DNA of 37,487 nt from a virus. Position 1 is the first letter of the stretch. The number at the start of each line of letters is the position of its first letter. The notes under the pieces were generated by a model. The model was not told the origin of the DNA. It searched no databases and was given only the letters and a program-made list of their open reading frames with translations. The position numbers were made by a program, and so were the translations under genes. This document shows positions 1 to 37,487 of the stretch, piece by piece. The stretch is from positions 1 to 37,487 of IMG/VR virus record IMGVR_UViG_3300021959_000148; one strand, written 5' to 3'.

Positions 1-91
1 CCCCATGGATGGTCTCGGTGGTGTCTACCCCAGTGCCGTCACATTATTCATTACAAATACAAGAGTCTGCACTGGTTACTCTTATGTGTCT

Positions 92-100
92 ATTATATCA
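92..100 (-). promoter_or_regulatory. Extended -10 promoter-like element
   Basis: Read on the minus strand the sequence is TGATATAAT, a perfect -10 hexamer with the extended TG. There is no TTGACA at the right distance upstream. It would transcribe leftward out of the window. Confidence 0.35.
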
Positions 101-147
101 TACTTCTCACCAAATTAAAAGGGGAAAAAACGTCAAGCAGTTAATGT

Positions 148-213
148 CTAGTCCATCATCATGGGATTCTCACCCACTTGGAGGACGCCAGAAGACGTTT
201 TCCCAAACAACAT
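148..213 (-). CDS. Possible 21-aa leaderless micro-ORF
   Basis: The ATG at 211-213 lies 4 nt after the TATACT -10 box of the promoter at 218-247, and the frame runs 21 codons to TAG. The peptide begins MLFGKTSS and ends NPMMMD. It matches no family I recognise. The only support is its placement, which resembles the other promoter-proximal starts in this phage. The transcript could equally be a non-coding RNA. Confidence 0.2.
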   Translation of the reverse strand: MLFGKTSSGVLQVGENPMMMD

Positions 214-217
214 AGGT

Positions 218-247
218 AGTATATCAAAAAATGAGGGGCTTTGTCAA
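218..247 (-). promoter_or_regulatory. Early sigma70-like promoter with GGG/CCC element
   Basis: On the minus strand: TTGACA (242-247), 18 bp, TATACT (218-223). The -35 is flanked by GGG and CCCC and followed by a T-run, as in the related elements at 731-760, 9591-9625 and 29873-29907. It starts 6 nt after the stop codon of the LPD29-like gene. Confidence 0.7.
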
Positions 248-252
248 CCCTT

Positions 253-624
253 TTATACCACCTGATACTCTTTATTCCACTGTCCTACGTTCACATCCAC
301 ATAATATGCAGTGTCAAAGTAGTCAATCATCGCATCAGTGTTATCATACCACACATCTGCAGGTTTCATAGCACTAAACAACTCAACAAGAAAGTCCTTT
401 GCCACACCACTGAAGTGTTCATGATACCAATAGGGGTTAATCTGATAATGATAACCACCATCAGAGTTAGAATCTTTTTTAAAGTCTATAGAACCACTCT
501 TCAGGTTAACCACTAGAGTAGAATGGTTATTCACTGCAATAGACCCCTTCATACCGTACTTCTTCAGTACTTCTTTAATAGAAGGAGAGAGTTTCTTTTT
601 AAGTTCTTGTGATACGTATGCCAT
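253..624 (-). CDS. LPD29-like domain protein
   Basis: 123-aa protein that I recognise as resembling the LPD29 family (large polyvalent protein-associated domain 29), found in phage and mobile-element proteins. Family-like features are the N-terminal MAYVSQELKKKL, the NHSTLVV segment near residue 33, NPYWYHEHFSG in the middle, and the C-terminal DYFDTAYYVDVNVGQWNK. The molecular function is unknown. I start it at the ATG at 622-624, which has AGAGG upstream and follows the stop of the 32-aa ORF by 1 nt. A longer frame to 690 would run through that ORF and lacks support. Both are expected to be transcribed from the promoter at 731-760 as early genes. Confidence 0.6.
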   Translation of the reverse strand: MAYVSQELKKKLSPSIKEVLKKYGMKGSIAVNNHSTLVVNLKSGSIDFKKDSNSDGGYHYQINPYWYHEHFSGVAKDFLVELFSAMKPADVWYDNTDAMIDYFDTAYYVDVNVGQWNKEYQVV

Positions 625-625
625 G

Positions 626-724
626 TTAGATAACCTCTGCAATAGTAAGTAATAGAAAGACTGATACCATAGGGACGATAAAGTCACCATCTAAAAGTCC
701 GTGTTCTTGTATAAATCTCATCAT
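626..724 (-). CDS. 32-aa leaderless hydrophobic small protein
   Basis: The ATG (722-724) lies exactly 6 nt after the TATAAT box of a strong promoter, so the predicted mRNA starts at or within 1-2 nt of the start codon. The frame runs 32 codons and ends 1 nt before the start of the LPD29-like gene. The C-terminal half (FIVPMVSVFLLLTIAEVI) is hydrophobic and could be a membrane segment. I know no homologue. A second ATG follows the first directly. Support comes from promoter spacing and the tight junction to the next gene, not from similarity. Confidence 0.45.
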   Translation of the reverse strand: MMRFIQEHGLLDGDFIVPMVSVFLLLTIAEVI

Positions 725-730
725 GTAGCC

Positions 731-760
731 ATTATATAAAAAAGTGAGGGGCATTGTCAA
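731..760 (-). promoter_or_regulatory. Strong early promoter (TTGACA-18-TATAAT)
   Basis: Minus-strand TTGACA (755-760), 18 bp spacer, perfect TATAAT (731-736). Between the boxes lies ATGCCCCTCACTTTTTTA, the same core as at 9597-9614. It drives the 32-aa ORF and the LPD29-like gene. Confidence 0.8.
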
Positions 761-1047
761 CACTCAGAGACACACAGGTTTGACTCTGAATCTCTCTGAG
801 ATGCTGTGTGCGTGTGGGTGCGTGTGGAGAAACCTCTGAGACCTACCACAAAATCTCCGCCGTGTCAACCCCTTGACTCCACGTTAAAAATCGTGTTTGT
901 CTCCCCAAACAGCACCACCAAAACCCAAAATAATCCACTTTCTCCCACTCCCCTATATTTCGATTATTATTACACACTTTGACACACTTCTACACACAAT
1001 ATATTCCCTTGCACCATAATCGCCTACAAATTATATTCAAAACCCCC

Positions 1048-1076
1048 TATACATAAGGGTTTCAGAGTGGTATAAT
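1048..1076 (+). promoter_or_regulatory. Plus-strand promoter (TATACA-17-TATAAT)
   Basis: CCCCTATACA ends the -35 region (TATACA 1048-1053), followed by 17 bp and TATAAT (1071-1076). The same unusual -35, CCCCTATACA with a 17-bp spacer, is found upstream of uvsX (32316-32348). The start would be near 1083, giving a leader of about 72 nt. Confidence 0.6.
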
Positions 1077-1090
1077 AGTTTTAAGTAACC

Positions 1091-1136
1091 GAGAAACGTA
1101 GATATATCCAAGGTGGAATAGTTACACGTCTCTCAA
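1091..1136 (+). promoter_or_regulatory. Hairpin in the leader of the nuclease gene
   Basis: GAGAAACGT (from 1091) can pair with ACGTCTCTC (up to 1135) with one mismatch, enclosing a loop of about 27 nt. It lies between the promoter and the ribosome binding site AGGAGTAACCT, so it may affect mRNA stability or translation. Confidence 0.35.
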
Positions 1137-1154
1137 AAACAATAGGAGTAACCT

Positions 1155-1703
1155 ATGAACTTTGAAATAAGTCAGACCTTAGATGGTCACATACAGACCT
1201 ATGATACACCTCCATCAGCAGGTAAATCAGGTCAGAAAACAGGTGCAGAGTTTGAAAAAGAAGTCTTTGATTTCCTCACCTACAATGATATAAGTGTCCC
1301 TACACATTACCGTGATAATAAACGAATTGTTACACGTCCTGTCTACACTAATTATGTGGGCGCAAGAGGTAAAAAGGGTGATATGACTGCAATCATTAAT
1401 GGTAAACAGTATCATGTTGAGTGTAAAAGACTTAACACTTGTGAGAGTCATATAGAGAAACTTGCATATATCGACTTAAACCTGAGACATAATTGTTATA
1501 AATCGCAGCTCGTGTTAGTGTATTCTATAGGGTTGGTACCTGATAATAAGTACAATGAAGTGCAAAACATGATGAATTCGATACGTGATGCAGGTGGGTT
1601 GGTGTTTGAATATAATGAATTTAGGAGTTGGATATATGAGTCCAAAAACAAGAAAGATACATCAAGAGACTATTACAACAGTCTTTACAGGATTACTGAT
1701 TAA
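1155..1703 (+). CDS. PD-(D/E)XK nuclease-like protein
   Basis: 182 aa, the first of only two plus-strand genes. Residues about 29-40 (KTGAEFEKEVFDFL) form an early acidic helix, and residues about 74-92 carry the core: GKKGD, a beta-strand IING, then YHVECKRL. The D...E-x-K pattern is the catalytic signature of the PD-(D/E)XK nuclease fold, which includes restriction enzymes, Holliday junction resolvases and phage nucleases. I cannot assign a subfamily. A good RBS (AGGAGTAACCT) precedes the ATG, and a promoter lies about 80 bp upstream. It overlaps the next gene by 68 bp. Plausible roles are host DNA degradation, exclusion of other phages or recombination; the sequence does not decide. Confidence 0.6.
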   Translation: MNFEISQTLDGHIQTYDTPPSAGKSGQKTGAEFEKEVFDFLTYNDISVPTHYRDNKRIVTRPVYTNYVGARGKKGDMTAIINGKQYHVECKRLNTCESHIEKLAYIDLNLRHNCYKSQLVLVYSIGLVPDNKYNEVQNMMNSIRDAGGLVFEYNEFRSWIYESKNKKDTSRDYYNSLYRITD

Positions 1704-1875
1704 TTACCCTTTGAATCTATTGGGTTTGTATATTTGTATTGACCTATTGGGGTGGTCTGATACGTTTTTAATAGGTACTACGATTACCCTATGGATGACA
1801 CTTGTTGCATACACTAGAGTGTTTCTGATTCGCCGTCACTTTTACAATAAAGCACATATCGATTCTGATAACTAA
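1636..1875 (+). CDS. Small two-helix membrane protein (DUF7220-like)
   Basis: 79 aa starting at MSPKTRKIHQE, with AGGAGTTG 7-8 nt upstream inside the nuclease gene. Two hydrophobic segments (about residues 13-35 and 40-60) are followed by a basic end containing RVFLIRRHF. The layout, a short polar start, two membrane helices and an arginine-rich RR tail, resembles the DUF7220-type small phage membrane proteins; this assignment is from memory and tentative. The longer frame to 1585 lacks an RBS. The gene ends 62 bp inside the convergent oxygenase gene on the other strand. Confidence 0.55.
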   Translation: MSPKTRKIHQETITTVFTGLLINYPLNLLGLYICIDLLGWSDTFLIGTTITLWMTLVAYTRVFLIRRHFYNKAHIDSDN

Positions 1876-2497
1876 CCGTCTTTTGATACATGGGTTTCTT
1901 TACGTATACGTCTAGTGCCATGGAGACACGTGGTTGTTGATATTGATTGGTTTTGACTTCGTGTTCGAGTCTATGTCCGACTATGGTGAGTTTCCCTACC
2001 TCGTTTGGTGTATATGAGGGTCGAGCGTCCCTGTAGTAGTGTGTACCAGTCTTGGGGTTACCTGATAAAAACATGTTGCAGGGTATTACCTGATTAGGGT
2101 GATATTCATGGAAATGTCTATGCAGGTCTTCTCCTTGTCTCAGAACGTTGCACCAGCATTGTAATAATACCCAATCCAAGTCTTTAAATTCATCCAGTCC
2201 CAACAAGCGTTGTGGTATATTCAGACGTTGGAAGTCAGGGTGATTTAACCAGTTATAGACATCATGTTGTCTTGTGAGACCCTTATAGGGTTTAGTGGAG
2301 GGGTTTGGTATGGCTTTGATTCTTTCTTCGTCTCTGAGGACGATATGAGTCATATAGTCGCATTCGTCAGGTGTGAAGAATGTATCAACTTCATTATAAT
2401 AATAGGGGTCTAAGTCGAGACCCCTATTATCTTGAAGATATAACCTGTCTTCTTGTTGGTTATAATATTTGAGAATTTCTTGTTTTACAAAACCCAT
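1814..2497 (-). CDS. 2OG-Fe(II) oxygenase-like protein
   Basis: 227 aa, the last gene of the leftward unit, overlapping the convergent plus-strand gene. The C-terminal half resembles phage 2-oxoglutarate/Fe(II) oxygenases of the PF13759 type: a histidine-rich LHRHFHEYHP where metal ligands are expected, then GKLTIVGHRLEHEV with the distal histidine, and RVSMALDVYV, the equivalent of the RISIAFD strand. The HxD pair seen in the other oxygenases here appears as HxH or HxxH, so activity is uncertain. Its start overlaps the glycosyltransferase-like gene by 13 bp. The substrate is unknown. Confidence 0.55.
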   Translation of the reverse strand: MGFVKQEILKYYNQQEDRLYLQDNRGLDLDPYYYNEVDTFFTPDECDYMTHIVLRDEERIKAIPNPSTKPYKGLTRQHDVYNWLNHPDFQRLNIPQRLLGLDEFKDLDWVLLQCWCNVLRQGEDLHRHFHEYHPNQVIPCNMFLSGNPKTGTHYYRDARPSYTPNEVGKLTIVGHRLEHEVKTNQYQQPRVSMALDVYVKKPMYQKTVSYQNRYVLYCKSDGESETL

Positions 2498-3357
2498 AGG
2501 TGTAGGTACCTATCCGTAAATGGGTCTTTGTTGTCTTCTCCTCTTTCCAACACTAAGAATGAGCATTGTTTGGTGATGTCACGATATTCATGATTGAATT
2601 CGATGAATTTCGCTTCAGGTTCACCACCCATACCTCTCCAGTTATCAGGATTAGATTCGAATTCAGGTCTGACGATGTCCTCATACAGGTCATTGACTTC
2701 CTTATTCTTTGCAACATTGTCGACATGGTAACCACCGAAGGTACCCTTTTTGACTGGTAAAACAAACCCTTCGAATTCGTTCTCATAGAAATCAGCAACG
2801 TTATCGTACTTGGTTTGATACCCTTCAGGGTCTGTCATGAACTTACGATAAACATCACGTGTGTCACCTGCAACAAAACCAAAATAACAGTCACTGTACG
2901 TATGTTCAGTGTCCCACCACTTTTCAGTTAGATGAATAAAGGGTAGGTTGTTGTCTGTGATATTGGTAATTTGTTCTGCATTGAACTTAAACGTTGTCTC
3001 ACTAGTAGTCCCTCTGTCAGGGATACCATCAAAACAGAATCCTCCTGCTAGGTCACGTGCAATGATGTTTGCATCGAAATACATGGTCTTAGTACCAGCA
3101 CCGAAGAAATCATCGTAATTATGCAGTTCTAGTGGAATAAATTTAGGGTTGGTGATTTTATCGTTACCCAAATAAGGAATAACACGAATGTCTTCATCCA
3201 ATCCTGTCTTGTCGTCAGTCAATACGTTTAGACGACAATTTTGAAATCCTACGTCACGTAAGACTCGAATACGGTCTAAGGATAATTTGAATCGATTGAT
3301 GTCCTCAGTCGTTACACCATTATCCTTGGTTTTTATACAAACTAATTCAATAGCCAT
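2485..3357 (-). CDS. Glycosyltransferase-like protein (tentative)
   Basis: 290 aa. The N-terminal 110 residues read like a GT-A nucleotide-sugar fold: a strand around LVCIKT, a helix, CRLNVLTDD, a strand around IRVIPY, then KTMYFDANIIARDL, which sits where GT-A enzymes have their metal-binding DxD (here D-A-N). The rest is not recognised. If correct, it would move a sugar onto a protein or nucleic acid. A RBS (TTGGAGAT) lies about 11 nt upstream. Its neighbours (oxygenase, sulfotransferase) also suggest modification chemistry. The substitution in DxD lowers confidence. Confidence 0.4.
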   Translation of the reverse strand: MAIELVCIKTKDNGVTTEDINRFKLSLDRIRVLRDVGFQNCRLNVLTDDKTGLDEDIRVIPYLGNDKITNPKFIPLELHNYDDFFGAGTKTMYFDANIIARDLAGGFCFDGIPDRGTTSETTFKFNAEQITNITDNNLPFIHLTEKWWDTEHTYSDCYFGFVAGDTRDVYRKFMTDPEGYQTKYDNVADFYENEFEGFVLPVKKGTFGGYHVDNVAKNKEVNDLYEDIVRPEFESNPDNWRGMGGEPEAKFIEFNHEYRDITKQCSFLVLERGEDNKDPFTDRYLHLWVL

Positions 3358-3382
3358 TTTATATTATATCTCCAATAATAAA

Positions 3383-3721
3383 TTAACTTCTTCGCATCCG
3401 TGCAATATCTTTTGCATGTTCCTTGTCTTCCATGAAGATAGGCACCATGTTAGATTTGTGCATGGTTGCGATTCCTAACAATTTCCTCTCGCCACTATAC
3501 ACCATGGGTTCTTGACGTGGGGTCAAGTTTCCAGTTGTATGTGTGACTAGGGATGGAATTTCTTCCTTCACTTCTCTCATCACTTGGTCATAAATCTTCT
3601 GTTGTTGAGAGATTAGTTCATTATATTTAGTACGTTTTGACACAGTCTTAAAAGCATTGGTTTTTCTTTTCTTACCATGTGGCCCGTACTTGATACTTGA
3701 ACCTAAATTTAAAAATCCCAT
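3383..3721 (-). CDS. Conserved T4-like phage protein, function unknown
   Basis: 112 aa, basic in the first third (KYGPHGKKRKTNAFK) with a conserved-looking end (GIATMHKSNMVPIF, then KDIARMRRS). I have seen this arrangement in proteins of marine T4-like phages but know no function. It has its own promoter (3754-3782) and a leader of about 26 nt. Nothing suggests a membrane segment or an enzyme motif. Confidence 0.65.
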   Translation of the reverse strand: MGFLNLGSSIKYGPHGKKRKTNAFKTVSKRTKYNELISQQQKIYDQVMREVKEEIPSLVTHTTGNLTPRQEPMVYSGERKLLGIATMHKSNMVPIFMEDKEHAKDIARMRRS

Positions 3722-3753
3722 AACTGACTCACTTATAATACAGTAATACTTCT

Positions 3754-3782
3754 ATTGTACTACAGATGAGTCGTTCTGTCAA
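3754..3782 (-). promoter_or_regulatory. Early promoter (TTGACA-17-TACAAT)
   Basis: Minus-strand TTGACA (3777-3782), 17 bp, TACAAT (3754-3759). The -35 overlaps the stop codon of the upstream gene. The spacer start (GAA) and end (CTGTAG) resemble those of the gp43 promoter. Confidence 0.7.
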
Positions 3783-3997
3783 TAGTGTTCTTCGTCTTTG
3801 TACATGAGTTTGTAGTCATCGTCTACCACTCTGAGTTCAATGCCGTTGTCTGTCACGTTGCACACTAGAGTGTCACCTAGTTCCAGTCCCAACATCTGTT
3901 GAGAAATCCCTGCATCTAATCGAATACCACTTTCCATCACTTCAATAACGTATCCATGAAGTGTTACCGACCTACGGTCTCTATCTTGTTCAGTCAT
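3779..3997 (-). CDS. Small protein, function unknown
   Basis: 72 aa beginning MTEQDRDRRSV, with AAGGAGA placed well upstream. The longer frame to 4033 lies inside mazG and is rejected. The alternating pattern (VTLHGYVIEVMESGIRL, LGLELGDTLVCNV, GIELRVV) suggests a small beta-barrel, but I recognise no family. It follows mazG by 10 nt and should be co-translated with it. Confidence 0.6.
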   Translation of the reverse strand: MTEQDRDRRSVTLHGYVIEVMESGIRLDAGISQQMLGLELGDTLVCNVTDNGIELRVVDDDYKLMYKDEEHY

Positions 3998-4007
3998 TTT
4001 AGTCTCC

Positions 4008-4310
4008 TTAGACTTCTTTGATAAAAATACCATCGACCATCTTTCCTTTACGGTCTTTGATATCCATCCATGCTTGGTTCATACAGTCACCCAAGGATAG
4101 ATTGTTTCGTGTTGCAATGTTAATTAACACTACAATACAGTCTCCGATGTCGTCTGCAACATCCTTACCCTTGCATACGTTGTCACTGAGTTCACCGACT
4201 TCTTGAATCAGTTTGCATACTTGGTCTTTATCGTTTGCACCTTCGATAAGGTTTCTATCGTAGTGCCATTGTTTGATATTCTGTTCTAGTACATCTAAAT
4301 CGTATCTCAT
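4008..4310 (-). CDS. MazG-like nucleotide pyrophosphohydrolase
   Basis: 100 aa, the size of a single MazG-type domain. The signature is EVGEL (residues 37-41) followed by ADDIGD (52-57), an ExxE...DxxD arrangement that binds Mg2+ and nucleoside triphosphates in an all-alpha fold. Members hydrolyse (d)NTPs to monophosphates; phage versions have been proposed to alter the nucleotide pool or (p)ppGpp signalling. GAGGA lies upstream of the ATG. It sits directly after two tRNA genes, apparently in one transcript. Confidence 0.8.
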   Translation of the reverse strand: MRYDLDVLEQNIKQWHYDRNLIEGANDKDQVCKLIQEVGELSDNVCKGKDVADDIGDCIVVLINIATRNNLSLGDCMNQAWMDIKDRKGKMVDGIFIKEV

Positions 4311-4333
4311 TACTGAGTCCTCATGTTAAAAAA

Positions 4334-4421
4334 TGGCGGAGAGGGTGGGATTCGAACCCACGGAACCTTTCGGTTCGCTGGTTTTCAAGACCAGTCTATT
4401 CGACCACTCTAGCACCTCTCC
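4334..4421 (-). tRNA. tRNA-Ser (UGA)
   Basis: 88 nt with a 7-bp acceptor stem (GGAGAGG/CCTCTCC), discriminator G and encoded CCA. The anticodon loop CTTGAAA gives UGA, and the long variable arm (CGAACCGAAAGGTTCCG) is typical of serine tRNAs. It lies 4 nt after tRNA-Ala. Confidence 0.95.
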
Positions 4422-4425
4422 TTCA

Positions 4426-4501
4426 TGGTGGAGCTGGGCGGGTTCGAACCGCCGACCCCCTGCTTGCAAAGCAGGTGCTCTCCCAACTGAGCTACAGCCC
4501 C
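4426..4501 (-). tRNA. tRNA-Ala (UGC)
   Basis: 76 nt, acceptor GGGGCTG/CAGCTCC (one G-U), anticodon loop TTTGCAA giving UGC, T-loop TTCGAAC and encoded CCA. Its 5' end overlaps the last codons and the stop of the sulfotransferase gene by 10 nt. Confidence 0.95.
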
Positions 4502-5175
4502 AAATCAAAATCTTCTTTCCATAACCATTGTACAAACAGTTTGGTCTGTTCGTCAAGGGGAAATTTGGGTAATATAAAATCATTTAGCATCTTTTTTGAT
4601 GCATCTTCATTCGTCCATACTTTTGTGGTAAAATCTACAGACACATTATTACAGATGGGTGCAACCTCTCCTCTAACGTCCTTGATATGTATGGTACGTG
4701 CAAAAGGTTTACCGTCTCTACATATCCATCGTGCCTGTGGTGACATAATCATGTTAGTGTACACTTGATGGAATCTTGATTCACTCATCTGTCCTCTGAA
4801 CTTAGGGACACCAGTTCCGTCTACATCTAAATTCATCATCACTGGAATGAATCGAAGACAAGACACAAACCTTTCATATGGGTCACGTGTCATAGTGAAC
4901 ACATCGATGTTGTTCTCATCTATCCAGTCACCTAGTGTAGGATAGAGTTCAAATGCTTGGTCGATTGTGAGGTGAGCATGGTCATGCATTTCAACCTCTT
5001 CCATCTTTAAATTAGGATTATTAAAGAGTGGAAGAACACCATGCAGTGTCCTAAACCGATATTGATGCCCATAGTTCATTTTTACATAGTTCAGTAAAAG
5101 TGAACCTGCAGTTTTAGGTGCATGAAAAAACAACCCTTCAAATTTACGTGTTTCTAAATTTTGTAATCCGTACAT
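4492..5175 (-). CDS. Sulfotransferase family protein
   Basis: 227 aa. [16 protein letters not shown] (about residues 16-31) is the PAPS 5'-phosphosulfate binding loop (PKTGGTS type), and [13 protein letters not shown] (about 93-105) is the 3'-phosphate motif with the conserved R and S. This places it in the Sulfotransfer_2-like group, which moves sulfate from PAPS to sugars or other acceptors. The acceptor is unknown. Its start codon overlaps the stop of a small membrane ORF (TAATG), and its own TAG stop lies inside tRNA-Ala, so the mRNA is cut if the tRNA is processed from the same transcript. Confidence 0.75.
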
Positions 5176-5339
5176 TATGTAATCTGTAGTGTCAGTGACA
5201 TGAGTATTGTTATAAGAATGAAAAACACTGCACCCAATCCGAGTGCAGTGAATAACACATTTGCTAAGTTAGGAGAGAACTTATCGAGTTCTCTTTTCGT
5301 CCCTACTCCTGTTAACAGGTTTTTTATTCTTCTTATCAC
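5175..5339 (-). CDS. 54-aa small membrane protein (GTG start)
   Basis: The frame reads VIRRIKNLLTGVG at the start, with a hydrophobic helix NVLFTALGLGAVFFILITIL near the end. It finishes in a TAATG overlap with the sulfotransferase start, a usual sign of translational coupling. The best start is the GTG at 5337-5339, with a weak RBS; a TAG stop lies just upstream. It overlaps the zinc-finger-like gene by 59 bp in another frame. A perfect 8-bp hairpin with a T-run (5221-5250) lies inside it. Confidence 0.5.
   Translation of the reverse strand: MIRRIKNLLTGVGTKRELDKFSPNLANVLFTALGLGAVFFILITILMSLTLQIT
5221..5250 (-). terminator. Terminator-like hairpin inside a small ORF
   Basis: On the minus strand CACTGCAC (5243-5250) pairs perfectly with GTGCAGTG (5226-5233) across 9 nt and is followed by TTTTT (5221-5225). 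It has the form of an intrinsic terminator, but it lies within the coding frame of the 54-aa membrane ORF, so it may act as an attenuator or be used only when that ORF is not translated. Confidence 0.5.
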
Positions 5340-5469
5340 GTTCTATATGCCAATCATGAGAGCAATATGCATCACAAAATACATGAAGATTGCTATCATC
5401 AATCCAATACTTCACTTGAGTCAGGTCTAACATCGTCTGACACTGACTGCACTTCTGAAATTGACTCAT
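5281..5469 (-). CDS. Small zinc-finger-like protein
   Basis: 62 aa with CSQC (residues 7-10) and CDAYCSHDWH (about 32-41), four cysteines plus histidines that could bind one zinc ion, then a basic tail (DKKNKKPVNRSRDEKRTR). AAGGA lies about 8 nt before the ATG. It overlaps the 3' end of the oxygenase gene by 71 bp in another frame. The fold may be a nucleic-acid-binding zinc ribbon; no family recognised. Confidence 0.55.
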   Translation of the reverse strand: MSQFQKCSQCQTMLDLTQVKYWIDDSNLHVFCDAYCSHDWHIERDKKNKKPVNRSRDEKRTR

Positions 5470-6091
5470 CGTCTGTTCCTTCTTCTAATTGTTCGTCTTG
5501 AAATCCAAACCAAATTGCAAAGACCCATCGTTCTCCTTTGTATATGGGTTCCACTCCATGCCATCTTTTGGTTGAATGATTGAATGTTACCATTGTACCT
5601 CTACGAGGTTGAATTGTATGTCCTTCTACATTCAGTCTTCCTCCTTCATACTCCTCATTAAGAAAGAATATTGCAGTTGCAGTGTCCTCACTGTCTGCAT
5701 CATCTTTATGAAACGGAAATAATGTACCCTCAGGATATCTAATAATTTGTGCATAATTAACTTTGCCATATTCAGGTGCTTTAGGTAAGTAGTCGTAACA
5801 AAACTCTATACATCTATCGAACTCTACACTGCCTGGCTGGAGAACTGTAAACTCTTTAGTGTCAGGTATAGAGTACTTCCAAGTGTGGTTCATGTCCTCT
5901 TCATTTACTGCAGCAACCTTATTTTCCTGTCCTTCATGTCCCATGGTTATTTCTGAAAAGGGAAGTCGCATGTGTTCATTAATTATATTATCACATTCCT
6001 CTCTTGACAAGAGTCTTTCTCCAATAATTAACATTGGAGGTGCATTGTCGTCAAAATCTTGTTTTACTCTTTTAATATCTCTTCTTTTCAT
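5399..6091 (-). CDS. 2OG-Fe(II) oxygenase, prolyl-4-hydroxylase type
   Basis: 230 aa. The catalytic core is clear: FPFHKDDAD carries the HxD iron ligands (about residues 129-131), a double-stranded beta-helix strand follows (ATAIFFLNEEYEGG), then MVTFNHSTKRWHGVEPI with the distal histidine, and GERWVFAIWFGF with the arginine that binds 2-oxoglutarate. This fits the P4Hc/PF13640 group, which hydroxylates proline or other side chains; the substrate here is unknown. The last 30 residues are acidic and probably disordered. Its ATG overlaps the stop of the next oxygenase (TAATG). Confidence 0.85.
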   Translation of the reverse strand: MKRRDIKRVKQDFDDNAPPMLIIGERLLSREECDNIINEHMRLPFSEITMGHEGQENKVAAVNEEDMNHTWKYSIPDTKEFTVLQPGSVEFDRCIEFCYDYLPKAPEYGKVNYAQIIRYPEGTLFPFHKDDADSEDTATAIFFLNEEYEGGRLNVEGHTIQPRRGTMVTFNHSTKRWHGVEPIYKGERWVFAIWFGFQDEQLEEGTDDESISEVQSVSDDVRPDSSEVLD

Positions 6092-6804
6092 TAGACTTGT
6101 CCATTGTAGTTAGGATTACCCCAAGGGTGGAAGAATCTCACCAATGTGTATCTCCACTTATCACCTGTAAATTTACTATAATCATCAATCCATGCACCAT
6201 GTAATCTGTTGCCAGGGAATATGACACATCTATTGAACTTTGCAGGAATGATGTGTTCAACTGTAAAGTCATTCTCTACTGGATACAATAGATTCTTCTG
6301 TTCATCATTATGTATCCATTCACCACCATAGATTGCAGTACCACCATCATCCTCTTTGTCCAAATACACTAGCATGTTAAGTGTTGCACTCAAATCAGGA
6401 CATGAAAGTTCACTGTCGATATGAGGGTAGTGTTGCAGTTTATTATCAAACACTGTAAGAGTTTGAAAACAGTTCACTTCAATGATGTTCTGAAAACTGT
6501 ATTCACCTTTCCAAAAATGCTGTCTGCATATGTCTTTGATTCTCTCGTTACTGTTAGTGTATAATCTTGTTGGATGACCAACTGTGTCTACAACTCTACA
6601 ATCATTATAGTCAATACCGTTTCTAGAATTCTTTCGTTCTGAGTTGTATTTCCACATCGGCACTGGACGTGACATTAAGTGTTCATAAATGTCATCAGGG
6701 TTCTCGTAAAAGTTATCAATTGTGATAACTTGAGTCTCCTCATCATATTGAGGTTCAATCGTTGGACTTAATGCCCATAATTCTTCTGTTATATAAGGTT
6801 TCAT
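6091..6804 (-). CDS. 2OG-Fe(II) oxygenase-like (DUF6445-like)
   Basis: 237 aa. YPHIDSEL provides the HxD pair, followed by LNMLVYLDKEDDGGTAIYGG, CVIFPGNRLHGAWI with the distal histidine, and WRYTLVRFF with an arginine. This pattern resembles the DUF6445-type 2OG oxygenases. The N-terminal VITIDNFYENPDDIYEHL is the usual opening of phage and bacterial members. The substrate is unknown. It overlaps the next upstream gene by 4 bp (ATGA), so the oxygenases at 5399, 6091 and 6801 are translationally linked. Confidence 0.75.
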   Translation of the reverse strand: MKPYITEELWALSPTIEPQYDEETQVITIDNFYENPDDIYEHLMSRPVPMWKYNSERKNSRNGIDYNDCRVVDTVGHPTRLYTNSNERIKDICRQHFWKGEYSFQNIIEVNCFQTLTVFDNKLQHYPHIDSELSCPDLSATLNMLVYLDKEDDGGTAIYGGEWIHNDEQKNLLYPVENDFTVEHIIPAKFNRCVIFPGNRLHGAWIDDYSKFTGDKWRYTLVRFFHPWGNPNYNGQV

Positions 6805-7556
6805 TTTAAAAAGTTATAAGACATAGGTGTACCATGTTGAGTGTTATTCAATGGTTCGTTATGTGTAAGGTTAAAGGATATTGATATACGTTCATAGTTG
6901 TCTGCCCTCTCAGGGTCAGGTGCAGGAACACCATGCATAAGATATGAGGGCCATAATAAGAACTCTCCTTCTCTAGGGAAGACTTGTATTTCATGTTGCA
7001 TGGTTGGAGTACCATACACTTTCATGTTTTCTAAACCTTGAATGTCATCATAGTATTCCATCTTTGCACGTGTAGCAAACTCTGCAACGTTATTTGGACT
7101 AAAAAACTTTATAGGTTGTGTGTCAACTGTCTTGACGTAAAATGTTCCTGAAATTAAAGAGTTGACATGGTTATGTGTGTCATGCCAATTTGCACCCTCA
7201 TATCTGTTGACCCATGCACAAAAATGAATATCTGACCTATTCAATGCATCTACTTGATAATTGTAATGCAATCTAATAAACTCAATGTAAGAGTCTTTCA
7301 TGCAGTTTGCAAAATCCTCAAACCATGGCAATGATTCAGTCTTCTCTCTTGAATCTTCATGAAAATATGATGTGTATGTGTTGTTCACTTCACCATCAGG
7401 ATTACGTTCTTTTATCTCTGCAATGATGTCTCTTACGTCATCTGCAACTTCGTTTAAGTTTAGTGGACAGAATCCTCTGAACATGGGTGTTGCAAACAGT
7501 TGTAAGTGTTCACCTTTTGCAGGTTGATATTGTGTTTTAGGGTTGTTTGGTCTCAT
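6801..7556 (-). CDS. 2OG-Fe(II) oxygenase, PF13759 type
   Basis: 251 aa. It opens with a family-like LQLFATPMFRGFCP, continues with WVNRYEGANWHDTHNHVNSL (metal-binding histidines) and ISGTFYVKT, and ends with FPREGEFLLWPSYLMHGV and YERISISFNL. This is the PF13759 family, common in marine T4-like phages, of unknown substrate. It overlaps the spanin-like lipoprotein gene by 20 bp and the following oxygenase by 4 bp. Confidence 0.85.
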   Translation of the reverse strand: MRPNNPKTQYQPAKGEHLQLFATPMFRGFCPLNLNEVADDVRDIIAEIKERNPDGEVNNTYTSYFHEDSREKTESLPWFEDFANCMKDSYIEFIRLHYNYQVDALNRSDIHFCAWVNRYEGANWHDTHNHVNSLISGTFYVKTVDTQPIKFFSPNNVAEFATRAKMEYYDDIQGLENMKVYGTPTMQHEIQVFPREGEFLLWPSYLMHGVPAPDPERADNYERISISFNLTHNEPLNNTQHGTPMSYNFLK

Positions 7557-8049
7557 TCTTTTTCACTTCCACACCAACAGCAGGTTCGTCATTGATGGTT
7601 ACATTACGATAATATACAACTACCTCACCCATTTGTTGGATGTATCTACGTAGTTCTTGCATGTTTGCAGACATCATTTCATAGTCTCCAATTGTGGTTG
7701 CAACAAATACTATGTCACCACCATTCAATCTTTTCATTTCATCTAAGAATCTATCTAAGTATGTATAACCCTCAGGCCACTCAGGATTCTCTCTGTCTTC
7801 AGGTAGACATTCTTTTGGTCTCTTCATAGACCCATCGTCTTGCAATCGTTTAATACAAGGATTGGTGATGACTGCTTCTGACACTACGTACCACTTAGGA
7901 TTCTGTAAATCAATTGGACGTGGTAATGTGGGTTGGATGATTTCCAACTTTACTGGTTCCGACTTAACCTCTATCTGACGTGTTCCTAATAAGGAACAAC
8001 CACTAATCAGAATCAGGAGAGTCGAGATTGCTAATGTTCTTGCTATCAT
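7537..8049 (-). CDS. Lipoprotein, probable outer-membrane spanin
   Basis: 170 aa with a signal peptide (MIARTLAISTLLILISGCS): a hydrophobic core and lipobox ISGC, lipidation predicted at Cys18. The mature part begins SLLGTRQIEVKSEPVKLEI and has a proline-rich stretch (QPTLPRPIDLQNP). It overlaps the 3' end of an upstream gene whose product has one N-terminal membrane helix and a coiled coil. That pairing is the classical layout of two-component spanins (Rz/Rz1), which fuse inner and outer membranes at lysis. It is longer than most o-spanins, so an unrelated lipoprotein remains possible. Confidence 0.6.
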   Translation of the reverse strand: MIARTLAISTLLILISGCSLLGTRQIEVKSEPVKLEIIQPTLPRPIDLQNPKWYVVSEAVITNPCIKRLQDDGSMKRPKECLPEDRENPEWPEGYTYLDRFLDEMKRLNGGDIVFVATTIGDYEMMSANMQELRRYIQQMGEVVVYYRNVTINDEPAVGVEVKKNETKQP

Positions 8050-8383
8050 TCTCTATATCCTCAAAAACACTTGCAGTTCCATTGTTGATTCTTGTTTCAA
8101 TCAAGCCTGGTTTTGCAAGTGCAAGTTTATCTAAATTATGTCTTCGAAAGATGTCAAGATATCTATCTTTCTCTGCCTCTATTCGTGCATTTGCACGAGT
8201 CATGGTCTGTAGTGCTTTACCCTGTCTTTCAAAGTTTTCTTTGATGGTCTCTATGGTACGTTTCTGTTCTTCGACTGCACCTTCCAACTTGATGTTGTTT
8301 GCAGTGAGTGTTTGATTCTCATTATACAAATACCATGACCCTAGTCCTAGTACCAGTATAATTGCAATAAAAAATTGATTCAT
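8003..8383 (-). CDS. Probable inner-membrane spanin (Rz-like)
   Basis: 126 aa. Residues 4-20 are one N-terminal transmembrane helix (FFIAIILVLGLGSWYLY); residues about 24-85 are charged with heptad character (coiled coil), placing the rest in the periplasm. The end (KPGLIETRINNGTASVFEDI) is a segment I associate with conserved phage proteins of this type. It overlaps the lipoprotein gene by 47 bp, as spanin pairs often do. The start overlaps the previous stop as TAATG. It belongs to the late unit starting at 8620. Confidence 0.6.
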   Translation of the reverse strand: MNQFFIAIILVLGLGSWYLYNENQTLTANNIKLEGAVEEQKRTIETIKENFERQGKALQTMTRANARIEAEKDRYLDIFRRHNLDKLALAKPGLIETRINNGTASVFEDIENDSKNISNLDSPDSD

Positions 8384-8604
8384 TATAACTCCTCTATGGT
8401 GTAAGTAAGTCCTTCTGCTGACCTAAACTCCACACATTTACCTGATTCATGTTCTTTGAATTTCAAGTGTTTTTCTTTCTGAATCAGAATTTTACTCACA
8501 TTATGTACATGTGTGAAAGTGTTACCTGCATCTGATTTCCGATACACAGTAATCTTGTACTCAGGTTTCCACCACCTCTTTATTTTTTCCAAAATCTTCT
8601 TCAT
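8383..8604 (-). CDS. Small basic protein, function unknown
   Basis: 73 aa, starting MKKILEKIKRWWKPEYKI, an amphipathic basic N-terminus that could touch the membrane or nucleic acid. The rest looks like beta-strands (TYTIEEL at the end). I recognise no family. It is the first gene after the late-promoter-like box at 8610-8620, has no clear RBS and the ATG is 5 nt from the box. Its position before the spanins hints at a late or lysis role, which is inference only. Confidence 0.55.
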   Translation of the reverse strand: MKKILEKIKRWWKPEYKITVYRKSDAGNTFTHVHNVSKILIQKEKHLKFKEHESGKCVEFRSAEGLTYTIEEL

Positions 8605-8609
8605 AATAA

Positions 8610-8620
8610 TATTTATTTAG
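8610..8620 (-). promoter_or_regulatory. Late promoter-like box (CTAAATAAATA)
   Basis: Two overlapping TAAATA boxes on the minus strand, the nearer (ATAAATA) ending 5 nt before the ATG. It matches the T4-like late promoter core and the related boxes elsewhere in this window. Confidence 0.6.
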
Positions 8621-8627
8621 TGTATGT

Positions 8628-8651
8628 AAAAAAGGGTGACCCTAGTCACCC
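8628..8651 (-). terminator. Intrinsic terminator
   Basis: On the minus strand GGGTGAC, loop TAGG, GTCACCC, then TTTTTT. The 7-bp stem is perfect. It ends the unit of the HAD nucleotidase and the 133-aa protein, directly before the late box at 8620. Confidence 0.85.
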
Positions 8652-8668
8652 TGACACTTCCCCAAGTG

Positions 8669-9070
8669 TTATGCCACCATGTTCTTATTGTATTCTCTCA
8701 AGTCCTCGATTTCCTCAATCAAGTCCTCTGCACTACCTCTCCATGTTGGGTGGTCAGGTGTGTTAAAAGGTGAATCAATCACTTCAATGTTGGTGATATA
8801 ATCAAATGAACCACTCAGACCATTCAGTCTGTTGACATGTTTCATAACAAGAGCAGCAACAGATGCCTCCGTAAGAGAAGGTGAATTGTAATAAGAGTGT
8901 TCACCCTCACCAAATGCATCTTCCTCATAGATTAGTTTGTCCACGTGGAATCCAATCACATACTCAGAACCACCTTTGAACTTATGGAAGTTAGTTCCAT
9001 ACTCCTCAAGATTCTGAGTGTTGACCACATACCATCTTGCAGTCCCATCTTTAATTCTATCTAATCCCAT
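8669..9070 (-). CDS. Protein of unknown function
   Basis: 133 aa, soluble and acidic at the end (AEDLIEEIEDLREYNKNMVA). Features are an RWYVVNTQNLEEYG strand near residue 12 and EYVIGFHVDKLIYEE near 37; no catalytic motif is evident. RBS GGAGTATAGT precedes the ATG, whose position next to the HAD gene (TAG T ATG junction) shows they are co-translated. The 3' end contains the hairpin ACACTT/AAGTGT and lies just upstream of the terminator. Confidence 0.65.
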   Translation of the reverse strand: MGLDRIKDGTARWYVVNTQNLEEYGTNFHKFKGGSEYVIGFHVDKLIYEEDAFGEGEHSYYNSPSLTEASVAALVMKHVNRLNGLSGSFDYITNIEVIDSPFNTPDHPTWRGSAEDLIEEIEDLREYNKNMVA

Positions 9071-9071
9071 A

Positions 9072-9584
9072 CTATACTCCGTTTCTTAAACCTTTTAAAA
9101 TATTGATTGTCTTTTCTGCACTCTCGTGGATGATACCAATACCACCTGCATCTTCCCATGCTTTGATGTTCTTTGGTCTATCGTCAATCAATACGAATCC
9201 CTCTTTTGCAAAGGCACCCTTTTGACTTCCACTGTAAGTACAAGTAACAACAACTGTGGGGTCAATATACTTTCTTACCCACTTGTTCTTGTCATAGACT
9301 ACCAACTCTCTGTTCACAGTTCCTGCGGCAGTGAGTATCTCCCAAGGAAGACCAGTGTGTTTGATATATCCAATCAAATCTGCATAGTCAACCATTGGAG
9401 GTAACATTCCGAATAGTCTTTTGTTAGTTAATTCTTCTTTCCTGAGGTCATACTCAGAGTGACCAGCATCATCACTGGTGAGGGGTTTACCCATCATTTC
9501 AGAACATCCAGCAAGGAAGTCTGCAACAACTCCGTCCATATCAACGAAGATTCTTTTTACTTTGTTTACGTCTTTTTTCATCAT
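9072..9584 (-). CDS. HAD-type 5'(3')-deoxyribonucleotidase
   Basis: 170 aa from the ATG at 9582-9584. Motif I is FVDMDGVVADF (Asp15 and Asp17), motif II is the threonine in EILTAAG, and motif IV is LIDDRPKNI near residue 130. This is the pattern of the NT5C group (PF06941), which dephosphorylates deoxynucleoside monophosphates; in phages it would adjust the dNMP pool next to the nrd genes. A longer frame reaches 9620 but would start inside the -35 box of the promoter, so I reject it. The first ATG is 6 nt after the -10 box and a second ATG follows directly, which predicts a leaderless mRNA. Confidence 0.8.
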   Translation of the reverse strand: MMKKDVNKVKRIFVDMDGVVADFLAGCSEMMGKPLTSDDAGHSEYDLRKEELTNKRLFGMLPPMVDYADLIGYIKHTGLPWEILTAAGTVNRELVVYDKNKWVRKYIDPTVVVTCTYSGSQKGAFAKEGFVLIDDRPKNIKAWEDAGGIGIIHESAEKTINILKGLRNGV

Positions 9585-9590
9585 GTGTAT

Positions 9591-9625
9591 ATAATAACAA
9601 AAAGTGAGGGGCATTGTCAACCCCT
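9591..9625 (-). promoter_or_regulatory. Early promoter with inverted repeat around -35
   Basis: Minus strand: AGGGG, TTGACA (9615-9620), ATG, CCCCT, then CACTTTTTGT and TATTAT (9591-9596), spacer 18 bp. AGGGG and CCCCT form an inverted repeat centred on the -35 and are followed by a T-run. It sits 9 nt after the stop codon of the SprT-like gene. Confidence 0.8.
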
Positions 9626-9633
9626 TTGGGGAT

Positions 9634-10053
9634 TTATTTCACCCAAAATAGTTCGTAAATAAACTCTTCTTTCTTGTATGCTTCACGTTCCCATGGTTGA
9701 CGTGAGTAGGGAATACCCACATAGTTTAGGGTCTTCCAATTCCTCATAGTGGGGGTAAGTTCACCCTTTAGGAATTGCTTTGCATGAATGAGTTCATGTG
9801 CAAGGGTGACCATCATTTGGTCGAGACTGAAATTGTACTTACCAATCTCAATCTCTACACAGTCTTTGTTACCCATGCAGTAACCGTAGTCACCACCTAG
9901 GTCTTTGGTGAATTTGACTTCGACAAAGATGTTCTTACGAAGTCGTGGCATGAAATAGTGTAATACTGACTTGACGTATTTCTCTATACGTTTTTTGTCT
10001 TTGATTTGTCCTTTGAACTCAACATGAATGTTGTCAATGAACGTCTTCTTCAT
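9634..10053 (-). CDS. SprT-like zinc metalloprotease
   Basis: 139 aa from MKKTFIDNI, with AGGAAAG upstream; the longer frame to 10086 lies inside the zinc-ribbon ORF. HELIH (residues 86-90, in VTLAHELIHAKQ) is the HExxH zinc site, and the downstream WEREAY could give the third ligand. Size and layout resemble SprT/Spartan-like domains, which in cells cut proteins crosslinked to DNA. The classical C-terminal zinc ribbon is absent, but a separate zinc-ribbon protein is encoded directly upstream with a 20-bp overlap. Confidence 0.75.
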   Translation of the reverse strand: MKKTFIDNIHVEFKGQIKDKKRIEKYVKSVLHYFMPRLRKNIFVEVKFTKDLGGDYGYCMGNKDCVEIEIGKYNFSLDQMMVTLAHELIHAKQFLKGELTPTMRNWKTLNYVGIPYSRQPWEREAYKKEEFIYELFWVK

Positions 10054-10210
10054 AGTCACTTTCCTCATCACTAATAATGTCACCACAGAAGGGGCAGAAC
10101 TCTACTTCCCTTTCCTCTTCTTGGTACTCTGAATTGTCATCTAAATCGTACTGAATGTCAATATCCAGTTCACAATTATCACAATAAATTTCGTGTTTTA
10201 CCTTAGTCAT
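10034..10210 (-). CDS. 58-aa zinc-ribbon protein
   Basis: A short gene with CDNC (residues 10-13) and CPFC (39-42), two CxxC knuckles spaced as in zinc ribbons, and a strongly acidic middle and end. It overlaps the upstream gene by 8 bp and the SprT-like gene by 20 bp, so it fills an otherwise empty 117-bp gap. The reading frame, the cysteines and the overlaps make it convincing. It may partner with the SprT-like protease or act as a small regulator. Confidence 0.75.
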   Translation of the reverse strand: MTKVKHEIYCDNCELDIDIQYDLDDNSEYQEEEREVEFCPFCGDIISDEESDYEEDVH

Positions 10211-10469
10211 ATTTTGGTACGTAATCGTCCTCCGCTTTACCTGTCTTAACTACTATTTTATCCCACAGGGTTTCAAAGGACTTCTTCTCACCATCGAGTA
10301 CTGCATAGGGAAGTGGATGTTTGGCATCCTTTTCAGAGAACTCAATCCCTGCAGTATACACTCGAACTTCTTGATATTGACGGTCAATCATCTTAAACAG
10401 GTGTTTCCACCTCTCACATATCACGTCTTGTTTGTCATTACTGGGTAAGTATAACCTATATTGCCTCAC
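10203..10469 (-). CDS. Small protein, function unknown; start uncertain
   Basis: Up to 88 aa. The body (KHLFKMIDRQYQEVRVYTAG, AVLDGEKKSFETLWDKIVV) is globular and unrecognised. Two starts compete. The GTG at 10467-10469 has AGGGG 8 nt upstream but lies between the -35 and -10 boxes of the promoter at 10448-10477. The GTG at 10422-10424 would fit a transcript from that promoter but has no RBS. The long form could be made only from read-through mRNA of the glutaredoxin gene, so both products are possible. Confidence 0.55.
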   Translation of the reverse strand: MRQYRLYLPSNDKQDVICERWKHLFKMIDRQYQEVRVYTAGIEFSEKDAKHPLPYAVLDGEKKSFETLWDKIVVKTGKAEDDYVPKYD

Positions 10470-10477
10470 TTTGTCAA
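10448..10477 (-). promoter_or_regulatory. Early promoter (TTGACA-18-TATACT)
   Basis: Minus-strand TTGACA (10472-10477), 18 bp, TATACT (10448-10453). AGGGG stands before the -35 as in the other elements, but the matching CCCC half is missing, so this copy lacks the inverted repeat. Confidence 0.7.
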
Positions 10478-10517
10478 CCCCTAAATTGAAATTTCTTTTT
10501 CCTTTAAAATCAATAAC

Positions 10518-10742
10518 TTACTTGTTGAGGTGCCACTCTAGGAGGTTATCATACCCCCCAATGGACTCTCCATTCACCCTAATTTGGGGAAAAGTCCTTG
10601 CATTAGGGAACTGTTCAAACAGTTCTTCCCTAGTAAAGTCCTCATCAAGCATTTTGTATTCAAATTCATATCCCTGTTGTTCACAAAGAGACTTTGCCTT
10701 AACACAATAAGGACACGATGGTTTACTGAATATCTCAATCAT
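10518..10742 (-). CDS. Glutaredoxin
   Basis: 74 aa with the thioredoxin fold and the CPYC active site (residues 10-13, in SKPSCPYCVKAK), the cis-proline in TFPQIRV and the GGYDNL glutathione-binding end. It probably supplies electrons to the ribonucleotide reductase encoded just upstream, as T4 nrdC does for its host-like enzyme. RBS AGGAGTATATT is good, and the gene is 9 nt downstream of nrdB. Confidence 0.9.
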   Translation of the reverse strand: MIEIFSKPSCPYCVKAKSLCEQQGYEFEYKMLDEDFTREELFEQFPNARTFPQIRVNGESIGGYDNLLEWHLNK

Positions 10743-10751
10743 AATATACTC

Positions 10752-11849
10752 CTATAGTTTAAAATCTGCAAACGTATCGTCTGACACGTCCTGTTTAATA
10801 CCACCAATCACATAAGATTCAATCTCAGTTTCTTGTGGTGCATTCTGTAGTCCTCTACTGTTGAACCAGTGTTGTGTCCATGGTAAAGGATTGTTAGTTG
10901 AAGAGATACTAAAGATTGGTTTAAGACCAATTGCTTTTAATCTCTTATTACATATGTATTCAATATACTGATTCAACAAAGGTACACTTAGTCCAATCAT
11001 CGAACCGTTCTTGAATAAAAACTCTGCCCATTCTTTCTCTTGTTGCACGGCACTTTCATAAAGTTCATACACTTCCTGTTCACAATCCTGCATGACTTGG
11101 TTCATGAGTTTGTCGTTCTCGTGGTTCTTGTAACACTTGAGAATGTGTTGTGACACTGCAAGGTGTTGTGATTCGTCTCTTGCAATAAACGAGATAATCT
11201 TTGCACTACCTTCCATGAGTTTCAGTTCTCCGAATCCGAATGAACATGCAAAGGATACAAAGAATCTAATTCCTTCTAAAATGTTTACACTTATAAGTGC
11301 AAGGTATAATGCTTTATACAAATCATAATCTTCAACTTTAAGACCTAAGAGTCTTCGTCTACCCAATTCAATAAACTGGTCGTATTTCTCTGTCACCATT
11401 TCTGCACGTTTGACAATAGCAGGTTCATCTAGTATAGTGTCAAAGATATCACTAGGGTCTGCATACACGTTCTTAATAATATGAGTGTATGAACGACTAT
11501 GGATAGTCTCCATGAAGTCCCATGTGATGATACAAGACTCAAGTTCAGGTAGGGACACAAAAGGTAGGAATGCTATGGATGGTGCCCTTCCCTGAACTGA
11601 ATCAAGAAGTGTTTGATACCTTAAGTTAGATGTAAAGATATGCTTCTGTGCATCACTCAATGTTTGATAATCAGACCTATCTTTCTGTAATGACACTTCT
11701 TCAGGTCTCCAAAAGAAACCAAGTTGTGTCTGTGTTAACTTGTCAAATATAGGATATTTGAATGTATCAAATCGCTGTGTGTTGAGTGGTTCACCAAAGA
11801 ATAATTTCTGTTTAGTGAAGTCTATGTTGTTCTTGTTAAATACTGTCAT
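10752..11849 (-). CDS. nrdB: Ribonucleotide reductase class Ia, beta subunit
   Basis: 365 aa. Iron ligands and the radical tyrosine are readable by comparison with E. coli NrdB: the Asp in YQTLLDSVQGR, Glu and His in METIHSRSY with the Tyr that carries the radical as its last residue, and the second Glu/His set in FIARDESQHLAVSQH. It forms the alpha2beta2 enzyme with NrdA to make dNDPs for phage DNA synthesis. It begins 7 nt after the 2OG oxygenase gene that separates it from nrdA. Confidence 0.95.
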   Translation of the reverse strand: MTVFNKNNIDFTKQKLFFGEPLNTQRFDTFKYPIFDKLTQTQLGFFWRPEEVSLQKDRSDYQTLSDAQKHIFTSNLRYQTLLDSVQGRAPSIAFLPFVSLPELESCIITWDFMETIHSRSYTHIIKNVYADPSDIFDTILDEPAIVKRAEMVTEKYDQFIELGRRRLLGLKVEDYDLYKALYLALISVNILEGIRFFVSFACSFGFGELKLMEGSAKIISFIARDESQHLAVSQHILKCYKNHENDKLMNQVMQDCEQEVYELYESAVQQEKEWAEFLFKNGSMIGLSVPLLNQYIEYICNKRLKAIGLKPIFSISSTNNPLPWTQHWFNSRGLQNAPQETEIESYVIGGIKQDVSDDTFADFKL

Positions 11850-11856
11850 TCTCTTC

Positions 11857-12831
11857 TCATTTCTTCTTTGTTTCTAATTTAGTTAAATGGGTATAGTTGT
11901 TACAAAATAATGACCTGTCTACATCTGGCACTTCTCTGAATATATCCCTGTCCCAAAATTTACTAAATTTTTCAAAGTACTGTCGTTGTTCTGTAGTAGA
12001 ATCAATTGCACTATATCTATCTTTTCTACCATCAAATTCTAATACTGAATTTGGTGGAACAGCACCAACCATTCCCTGTCTATCTTCTTGGTTACCCCAA
12101 GGCAGATTTAACATGTTACTCTGTCTATTGTAAAAATGTACAAATATGTGATAAGAGTAATCACCAACAAATGTATCTCTCCAATGAGGTATGTTGGGCC
12201 CTTGATATAATAACACGTCTCCTACCTCTAATGTAACACATTTTGCTTTCTCTCTACGTCTTGGTGGAATTCCCTGAGTTTCTTCAACTAGTTGTTGATT
12301 GTTATGGAAATCAATGTAGTCTTGGTCGTTTTGCAACCATATCTTCCATGGACTTCCGTCATCTGATTTGTAATCTAAACACAAAGTTGCACTTACTTCA
12401 CACGATGGTCTATCTGTATGAGACGTTAGATAAGCACCTCTTTCGTATCTTCTAGTATAAGAGTATGTTTCTCCTAAGTCAAGGTCAATTTTGTTATCTA
12501 ATGCATCATGAATCCATCTATGTATTGCAACACCCCATGGTGTACAATATCCACCTTTAGATTTGTTCTTTTGGTGTTCAGGAGTCATATGTGTGATGTC
12601 AGTGACCTCACGATGCATGAATGCATCTTCCCAATCAGGGTTATTTTCAGTTGTCTTCCATGTATCTAAACACATGTTTATAATATCTTTAGGTATGAAG
12701 TTACGTAACACTACGTATCTTTCTTTCATGAACTGCCATGTTTCAGGATTGGTTCTTCCCATAACCTTTTTACTACCATCACCAGCATCATGAATATATT
12801 GTACAGTTCTATCTTCTTCTCTAATTGGCAT
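11857..12831 (-). CDS. 2OG-Fe(II) oxygenase between nrdA and nrdB
   Basis: 324 aa, the largest of five oxygenases in the window. AYLTSHTDRPSCEVSATLCL has the HxD pair, and GDVLLYQGPNIPHWRD supplies the distal histidine; the last strand is YSYHIFVHFYN. The conserved arginine expected after the distal His is not obvious. The gene is inserted between nrdA and nrdB with 15 and 7 nt gaps, so it is expressed with them. Its substrate is unknown; a nucleotide or base is an option because of the position, but it is only an inference. AAGGATT lies 10 nt before the ATG. Confidence 0.8.
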   Translation of the reverse strand: MPIREEDRTVQYIHDAGDGSKKVMGRTNPETWQFMKERYVVLRNFIPKDIINMCLDTWKTTENNPDWEDAFMHREVTDITHMTPEHQKNKSKGGYCTPWGVAIHRWIHDALDNKIDLDLGETYSYTRRYERGAYLTSHTDRPSCEVSATLCLDYKSDDGSPWKIWLQNDQDYIDFHNNQQLVEETQGIPPRRREKAKCVTLEVGDVLLYQGPNIPHWRDTFVGDYSYHIFVHFYNRQSNMLNLPWGNQEDRQGMVGAVPPNSVLEFDGRKDRYSAIDSTTEQRQYFEKFSKFWDRDIFREVPDVDRSLFCNNYTHLTKLETKKK

Positions 12832-12846
12832 AATAATTGTTAATCC

Positions 12847-15159
12847 TTAAATGGCACAAGCCTCACAATCCTCTTCATCTGTGTCATATTGACTCATGAC
12901 ATTAGCTGCATCGTCTACTGCACTTGGCATATCACCAACAACGTCTTCTGTTTTACCGTCCATGGTGTTTTGGTAATATGAAGTCTTCCAACCCATCTTG
13001 TATGTGGTTAGAAGGTCACGTGCCATTACTGACACTGGAACTTCTCCGTTCTCATAGTTCTCAGGATTGTATGACCAGTTTCCTGAGATTGCTTGGTCGA
13101 AGAACTTCTGCATAACTGCAACCACATTGATATAACCTGTGTTATCTGGCATGTCCCATAATAGAGTATATGCAGACTTCAAGTGTGAGTACTGAGGTAC
13201 AATTTGTTTGAGTGTACCCTTCTTACTCTTCTTAACACTTAGATAGTCACGTGGTGGTTCAATACCATTTGTTGCGTTACACACAACACTAGAACTCTCT
13301 GACGGCATCTGTGCAGTCAATGTGGAGTGTCTTAAACCGTGTTTGTGTATATCCTTTCTTAGTTGTTTCCAGTTCATGGATAATTTGTTAGGTACAATCT
13401 CATCCACTTCTTTCTTGTAAGTGTCGATAGGTAGAATACCATCTGCATACTTAGTTCTTTGGAACCATTCACATGCACCCTTCTCTTGTGCAATAGTGTT
13501 AGATGACTTTAATAGGAAGTACTGAAACTTCTCTGTGAGGTCATGTACTAACTTCCATGCTTGTGGGTCATTGTACTTCACCTTATTCTTTGCAAGGAAG
13601 TGTGCAAGTCCAATGTATCCAATACCTAAACTTCTACGTGCAAGTGTTGATCTCTCTGCAGCTTTAACTGGATACTGTTGATAATCAATCAGTTCTTCTA
13701 GTCCTCTTACTGCAAGGTCACAGAGATTCTCCATTTCCTCATCCTTCGCAAGTCCAACATTTACTGCACTTAGAATACATAGTGCAATCTCACCTCTACC
13801 ATCAATATGGTCAATGGGGTCGGTGGGAAGTGTAATCTCTTGACAAAGATTACTCATGTTCACTTTGTCAAGAAAACTACTGTGCTCATTACAATGGTCT
13901 ATATTCATGATATAGATTCTGCCAGTCTCTGCACGTTCTTTTAATAGGTCTGTAATTAACTCTCTTGCACTTATTTTTGTTTTAGGTATGGACGTTGCAC
14001 GTTCATACTTTTCATATAACTCATCAAACTCAGGTGTACCAAATGCTTCATATAAGCCAGGCACATCATGTGGTGAGAATAATGTTATGTCATCATTTCG
14101 AAGGAAACGTTCATAGAACAACTTTGATAACTGAATGGAGTAGTCCAACTTGCGAACTCTGTTGTCTTCTGTTCCTTTGTTGTTTTTAAGAACGATAATG
14201 TCTTCGATTTCTTGGTGCCAGATTGGAAAGTGGACAGTTGCACTACCTCCCCTGACTCCGTTTTGGGTACAACATCTAACGGTAGATTCGAACTTCTTAA
14301 GGAAGGGAATAACTCCAGTATGTTGCACTTCCCCACCTCTGATTCTTGCACCCAATCCTCTGATTCGTCCTGCATTGATACCGATACCTGCACGTTGTGC
14401 CACGTATCTTCCGATTGCCATGTCACTGGAAAAAATACTCCCCAAGGTGTCGTCTGAGTCGACAAGCACACATGATGCAAACTGTCGTAGTGGGGTTCTA
14501 ACTCCTGACATAATTGGTGTCGGTATGTTAATTTTGAAAGTCGATATTGCATCGTAATATCGTTTAATGTAATCAAGTCTATTCTCCTTATATTCTCTGA
14601 ATAGTGTCATTGCAATAAGCATGTACATGAACTGTGGTGTTTCATATACGGTTGATGTAGACCTATCTTGCACCAAATACTTGTCTACAACCTGTTGTAA
14701 ACCTGCATAGGTGAAGTCCATGTCTCTACCATGTTTGATGTACTTGTCCAGTGTATCAAACTCTTCCTCTGTGTATAGTGTAAGAATCTCTTCATCGTAC
14801 ACTCTATACTCTATGTTTCTTTTTGTTAGTTCTAACAGTGAAGGATAGATTTCACTGTCCTTCCACTTGGTGTTGAACACTTGTTTTTGAATTGCAAACA
14901 GAAGTAATCGTGCTGCAACGAATTGATAATTTGGTGATTCCAATGAGATTAAGTCACTTGCAGATTTGACTAGAATCTTTTGAATTTCTTTTGTGGTAAT
15001 ACCATCATAAAATTGTAGACCACTGTTCATTTCTACCAATGACTCAGATACACCTGTAATTCCTTTACATGCTTTCTCCACCATTCTGTGGATTTTTTCT
15101 AATTCAATTCCTTCTTTGGTTCCGTCTGACTTGACTACTTTGATGTCAGTATTACTCAT
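12847..15159 (-). CDS. nrdA: Ribonucleotide reductase class Ia, alpha subunit
   Basis: 770 aa from MSNTDIKVVKSDG; the frame continues to 15213 but that part lies inside the primase gene. Domains: N-terminal ATP cone (about 5-95), then the ten-stranded barrel. Active-site cysteines are in FASCVLVDS, NLCQEITLP (thiyl radical site with N and E) and IALCILSAVN; the C-terminal CEAC tail re-reduces the active site. The tail and cone show allosteric class Ia type. The ATG overlaps the primase stop (ATATGAG), with GGAGT upstream. Confidence 0.95.
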   Translation of the reverse strand: MSNTDIKVVKSDGTKEGIELEKIHRMVEKACKGITGVSESLVEMNSGLQFYDGITTKEIQKILVKSASDLISLESPNYQFVAARLLLFAIQKQVFNTKWKDSEIYPSLLELTKRNIEYRVYDEEILTLYTEEEFDTLDKYIKHGRDMDFTYAGLQQVVDKYLVQDRSTSTVYETPQFMYMLIAMTLFREYKENRLDYIKRYYDAISTFKINIPTPIMSGVRTPLRQFASCVLVDSDDTLGSIFSSDMAIGRYVAQRAGIGINAGRIRGLGARIRGGEVQHTGVIPFLKKFESTVRCCTQNGVRGGSATVHFPIWHQEIEDIIVLKNNKGTEDNRVRKLDYSIQLSKLFYERFLRNDDITLFSPHDVPGLYEAFGTPEFDELYEKYERATSIPKTKISARELITDLLKERAETGRIYIMNIDHCNEHSSFLDKVNMSNLCQEITLPTDPIDHIDGRGEIALCILSAVNVGLAKDEEMENLCDLAVRGLEELIDYQQYPVKAAERSTLARRSLGIGYIGLAHFLAKNKVKYNDPQAWKLVHDLTEKFQYFLLKSSNTIAQEKGACEWFQRTKYADGILPIDTYKKEVDEIVPNKLSMNWKQLRKDIHKHGLRHSTLTAQMPSESSSVVCNATNGIEPPRDYLSVKKSKKGTLKQIVPQYSHLKSAYTLLWDMPDNTGYINVVAVMQKFFDQAISGNWSYNPENYENGEVPVSVMARDLLTTYKMGWKTSYYQNTMDGKTEDVVGDMPSAVDDAANVMSQYDTDEEDCEACAI

Positions 15160-16193
15160 ATTTTCTTGTACTCCGTTAGTGTTAGTTTTGCAGAAAGGCC
15201 AGTATATGTACAAGAGTTAATAATATCGATAATCTCATCCACTTCCAATCCACCTTTAACCATGTCATTGATGTCTTTGAAATTACTGACACGTTTGTCA
15301 TTCCAAATACAGACCTGCCATCCTTGGTCAATGACTTCGTCTATTTTCTTTAATATTTCAGAACTTCTTGGTTCGTTGTCATAAATGAGTATCGCATTCT
15401 CTTTAAAACTATTATCAAGTTTTTTAAAATCACTACCACCTACTGCAATACTGTTGGGTAGGAATAGACTGTCTATTGGCCCTTCTGTGACATAAACAGT
15501 CTTTGACTTGTCCACATTTCTTATATTATAGATGAGTGGAACATCATCTAGGAATCTCATTGTGAGGTATCGTAAAGGTGAATCATTGATTGCACGTCCA
15601 CTGACACCTGCTAATTCCCCATTTTCATCAAAAAATGGTAACACAATCCTAGGGTCATTCCCTAGAACTCTGTCTCTGTACTTACTACTTAAGTGTGACA
15701 GAGATTGTGAGTTGGAGACGAACCACAGTGCTTTAATGATTTCATCAGGAATGAGTCGTTCTTGTAGATATTCTCTTGCGACTACTTTGTCCCATGCACC
15801 GTGACACACTCCTTTGAGTGTCTCCATTGATTTATATAGTACATCTTGTTGGTCAACTTTACTCTTAAACTTGAATGCATTTGCAGACAACATTTTTTGA
15901 GGTCTACGTTTTCCACGCCCAGTTTCTTTCAACCACTCTTTCACATATTCTTTGTGAATAGTTGGGAAATGGTCTTTTATAAAGTTAACACTTGATGTTG
16001 ATTTACCACAGTTGTGACATTTATAGACAAATGATTGGTCAACTGTGAAATGATATGCACGTGCCTTATAGAGATTCTTCTGTGAATCTCCACAATAAAG
16101 ACATCGGTGATTTAATGTATTATCACCTTTCCATGATGCTCTGTCGAGTGATGACACGACCATCGAAAGGTATTTTCGTTCTAACCATAGCAT
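15156..16193 (-). CDS. 61: DNA primase (T4 gp61 type)
   Basis: 345 aa, close to T4 gp61 (342 aa). N-terminal zinc ribbon CLYC...CHNC (Cys31, 34, 59, 62), then a central domain and a TOPRIM fold with VYVTEGPIDSLF (catalytic Glu) and ILIYDNEPRSSEI (D-x-E). It makes RNA primers with the gp41-type helicase encoded 14 kb away. The ATG at 16191-16193 lies 6 nt after TATACT, so the mRNA should be leaderless. It starts the operon that continues with nrdA. Confidence 0.9.
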   Translation of the reverse strand: MLWLERKYLSMVVSSLDRASWKGDNTLNHRCLYCGDSQKNLYKARAYHFTVDQSFVYKCHNCGKSTSSVNFIKDHFPTIHKEYVKEWLKETGRGKRRPQKMLSANAFKFKSKVDQQDVLYKSMETLKGVCHGAWDKVVAREYLQERLIPDEIIKALWFVSNSQSLSHLSSKYRDRVLGNDPRIVLPFFDENGELAGVSGRAINDSPLRYLTMRFLDDVPLIYNIRNVDKSKTVYVTEGPIDSLFLPNSIAVGGSDFKKLDNSFKENAILIYDNEPRSSEILKKIDEVIDQGWQVCIWNDKRVSNFKDINDMVKGGLEVDEIIDIINSCTYTGLSAKLTLTEYKKI

Positions 16194-16199
16194 ACATCT

Positions 16200-16228
16200 A
16201 GTATATCACTAAATGTACGTTATTTCAA
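16200..16228 (-). promoter_or_regulatory. Early promoter of the primase-nrd operon
   Basis: Minus-strand TTGAAA (16223-16228), 17 bp, TATACT (16200-16205), preceded by CCCC rather than GGGG. The start codon of the primase is 6 nt downstream of the -10. Confidence 0.75.
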
Positions 16229-16247
16229 GGGGATTTTCCTCTCTGAT

Positions 16248-16283
16248 AAAAAAACATGCATTCAGTTCCCTAAATGCATGTTT
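16248..16283 (-). terminator. Strong intrinsic terminator
   Basis: AAACATGCATT (16252-16262) and AATGCATGTTT (16273-16283) form a perfect 11-bp stem; on the minus strand a run of seven T follows. It separates the late unit ending at 16346 from the primase promoter. The plus strand has only a short T-run. Confidence 0.85.
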
Positions 16284-16290
16284 CTATGTA

Positions 16291-16331
16291 AACGGACAAA
16301 AAGTGGACAGTTTGTCCGTAAAATGTCCGTT
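16291..16331. repeat. Cluster of GGACA/TGTCC half-sites
   Basis: ACGGACAAA (16292-16300) and TTTGTCCGT (16311-16319) form a 9-bp inverted repeat; TGGACA lies between them and TGTCCGTT (16324-16331) forms a second match to AACGGACA (16291-16298). Four copies of one pentamer in 41 bp, near a terminator and a promoter, look like a protein-binding array or an alternative hairpin. Confidence 0.55.
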
Positions 16332-16345
16332 AATTACTCTAACTA

Positions 16346-16558
16346 TTATGCATCGATCAATGCTTGGATTTCTGCAACCTGTTCGCCATGTGTGACCATT
16401 GAAGCATCATATGCAACCTTTTGAGGGTCGTCTGCTTCCATGTCTGCATAACCAGTAGGTTGAGGTGGTAATCCTGCGCCATTGAACCATGCAAGTCTTC
16501 CTGCCAAGTCATCCATGCCTGGAATTGTTGGGGTATCGTATCCTTCAGGTGCTGCCAT
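16346..16558 (-). CDS. Small protein, function unknown
   Basis: 70 aa, beginning MAAPEGYDTPTIPGMDDLAGRLAW; proline- and acid-rich first half, a helical end (HGEQVAEIQALIDA). GGAGAAAACAATC is a strong RBS. It is the last gene before the terminator, behind a late-type CTAAATA box (16592-16598), so it is probably a late, perhaps virion, protein. No family recognised. Confidence 0.6.
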   Translation of the reverse strand: MAAPEGYDTPTIPGMDDLAGRLAWFNGAGLPPQPTGYADMEADDPQKVAYDASMVTHGEQVAEIQALIDA

Positions 16559-16590
16559 GATTGTTTTCTCCTATTGTTAATATTAACCTA

Positions 16591-17409
16591 TTATTTAGTT
16601 TTTGACAAGTCTTTAACTCGTTTTTTTGGTACTTGAATTACATATCTATTTTCAACTACTTTCGGTTTTTCTTCATCTCTTTTACGTGCTATCATACCAG
16701 TTGATGACACTAGTAGTAACACTGCAAGGGGGTCAAACACGAAAATAAGTGCATAAATCACCCATCTCACTGCATTGTCAAGGTACTTGACAACCTCTTC
16801 TTCACCATATATTACCTCTGCAACGTACTTGATTGGCCCAATCTTTGAGTCTTGTTCCAACTGTTTACGTTGTATAGGTAGTTTGTCTTCAGTGTACTCT
16901 GTAATCAGATTAATAGAAGTGTCAATATCTTCTGCAATCTGTTGTCTCTCATCTCTTTGTTGTCTGTTGATATAGTTTCTATCTTGTGGTCTTCCTGTGG
17001 TCACAACAAGGTCTAAACCCTCTAATCTGTCATTGAGTCTGTCTATCTTGTCTCTCTCTGCACTGATACGTGTGTCCAATACAGACAGTTCTAAATTGTT
17101 ACCATCTCCTACGAGATTGACTTCGATGTTTGCCTTAGATAGATAACCAAATATACCTAGTGATGTTATCAACATGAGGACACCAACTGCAAGTAGTAAA
17201 TAGTACTTTAGGTAGTTTAACCTATCCCACACTAAGTGTAGGTATGCAGCGGTGACTAACTTCCCTGTCTCCAATGCAGTCATCATTACAACTGTTCCAA
17301 GGTATGCACCTGCAAACATAGTTGCCATACCGATAACTGAGAAGTATGCAGCGATTCCTGCAATGACAATTGAAGTCAATAGTGCTAAGTAATTCAAAAA
17401 TTTAATCAT
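16591..17409 (-). CDS. Multi-pass membrane protein with periplasmic-type coiled coil
   Basis: 272 aa with four hydrophobic segments: about 4-24, 28-46, 70-90 and, after a long charged middle, 214-238. Between the third and fourth (about 105-195) lies a coiled-coil-rich region with LNDRLEGL and QQIAEDIDTSINL. The end is basic (KKRVKDLSKTK). I have a general memory of similar membrane proteins in marine T4-like phages but no known function. It follows the PAP2 gene by 5 nt. Roles in lysis, membrane remodelling or superinfection exclusion are possible. Confidence 0.6.
   Translation of the reverse strand: MIKFLNYLALLTSIVIAGIAAYFSVIGMATMFAGAYLGTVVMMTALETGKLVTAAYLHLVWDRLNYLKYYLLLAVGVLMLITSLGIFGYLSKANIEVNLVGDGNNLELSVLDTRISAERDKIDRLNDRLEGLDLVVTTGRPQDRNYINRQQRDERQQIAEDIDTSINLITEYTEDKLPIQRKQLEQDSKIGPIKYVAEVIYGEEEVVKYLDNAVRWVIYALIFVFDPLAVLLLVSSTGMIARKRDEEKPKVVENRYVIQVPKKRVKDLSKTK
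16592..16598 (-). promoter_or_regulatory. Late promoter-like CTAAATA box
   Basis: CTAAATA followed by ATAGG on the minus strand, 33 nt before the 70-aa gene, overlapping the end of the membrane protein gene. Only the core matches. Confidence 0.4.
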
Positions 17410-17414
17410 AATGT

Positions 17415-18176
17415 TTATGTGAATCGTTTCATCACATCATGGAGTTTCCTTTTCTTTTTAGGTCTCCATGTTGCGACATCACTTCCAGTCCCTACGACTG
17501 CACTACCAGTTGCATTAACTGGTGCATCTTCCATCATATCAAACTTGAGATACCTCATCAGTTTGTTTGCAAGTTCATGACCTGCAGCGATATCAGATGG
17601 GAAGTGTACACCCATTCTTACTCTTCCTAGTCCACTGATTTCTGCACCCTTAAAGAATCCGTCTTTGTGTTCAGGATATATTGTTGCATAATAGTTCGCA
17701 ACAATCTTAGGTTGCACCGTGTGACCTGAGGGGTACGATGGTGTGTTCGATGTTTCTGTTTTATATCTGTCAAAGTCGATACCAAGTTCCTTTGCAATTT
17801 GATAAGGTCTTGGTCTATCGAACATGTTCTTGTAGTGTCGTATGATGGGTCTTACTTGTTCTCCTAAGTAAACCATTCTCTCTTCATCATACTCTAACCC
17901 TTCCTTCTCCATATATTCTTGAATATAGAAGTATGGGTTCTCATCTGTGTTGATGTATTCTAGTTCTTGTTCTTTGGTTGTGTTGTCTCGTATGTCTTTG
18001 ATTTCATCGAGCTCCATACGGACTTGTCTTGAATCATTCTTTGGAGGTGTGGGTAATGTAATGTCTTTCCAGTCACCACTAAAGACTTCAATATCTTTGT
18101 ACTTGACTTTCTTGTGATTACCAAAATCTGAGAACTTCAGATTATTGATGGTTTGGATTGCTTCAATATACATCAT
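17415..18176 (-). CDS. PAP2-type acid phosphatase
   Basis: 253 aa. The three motifs of the phosphatidic acid phosphatase type 2/haloperoxidase fold are readable: KNMFDRPRPY (about 116-125), PSYPSGHTV (about 146-154) and GRVRMGVHFPSD (about 184-195), with the catalytic histidines in the second and third. No membrane helices or signal peptide are visible, so it resembles soluble phage members. Substrate unknown (a phosphomonoester). Its start overlaps the upstream gene by 14 bp. Confidence 0.8.
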   Translation of the reverse strand: MMYIEAIQTINNLKFSDFGNHKKVKYKDIEVFSGDWKDITLPTPPKNDSRQVRMELDEIKDIRDNTTKEQELEYINTDENPYFYIQEYMEKEGLEYDEERMVYLGEQVRPIIRHYKNMFDRPRPYQIAKELGIDFDRYKTETSNTPSYPSGHTVQPKIVANYYATIYPEHKDGFFKGAEISGLGRVRMGVHFPSDIAAGHELANKLMRYLKFDMMEDAPVNATGSAVVGTGSDVATWRPKKKRKLHDVMKRFT

Positions 18177-18750
18177 CTGCAGTTACCAACACTCTTTCTC
18201 CCTCACAAACACCAGCGTAAACTGTTACACCATAGTATTGTGCATACTCATTGTTTACAAAGAGTTCGGATTTTGGAGTATATTCTGATTCGTTCTGAGT
18301 TAATTTTCTTCTGAGTCGATACATACCCCTTTCAAGTGTATCTAACAATGCAGATTCTGTAATCATGTCCGTGGTTACCATGTCGTTGTCTTTCAACCAA
18401 TGGTAAAATTCTTCTTCAAGTCTTTGCATTTGTTCGTCATTGAGTTCATTTGATTCCTTTAGTAGTGCAAGTGCAACAGCATATGATGCAAATGCAGATT
18501 TACCAAAAGGCACTTTCTCAATGATTTTCTTGAGGTTAAAGACAAGACGATGTAGAGGTGTAAGGGATGCCTTTTCCTCATCAGTCTTAGGATTGTTTTC
18601 TACTTTCTGATTAGAACCTTCAACTTGTTTGAACTTAATTCTGTTACCCTTGTCATCAATAAACCCAAATTTGAATGCAGGTTGTTTATTGAAGGGTGTG
18701 GTTAACATCTTCAGAATACGGAAAACTATTAATGTATCTACGACTCTCAT
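18163..18750 (-). CDS. Conserved phage protein, function unknown
   Basis: 195 aa. The N-terminal KMLTTPFNKQPAFKFGFIDD and central LTPLHRLVFNLKKIIEKVPFGKSAFASYA are motifs I associate with a conserved protein of marine T4-like phages, of unknown function. It is mostly helical after residue 60. The ATG is 5 nt after a CTAAATAGTACT late-promoter box and has no RBS, so translation may be nearly leaderless. Confidence 0.65.
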   Translation of the reverse strand: MRVVDTLIVFRILKMLTTPFNKQPAFKFGFIDDKGNRIKFKQVEGSNQKVENNPKTDEEKASLTPLHRLVFNLKKIIEKVPFGKSAFASYAVALALLKESNELNDEQMQRLEEEFYHWLKDNDMVTTDMITESALLDTLERGMYRLRRKLTQNESEYTPKSELFVNNEYAQYYGVTVYAGVCEGERVLVTADDVY

Positions 18751-18762
18751 AGTACTATTTAG
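18751..18762 (-). promoter_or_regulatory. Late promoter-like box CTAAATAGTACT
   Basis: Minus-strand CTAAATA (18756-18762) followed by GTACT and then ATG. The same 12 bases occur at 29502-29513 and similar extensions at 27832 and 29076. Confidence 0.65.
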
Positions 18763-18781
18763 GTGTTTTGAAAGGTAGAGA

Positions 18782-18857
<76 letters not shown>

Positions 18858-18858
18858 G

Positions 18859-19230
18859 TTATAGTTCTCTTAGTCTTTCAACTAATTTATCATCTATTAG
18901 GATATCTGACTTAAAGTCTTCTCTGACGTATCCTAAGTATAATAACATAGTTTTGATACTTGTCCAGTAGGTTTCTTCTTTGATTTTGAATTCTAGCATT
19001 CTCATGCACGGTTCAAATCCAAAGACGTTGAACAACGTGATGATGTGGTTTAACATTAGACGTTCACGTACTTCACCATATTCATGATGACGATACAGTA
19101 ATCGTTTAAGATATCGGAAACGTCTCAAGTCTTCTTGGAAATCTTCCATGTCCTCACATTGAGGGTCATCGTAGTATTTTAGTGCGAATGCTTGAAAGTT
19201 TTTTGCTGTGAGTTTGTCAAATAATCCCAT
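18859..19230 (-). CDS. Conserved T4-like protein (DUF7207-like)
   Basis: 123 aa, mostly helical. The stretch PQCEDMEDFQEDLRRFRYLK, then YGEVRERLMLNHIITLFNVF and a middle MLEFK, are strongly family-like; I place it tentatively in the DUF7207 group of T4-like phages. Function unknown. A CTAAATA box lies 9 nt before the ATG. It ends 2 nt before tRNA-Thr, so gene and tRNA share one transcript. Confidence 0.65.
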   Translation of the reverse strand: MGLFDKLTAKNFQAFALKYYDDPQCEDMEDFQEDLRRFRYLKRLLYRHHEYGEVRERLMLNHIITLFNVFGFEPCMRMLEFKIKEETYWTSIKTMLLYLGYVREDFKSDILIDDKLVERLREL

Positions 19231-19239
19231 AATATAATG

Positions 19240-19246
19240 TATTTAG
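19240..19246 (-). promoter_or_regulatory. Late promoter-like CTAAATA box
   Basis: CTAAATA on the minus strand, 9 nt before the 123-aa gene and 4 nt after the terminator T-run at 19251. Confidence 0.5.
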
Positions 19247-19250
19247 ATGT

Positions 19251-19274
19251 AAAAAAGGGGACAAGAAAGTCCCC
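19251..19274 (-). terminator. Intrinsic terminator of the structural cluster
   Basis: Minus strand: GGGGAC, loop TTTCTT, GTCCCC, then TTTTTT. It closes the long unit running from 29683 to 19280. Confidence 0.85.
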
Positions 19275-19279
19275 AAGTC

Positions 19280-19720
19280 TTACACTAAAGAACCGTAGAC
19301 TTTGAAAGTTCCGTTGTCTAACTGTTCGTACTTGAATTTTACATCGATAACTTTTTCTTCCTTTTCTAGTTCATCGATGGGTGTGTCAACGGATTTACCG
19401 ATGATTTCACCAAACTGTGAGAACGATACTACTGTCTCACCTGACCCTGAAAATTCCTCTTCGGAAACTTCGTTTCTAGGGTCATCTGAAGGATGTTGTA
19501 CTCTGTTGATACCAACTTGTGCAAGTTTAGATTCTACTTGTCCGATTGCGGCCTTTGGATTTAGGAATTCTGACACTGCAGTGTGACCTAAAATTGCGTT
19601 GATTGTCAACTTAACATCTTCATCAGTTACATCGTATGGTACTTTCTTTGAAGAAAGACCTGCACCAAAAAATGTTGATGGTCTGTAAAGTTCTGTTACA
19701 AATTCTTTAAAATTTTTCAT
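19280..19720 (-). CDS. Probable internal head/virion protein
   Basis: 146 aa starting MKNFKEFVTELYRPSTF. The opening MKNFKEFVTE is close to the capsid-targeting peptides of T4 internal proteins (MKTYQEF type with a V/L/I-x-E cleavage site), which suggests packaging in the prohead and removal of about 10 residues. The body has a helical part (VKLTINAILGHTAVSEFL) and a beta-like end. RBS TTAGGACG. Last gene before the terminator; no enzyme motif. Confidence 0.55.
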   Translation of the reverse strand: MKNFKEFVTELYRPSTFFGAGLSSKKVPYDVTDEDVKLTINAILGHTAVSEFLNPKAAIGQVESKLAQVGINRVQHPSDDPRNEVSEEEFSGSGETVVSFSQFGEIIGKSVDTPIDELEKEEKVIDVKFKYEQLDNGTFKVYGSLV

Positions 19721-19728
19721 AATACGTC

Positions 19729-19992
19729 CTAAGCGTTTGTTGCTACTGGAGTTCCAAAAACAGTTGCACTATCTGAAAAAACTTCATCAGTTGGGTCTTT
19801 TTGTAAGTCAATTGATTGACCTGCACCTATATGGATAGAACCAATTAATACATTTGCAGATGTTTCCACTGATACCACATGAAATGCAGAATCACTGTTG
19901 TACAATCTGACTACTGTTGATGAACCGAAGTTACTACCGTTGGTTGAACCAACTTGTAGTGCTTCGTGTCCTGCCAATAACTTATATTTCAT
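19729..19992 (-). CDS. Small beta-rich probable structural protein
   Basis: 87 aa; alternating strands (STVVRLYNSDSAFHVVSV, ANVLIGSIHIGAGQSIDL) and KDPTDEVF, a turn I know from small virion proteins of marine T4-like phages that have a similar layout. It probably decorates the virion. It lies 8 nt upstream of the 146-aa gene. Confidence 0.55.
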   Translation of the reverse strand: MKYKLLAGHEALQVGSTNGSNFGSSTVVRLYNSDSAFHVVSVETSANVLIGSIHIGAGQSIDLQKDPTDEVFSDSATVFGTPVATNA

Positions 19993-20002
19993 AATTTATC
20001 TC

Positions 20003-20293
20003 TTAACTATCTGCTAATACAGTATCGTCATCTACATCAGGTGTTGCTACGTCTGAATCGTCATCAAAGTCTGCAACGTCTGAACCCATTGAACCTGAAG
20101 ACATTGCGACTAATGTCTCCCACTGTACTCTTGAACCAACTTCTTTTCTTAATGCCCAACCTTCTGATACAACACCTGAATCTGCATTTGCAGTTACTTC
20201 AGCAGTGTCAACACCATAAGTGTTTGCCTTATCAGCGGTGTTAAGGTATTTTGGTTTTGAATCTTCGTTGTCTAATAATCCCCAAAGTGCCAT
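20003..20293 (-). CDS. Virion structural protein (conserved in marine T4-like phages)
   Basis: 96 aa beginning MALWGLLDNEDSKPKYLN followed by TADKANTYGVD, which I recognise as the opening of a small structural protein conserved in cyanophage-like T4 relatives. SRVQWETLVAMSSG sits in the middle, and the last 25 residues are acidic (FDDDSDVATPDVDDD) and probably disordered. RBS AGGAGAAAAA. Confidence 0.6.
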   Translation of the reverse strand: MALWGLLDNEDSKPKYLNTADKANTYGVDTAEVTANADSGVVSEGWALRKEVGSRVQWETLVAMSSGSMGSDVADFDDDSDVATPDVDDDTVLADS

Positions 20294-20304
20294 TTTTTTC
20301 TCCT

Positions 20305-20856
20305 TTAAAATCTGTTTGCAACACTCAATACACTATTGAATGTCTTTTTGAAAGACTTGGAGTCTTTCTGTAATAACTGTATATATTTAGTTCGAACAGG
20401 TGCTTTAACTTTCATTAATGTGTCATAAACTTTAACTGCATCATCTCTTTTGACCTTAGTTTTCTTATTGTCATTAGTAGAGATTTCACCGTCTTTTGTC
20501 AAGTCTTTAAAGTTACCTAACTGAACCATTACGTTCTTATCGGCCCACGCTTGTGAACCCATTGCGTTGTCATCCAATGCACTTATTGCTCTTTGAATAA
20601 CTTCGTCTTCTTGTGCCTCGGAGTATTTACCCCCAGCCATCGTAGAAATCTTTTCGATTCTCTTTCTTAAATCTTTTTCGTCTTTTGCCTGTGCAACTGC
20701 ACGTGCAATCTTTTTATTACCAGCATCAGACATCATTCCAAAGTCTGCAGTCTTCTCTGTCATGACTTTGTTGACTTTCTTTGCAGAGTCCTTAACGTAA
20801 CCTAGTTTCTTTAATTTCTCTTTAAAGATTTTGTATCTTGCGTCTACTCTATCCAT
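20305..20856 (-). CDS. Helical virion-type protein, unknown function
   Basis: 183 aa, lysine-rich and helical. A tail FKKTFNSVLSVANRF closes it. Its ATG overlaps the stop of the preceding gene by 1 nt (TAATG). No domain recognised; context suggests a virion or head-internal protein. Confidence 0.55.
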   Translation of the reverse strand: MDRVDARYKIFKEKLKKLGYVKDSAKKVNKVMTEKTADFGMMSDAGNKKIARAVAQAKDEKDLRKRIEKISTMAGGKYSEAQEDEVIQRAISALDDNAMGSQAWADKNVMVQLGNFKDLTKDGEISTNDNKKTKVKRDDAVKVYDTLMKVKAPVRTKYIQLLQKDSKSFKKTFNSVLSVANRF

Positions 20857-21179
20857 TAATCTCTGTCCATGTCAATGACACCATCAAAGTTTCCTCTTTC
20901 GATACCACCCATATAAGCAAATATTGCCTGTTCAGCATCTACTAGACCTTGATATATTGCATTTGGATTTCCTCTTGAAGAAGTCCCACCTGTTTCAGCA
21001 GTATACTGCATACTATCTTGCATCTTTGCAACTTTATGAATTGCCTTTTGCATAGTCTGTAAAGATTTGATTTCTTTCTTTCTGTCAAACTCTTTACCTT
21101 CAAACTTAGTAGGTTTATACTGAGGAATTCTTGCTTCTTCAAGTTGATGCATTTCCTTGTATGTTTCCAACAAGTTCAT
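20856..21179 (-). CDS. Probable internal virion protein
   Basis: 107 aa starting MNLLETYKEMHQLEEARI. The segment LEE followed by A at residue 16 fits the L-x-E site of T4-type prohead protease, with the preceding helix as a possible targeting peptide. The rest is helical (EIKSLQTMQKAIHKVAKM) with a glycine-rich link (ETGGTSSRGN). No enzyme motif. Confidence 0.5.
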   Translation of the reverse strand: MNLLETYKEMHQLEEARIPQYKPTKFEGKEFDRKKEIKSLQTMQKAIHKVAKMQDSMQYTAETGGTSSRGNPNAIYQGLVDAEQAIFAYMGGIERGNFDGVIDMDRD

Positions 21180-21180
21180 A

Positions 21181-22347
21181 TTATTTTAAACCTTTAGTCA
21201 ACATCTTGTCAATCTGAGGTGTTGATGTGTCCTTTTCTGTTGGGTCACCATATGATGACTTACCAATAACTATTCTTAAGAAGTCATTAACTGCCTTCTT
21301 ATTACCTTTAATTCTTATGTGTTTACCTAGTTGTGATGCTTTGATACCAAATCTTCTTGCTTGTTTTACAATTTCTAATGAGTGTTTGTTTTGTCCAGCA
21401 GGTGTTGGTATTTTATTTCTTGGGTCTACAGTGATGTTTGCAACTTCTTCGTCTAACTGAGGTGCATACTTTTGCCCGTCTTCCCACATCTGTCTGTATG
21501 CATCCATAACATTTTTAGGTTTCTCACCTTCAGGTGATACTGCTTCGTTCTTACTTTTAAGTACTGCAGCTACCTGTTTGTGGTTAGACAAACCTTTCTT
21601 GATCTTTTCGATTGCCTTGACAGCACCAGTGTAGTTACCACCTGCATATCGTTTATCAGATGCAACACCGATTGCCATCTTGATTTCTTTGGAGGTAAAC
21701 CCCTCTGATACTACTTCTTCGACTTCTTCTTTGAATTTCAATCCAAGTCTTTTCTCATGTTTTTTGAGAAGTTGTGAAATTGTCATGTTTTTATTTGATG
21801 ATCTCATGAAATCATCAGCAAGTTCGTCATCTGATAGATATTTCATCTCTAACTGATCACCAATCTTTCGTCCTTCAGGTGAACCAACTTTTACATTTTG
21901 TTTGCCTTTGAGAAGTTTTTGCATTCCTGCAATTGCTTTTCTTTTCTCTGCAGGATTGCTGTCAAAGATACCAATTGCCATTGTTCCTTCTTGAACTTCG
22001 ACTTCGTCAGTCATGTATCCTGCAAACTTACCTTTTTTGATTGTGTTCTTTTTGATGATGTTAGAAAGTTTGTCTGTCTTTTTTGCGAGTAGTTTTTTTG
22101 CTTTCGTTCTATCGTGATATGTGAACTGGTAGTTCTTACCATTCTTATCATCTTTAACAATGTAACCTTTTGGAGTCATCTTGGTGACTTTACCCATGTA
22201 CTTAGCACCGTCAGCACGATAATAATCAATCTCTGTTCCTACTTTGATTGAGTTCTTAGTCTCAGTACCCATGCCATGTTTTGCAAGTTCTCTGTAGTTT
22301 TCTACGAGATTTCTTGATTCTTCTTTGAGTTCCTGCCAAAGATTCAT
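21181..22347 (-). CDS. Large virion protein with repeated protease-type sites
   Basis: 388 aa. N-terminus MNLWQELKEESRNLVEN (LVE before N), a small beta domain (TEIDYYRADGAKYMGKVTKM, like an SH3-type barrel), then VEVQEGTMAIG and VVSEGFTSKEI, two sites of the form V-x-E followed by G that match T4 gp21 cleavage rules. The last 60 residues (HSLEIVKQARRFGIKASQLGKHI) form another module. I infer a precursor cut into several peptides in the prohead. No homologue function known. Confidence 0.5.
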   Translation of the reverse strand: MNLWQELKEESRNLVENYRELAKHGMGTETKNSIKVGTEIDYYRADGAKYMGKVTKMTPKGYIVKDDKNGKNYQFTYHDRTKAKKLLAKKTDKLSNIIKKNTIKKGKFAGYMTDEVEVQEGTMAIGIFDSNPAEKRKAIAGMQKLLKGKQNVKVGSPEGRKIGDQLEMKYLSDDELADDFMRSSNKNMTISQLLKKHEKRLGLKFKEEVEEVVSEGFTSKEIKMAIGVASDKRYAGGNYTGAVKAIEKIKKGLSNHKQVAAVLKSKNEAVSPEGEKPKNVMDAYRQMWEDGQKYAPQLDEEVANITVDPRNKIPTPAGQNKHSLEIVKQARRFGIKASQLGKHIRIKGNKKAVNDFLRIVIGKSSYGDPTEKDTSTPQIDKMLTKGLK

Positions 22348-22348
22348 G

Positions 22349-22675
22349 TTACTTACTCTCTTGTTTAATAACTTCTTCTACGTCTTTAACTTTGTAAGAT
22401 TTACCTGCACACATAAAGGTGTCATCACCTTTCTCTTTTGCAGCATTCAATGCACCAGTAAACTTGTTACCTTCGTCTTTCATTGCCTTAGAGATTGATT
22501 GTCTTCTTTTGTGTAGGTATTCGTCTGATGAGTCTGTGTCACCATCGTTGTCGATGTCTTTGTCTTTTCTGTCATCGAAATCTTTCTTCACTGCAGTAGG
22601 ATTGACTTTATCTAATCCTTTCTCAAGAAGTTCTCTTGAAGACTCAATCAGTGCTTTTGTTAGTTCGTCAATCAT
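22349..22675 (-). CDS. Small protein with EF-hand-like loop
   Basis: 108 aa. DKDIDNDGDTDSSDEYLHKRR (about residues 37-57) has the D-x-D-x-D-G spacing of a calcium-binding EF-hand loop, flanked by helices. A C-terminal FMCAGKSYKVKDVEEVI follows. Such DNDGD loops occur in virion proteins of marine T4-like phages. It overlaps the upstream gene by 4 bp. Confidence 0.55.
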   Translation of the reverse strand: MIDELTKALIESSRELLEKGLDKVNPTAVKKDFDDRKDKDIDNDGDTDSSDEYLHKRRQSISKAMKDEGNKFTGALNAAKEKGDDTFMCAGKSYKVKDVEEVIKQESK

Positions 22676-23256
22676 TGTTTTAATTCCCCTTTTTCAAAGT
22701 AATTGAATAGTTGTTCTTTACCTGTTTCGTTGAGTTGTAGTTGTTTTGCAAGACGACCCAACATGTTTTTTTCTGTGAGTTTTTCAATAGACTTTTCTAC
22801 TGATTCTTTTACTGGTTCAACTTCGTCTTTGAGGGGTTTTACACCTGCATCTTTAAACATCTTCATTAACTGATTGTTAGTTGCAAGTTTGATTTTGTTA
22901 TCTCTACCAAGTGCTTGAACAGTTTTTAAGAATCCTTGAGGATTTTGTTTTTGCATTTGTTGGATAACTTTAACACCAGTCATGTTTAACATCTTTGCTA
23001 CACCATAACTAGCGTCTTTATCACCTTTTAGATTGAATAATTTGTCAATCATCTCACCAGCAGATGCTTCAAGGATGACTTCTTCATCGATGTTTGCTCG
23101 TTCTTCTTCATCGATTAATCGAAGTTCTTCTTCGATTTCTCTTGTGAGAACGTCATCTGCAGTCTCTTCTATAGAACCTTCTTTGTGTTCAGCAAAGGTT
23201 CCATACAATCGAACTTGTTCGAGTTTCTCTTTCCAGTTTTCTGATTTATAACTCAT
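22672..23256 (-). CDS. Virion-type protein behind a perfect late promoter
   Basis: 194 aa, acidic in the first third. It contains GSIEET, two acidic helices, and VILEASAGEMIDKLF, where ILE before A again fits a prohead protease site. The end is helical and lysine-rich. The start codon is 8 nt after TATAAATA (23265-23272) with no RBS between. No enzyme motif or known family. Confidence 0.5.
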   Translation of the reverse strand: MSYKSENWKEKLEQVRLYGTFAEHKEGSIEETADDVLTREIEEELRLIDEEERANIDEEVILEASAGEMIDKLFNLKGDKDASYGVAKMLNMTGVKVIQQMQKQNPQGFLKTVQALGRDNKIKLATNNQLMKMFKDAGVKPLKDEVEPVKESVEKSIEKLTEKNMLGRLAKQLQLNETGKEQLFNYFEKGELKQ

Positions 23257-23264
23257 AGTAGTAT

Positions 23265-23272
23265 TATTTATA
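23265..23272 (-). promoter_or_regulatory. Late promoter TATAAATA
   Basis: Perfect T4 late-promoter octamer on the minus strand, followed by ATACTACT and ATG. Confidence 0.75.
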
Positions 23273-23552
23273 TATTCTCTATTCTTACAATGAGGTTTCC
23301 CTCACCTTTTATTACTCTGTGGTAGGTATTTTGACCAATAAAGTACTCTTTTCCTGCTTCAAGGGGGACAGGTAACCTATCTTCCATTTGAAGTTTCCAA
23401 CCGTCACTAGACAAAACATGCACTTTTCTATGTTGTCTGTCTCTGTGCCAGACCAGTTCTTCAATATCTACCTCATCAGTAAACTCTCTAATAAGATATT
23501 GTCTGTCTGTTCCGTGCTGTAACTCTATTGTTTCAGTATAAGGTTTATTCAT
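23268..23552 (-). CDS. Cupin-like small protein
   Basis: 94 aa predicted as mostly beta. ELVWHRDRQHRKVHVL carries histidines typical of a cupin metal site, GWKLQMEDRLPVPLEAGKEYFIGQNTYHRV the second motif with a histidine. This resembles small cupin-like proteins I know from T4-like phages. It would bind a metal or small ligand; function unknown. Its last codons overlap the late promoter of the next gene. Confidence 0.6.
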   Translation of the reverse strand: MNKPYTETIELQHGTDRQYLIREFTDEVDIEELVWHRDRQHRKVHVLSSDGWKLQMEDRLPVPLEAGKEYFIGQNTYHRVIKGEGNLIVRIENI

Positions 23553-23811
23553 CTATCTCAGGGTAGTAGTTATCAGTTTTTTCGTTATAACCATAGTACC
23601 CAATACTATTAGGATTGGAATCATCAACATCAAACACCCCATCAACAAAATTTTCTGCACAAGATTCTGCATAACTCTCTGCATGGTCATGTAGTTTTCG
23701 TGTCTCCTTTAAGACGGTATCTTTTAAAAGGTCTACTTCAAACCCTTCTTCTGTAAGACGGATAACAGCTTTCCTGTTATCCTTCCAATATTCACTTATC
23801 ACATTACTCAT
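23545..23811 (-). CDS. Small acidic protein, unknown
   Basis: 88 aa starting MSNVISEYWKDNRKAV; a helical stretch rich in E, A and H (DHAESYAESCAENFVDG) and a tyrosine-rich end (SIGYYGYNEKTDNYYPEIDE). RBS AGGAGTTAATT is strong, and a CTAAATA box lies 18 nt upstream. It overlaps the cupin-like gene by 8 bp. No family recognised. Confidence 0.55.
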   Translation of the reverse strand: MSNVISEYWKDNRKAVIRLTEEGFEVDLLKDTVLKETRKLHDHAESYAESCAENFVDGVFDVDDSNPNSIGYYGYNEKTDNYYPEIDE

Positions 23812-23828
23812 AATTAACTCCTGTCAAA

Positions 23829-23835
23829 TATTTAG
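23829..23835 (-). promoter_or_regulatory. Late promoter-like CTAAATA box
   Basis: Minus-strand CTAAATA followed by TTTGACAGGAGTTAATT and the ATG of the 88-aa gene. It overlaps the stop codon region of the upstream gene. Confidence 0.45.
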
Positions 23836-23836
23836 T

Positions 23837-24376
23837 CTACCAAAAAAATGAGCCACCACCACTCAAACCAAGTTGTTTTGCGTAGTAGGGAAGTCGACAT
23901 GCCCAGTAGGATGCTTTCGTCTTATCGTTTGCAGTTGAACAATTGTGTCTTGCAGCAAATGATTTACGTGCTTTTGGGTCATCAATCTTAACTTTTAGTC
24001 CTGTAGTGTCACCCCATGATACTTTCTTAATGTTTTTTGTTTGGGGGTCTCTGACGTATACGTAATATTTCTTTGAACCACCTTTCTTAGGTTTGTTGAG
24101 TTCAGGTTCTTCCTCTTCTGCGATGTCCATCATAGGACAATCCAGTGCTACTAACTGACCCTCATACACTTCGTATTCACCTAAGTCGGTTTCTATGATG
24201 TGTTTATCGACTTCTGTAAGTCTGTACTTCTGTTCATCTACCAGTTTTCTAACTTCTTTGATGGTTTCAAAGTACATGAACGAACCCAATCTAAATGGGT
24301 TGTCGATAAAGTTGGTTTTAGTCTCTTGTAAATCTAAGAGTACTGATTCTAATGCTTGTTCTTTTAATGTTTTCAT
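23837..24376 (-). CDS. Conserved phage structural-type protein
   Basis: 179 aa. The C-terminal 80 residues form a recognisable phage domain: KKYYVYVRDPQTKNIKKVSW, DDPKARKSFAARHNC, YWACRLPYYAKQLGL and a GGGSFFW end. Similar ends are found in virion proteins of many large phages, function unknown. The N-terminus (MKTLKEQALESVLLDLQETK) could be a targeting peptide (LQE before T). It overlaps the upstream stop by 1 nt (TAATG style). Confidence 0.6.
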   Translation of the reverse strand: MKTLKEQALESVLLDLQETKTNFIDNPFRLGSFMYFETIKEVRKLVDEQKYRLTEVDKHIIETDLGEYEVYEGQLVALDCPMMDIAEEEEPELNKPKKGGSKKYYVYVRDPQTKNIKKVSWGDTTGLKVKIDDPKARKSFAARHNCSTANDKTKASYWACRLPYYAKQLGLSGGGSFFW

Positions 24377-25107
24377 TATGCTAAATCTGTATCGTGGTTT
24401 AGATTACCCTTCTTTCTTTTTACAAGGAATGCATTCACTCTTGCATGACCCCACTGTTCAGGAGTTGTGCCTGGTCTGTGTCCTGTCTTCCATGCAGCAA
24501 CACCTCTGTTGTAAACTTTTTTAAGTGTACCAACTGACACTCCTGACTTCTCTGCCTTTGCAGCAAGTGACTTGTCTGCATTTTCTTGATGCAGTTTTTC
24601 CATTCTCTCTAAGTCTTCTATCTCAAAGAGACCACTGTCGATGTCATCTAAATCAGGAAGTTTATCTTCTGATTGTTCCTGAGTTTGAACCTTTGGTTTG
24701 AACTTTCTCATTACCTCTTTGTGATACTTAGTCATATCTTTTTTACCAGCATCAATTGTAAGTTCACCCTGACTTAATCCATCATCGTTGATGTCTAGTT
24801 TGATTAACTGTTGACTTTTAAAGTAGTCTAATGCTTTCTGAGCATCTCCTTTATTTTTAAACTTATACTCTACGTATTCTACCTTTTCATTAATTGGTTT
24901 TACTTCAAACTCTTCGTTGTAAGGGAATCCTTTTAGAGGATTTTGAAACACTTGACTGAAGTGTTTCTTCTTCTGTTGTTTTAACAGTTTCTGAGTCTCT
25001 TCAATATACTCTTCGATTGTTTGCCCAGGCGTATCTTCCTGATATGCATTTCTCATTTCTTCTGTGCCCATCTCGTGTACTCCGTTGTCGTGTTTGTTTC
25101 CTGCCAT
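24376..25107 (-). CDS. DUF5824-like structural-type protein
   Basis: 243 aa. The end carries SLAAKAEKSGVSVGTLKKVY, NRGVAAWKTGHRPGTTPEQW and GHARVNAFL, the pattern of the DUF5824 domain in phage proteins (assignment from memory). Its helix-turn-helix-like part (KSGVSVGTLKKVYNRG) may bind DNA. The N-terminal part contains TIEEYIEETQKL, matching I-x-E sites. Overlaps the upstream gene by 1 nt. Confidence 0.6.
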   Translation of the reverse strand: MAGNKHDNGVHEMGTEEMRNAYQEDTPGQTIEEYIEETQKLLKQQKKKHFSQVFQNPLKGFPYNEEFEVKPINEKVEYVEYKFKNKGDAQKALDYFKSQQLIKLDINDDGLSQGELTIDAGKKDMTKYHKEVMRKFKPKVQTQEQSEDKLPDLDDIDSGLFEIEDLERMEKLHQENADKSLAAKAEKSGVSVGTLKKVYNRGVAAWKTGHRPGTTPEQWGHARVNAFLVKRKKGNLNHDTDLA

Positions 25108-26147
25108 TACCTATTCCTCGGTTCTTTTCTATTATAATTTTGTGTGACCACTGAAAGATTCTTCTTATCATTGTTCATAGGATTGTTATCCTTATGATGA
25201 ACATCCTTTCCTTTGATGTCTTTATTGTCTTTCATTAATCTACGTGCTTCATTTCTCTTTGCACGTCTTTTGATTTGTTCAGGTTGAGAATGGTAGTTTG
25301 CATACTCTTTTTTGTAATCTCTCTCTTCTTCAACTTCAGTCTCTTCTTTTTTACCCTTTTTATTTCTTTTCTCGTAGTCTTTGATAGATTTTCTTGCAAT
25401 CTTCATCATTGCCTTTTGATGTGCTTTCTGTTGAGACTTAGTTTTTTCTCTCTGTCTGTCTGCAAATCCTTCTTCAATAGTTTCTTCATCCATATCCATT
25501 TTTAAGAATAGTTTGTTGTCTTTTTGCATCTTGTTAGAGACCTTTGCACCAATCAATGCACCCATACGATTTAACATGACTATCCCTTTCTCAGGATTTC
25601 TATCGTACTCTTTTTGTACTCTCTTTTTAAATGCACTGGTAAGTGCATCTATGATATTGTATGCATTAGCAACAAGTTTACCCTCTTCTATTGATTCTGA
25701 TTGAGTGTCAACTTCTTTTCTTTGTTTCTCTCTTTCTTTCTCTGCATCAACACTAGACTTTGCAGTGTCTGATTGTCTTTCCTGTCTACCCTTAAGTGCT
25801 TCTAGTTCTCTCTCATGACGTGCCTTAAGTTTCTCTATCTCATCTGCATGTTTTGCTTTGATGTCACTCACTGCATCTTCACCAAACATTTTCTTGTATT
25901 GTTTAGTATACTGTGATGGTTTGGTTTCTGCAGACTTATCGCCTGGCGCAGGTTTGTATGCAGATGCATCATCGTCATCTTTCTTACTATTGGTTGCAAA
26001 ATGAGATGCACGTTTATCTTTAGTGGACTTAGACATCTCATCACCCTCGGCATCTTTTGCAAAATACCTTTTAGGTTGAGTACCTTTCTTGTCCTCTACA
26101 TCTTTGTCTTGTGCAGTTCTAATCTTTTCTCTTAATAGGTCTAACAT
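25107..26147 (-). CDS. Virion-type protein with C-terminal HNH-like domain
   Basis: 346 aa from MLDLLREKIRTAQDKD; the frame to 26192 lies inside the upstream gene. The N-terminal part (TQPKRYFAKD, KRASHFATN, AYKPAPGDKSAETKPSQYTK) is a conserved structural-protein opening in marine T4-like phages. A long coiled coil (KHADEIEKLKARHEREL) follows, then two sites SIEEG and TIEEG that fit prohead-protease cleavage. The end (RRAKRNEARR, DVHHKDNNPMNNDKKNLSVV) is an HNH-nuclease-like fold. It could package a nuclease-like fragment in the head. Confidence 0.6.
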   Translation of the reverse strand: MLDLLREKIRTAQDKDVEDKKGTQPKRYFAKDAEGDEMSKSTKDKRASHFATNSKKDDDDASAYKPAPGDKSAETKPSQYTKQYKKMFGEDAVSDIKAKHADEIEKLKARHERELEALKGRQERQSDTAKSSVDAEKEREKQRKEVDTQSESIEEGKLVANAYNIIDALTSAFKKRVQKEYDRNPEKGIVMLNRMGALIGAKVSNKMQKDNKLFLKMDMDEETIEEGFADRQREKTKSQQKAHQKAMMKIARKSIKDYEKRNKKGKKEETEVEEERDYKKEYANYHSQPEQIKRRAKRNEARRLMKDNKDIKGKDVHHKDNNPMNNDKKNLSVVTQNYNRKEPRNR

Positions 26148-26148
26148 A

Positions 26149-27453
26149 TTATTTACTTCTCTTTGCAAGTAATTGTGCTTCTTTCCATGCAAGTGATTGT
26201 TTGTTTGCAGGGAACTTACTTGTCCATGTTAACATCTTACCGTATAGTGCATCCGATTTCTTAATCAATGCCTTGTGGTCATCGTTGTTTAGAATCTCAA
26301 TAAAGTCTTTCTTAAACAACTTTCTAAAATAGTCTACGTTCTTTTGTGATGCATTCCAATCTGCAGTTACCACTTCTTTAGGTAACTTTCTTGCACGTTC
26401 AGAGTTTCTTTGTTGTGCAAAATCTAGTGAAGTGTTAACGAATACCATCTTGTATTCGTATCCTGCTTTATCTAATAGGTTTTTATAAGATACAATTTTA
26501 CTTGCCTTTGCACCTGTAGTGTCAAAGACCATACCAAGTCTTCCTCTTAGATACGCATCCATTTGTTTTGCAGTAATTTCTTTTGCACGACTTCTGATTG
26601 GGTCTCTTAGGTCTGCATCCATGTTTCTCAAATCAAGACCAAGTCCTGCTTTCTTTAAACCGTTCTCGAATGCTTTGTCGGTGTTAACAATCTTAAGTCC
26701 TAGATTGACTAGGTTTAATTGATCCACCACAGTTGATTTACCTGACCCTGGCCCACCCATAAGGAATACTGCTTTGAAGATGCCTGGGTCATAGACACCC
26801 TCTGTAATCAAATCTTCTACCATGTACTGAGGTAGGTGTTGTAAGTCTTCTGTTAGACCCATTCCTTTACGGATATCTTTGTAAAGTTTCTGTGCAAATC
26901 GTTGTCCTGTTTTGGGTACTCCCTCTTTAAATGATTCGAAGTCACCCTTTTCTGCAAACTCTCTCATCTTAGATGCACTCATTCCTGACACATCATCTGC
27001 ATCAGGGTCACGTTCACCAGCAGAGACTATCTGAATCTCATCAAACTTATAGAAACCGTGTCTACCTTTTACTGAGTTATATTTTTTGATGATAGTATCG
27101 AATTCTCTGACCCTATCTGACCCTACTACCATTCTAATCTTAGTGTAACCTTTGTCATGTAAGAAGGTGAGGATTTGAAAAATCTGTTTTACATCTGCAT
27201 CTATTACATTCACTTGTTTACCGAAGAATGCTTTTAGATACTTAACTTTATCTTTGTGTGACAGCGGGTTCTTTACTTTATCATTTGAGTGTGAAGAAAA
27301 TAACAATGCATCACCGTATCCCTTCGCAACTTTTTGAAGTCTGTCTACTAACTTTGCATGTCCTGTAGTTGGAGGATTGAATCGACCAAAGGTGAACACT
27401 GCACCTTTACCTTTTGCTTCTGATAACCAACTTGTAAAATTTTTATTCGCCAT
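26149..27453 (-). CDS. Nucleotidyltransferase-kinase fusion (NadR-like layout)
   Basis: 434 aa from MANKNFTSWLSE (RBS AAGGTGAT). Domain 1 (about 17-200) is a cytidylyltransferase/NMN-adenylyltransferase fold: GRFNPPTTGH (23-32) and SGMSASKMRE (156-165). Domain 2 (about 225-434) is a P-loop kinase, GGPGSGKST (233-241), resembling zeta-toxin or polynucleotide-kinase-like proteins. The order matches NadR (adenylyltransferase plus kinase), but which substrates are used is not shown. The N-terminus has LSE before A, and the linker has ITE before G at residue 218, both fitting prohead-protease sites. Confidence 0.7.
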   Translation of the reverse strand: MANKNFTSWLSEAKGKGAVFTFGRFNPPTTGHAKLVDRLQKVAKGYGDALLFSSHSNDKVKNPLSHKDKVKYLKAFFGKQVNVIDADVKQIFQILTFLHDKGYTKIRMVVGSDRVREFDTIIKKYNSVKGRHGFYKFDEIQIVSAGERDPDADDVSGMSASKMREFAEKGDFESFKEGVPKTGQRFAQKLYKDIRKGMGLTEDLQHLPQYMVEDLITEGVYDPGIFKAVFLMGGPGSGKSTVVDQLNLVNLGLKIVNTDKAFENGLKKAGLGLDLRNMDADLRDPIRSRAKEITAKQMDAYLRGRLGMVFDTTGAKASKIVSYKNLLDKAGYEYKMVFVNTSLDFAQQRNSERARKLPKEVVTADWNASQKNVDYFRKLFKKDFIEILNNDDHKALIKKSDALYGKMLTWTSKFPANKQSLAWKEAQLLAKRSK

Positions 27454-27826
27454 CTTTCGTATCACCTTGTTTTTTATTCTTCATTTGTTCTTTTTTACGA
27501 ATCATTGGTAAAAGTTTCTTTGCGAGTTTTTTGATTGCAGACTTCTTCTTGTCTAACTTCTTTTCTAGTGCTTGTTTTCCACTCATACCTAGGTCACTCT
27601 TATCTGTGTCTTTCAACATCTTCTTTGCGACCATATTACGTGCTTGTTTCTCTGCACGTTTCTGTAACTTTGCAGGGTCAAGATTCTTCTTCTTCATTGC
27701 CTTTTTACGTTTTGCAAGAATCTTATGTTTGTTCTTTTGGAATGCTTTCTTTTTCTTCAGACGAGTTTGCATAGAGTCTGCTTCTTGTATCTCTTCCCAA
27801 ATTTCTCTGAATGATTTAAGTTCCAT
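27443..27826 (-). CDS. Small, extremely basic virion-type protein
   Basis: 127 aa from MELKSFREIWEEIQEADS; the longer frame to 27889 lies within the upstream gene. After the first 20 residues nearly every third residue is Lys or Arg, as in DNA-binding internal head proteins. IQE before A at residue 15 fits a prohead-protease site, so the first part may be a targeting peptide. The ATG is 5 nt after GATAAATA with no RBS. It overlaps the fusion gene by 11 bp. Confidence 0.55.
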   Translation of the reverse strand: MELKSFREIWEEIQEADSMQTRLKKKKAFQKNKHKILAKRKKAMKKKNLDPAKLQKRAEKQARNMVAKKMLKDTDKSDLGMSGKQALEKKLDKKKSAIKKLAKKLLPMIRKKEQMKNKKQGDTKDGE

Positions 27827-27830
27827 ATTA

Positions 27831-29039
27831 CTATTTATCCCAATTTTTTGCAGCGTTAAAATTATTTTGACTGAATTCCATCCTGTCAACTAACTTAACT
27901 GCCTTACCTTCTTGGTCAATTGCAACATATCCTTCAGGATTTACTGCTTTAAATCCTGTGGACGTTTTAACAAAGGTTCCAATACCTTTAACTCTGTTTA
28001 ATCCTTCTATGATAATCTGTTTTGACACTACCATCAACTCTTGGAATTTGGTTAGTGCATCAATCATAGACTTCAAACCTCTGAGTTCATTATATAACTG
28101 TTCACCAATCTCTCGTTTGATGTTCTTAGTCTTTTCTAGTTTAACTTTTGCGACTACCTTATCTCTCCAGTAGTTTTCAAAGTGTTTTAGATATCCGTTG
28201 TAGTTTGGTTTAAAAATACCAGCACGAATCTGTGCATTGCAATATGTTTTATAAGTTGCACCTGCACCTTTCTTTTCTATTGCACGTTGAACTTCTCTGA
28301 ATTTTTCGAGGTCTTTCTTTTTGATTTTGTGGAATTGTTTTCCGACTTCTGTGAGGTTGCGTGATAAACTGACCGTCTCCTTTGCTGTGAGAGTTGAGTT
28401 GCCCGAAACATCCTTATACGTTGCATCATCCATCCATACGTCTTTTGACGAACCAAGTTTAGAAATATCTGCCCCAAAGGATGCAGAAAGGTCTTCTATT
28501 GTACCACCTCTATATGTAGTATGGAAGACGATTCCTAGTTTTGCTGAAGCAATTTTTTTACCTAATTCAGAATTAGTCTGCACTCGATACACTATAGTGT
28601 TAGGCCCGAATGCAATATAGGACTCAAAGTCGTCCTTTATCATTTTCTTATCTTTTTCTGTGAACATCAAATCACCTTGGAGTATTTCATCACCCCAAGA
28701 TAGTTTGGATAGGTATTTGAATGAATCTAAAAACTTGGATTCTAGGTCACCTGAGAGTTCAGGTGCATCTTTGATTTCTTGTTCTGAAGTGTAAAATAAT
28801 GGTGTTTGATTGAATAGTGATTTCTTTGCAACGAAAAATCTTCCGTCTTCAGGATGTTTCCCACAAAAAATTGCAGGGGCACCATCCCATTTCACTGTCA
28901 TGTTGAACCCTTTCTTTGCATTACCTTTCATCATGTCACGAAGACTTAATAAAAAGTACACAGATGCACGACCACCATTAATTCCGTTATTAATGATTTC
29001 GTCTTCTAGGTGTTCTAAATGTAAATTTTTGACTGCCAT
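27831..29039 (-). CDS. Ligase-like covalent nucleotidyltransferase (DUF6267-like)
   Basis: 402 aa, conserved in T4-like phages (DUF6267, from memory). TVKWDGAPAIF has the KxDG nucleotidyl-lysine motif I of DNA/RNA ligases and capping enzymes (Lys50); LQGDLMFTEKD near 120 sits where motif IIIa (DGE) should be, NPEGYVAID near 373 where motif IV (EG) and GKAVKLVDR near 384 where motif V (KxK) should be. Taken together it looks like a ligase-fold enzyme. The target, and whether it joins ends or only transfers a nucleotide, is unknown. Motif matches are mine and not tested by alignment. Confidence 0.55.
   Translation of the reverse strand: MAVKNLHLEHLEDEIINNGINGGRASVYFLLSLRDMMKGNAKKGFNMTVKWDGAPAIFCGKHPEDGRFFVAKKSLFNQTPLFYTSEQEIKDAPELSGDLESKFLDSFKYLSKLSWGDEILQGDLMFTEKDKKMIKDDFESYIAFGPNTIVYRVQTNSELGKKIASAKLGIVFHTTYRGGTIEDLSASFGADISKLGSSKDVWMDDATYKDVSGNSTLTAKETVSLSRNLTEVGKQFHKIKKKDLEKFREVQRAIEKKGAGATYKTYCNAQIRAGIFKPNYNGYLKHFENYWRDKVVAKVKLEKTKNIKREIGEQLYNELRGLKSMIDALTKFQELMVVSKQIIIEGLNRVKGIGTFVKTSTGFKAVNPEGYVAIDQEGKAVKLVDRMEFSQNNFNAAKNWDK
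27832..27839 (-). promoter_or_regulatory. Late promoter-like GATAAATA box
   Basis: GATAAATA followed by GTAAT and ATG on the minus strand. It overlaps the stop codon of the ligase-like gene (AAATAG). Confidence 0.5.
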
Positions 29040-29040
29040 A

Positions 29041-29078
29041 ATAGTAGTATATCACCTTTTTCGATGTAATACTACTAT
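29041..29078 (-). promoter_or_regulatory. 5' leader hairpin of the ligase-like gene
   Basis: ATAGTAGTAT (29069-29078 read on the minus strand) pairs perfectly with ATACTACTAT (29041-29050) around an 18-nt loop that contains the RBS AAAGGTGAT. The stem ends 1 nt before the start codon, so it can influence initiation. Confidence 0.55.
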
Positions 29079-29083
29079 TTATG
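29076..29083 (-). promoter_or_regulatory. Late promoter CATAAATA
   Basis: CATAAATA followed by GTAGTAT on the minus strand, 36 nt before the ligase-like gene. The transcript would begin in or near the first arm of the hairpin. Confidence 0.55.
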
Positions 29084-29095
29084 GTTATTTATTTC

Positions 29096-29479
29096 TTATA
29101 AACCTGCATCAACGATGGTTCCATCGTCAACTTTTGATTGTAAATCGTCTCTATCTGTAGTTAATGCATTTATCTGATTAGTTAATTCAGTGGTCTTTTC
29201 TGCATCATATGATGTGAAGTCTGTTCCATTCCATTCATCCCATGCAGTAAAAGTAGCTAACTCTAATCCAGTTGAAGACGCTGATGCAGTAGGATTATCA
29301 GTTCTCCAATCTGCGAAGAAACCATCCCTTCCTGCAGCTGTTCTAACTTCATACTCTACAGTTCCATCAACATCAGCACCAAGTGAGTACTCTCTTGATA
29401 CACCGTTTATCCAATCTTTTAGTTTTTGCGTCTCTGCGATGTTATCGTTCAAAGTTGCAATTTCATCTGCCCATGCCAT
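29096..29479 (-). CDS. Putative small structural protein
   Basis: 127 aa beginning MAWADEIATLNDNIAETQKLKDW and ending with a second helical pair (LTNQINALTTDRDDLQSKV). The middle (ADVDGTVEYEVRTAAGRDGF) is beta-like. Both ends are coiled-coil-like, suggesting an oligomeric structural protein. RBS AGGAGATTACCT and an upstream CTAAATAGTACT box mark it as late. No family recognised. Confidence 0.55.
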   Translation of the reverse strand: MAWADEIATLNDNIAETQKLKDWINGVSREYSLGADVDGTVEYEVRTAAGRDGFFADWRTDNPTASASSTGLELATFTAWDEWNGTDFTSYDAEKTTELTNQINALTTDRDDLQSKVDDGTIVDAGL

Positions 29480-29501
29480 AGGTAATCTCCTAAATTTGTA
29501 T

Positions 29502-29513
29502 AGTACTATTTAG
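29502..29513 (-). promoter_or_regulatory. Late promoter-like box CTAAATAGTACT
   Basis: Identical to the box at 18751-18762. It lies in the end of the 57-aa gene, 22 nt before the 127-aa gene. Confidence 0.6.
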
Positions 29514-29683
29514 GATTTTGACAATGGTGACTGAGATAATTTTGTTTCTATTTGTTTAATTTTTGTGGCACATTCAGTAACAGAAGATTGGTCTCCCTCT
29601 TTCTTTGCAGAACGGAGTTCTTTTTTCAATCTAATCTTCTTTTGCAGAAGGTCAATTACATCTTGTGATTTCAACGTTTTCAT
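29510..29683 (-). CDS. 57-aa helical protein, unknown
   Basis: Starts MKTLKSQDVIDLLQKKIRLK and is rich in Lys, Glu and Ser; probably one long helix hairpin. A longer frame to 29836 would cross two tRNA genes and is rejected. A perfect late promoter TATAAATA (29695-29702) stands 11 nt before the ATG. First gene of the late cluster; no homologue recognised. Confidence 0.55.
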   Translation of the reverse strand: MKTLKSQDVIDLLQKKIRLKKELRSAKKEGDQSSVTECATKIKQIETKLSQSPLSKS

Positions 29684-29694
29684 AATACTAGTGG

Positions 29695-29702
29695 TATTTA
29701 TA
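29695..29702 (-). promoter_or_regulatory. Late promoter TATAAATA
   Basis: Perfect octamer on the minus strand between tRNA-Asp and the 57-aa gene; it opens the late cluster. Confidence 0.75.
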
Positions 29703-29711
29703 TACCAAAAA

Positions 29712-29788
29712 TGGCGACCTGTAGGGGACTCGAACCCCTGACCTCTGCCGTGACAGGGCAGCGTTCTAACCAACTGAACTAACAGGCC
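29712..29788 (-). tRNA. tRNA-Asp (GUC)
   Basis: 77 nt, acceptor GGCCTGT/ACAGGTC (one G-U), anticodon loop CTGTCAC giving GUC, encoded CCA. It touches tRNA-Glu with no gap. Confidence 0.93.
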
Positions 29789-29863
29789 TGGCACCCTGTA
29801 GGAGAATCGAACTCCTGTTGCATGGATGAAAACCATGTGTCCTAACCACTAGACGAACAGGGC
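29789..29863 (-). tRNA. tRNA-Glu (UUC)
   Basis: 75 nt, acceptor GCCCTGT/ACAGGGT, anticodon loop TTTTCAT giving UUC, encoded CCA directly followed by the first G of tRNA-Asp. Its 5' end lies 9 nt after the -10 box, so the precursor has almost no leader. Confidence 0.93.
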
Positions 29864-29872
29864 AATTACTCT

Positions 29873-29907
29873 ATTATAGTAAAAAGTAGGGGCATTGTCA
29901 ACCCCTA
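29873..29907 (-). promoter_or_regulatory. tRNA promoter with inverted repeat around -35
   Basis: Minus strand: TAGGGG, TTGACA (29896-29901), ATG, CCCCTA, CTTTTTAC, then perfect TATAAT (29873-29878), spacer 17 bp. The 6-bp inverted repeat TAGGGG/CCCCTA plus T-run has the form of a small terminator, and its first three bases are the TAG stop of the helicase gene. Confidence 0.85.
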
Positions 29908-31284
29908 AATTTTAAAATCTGAAAACTTTTCTCGTCCTCTGTCAAACACTGGAGTGTCATCATCTACTGCAGAATCAACCAACTCTTCTTGTGCTGTTTG
30001 TTCACAATCATAGAGTTTCATTCTACTTCTATCAATACCAATGACAAACCTCTTAAACACTGTAGGGTCATTGTATCTATTCTTTAACTGTTTGACTACT
30101 AACTGGTCTAGTTCTTCTAGTTCATCAGATGTAATCAATGCAAACATTAAGTCTGCAGTTGCAGGTAGACCAAATGACTCTGAAGTGTCTTCAAGTCCAA
30201 TGTCAGTAGAACCATAACCACTTCTTGTTGTTTGGGTTGCAGACACTAGTGGTACATCAAATTCCACTGCGAGTCCACGTAACTCTTCTGCAATACTCTT
30301 CACCAATGTGTAAGAGTTTGCACCTGAGCCTGGCCTGATTCTATGACTTGCACAAATGTTTAGATAATCGATAAAGATAATGTCAGGTTGAAAGTCTTTC
30401 TTGATATCCAACTCTTGCAACAAGTGTCTGAAGTGACCTACGTGTGCTGATGCAGTTGGATACTCTTTGACAATCAGTTTACCCTTTGTCTTATCTTTGA
30501 GTTTCTCAATCTTCTTGTCGTACATCTTCTTGTTCATGTCAGCAAGTTCTTTCATAGGAACATTCATGATGTTTGCATCAATACGTTCTGCAATACGTTC
30601 CTCTGACATTTCCATAGTAATGTACAGAACATTCTTGTTCATCATCAAACATGATGCAGCTTGATGACACATGAACAATGATTTACCAACACCAGTACCT
30701 GCAAGTACGATATTGAGTGTTTTGTTTGGTAGACCACCTTTGGTAATCTTGTTGAAGTATTCTAAGTCAAACGGAATCTTCTCTTCTTCAGTGTGATAGA
30801 ACTCAAATCGTGCATCGGCATCTTCTAAGACATCGTGACCGATATGGGTGTCAAAGGACACGGAAAGTGCATCCTTCAATAACTCAGGTATTTCACCAGT
30901 AGACCTTTGAGATTTTTTATCAAGGACGGTGATGGAGTCCATCACGGCAATATAGATTGCACGGTCTTTACACCACTGTTCTGTTTCAGTGGCTAACCAC
31001 TCTTGTGGTGTATCATCCGTATCCTTTCTAATCTTATCAACAATAGATTTAGAGTTTTGAACAACATTATCACTAAGACTAGTGTTGTTGTCAAGGTTGA
31101 TGAGAAGTGCTTCTACTGTTGGATTTTTAGTGTACTTGTCGAAGTAAGTTTTTACTTCTTCAAATATAACCTTCTCTTCAGGGTCTGTGAAATATTCTGA
31201 CTTAATGAATGGAATACACTTCCGTGTAAACTGCTCACTCTGTATCAGATTCTTCAGTATTGTCTGTTCCAGTCTTGCTTCCAT
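29905..31284 (-). CDS. 41: Replicative DNA helicase (T4 gp41 type)
   Basis: 459 aa, near T4 gp41 (475 aa). DnaB-family core: Walker A GTGVGKS (196-202), Walker B IIFIDYLN, then [14 protein letters not shown] and the arginine-finger region. It unwinds the replication fork together with the gp61-type primase. It overlaps uvsX by 50 bp, so translation is coupled. The stop codon is part of the downstream promoter element. Confidence 0.9.
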
Positions 31285-32287
31285 ATTTAAAATAATCTTG
31301 TACCACCGTTTCTAATTGTTTCATTACATCTTCTGTAAAGTATTTCTCAGGGTTGTTGTTAATAGTTTTTCCGAATTCGGTTTTACCATTAGGCAACTCT
31401 ACCCTAGTAGATGACTTCTTAAAGACACCAAATGCAAGTGCAAGGTCTAATAGACCATAATACCTGTCGAGTCCTTTGTCGTATGTCAGTCTGACATCTA
31501 CAACTCTGTTCTCAACTGTAAGTCTTGATTTTGCATTCTTACAGTGTACTATATTTCCGATAACTTCGGTACCCTCTTTTTCTTTTTTCTTGGACAAATA
31601 GACAATAGATGAAGCTGCATACTTCAATCCACTACCACCACCCATTTCTTTCTGAGGGAACATGGAACCAATCACATCATAAGTGTGGTTGGTAACAATC
31701 ATTGGAACCTTTGCACGTCCTAGTTTAAGAGTAAGAACTCTGAATGCACCTTTTACTACTTGGGCACGTGTCATATCTCTTGTCTCTTTACCATCTGCAG
31801 TGTCCTCAATCTCTTTGGTTGTAGATAACATACCAAGTGAATCAAGAACAAACATCATTGGTGGACGCTTGTCTTCAGGGGTTTCAAGATATTTGTCAAG
31901 AATGTTAATGGACTGAGTCCTAAATTCTTGTACGGTTACTACTGGTACGATGACGAATCTACTTGAGTCGACTCCTCTCTCTTCAATCATATCTTTAGTG
32001 ATTGCAGATTCAGATTCGAAATAGATTACGGCTGCATCAGGATGGTCTTCTAAGAATTGTTTACACATTCCTAGTGCAAAGAACGTTTTACCTGTTGCAG
32101 ATTCACCTGCGATTGCAGTAATTTTGTTTGAAGGAAGTCCACCGTATAGTGAACCACTTAATAATGCATTGAAGATGAAAGACCCACTGTCAATAAACGA
32201 GTCTACATCACCAGCTGCAACACCATCAGCAACGACACTAGCGTATTCGTTACCACTGGATTTTACTAAGTCTTTAATAAATGACAT
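31235..32287 (-). CDS. uvsX: UvsX, RecA-like recombinase
   Basis: 350 aa from [10 protein letters not shown], with GAGAGGTG upstream; 40 residues shorter than T4 UvsX. Walker A is GESATGKT (61-68), Walker [12 protein letters not shown], and the DNA-binding loops surround VTNHTYD and [11 protein letters not shown]. It catalyses strand exchange and recombination-dependent replication. The end is acidic ([10 protein letters not shown]). Transcribed from the promoter at 32316-32344 with a leader of about 22 nt, not leaderless. Confidence 0.92.
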
Positions 32288-32315
32288 AATATACACCTCT
32301 CATAATGTTAATACC

Positions 32316-32344
32316 ATTATAGGATATGTACTTACTTTTGTATA
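32316..32344 (-). promoter_or_regulatory. uvsX promoter (TATACA-17-TATAAT)
   Basis: Minus-strand CCCCTATACA (-35 TATACA 32339-32344), 17 bp, TATAAT (32316-32321). The only other copy of this CCCCTATACA arrangement drives the plus-strand nuclease. It lies inside the end of the 59-aa gene. Confidence 0.6.
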
Positions 32345-32511
32345 GGGGTTTTTTGAAATTCTTTTGATAATTCACAAAGTTTATCATCAAACCTTGTGTG
32401 TTCTTGCATCATTGCTGTGAGCATACGAACTTGGGTTTCTAAATGAATGATGAACCCAAAATTGATGAGTACCATGATAATAAAGAAACAATCTAGAGCA
32501 TCAAGTGTCAT
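32332..32511 (-). CDS. 59-aa small membrane protein
   Basis: Starts MTLDALDCFFIIMVLINFGF: one N-terminal membrane helix (about 8-23) and a charged, probably coiled C-terminal tail (MMQEHTRFDDKLCELSKEF). Its ATG overlaps the thermonuclease stop as ATGA, and the frame fills a gap that otherwise holds nothing. No family recognised; the layout suits an anchor or a small inhibitor. Confidence 0.7.
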   Translation of the reverse strand: MTLDALDCFFIIMVLINFGFIIHLETQVRMLTAMMQEHTRFDDKLCELSKEFQKTPIQK

Positions 32512-32945
32512 TCTACAAGTCCTTTCTCAATCAAGATTTTTCTGTTTTCTAAATGTAGAGATTCAACTAAATCTTTGTTCTCTCCACTGTACTCTACTGC
32601 ATGATGGTCATCAATCATCTGTTGATTGACATTTATTTCTGTTCCAAAAACAGGATGACCTTCATTAAAATGGATATAGATTTCACCTAGGATTCTTCCG
32701 AACTTTCCTTTGTCGTGTGAAATAAGAGAGATACGTTCTGCACTCTCTAAAAGTTTCTTTAAGTGTCTCTTGGATGCCTTTCCGAATTTCTTTTCTTCAA
32801 GGTCTCTTGTTCTTGACTCAGGAGTATCGATACCCATAAGTCTGACCCTTTGTTTTTTATAGGTCATTCCAAATCCAAGATCGATGTCGACATCAATTGT
32901 GTCTCCGTCAACCACTTTTACTACTGATACATTATATTGATACAT
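32508..32945 (-). CDS. Thermonuclease-like (SNase) protein
   Basis: 145 aa staphylococcal-nuclease fold: KVVDGDTIDVDIDLGFG, then RVRLMGIDTPESR with the first catalytic Arg and Asp/Glu, and GKFGRILGEIYI with the second Arg. It cleaves DNA or RNA with Ca2+. No signal peptide, so it acts in the cytoplasm. The start is 7 nt after a perfect TATAAATA box, giving late expression apart from the surrounding replication genes. Confidence 0.85.
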   Translation of the reverse strand: MYQYNVSVVKVVDGDTIDVDIDLGFGMTYKKQRVRLMGIDTPESRTRDLEEKKFGKASKRHLKKLLESAERISLISHDKGKFGRILGEIYIHFNEGHPVFGTEINVNQQMIDDHHAVEYSGENKDLVESLHLENRKILIEKGLVE

Positions 32946-32952
32946 AATCCTT

Positions 32953-32960
32953 TATTTATA
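32953..32960 (-). promoter_or_regulatory. Late promoter TATAAATA
   Basis: Perfect octamer on the minus strand followed by AAGGATT and the thermonuclease ATG, just after the hairpin at 32963-32986. Confidence 0.75.
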
Positions 32961-32962
32961 AG

Positions 32963-32986
32963 AAAGGGGAACTTCAGTTCCCCTTT
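32963..32986 (-). terminator. Hairpin terminator
   Basis: AAAGGGGAACT (32963-32973) and AGTTCCCCTTT (32976-32986) pair perfectly over 11 bp with a 2-nt loop centre. The T-tract on the minus strand (CCTTTCTTAT) is short. It ends the unit from gp43 to the lipoprotein and precedes the late promoter. Confidence 0.65.
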
Positions 32987-33065
32987 ACAGTTCTACATTT
33001 CTGTGGGAACTCTGAACAATAGAGCATCATTGCCTCAAGCAACATTGCTGTTGGAATGATATCCT

Positions 33066-33341
33066 CTACTTTTTTTCAGGTTGCTCATTCTGTAGTTCGT
33101 CTGTCTGTCTGTCGACTTCTTCAGCAACGTTATCAACGATACCTGTTGCTGTATCAACAGCAAGTGTTCCGACTGATACTACATCATTAGCAACTGCCTT
33201 GGTGATTGTTGCAGTTCCTTTGACTGCTCCATCAACAACGCCAGTTGTAAACTCTTTACCACCTTCAATAACTGCTCCAACTGAGGCACATGAAGGAAGT
33301 AATACCACAGAAAATAGTAACATATACATTACTATTCTCAT
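33066..33341 (-). CDS. Small lipoprotein
   Basis: 91 aa with a signal peptide MRIVMYMLLFSVVLLPSC, lipobox LPSC and lipidation likely at Cys18. The mature part is an alanine/valine/threonine-rich repeat-like chain (VVDGAVKGTATITKAVAND) with an acidic end (QTDELQNEQPEKK). RBS TTGGAGT. Possibly a lysis or envelope protein; no family recognised. Confidence 0.65.
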   Translation of the reverse strand: MRIVMYMLLFSVVLLPSCASVGAVIEGGKEFTTGVVDGAVKGTATITKAVANDVVSVGTLAVDTATGIVDNVAEEVDRQTDELQNEQPEKK

Positions 33342-33399
33342 AATTACTCCAATATTGGTGTATTTCGTTAGACTGCCAACTGCAAATCTAACCCCTCAT

Positions 33400-33639
33400 T
33401 TATTTATGTAAGGTGATAACCTGTGGATTATGATGTTCGTAATCATAAAATTTCATAGTCTCTTCTATTTGCATTCTGAAATGTCCATATGCTATAATAA
33501 GTGACATACAAACAAATACTGCAAATGAATATATTACGATATTAAACATTGCAATAGGGAATAGATAGAAGAGTGCAAGTATATGAGCAACCAACACACT
33601 GTACACATAAAACTTGATACTAATCAGTAGATGCCACAT
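33400..33639 (-). CDS. Small two-helix membrane protein
   Basis: 79 aa with two hydrophobic segments (about 3-25 and 27-50) and a charged end (MKFYDYEHHNPQVITLHK). It overlaps the previous small ORF by 20 bp and has no strong RBS. No family recognised. Together with the 57-aa ORF it forms a small membrane-protein pair directly downstream of gp43. Confidence 0.6.
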   Translation of the reverse strand: MWHLLISIKFYVYSVLVAHILALFYLFPIAMFNIVIYSFAVFVCMSLIIAYGHFRMQIEETMKFYDYEHHNPQVITLHK

Positions 33640-33793
33640 CTTTATCTAAAAGTAAATCTTTGAAGTCATTTGAATGCCAATAACTGTCTAGTGTAATATC
33701 CACTACCAGTGCAATCAAAACGAATGTTAAAATTATTCCGAGATATAAGTTGATGAAAGCATTAATTTTCATCCATCGTATCATGTGTTTCAT
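33620..33793 (-). CDS. 57-aa small membrane protein
   Basis: MKHMIRWMKINAFINLYLGI start with one membrane helix (about 11-32, LGIILTFVLIALVVDI), then a charged tail. AAGGAAT lies upstream, and the ATG overlaps the previous stop as ATGA. This fills the gap 33640-33790 completely, so it is very likely real. No homologue recognised. Confidence 0.7.
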   Translation of the reverse strand: MKHMIRWMKINAFINLYLGIILTFVLIALVVDITLDSYWHSNDFKDLLLDKDVASTD

Positions 33794-34020
33794 TTTCTAT
33801 TCCTTATAAATTCTAATTCTTGTTGCCAATTTTTCTTATTCTGTTCTGCCTCGCCACTTCCTCTTTGGGCTAATATAACTCTACCCCCATCCATATCAAC
33901 ACGAATACTGTCGGTGGTAATAACCTCACCATGTCGTCCAATGAATACTCCTGTTAGTTCTCCCTTTGTATCTTCAGGATGAAGATTGTTTATTAGTTCT
34001 ATAAGTTCTTCTTTTGTCAT
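33790..34020 (-). CDS. Small protein after gp43
   Basis: 76 aa, beginning MTKEELIELINNLHPEDTKG. Strands GVFIGRHGEVITTDSIRV and GGRVILAQRG suggest a small beta domain after one helix; the end is charged and helical (EAEQNKKNWQQELEFIRN). It overlaps the gp43 stop by 4 bp (ATGA), so it is translated with the polymerase. No family recognised. Confidence 0.6.
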   Translation of the reverse strand: MTKEELIELINNLHPEDTKGELTGVFIGRHGEVITTDSIRVDMDGGRVILAQRGSGEAEQNKKNWQQELEFIRNRK

Positions 34021-36533
34021 GCGAAAAATGAATCAAGTGATGCAACTGGTTCTACGTTCCAGTTAATCAAGTTAACAATTGCTTTCAGTGGTTCTACGAA
34101 TGCTTTATCAAATTGCATATCATAATCTACAAATCTGTGTAGGTCAAACTCACGTGGTAGTGTTCCTGTGAATGAAATGACATTCTCATTGATTGGATTA
34201 GGTACAGTCAGATAAGTAAACATAATTTTTTCTCCGTTCTTAATCTTTTCATACCTCATGTCGATGTTCTTTTTTTCCAAGTAATGATTGTAAAGCAGTG
34301 ACCCTCTTACGTGAATGGGTGTACCCTTAGTGTAAATAGTCGTAGAGTCTTTGTATTGTTGTAGGTTGTTGCAACTACGAGGTGATGAAATATCCTCTAC
34401 AGGAAGATTTCTAAAATCCTTACGTGCAGTTTCTACGAACTCCCACAGTTCTTGTTCAGTTCCAGTCATAACAACCTTTAAAGCATCTGTTAGTTTTGTT
34501 CTGACCCATTGAGGTGTAGAAGACTTTGCAGTTTCGATACCCATCATTTTGAGTTTAGGTTCTGCAAGTCTAACACCTTCGTTGTCATGTACGTTCAGTA
34601 TGTACCGTTTCTTTGCAGTCCAAATACCTCTGTCTGCAATTACCTCACGACCCATTTCCATCTTCTGTTGGAATGCATTAGTGTAATCTTTAAGTTCATC
34701 AAAACCCTTTGCAAGGACGTTTTCAATCTGTGTTTCTGCCTTGGACAAAAAGTCGATAACCTTTTCCTTTGGAGTGTCCTCAGGGAACACTTGTTTGACC
34801 ATATCGTCCATAGTGATATACACTGAGTCAGTATCGATTGCAATCACAAAGTCTTTATTGTCTGTCTTTAACACTTCGTTCAGATACTTATTGATGGTCT
34901 TCTCTGCCCATTGGATAACCAACTGACCACTTAGTGTAATTGCCTCTGCAAGGTTTATATCAAAGAATGCAAAGTACTGATTTGCAAGAGCACCATAAGC
35001 AGAGTTGAGTGCAATCTTACGAACCTGTTGATTGTTGTATGCACGTTTGATAAGTGTATCAAGTTCTTTCTTACGTTTAGAGTCTTTACAAACTTCACGT
35101 TCTTTCTGATACTCAATCATCTTACGTTTCCATGCCTTACGTTCTTCGTAGAACTTCTCCATGAGTTCAGGAAGGAAACCTTGTTTGTCTCTCTTGAACA
35201 TGACACCGTTAGGTGTGACACTTAAGTCTTTCTGTTTGATGTAAGATAAGTCACACTGTTGATTCAACATTCGTTGTACGTTGACATCTTGACGATTACC
35301 CCTCACCATCTTCTCAGGTGAAATGTTAAACTGCATAATCAAGTGAGGATACAGTGAGTTCAAGTCAAAAGACATGACCCAATTGTGTCCACCAACCAAT
35401 GGTTCTTTGACATATGCACCTTGGATAGCATGTGTCTTATCGTTACCAGTCTTCAGTCTTTGTGGTGGTGTTTGAATGTTCTGTTCTTTAAGGAAGTTAT
35501 AGATGATGGTTTCCCAATACTTCACCATTCCAAACACATCTGCATAGTTACACTTTGCATTGTATGCCATGGTCTGAGTCAGTTCAATGAACCCAAGTTT
35601 CTCATCCAGTTCTTCAACAAGTGTAACGTCTTTGAGGTTATACTCTAAGAACTTTGCATAGTCCTGTTTGTAAAGTGTATGCAGTGACCCATACTCTGAG
35701 TAATCAATCTTACCTTTACCCAATTCAACCTGTGCAATGGATTCTAGTTTGTAAGATGGTTGATTGACGAAGGTATGTTTACGATAGAGTTCAAGATAGT
35801 CAAGCACGTTTACACCGTAAAGTGTGTACTTCATATTCTTCTGATAACCATAGGATGTAAACTCTCTGACATCAGACATGTTCCATGGTGAGAGTTTCTT
35901 GTGTTCACCTTCACCGAATAGTTTATCGATACGATTACAAAGATAGGTAATATCAAATGTATCTACATTCCAACCAGTGATGACATCAAAGTTGGACTTT
36001 CTCCAATACTTCATAAACTCAGTCAGTAGGAATGCTTCGTTCTTACAGTTGTGATAAACTATATCAGTTCGATTGTGTTCCCATGGGCCAATACCAAACA
36101 CTTGTGCATCTTTACCAAATGGTTTGATGGTGATTGCATTTACTTTTTCGTTTGCAAAGATTGGGTCAGGGAATCCATCTTCACACTCACACTCAATATC
36201 AAGTGTTGCAACTGACACTAGATTAGTATCGTAGTTGATATCACCTTGGAATTTATCTGCAATGTAAGTGTAGATGTATCTGTCGTATCCGTGGATTTCA
36301 AATCCTTCAACCCCTGAATACTTCTCTCTGAACTTTCTTGCACCACCCATTGAGTTAAGTTCAACAACTTCAAGAGCTCTACCGTCCAATGAACGATAAG
36401 CAGTCTCCCCTCTTTTGGATGGAATGTAATGTTTAGGACGATAGTCAATGGTAACCTTTTTCTTTTGGTTACCTTGATATCCTATCGCAAGAATTTTGTC
36501 TCGTGTACGAGTGACGTTAGTGTAGAAATCCAT
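34017..36533 (-). CDS. 43: DNA polymerase, T4 gp43 type (family B)
   Basis: 838 aa (T4: 898). Exonuclease motif I is LDIECECE with Asp112 and Glu114, the same positions as in T4; a third exo motif appears in YNLKDVTLVEE. Polymerase motif A is FDLNSLYPHL (near 400), motif B KIALNSAYGALANQYF, motif C AIDTDSVYI (near 590). It replicates the phage genome with proofreading. The C-terminus lacks the clear clamp-binding tail to check by eye. The ATG is 6 nt after its -10 box, so the mRNA should be leaderless. Confidence 0.95.
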   Translation of the reverse strand: MDFYTNVTRTRDKILAIGYQGNQKKKVTIDYRPKHYIPSKRGETAYRSLDGRALEVVELNSMGGARKFREKYSGVEGFEIHGYDRYIYTYIADKFQGDINYDTNLVSVATLDIECECEDGFPDPIFANEKVNAITIKPFGKDAQVFGIGPWEHNRTDIVYHNCKNEAFLLTEFMKYWRKSNFDVITGWNVDTFDITYLCNRIDKLFGEGEHKKLSPWNMSDVREFTSYGYQKNMKYTLYGVNVLDYLELYRKHTFVNQPSYKLESIAQVELGKGKIDYSEYGSLHTLYKQDYAKFLEYNLKDVTLVEELDEKLGFIELTQTMAYNAKCNYADVFGMVKYWETIIYNFLKEQNIQTPPQRLKTGNDKTHAIQGAYVKEPLVGGHNWVMSFDLNSLYPHLIMQFNISPEKMVRGNRQDVNVQRMLNQQCDLSYIKQKDLSVTPNGVMFKRDKQGFLPELMEKFYEERKAWKRKMIEYQKEREVCKDSKRKKELDTLIKRAYNNQQVRKIALNSAYGALANQYFAFFDINLAEAITLSGQLVIQWAEKTINKYLNEVLKTDNKDFVIAIDTDSVYITMDDMVKQVFPEDTPKEKVIDFLSKAETQIENVLAKGFDELKDYTNAFQQKMEMGREVIADRGIWTAKKRYILNVHDNEGVRLAEPKLKMMGIETAKSSTPQWVRTKLTDALKVVMTGTEQELWEFVETARKDFRNLPVEDISSPRSCNNLQQYKDSTTIYTKGTPIHVRGSLLYNHYLEKKNIDMRYEKIKNGEKIMFTYLTVPNPINENVISFTGTLPREFDLHRFVDYDMQFDKAFVEPLKAIVNLINWNVEPVASLDSFFA

Positions 36534-36539
36534 ACTGTA

Positions 36540-36568
36540 AGTATACTACAGTACTAGGATTCTGTCAA
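36540..36568 (-). promoter_or_regulatory. gp43 promoter (TTGACA-17-TATACT)
   Basis: Minus-strand TTGACA (36563-36568), 17 bp, TATACT (36540-36545), then TACAGT and the ATG. The -35 lies in the last codons of the 78-aa gene. Confidence 0.8.
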
Positions 36569-36790
36569 TGTGGTTATACCTTTTTTATTGTTTAAAATGT
36601 CATATACTGCATCATACTTATCTTTTGAACTAGCAAGTTTTTCTATTTGTATATCTAACGCTTGTGCAATATCAGAATGGTCTCCAATACCTGCAGGGTG
36701 GTTTTGATAAACTTCGATGTTTGCCATTGCGACATCCATCTCACCTTGATACTGACTCATCAGTGCTTTTAACATTGTTTCTCTTCCCAT
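36554..36790 (-). CDS. Conserved small helical protein
   Basis: 78 aa; MGRETMLKALMSQYQGEMDV, NHPAGIGDHSDIAQALDIQI and LASSKDKYDAVYDIL look like a family I know from marine T4-like phages, function unknown. It starts on the stop of the preceding gene (1-nt overlap) and its end carries the gp43 promoter. Confidence 0.6.
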   Translation of the reverse strand: MGRETMLKALMSQYQGEMDVAMANIEVYQNHPAGIGDHSDIAQALDIQIEKLASSKDKYDAVYDILNNKKGITTLTES

Positions 36791-37065
36791 TATCTACCTC
36801 GTTGGTTTCCAGTTGATACTTTATAGTTTGTTTCCAACTGTGGTTTCACTTCAAAGACATTCATAACCATGTCTCTTTTAAAAGTGAAATTATATTCTTT
36901 TGCAAATGGAACGTAATCTGCAAGATTAACTTCCATTCTCCCTTCAGTGACGTTTACTAGACATTGTTTGACATCTTCTAGTTTATGGTCACCGTTCCAC
37001 TTTTGAGTGTGGAAACCTATAACAACTTCACCAGTTGTTAATCGTAATGCTTTAATATTAGACAT
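36790..37065 (-). CDS. Small beta-rich protein, unknown
   Basis: 91 aa, beginning MSNIKALRLTTGEVVIGF. The order of strands (LRLTTGEVVIGF, CLVNVTEGRMEVNLADYVPF, YNFTFKRDMVMNVFEV) resembles an Sm-like or SH3-like barrel, but I would not name a family. It overlaps the lysozyme stop by 8 bp. Confidence 0.55.
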   Translation of the reverse strand: MSNIKALRLTTGEVVIGFHTQKWNGDHKLEDVKQCLVNVTEGRMEVNLADYVPFAKEYNFTFKRDMVMNVFEVKPQLETNYKVSTGNQRGR

Positions 37066-37487
37066 TCTCTAATCTCGACATAAGTCTCTCTGCACGGTTA
37101 GTAACTTGTCTGTACCATTTACTATCACGTCCTTCAACTCCTGCCTTTTTCCAGTCTCCTTCTTCTAGTGCTTTTCTGAAGTTTTTAAATCCACCTAGTC
37201 TTGTACGTCCCATGTTGAACATCATATTAACCAAGACCTGCTGGACTTCGTCTGGCCAACTAGTAAACCCTTCTCCGTATAATGCAACACATTCGGAGAT
37301 TGCTGTGTCGAGGTCTCTTTCGAAACACTCCTTAACTCTTTCTTCATTGACTGGAGTTCCAACTGGTTGTCCATGTTCCTCGTCACTTTCGAGGACAAGG
37401 TGACCAACTCCAAATGTTGGGTAACCGAGGTGGTCAAGGTAGATTTCATTTACTACTCCCTCATCTATTTTAAGTTGTTCGAATACT
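37058..37487 (-). CDS. T4-type lysozyme, partial (start beyond window)
   Basis: 142 residues are visible up to the window edge. VFEQLKIDEG aligns with the start of T4 lysozyme (NIFEMLRIDEG), so only one to three residues are probably missing if it is a free-standing enzyme. The catalytic triad of T4 lysozyme is present: Glu (visible residue 9), Asp (18) and Thr (24, in YPTFGVGH). Later motifs VNMMFNMGRTRLGGFKNF and TNRAERLM also match. It cuts peptidoglycan at lysis; fusion to a tail-baseplate protein (gp5 type) cannot be excluded without the upstream sequence. Confidence 0.88.
   Translation of the reverse strand, partial: VFEQLKIDEGVVNEIYLDHLGYPTFGVGHLVLESDEEHGQPVGTPVNEERVKECFERDLDTAISECVALYGEGFTSWPDEVQQVLVNMMFNMGRTRLGGFKNFRKALEEGDWKKAGVEGRDSKWYRQVTNRAERLMSRLENV

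Follow-up and report, generated by a model that had tools for sequence, protein, structure and literature searches.

A probable virion-borne nucleotidyltransferase-kinase preprotein with predicted leader-type cut sites in a T4-type marine phage

The fused gene and its neighbours

The window, i.e. the whole stretch of DNA analysed here (37,487 nucleotides, IMG/VR virus record IMGVR_UViG_3300021959_000148), covers 37 kb of a T4-type phage genome. It contains an ORF of 434 aa at 26149..27453 on the minus strand (ATG at 27453, stop codon at 26151-26149) that codes for a fusion of two enzymes. Inspection of the reading frames revealed many stops on the plus strand of this segment. An earlier note on this DNA had given the correct coordinates and did not state the strand. 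The first half is a HIGH-superfamily nucleotidyltransferase domain (residues 13-202; 26848..27417, minus strand), as indicated by VIA-align and by a Pfam CTP_transf_like match at residues 21-162 (28.4 bits vs a cut-off of 21). The second half is a P-loop kinase domain of the AAA_33/zeta/PSTK/Pnk type (residues 219-434; 26152..26799, minus strand), assigned by Pfam, Foldseek, hhalign and a PDB profile search. Its AAA_33 match at residues 229-373 scores 53 bits (cut-off 27) and its Zeta_toxin match 38.4 bits (cut-off 22.3), which together with the P-loop places it among the AAA_33/Zeta_toxin kinases. The combination of a nucleotidyltransferase with a P-loop kinase, proposed in the earlier note, is thereby borne out.

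A viral-contig scan yielded 151 relatives among 157 candidate stretches, and 80 IMG/VR loci were kept. With the window's own protein, these gave 81 proteins, 48 of them unique, from which 20 representatives with less than 90% identity were chosen. The motif GRFNPPTTGH (residues 23-32; 27358..27387, minus strand) is invariant at nine of ten positions (T30 in 19/20). SGMSASKMR (residues 156-164; 26962..26988, minus strand) is invariant at seven of nine (S156 in 19/20, M163 in 18/20), and the P-loop GGPGSGKST (residues 233-241; 26731..26757, minus strand) at eight of nine (T241 in 16/20). T29, G31, H32 and R164 of the nucleotidyltransferase are the same in all representatives, in agreement with its CTP_transf_like membership. 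The catalytic motifs are thus intact across these relatives, and the mutation of catalytic residues that the earlier note had named as a refutation of its reading is not observed. An AlphaFold2 model of the fusion built from 20 sequences has a mean pLDDT of 73. Values below 50 were obtained for residues 1-14, 152-154, 201-224, 265-273, 293-295 and 297-306, and in the kinase half the means of 10-residue blocks are 47-56 from residue 251 to 310.

The fusion is surrounded by genes for DNA polymerase, UvsX, a DnaB-like helicase, primase and ribonucleotide reductase, and the gene order is that found around the homologs in Pelagibacter phage HTVC008M. Upstream, a basic protein of 127 aa (27443..27826, minus strand) begins with MELKSFREIWEEIQE/AD..., which contains a leader-like IQE/A judged from its sequence (here and below, the slash marks the predicted cut or the aligned junction). 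The second gene upstream (27831..29039, minus strand) codes for a DUF6267 protein (Pfam, 319.3 bits), which is predicted to be a nucleotidyltransferase of the nucleic-acid ligase type. The nucleic-acid ligase superfamily is marked by a covalent nucleotidyltransferase fold with KxDG. In 33 DUF6267 sequences, KWDG (50-53), EG (369-370) and K382 are invariant. A model built from these 33 sequences has a mean pLDDT of 78.4, and 42 of the 50 listed VIA-align rows are DNA or RNA ligases (Z 6.1-7.5), with helical DnaK pieces interleaved. Foldseek returned nothing for this model at E <= 0.001, and the DUF6267 profile found nothing in the PDB at E <= 1. Because the Z values are below 8 and Foldseek gave no match at that threshold, the ligase reading is a prediction. 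In total, 461 phage records match DUF6267, 446 of which are named Synechococcus, Cyanophage or Prochlorococcus. A comparison of N-termini revealed no leader on DUF6267 in the clade of the window, and some relatives have one (MYSFKQYLNE/A in locus L166, MKSFKKYIAE/A in L173).

Three further observations concern this region. The gene preceding DUF6267 in phages Melnitz-3 and HTVC008M (L084:2314-3399 and L082:3212-4270) has a leader-like start (MQGFKTFLSE/A and NLSE/A, respectively) and no Pfam match at E <= 0.01. The late-promoter motif ATAAATA occurs eight times in the window, vs 9.5 expected by chance, and all eight copies are on the coding strand. Two of them (29076-29092, minus strand) lie close upstream of the DUF6267 start codon, their ends about 37 and 47 bases away from it, a position only suggestive of late promoters. 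An ORF listed at 29510-29836 (minus strand) is probably spurious, since it covers the tRNA-Asp gene at 29712-29788 and part of the tRNA-Glu gene at 29789-29863.

Leader-type sites at the N-terminus and in the linker

The T4 prohead protease gp21 is reported to cut after L/I-x-E (PMC9026906). An N-terminal leader ending in this motif is a trait of T4-type internal proteins, and it is present in the fusion. Residues 1-12 (27418..27453, minus strand) resemble a capsid-targeting leader that ends in LSE in the window, with a predicted cut before A13; this assignment is based on conservation and on a pLDDT below 50 for residues 1-14. Among the 20 representatives, P3 is L (11), I (5), M (3) or V (1), P1 is Glu in all and P1' is Ala in 18. 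The linker contains ITE (216-218; 26800..26808, minus strand) before G219. Here, Glu and Gly are found in 20/20, P3 is I (17), V (2) or L (1), and the middle residue T (12), Q (5) or K (3). Both sites had been named in the earlier note, and both are present and conserved. That note had missed another conserved site, LTE at 200-202 (26848..26856, minus strand), for which a cut before D203 is predicted. P3 is I in 18 and L in two representatives, Glu is found in 20/20, and the middle residue has an entropy of 1.92. The next residue is G (15), D (3) or S (2), the window having D at P1'. At all three sites, Glu is fixed in 20/20 while the middle residue varies. The linker between the last two sites, residues 203-218 (26800..26847, minus strand), is predicted to be excised and is a candidate for a retained kinase leader: pLDDT is below 50 for residues 201-224, and in the alignment it ends where the leaders of separate kinases do, a match that had likewise gone unnoticed.

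In many phages, the nucleotidyltransferase and kinase domains occur apart from each other. The kinase of phage Melnitz-3 has its own gene and starts with MKTFAELQE/GVYDPNIFKAIFL; that of HTVC008M also has its own gene and starts with MIPFILKE/GLYDPGIFKAFFL. In both cases, the Gly after the slash aligns with Gly219. A wider viral scan for the kinase gave at least 600 rows, from which 80 loci were kept and 79 parsed; the one left out, L120, is a fusion with IME/G. The parsed loci comprise 28 separate kinases, 35 nucleotidyltransferase fusions and 16 proteins with another or unclear start. The separate kinases have 26 unique N-termini with leaders of 8-15 residues, and in 26/26 the leader ends in [LI]xE precisely where the alignment places the linker site (P3 L in 17 and I in nine; Glu and Gly in all). 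Glu and Gly are also present in 23/23 unique nucleotidyltransferase fusions. Among the 11 unique proteins with other starts, Glu is found in all and L/I at P3 in ten; the eleventh, from L173, reads VEE/G. One of the two scan patterns contained E-G, and the junction test was therefore repeated on genome contigs with patterns restricted to the P-loop and GRLG motifs. Of the 26 loci obtained, the junction is visible in 20 (one of them a nucleotidyltransferase fusion) and not in six. All 20 visible junctions have Glu and Gly, and where P3 is visible it is L/I in 18/19 and M in one. Since separate kinases carry their own leader ending in [LI]xE at this point, the linker site looks like a retained packaging or cleavage site.

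The same junction occurs in other fusions. In L172, an adenylate kinase is joined to the P-loop kinase at REFREYLNE/GVYDP, and a protein of Agrobacterium phage Atu_ph07 (L085:3254-5590) starts with MKWNDLNE/A and has the kinase joined at VTE/GVND. In the latter, the domain before the kinase appears ADP-ribosyltransferase-like by eye and is unmatched by Pfam. In L131, a 1195-aa ORF (1069-4653) links the kinase, here with a leader, to a PAP2 domain, a region that resembles Pol beta at a score below the cut-off, and the nucleotidyltransferase. A second P-loop kinase is present in loci L152, L157, L160, L166, L170 and L172; in L172, Pfam identifies it as an adenylate-kinase domain, and in the other five it has a leader-like start, e.g. 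MKTFLDFITE/A. With at least 600 rows in the viral scan, the separate and fused kinases point to a widespread family of probable injected kinases. In a search of 50,697 phage records, the whole fusion matched 533, mostly via the nucleotidyltransferase half among the matches listed, and the kinase half matched ten.

The distribution of [LI]xE within the 20 representatives was compared with shuffled sequences; as the representatives are related, the counts are not probabilities. The motif was found 16 times in residues 1-16 (1.5 expected), 45 times in the linker region 199-224 (11.9 expected), 16 times in the nucleotidyltransferase core 17-198 (15.4 expected) and not at all in the kinase region 225-410 (18.8 expected). 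It is also scarce in 41 diverse kinases (5 vs 47.4 expected) and in 19 kinases of the genome-contig scan (6 vs 26.8), and ten replication or packaging enzymes of HTVC008M contain 55 vs 57 expected in sum. The HTVC008M kinase has one vs 1.7 expected. Depletion in the kinase was considered as a proof of exposure to the protease and downgraded to a supporting observation, since T4 Pnk likewise has none (2.3 expected) and two distant relatives have three (1.75 expected).

A leader regex matched 20/20 representatives vs 2/198 HTVC008M genes, where 1.8 are expected by shuffling; this contrast is descriptive, as the regex was written after the family had been viewed and gave no match at the N-termini of T4 67, 68, 21, 22, 23, 24 and Alt. 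It was therefore rejected as a stand-alone genome-wide detector. A looser pattern matched 41/198 HTVC008M genes, and a slightly narrower form of it 17/20 representatives and 18/47 T4 genes. Neither pattern can serve as a detector, since the strict one misses the T4 head-protein N-termini and the looser one matches so many T4 genes.

Relationship of the two enzymes to known families

The fusion had been described as NadR-like. It shares with NadR the order of a nucleotidyltransferase followed by a P-loop kinase. Beyond this order, the likeness is not supported: the NadR equivalog-domain model scores 26.7 bits, far below its cut-off of 341.15, over residues 21-83 only, and the hhalign alignment to E. 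coli NadR is confined to the P-loop region (54 columns when the fused profile was used and 33 with that of the kinase), compared to 139 columns for T4 Pnk. In contrast to NadR, the fusion is devoid of an N-terminal DNA-binding domain and has a leader and predicted cut sites. NadR membership is not supported in view of the missed cut-off, the limited kinase alignment and the occurrence of the two domains apart. Against the PDB, phmmer found only weak matches to the whole protein (best E 0.0046), and the NadR entry 6gye matches the first domain weakly (E 0.043). The Foldseek and VIA-align matches listed include no NadR entries, from which a lack of such matches does not follow. For the first domain, VIA-align leaves PPAT, NadD and archaeal NMNAT tied (Z 13.0-14.6, rmsd 2.8-4.3 Å over 144-165 residues). 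Due to this tie, its substrate is not readable from the fold.

The kinase half resembles zeta toxin, PSTK, Pnk and nucleotide kinases, as judged from sequence and model. Its first three Foldseek matches are bacterial polynucleotide kinases, with adenylate kinase and PSTK close behind. In VIA-align, human UMP-CMP kinase (Z 14.5, rmsd 4.8, 181 residues), the best polynucleotide kinase entry (Z 13.7, 2.8, 163) and PSTK (Z 13.7, 3.2, 171) are tied within one Z unit, and this fold ranking is soft due to the low confidence of the kinase half in the AlphaFold2 model. The PDB profile search is led by zeta toxin (E 7.8e-6) and PSTK, with Pnk entries at E 0.056-0.1. The hhalign alignment to T4 Pnk covers 139 columns (E 7e-7). 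We take K15, S16, D35, R38, D85 and R126 of T4 Pnk to be the functional positions that define its type. Five of them, K15, S16, D35, D85 and R126, are matched in the alignment by K239, S240, D259, D311 and R353. R38 aligns with F262, and Phe is found here in 40/41 kinases, so that the T4 Pnk residue set is incomplete. Thus, the fusion kinase shares the fold and most of the catalytic positions compared with T4 Pnk, the bacterial Pnkp kinase, PSTK and zeta toxin, and it differs from T4 Pnk by the Phe at the R38 position and by having no phosphatase domain according to Pfam.

Proposed packaging, processing and role

In T4, Alt and the internal proteins are reported to be injected, and the first ten residues of IPIII suffice for its packaging (PMC9026906). 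Alt is cut at ITE-6 and LTE-619 (PMC5694885). Its sequence contains eight [LI]xE motifs compared to these two reported cuts, which indicates that the motif alone does not ensure cutting. In T4 gp23, FGSFLTEAEIGG ends the propeptide region of 65 residues (length from PMC9026906), and a relative has MKTFGKFLTEAKDKG. A gp21-type prohead protease is encoded in all five long contigs of relatives (140-154 kb), the window itself being a 37-kb fragment. There is one kinase match per contig; the nucleotidyltransferase is present in four contigs and fused in three, and in these three fusion-bearing contigs gp23 has LxE/A at residue 52.

Virion evidence is available for cyanophage homologs of the first domain. 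Virions of S-SM1 (PMC3037559), S-SZBM1 (PMC9146016) and S-CREM2 (PMC10665884) are reported to contain the cytidylyltransferase, which had not been detected in S-PM2 virions (PMC3037559). The two leaders compared read MKKFSAFLNE/A in S-SM1 and MRFRQFIIE/A in S-SZBM1. The S-PM2 copy is preceded by DUF6267 sequence and itself lacks a leader. The nucleotidyltransferase of HTVC008M starts with MKTLKELLRKK and has no leader Glu. These cyanophage proteins (T4-GC190) share with the fusion a homologous first domain, the leader in S-SM1 and S-SZBM1 and the reported presence in virions. They differ from it in that those of S-SM1, S-SZBM1, P-SSM2 and S-PM2 are devoid of a kinase, including the virion-detected S-SM1 and S-SZBM1 proteins, and have other C-terminal regions or, in S-PM2, DUF6267 in front. 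In S-SZBM1, the gene after the cytidylyltransferase (L176:3524-4897) codes for 457 aa, a length that agrees with a hypothetical protein reported in the virion proteome (PMC9146016).

From these comparisons, the fusion is probably an enzyme precursor carried in the virion of a T4-type marine phage; it would be packaged, cut in two and deliver both enzymes into the host. The 12-residue N-terminal capsid-targeting sequence would direct it into the prohead core. A gp21 homolog would then cut after Glu12, Glu202 and Glu218 and thereby remove the leader and the 16-residue linker. The free nucleotidyltransferase (13-202) and P-loop kinase (219-434) would remain in the head and be injected with the phage DNA. 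The linker site could originate from an in-frame fusion of two separately packaged genes, in which the targeting and cleavage site of the second gene was kept. That the protein belongs to the prohead, loses its N-terminus and is split into two enzymes had been suggested in the earlier note; the conserved leader and sites, the leaders of separate kinases, the virion reports in cyanophages and gp21 in five of five contigs support it by comparison, short of proof.

Three readings differ from this on packaging, cutting or pathway. The protein might be packaged and trimmed only at its N-terminus, with the linker motif serving as a structural kinase cap kept for folding and the enzymes acting in tethered form. 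Conservation of the stretch EGVYDP, which could have a structural role instead, extends well past the predicted cut in fused as well as separate kinases, and the surplus of motifs over reported cuts in Alt (PMC5694885) fits this reading as well. Against it, the middle residue of the linker site is free with both neighbours nearly fixed, model confidence is low over 201-224, separate kinases have a start Met and a leader-like sequence directly before the same junction, and a further conserved site exists at 200-202. Hence, we regard it as unlikely. Still less probable is that the two enzymes carry out NadR-type NAD salvage, in which the kinase phosphorylates nicotinamide riboside and the first domain adenylylates NMN to counteract NAD depletion by host defence. 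It would account for the domain order and for the weak scores that the first domain obtains against the NadR model and 6gye, and NadR and NadM are reported to occur in phages (PMC9503650). However, the NadR cut-off is far missed, the alignment with E. coli NadR stops at the P-loop region, the domains occur apart and the fold ranking ties PPAT, NadD and NMNAT. Finally, the protein might be absent from virions and serve as a usual metabolic fusion enzyme in infected cells, its N-terminus resembling a targeting sequence by chance. This would fit the location among replication genes and the listing of the cyanophage form among auxiliary metabolic genes, with its function unclear (PMC9146016). The conservation of the leader, separate kinases with leaders and the cytidylyltransferases found in cyanophage virions in three studies make it very improbable.

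For the virion-borne preprotein, the likeliest job, albeit a doubtful one, is to repair or modify, early in infection, nucleic-acid ends or nucleotides that host defence has damaged. A more specific reading, equally doubtful, is a packaged end-repair set in which a 5'-OH polynucleotide-type kinase and the ligase-like DUF6267 protein act on tRNA or DNA that host nucleases have cleaved. It draws on the Foldseek ranking, on the T4 Pnk alignment with its five matched residues, on the resemblance of the DUF6267 model to DNA and RNA ligases, and on the joining of kinase, PAP2 domain, weak Pol-beta-like region and nucleotidyltransferase in L131. It has to be set against the replacement of R38 by F262, the position of UMP-CMP kinase above Pnk and of PSTK level with it in the tied VIA-align ranking, the lead of zeta toxin and PSTK in the PDB profile search, the ligase Z values below 8 and the leaderless DUF6267 in the window's clade.

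The known kind to which the fusion could be assigned is the T4 internal protein, of which it would be a variant in which two enzymes are fused and a leader-derived site lies internally. With Alt and IPI-IPIII, which are internal, processed by gp21 and injected, it shares the short leader ending in L/I-x-E, the enzyme cargo (Alt) and the gp21-type protease, here in the long relative contigs. It differs from them in that one chain comprises two enzymes and has an internal site whose counterpart is the leader of a separate gene. Polyvalent proteins are also multidomain and thought to be injected from virions; their processing, however, is ascribed to built-in peptidase domains (PMC5512222), whereas that of the fusion is attributed to the prohead protease at targeting-type sites. 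Among the matches listed from the open-licence literature, no title or abstract opening described a fused phage cargo protein with an internal capsid-targeting site. The main texts of two pelagiphage and methylophage genome papers (PMC7029224, PMC9004378), searched for the gene, contain no cytidyl- or nicotinamide terms.

More generally, it is possible, at somewhat less than even confidence, that T4-type marine phages build virion cargo polyproteins: in-frame fused enzymes would each keep their capsid-targeting and cleavage site, and the prohead protease would free several injected enzymes, among them nucleotidyltransferase, Pnk-like kinase and adenylate kinase. Head maturation would then double as polyprotein processing for an injected nucleotide and nucleic-acid repair kit. 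If true, this could explain why a 'cytidylyltransferase' regarded as an auxiliary metabolic gene recurs in cyanophage virions, and it would mean that phages can merge injected enzymes without tethering them. Should the kinase and the ligase-like DUF6267 protein act on nucleic-acid ends, phages may bring along a repair kit against host nucleases.
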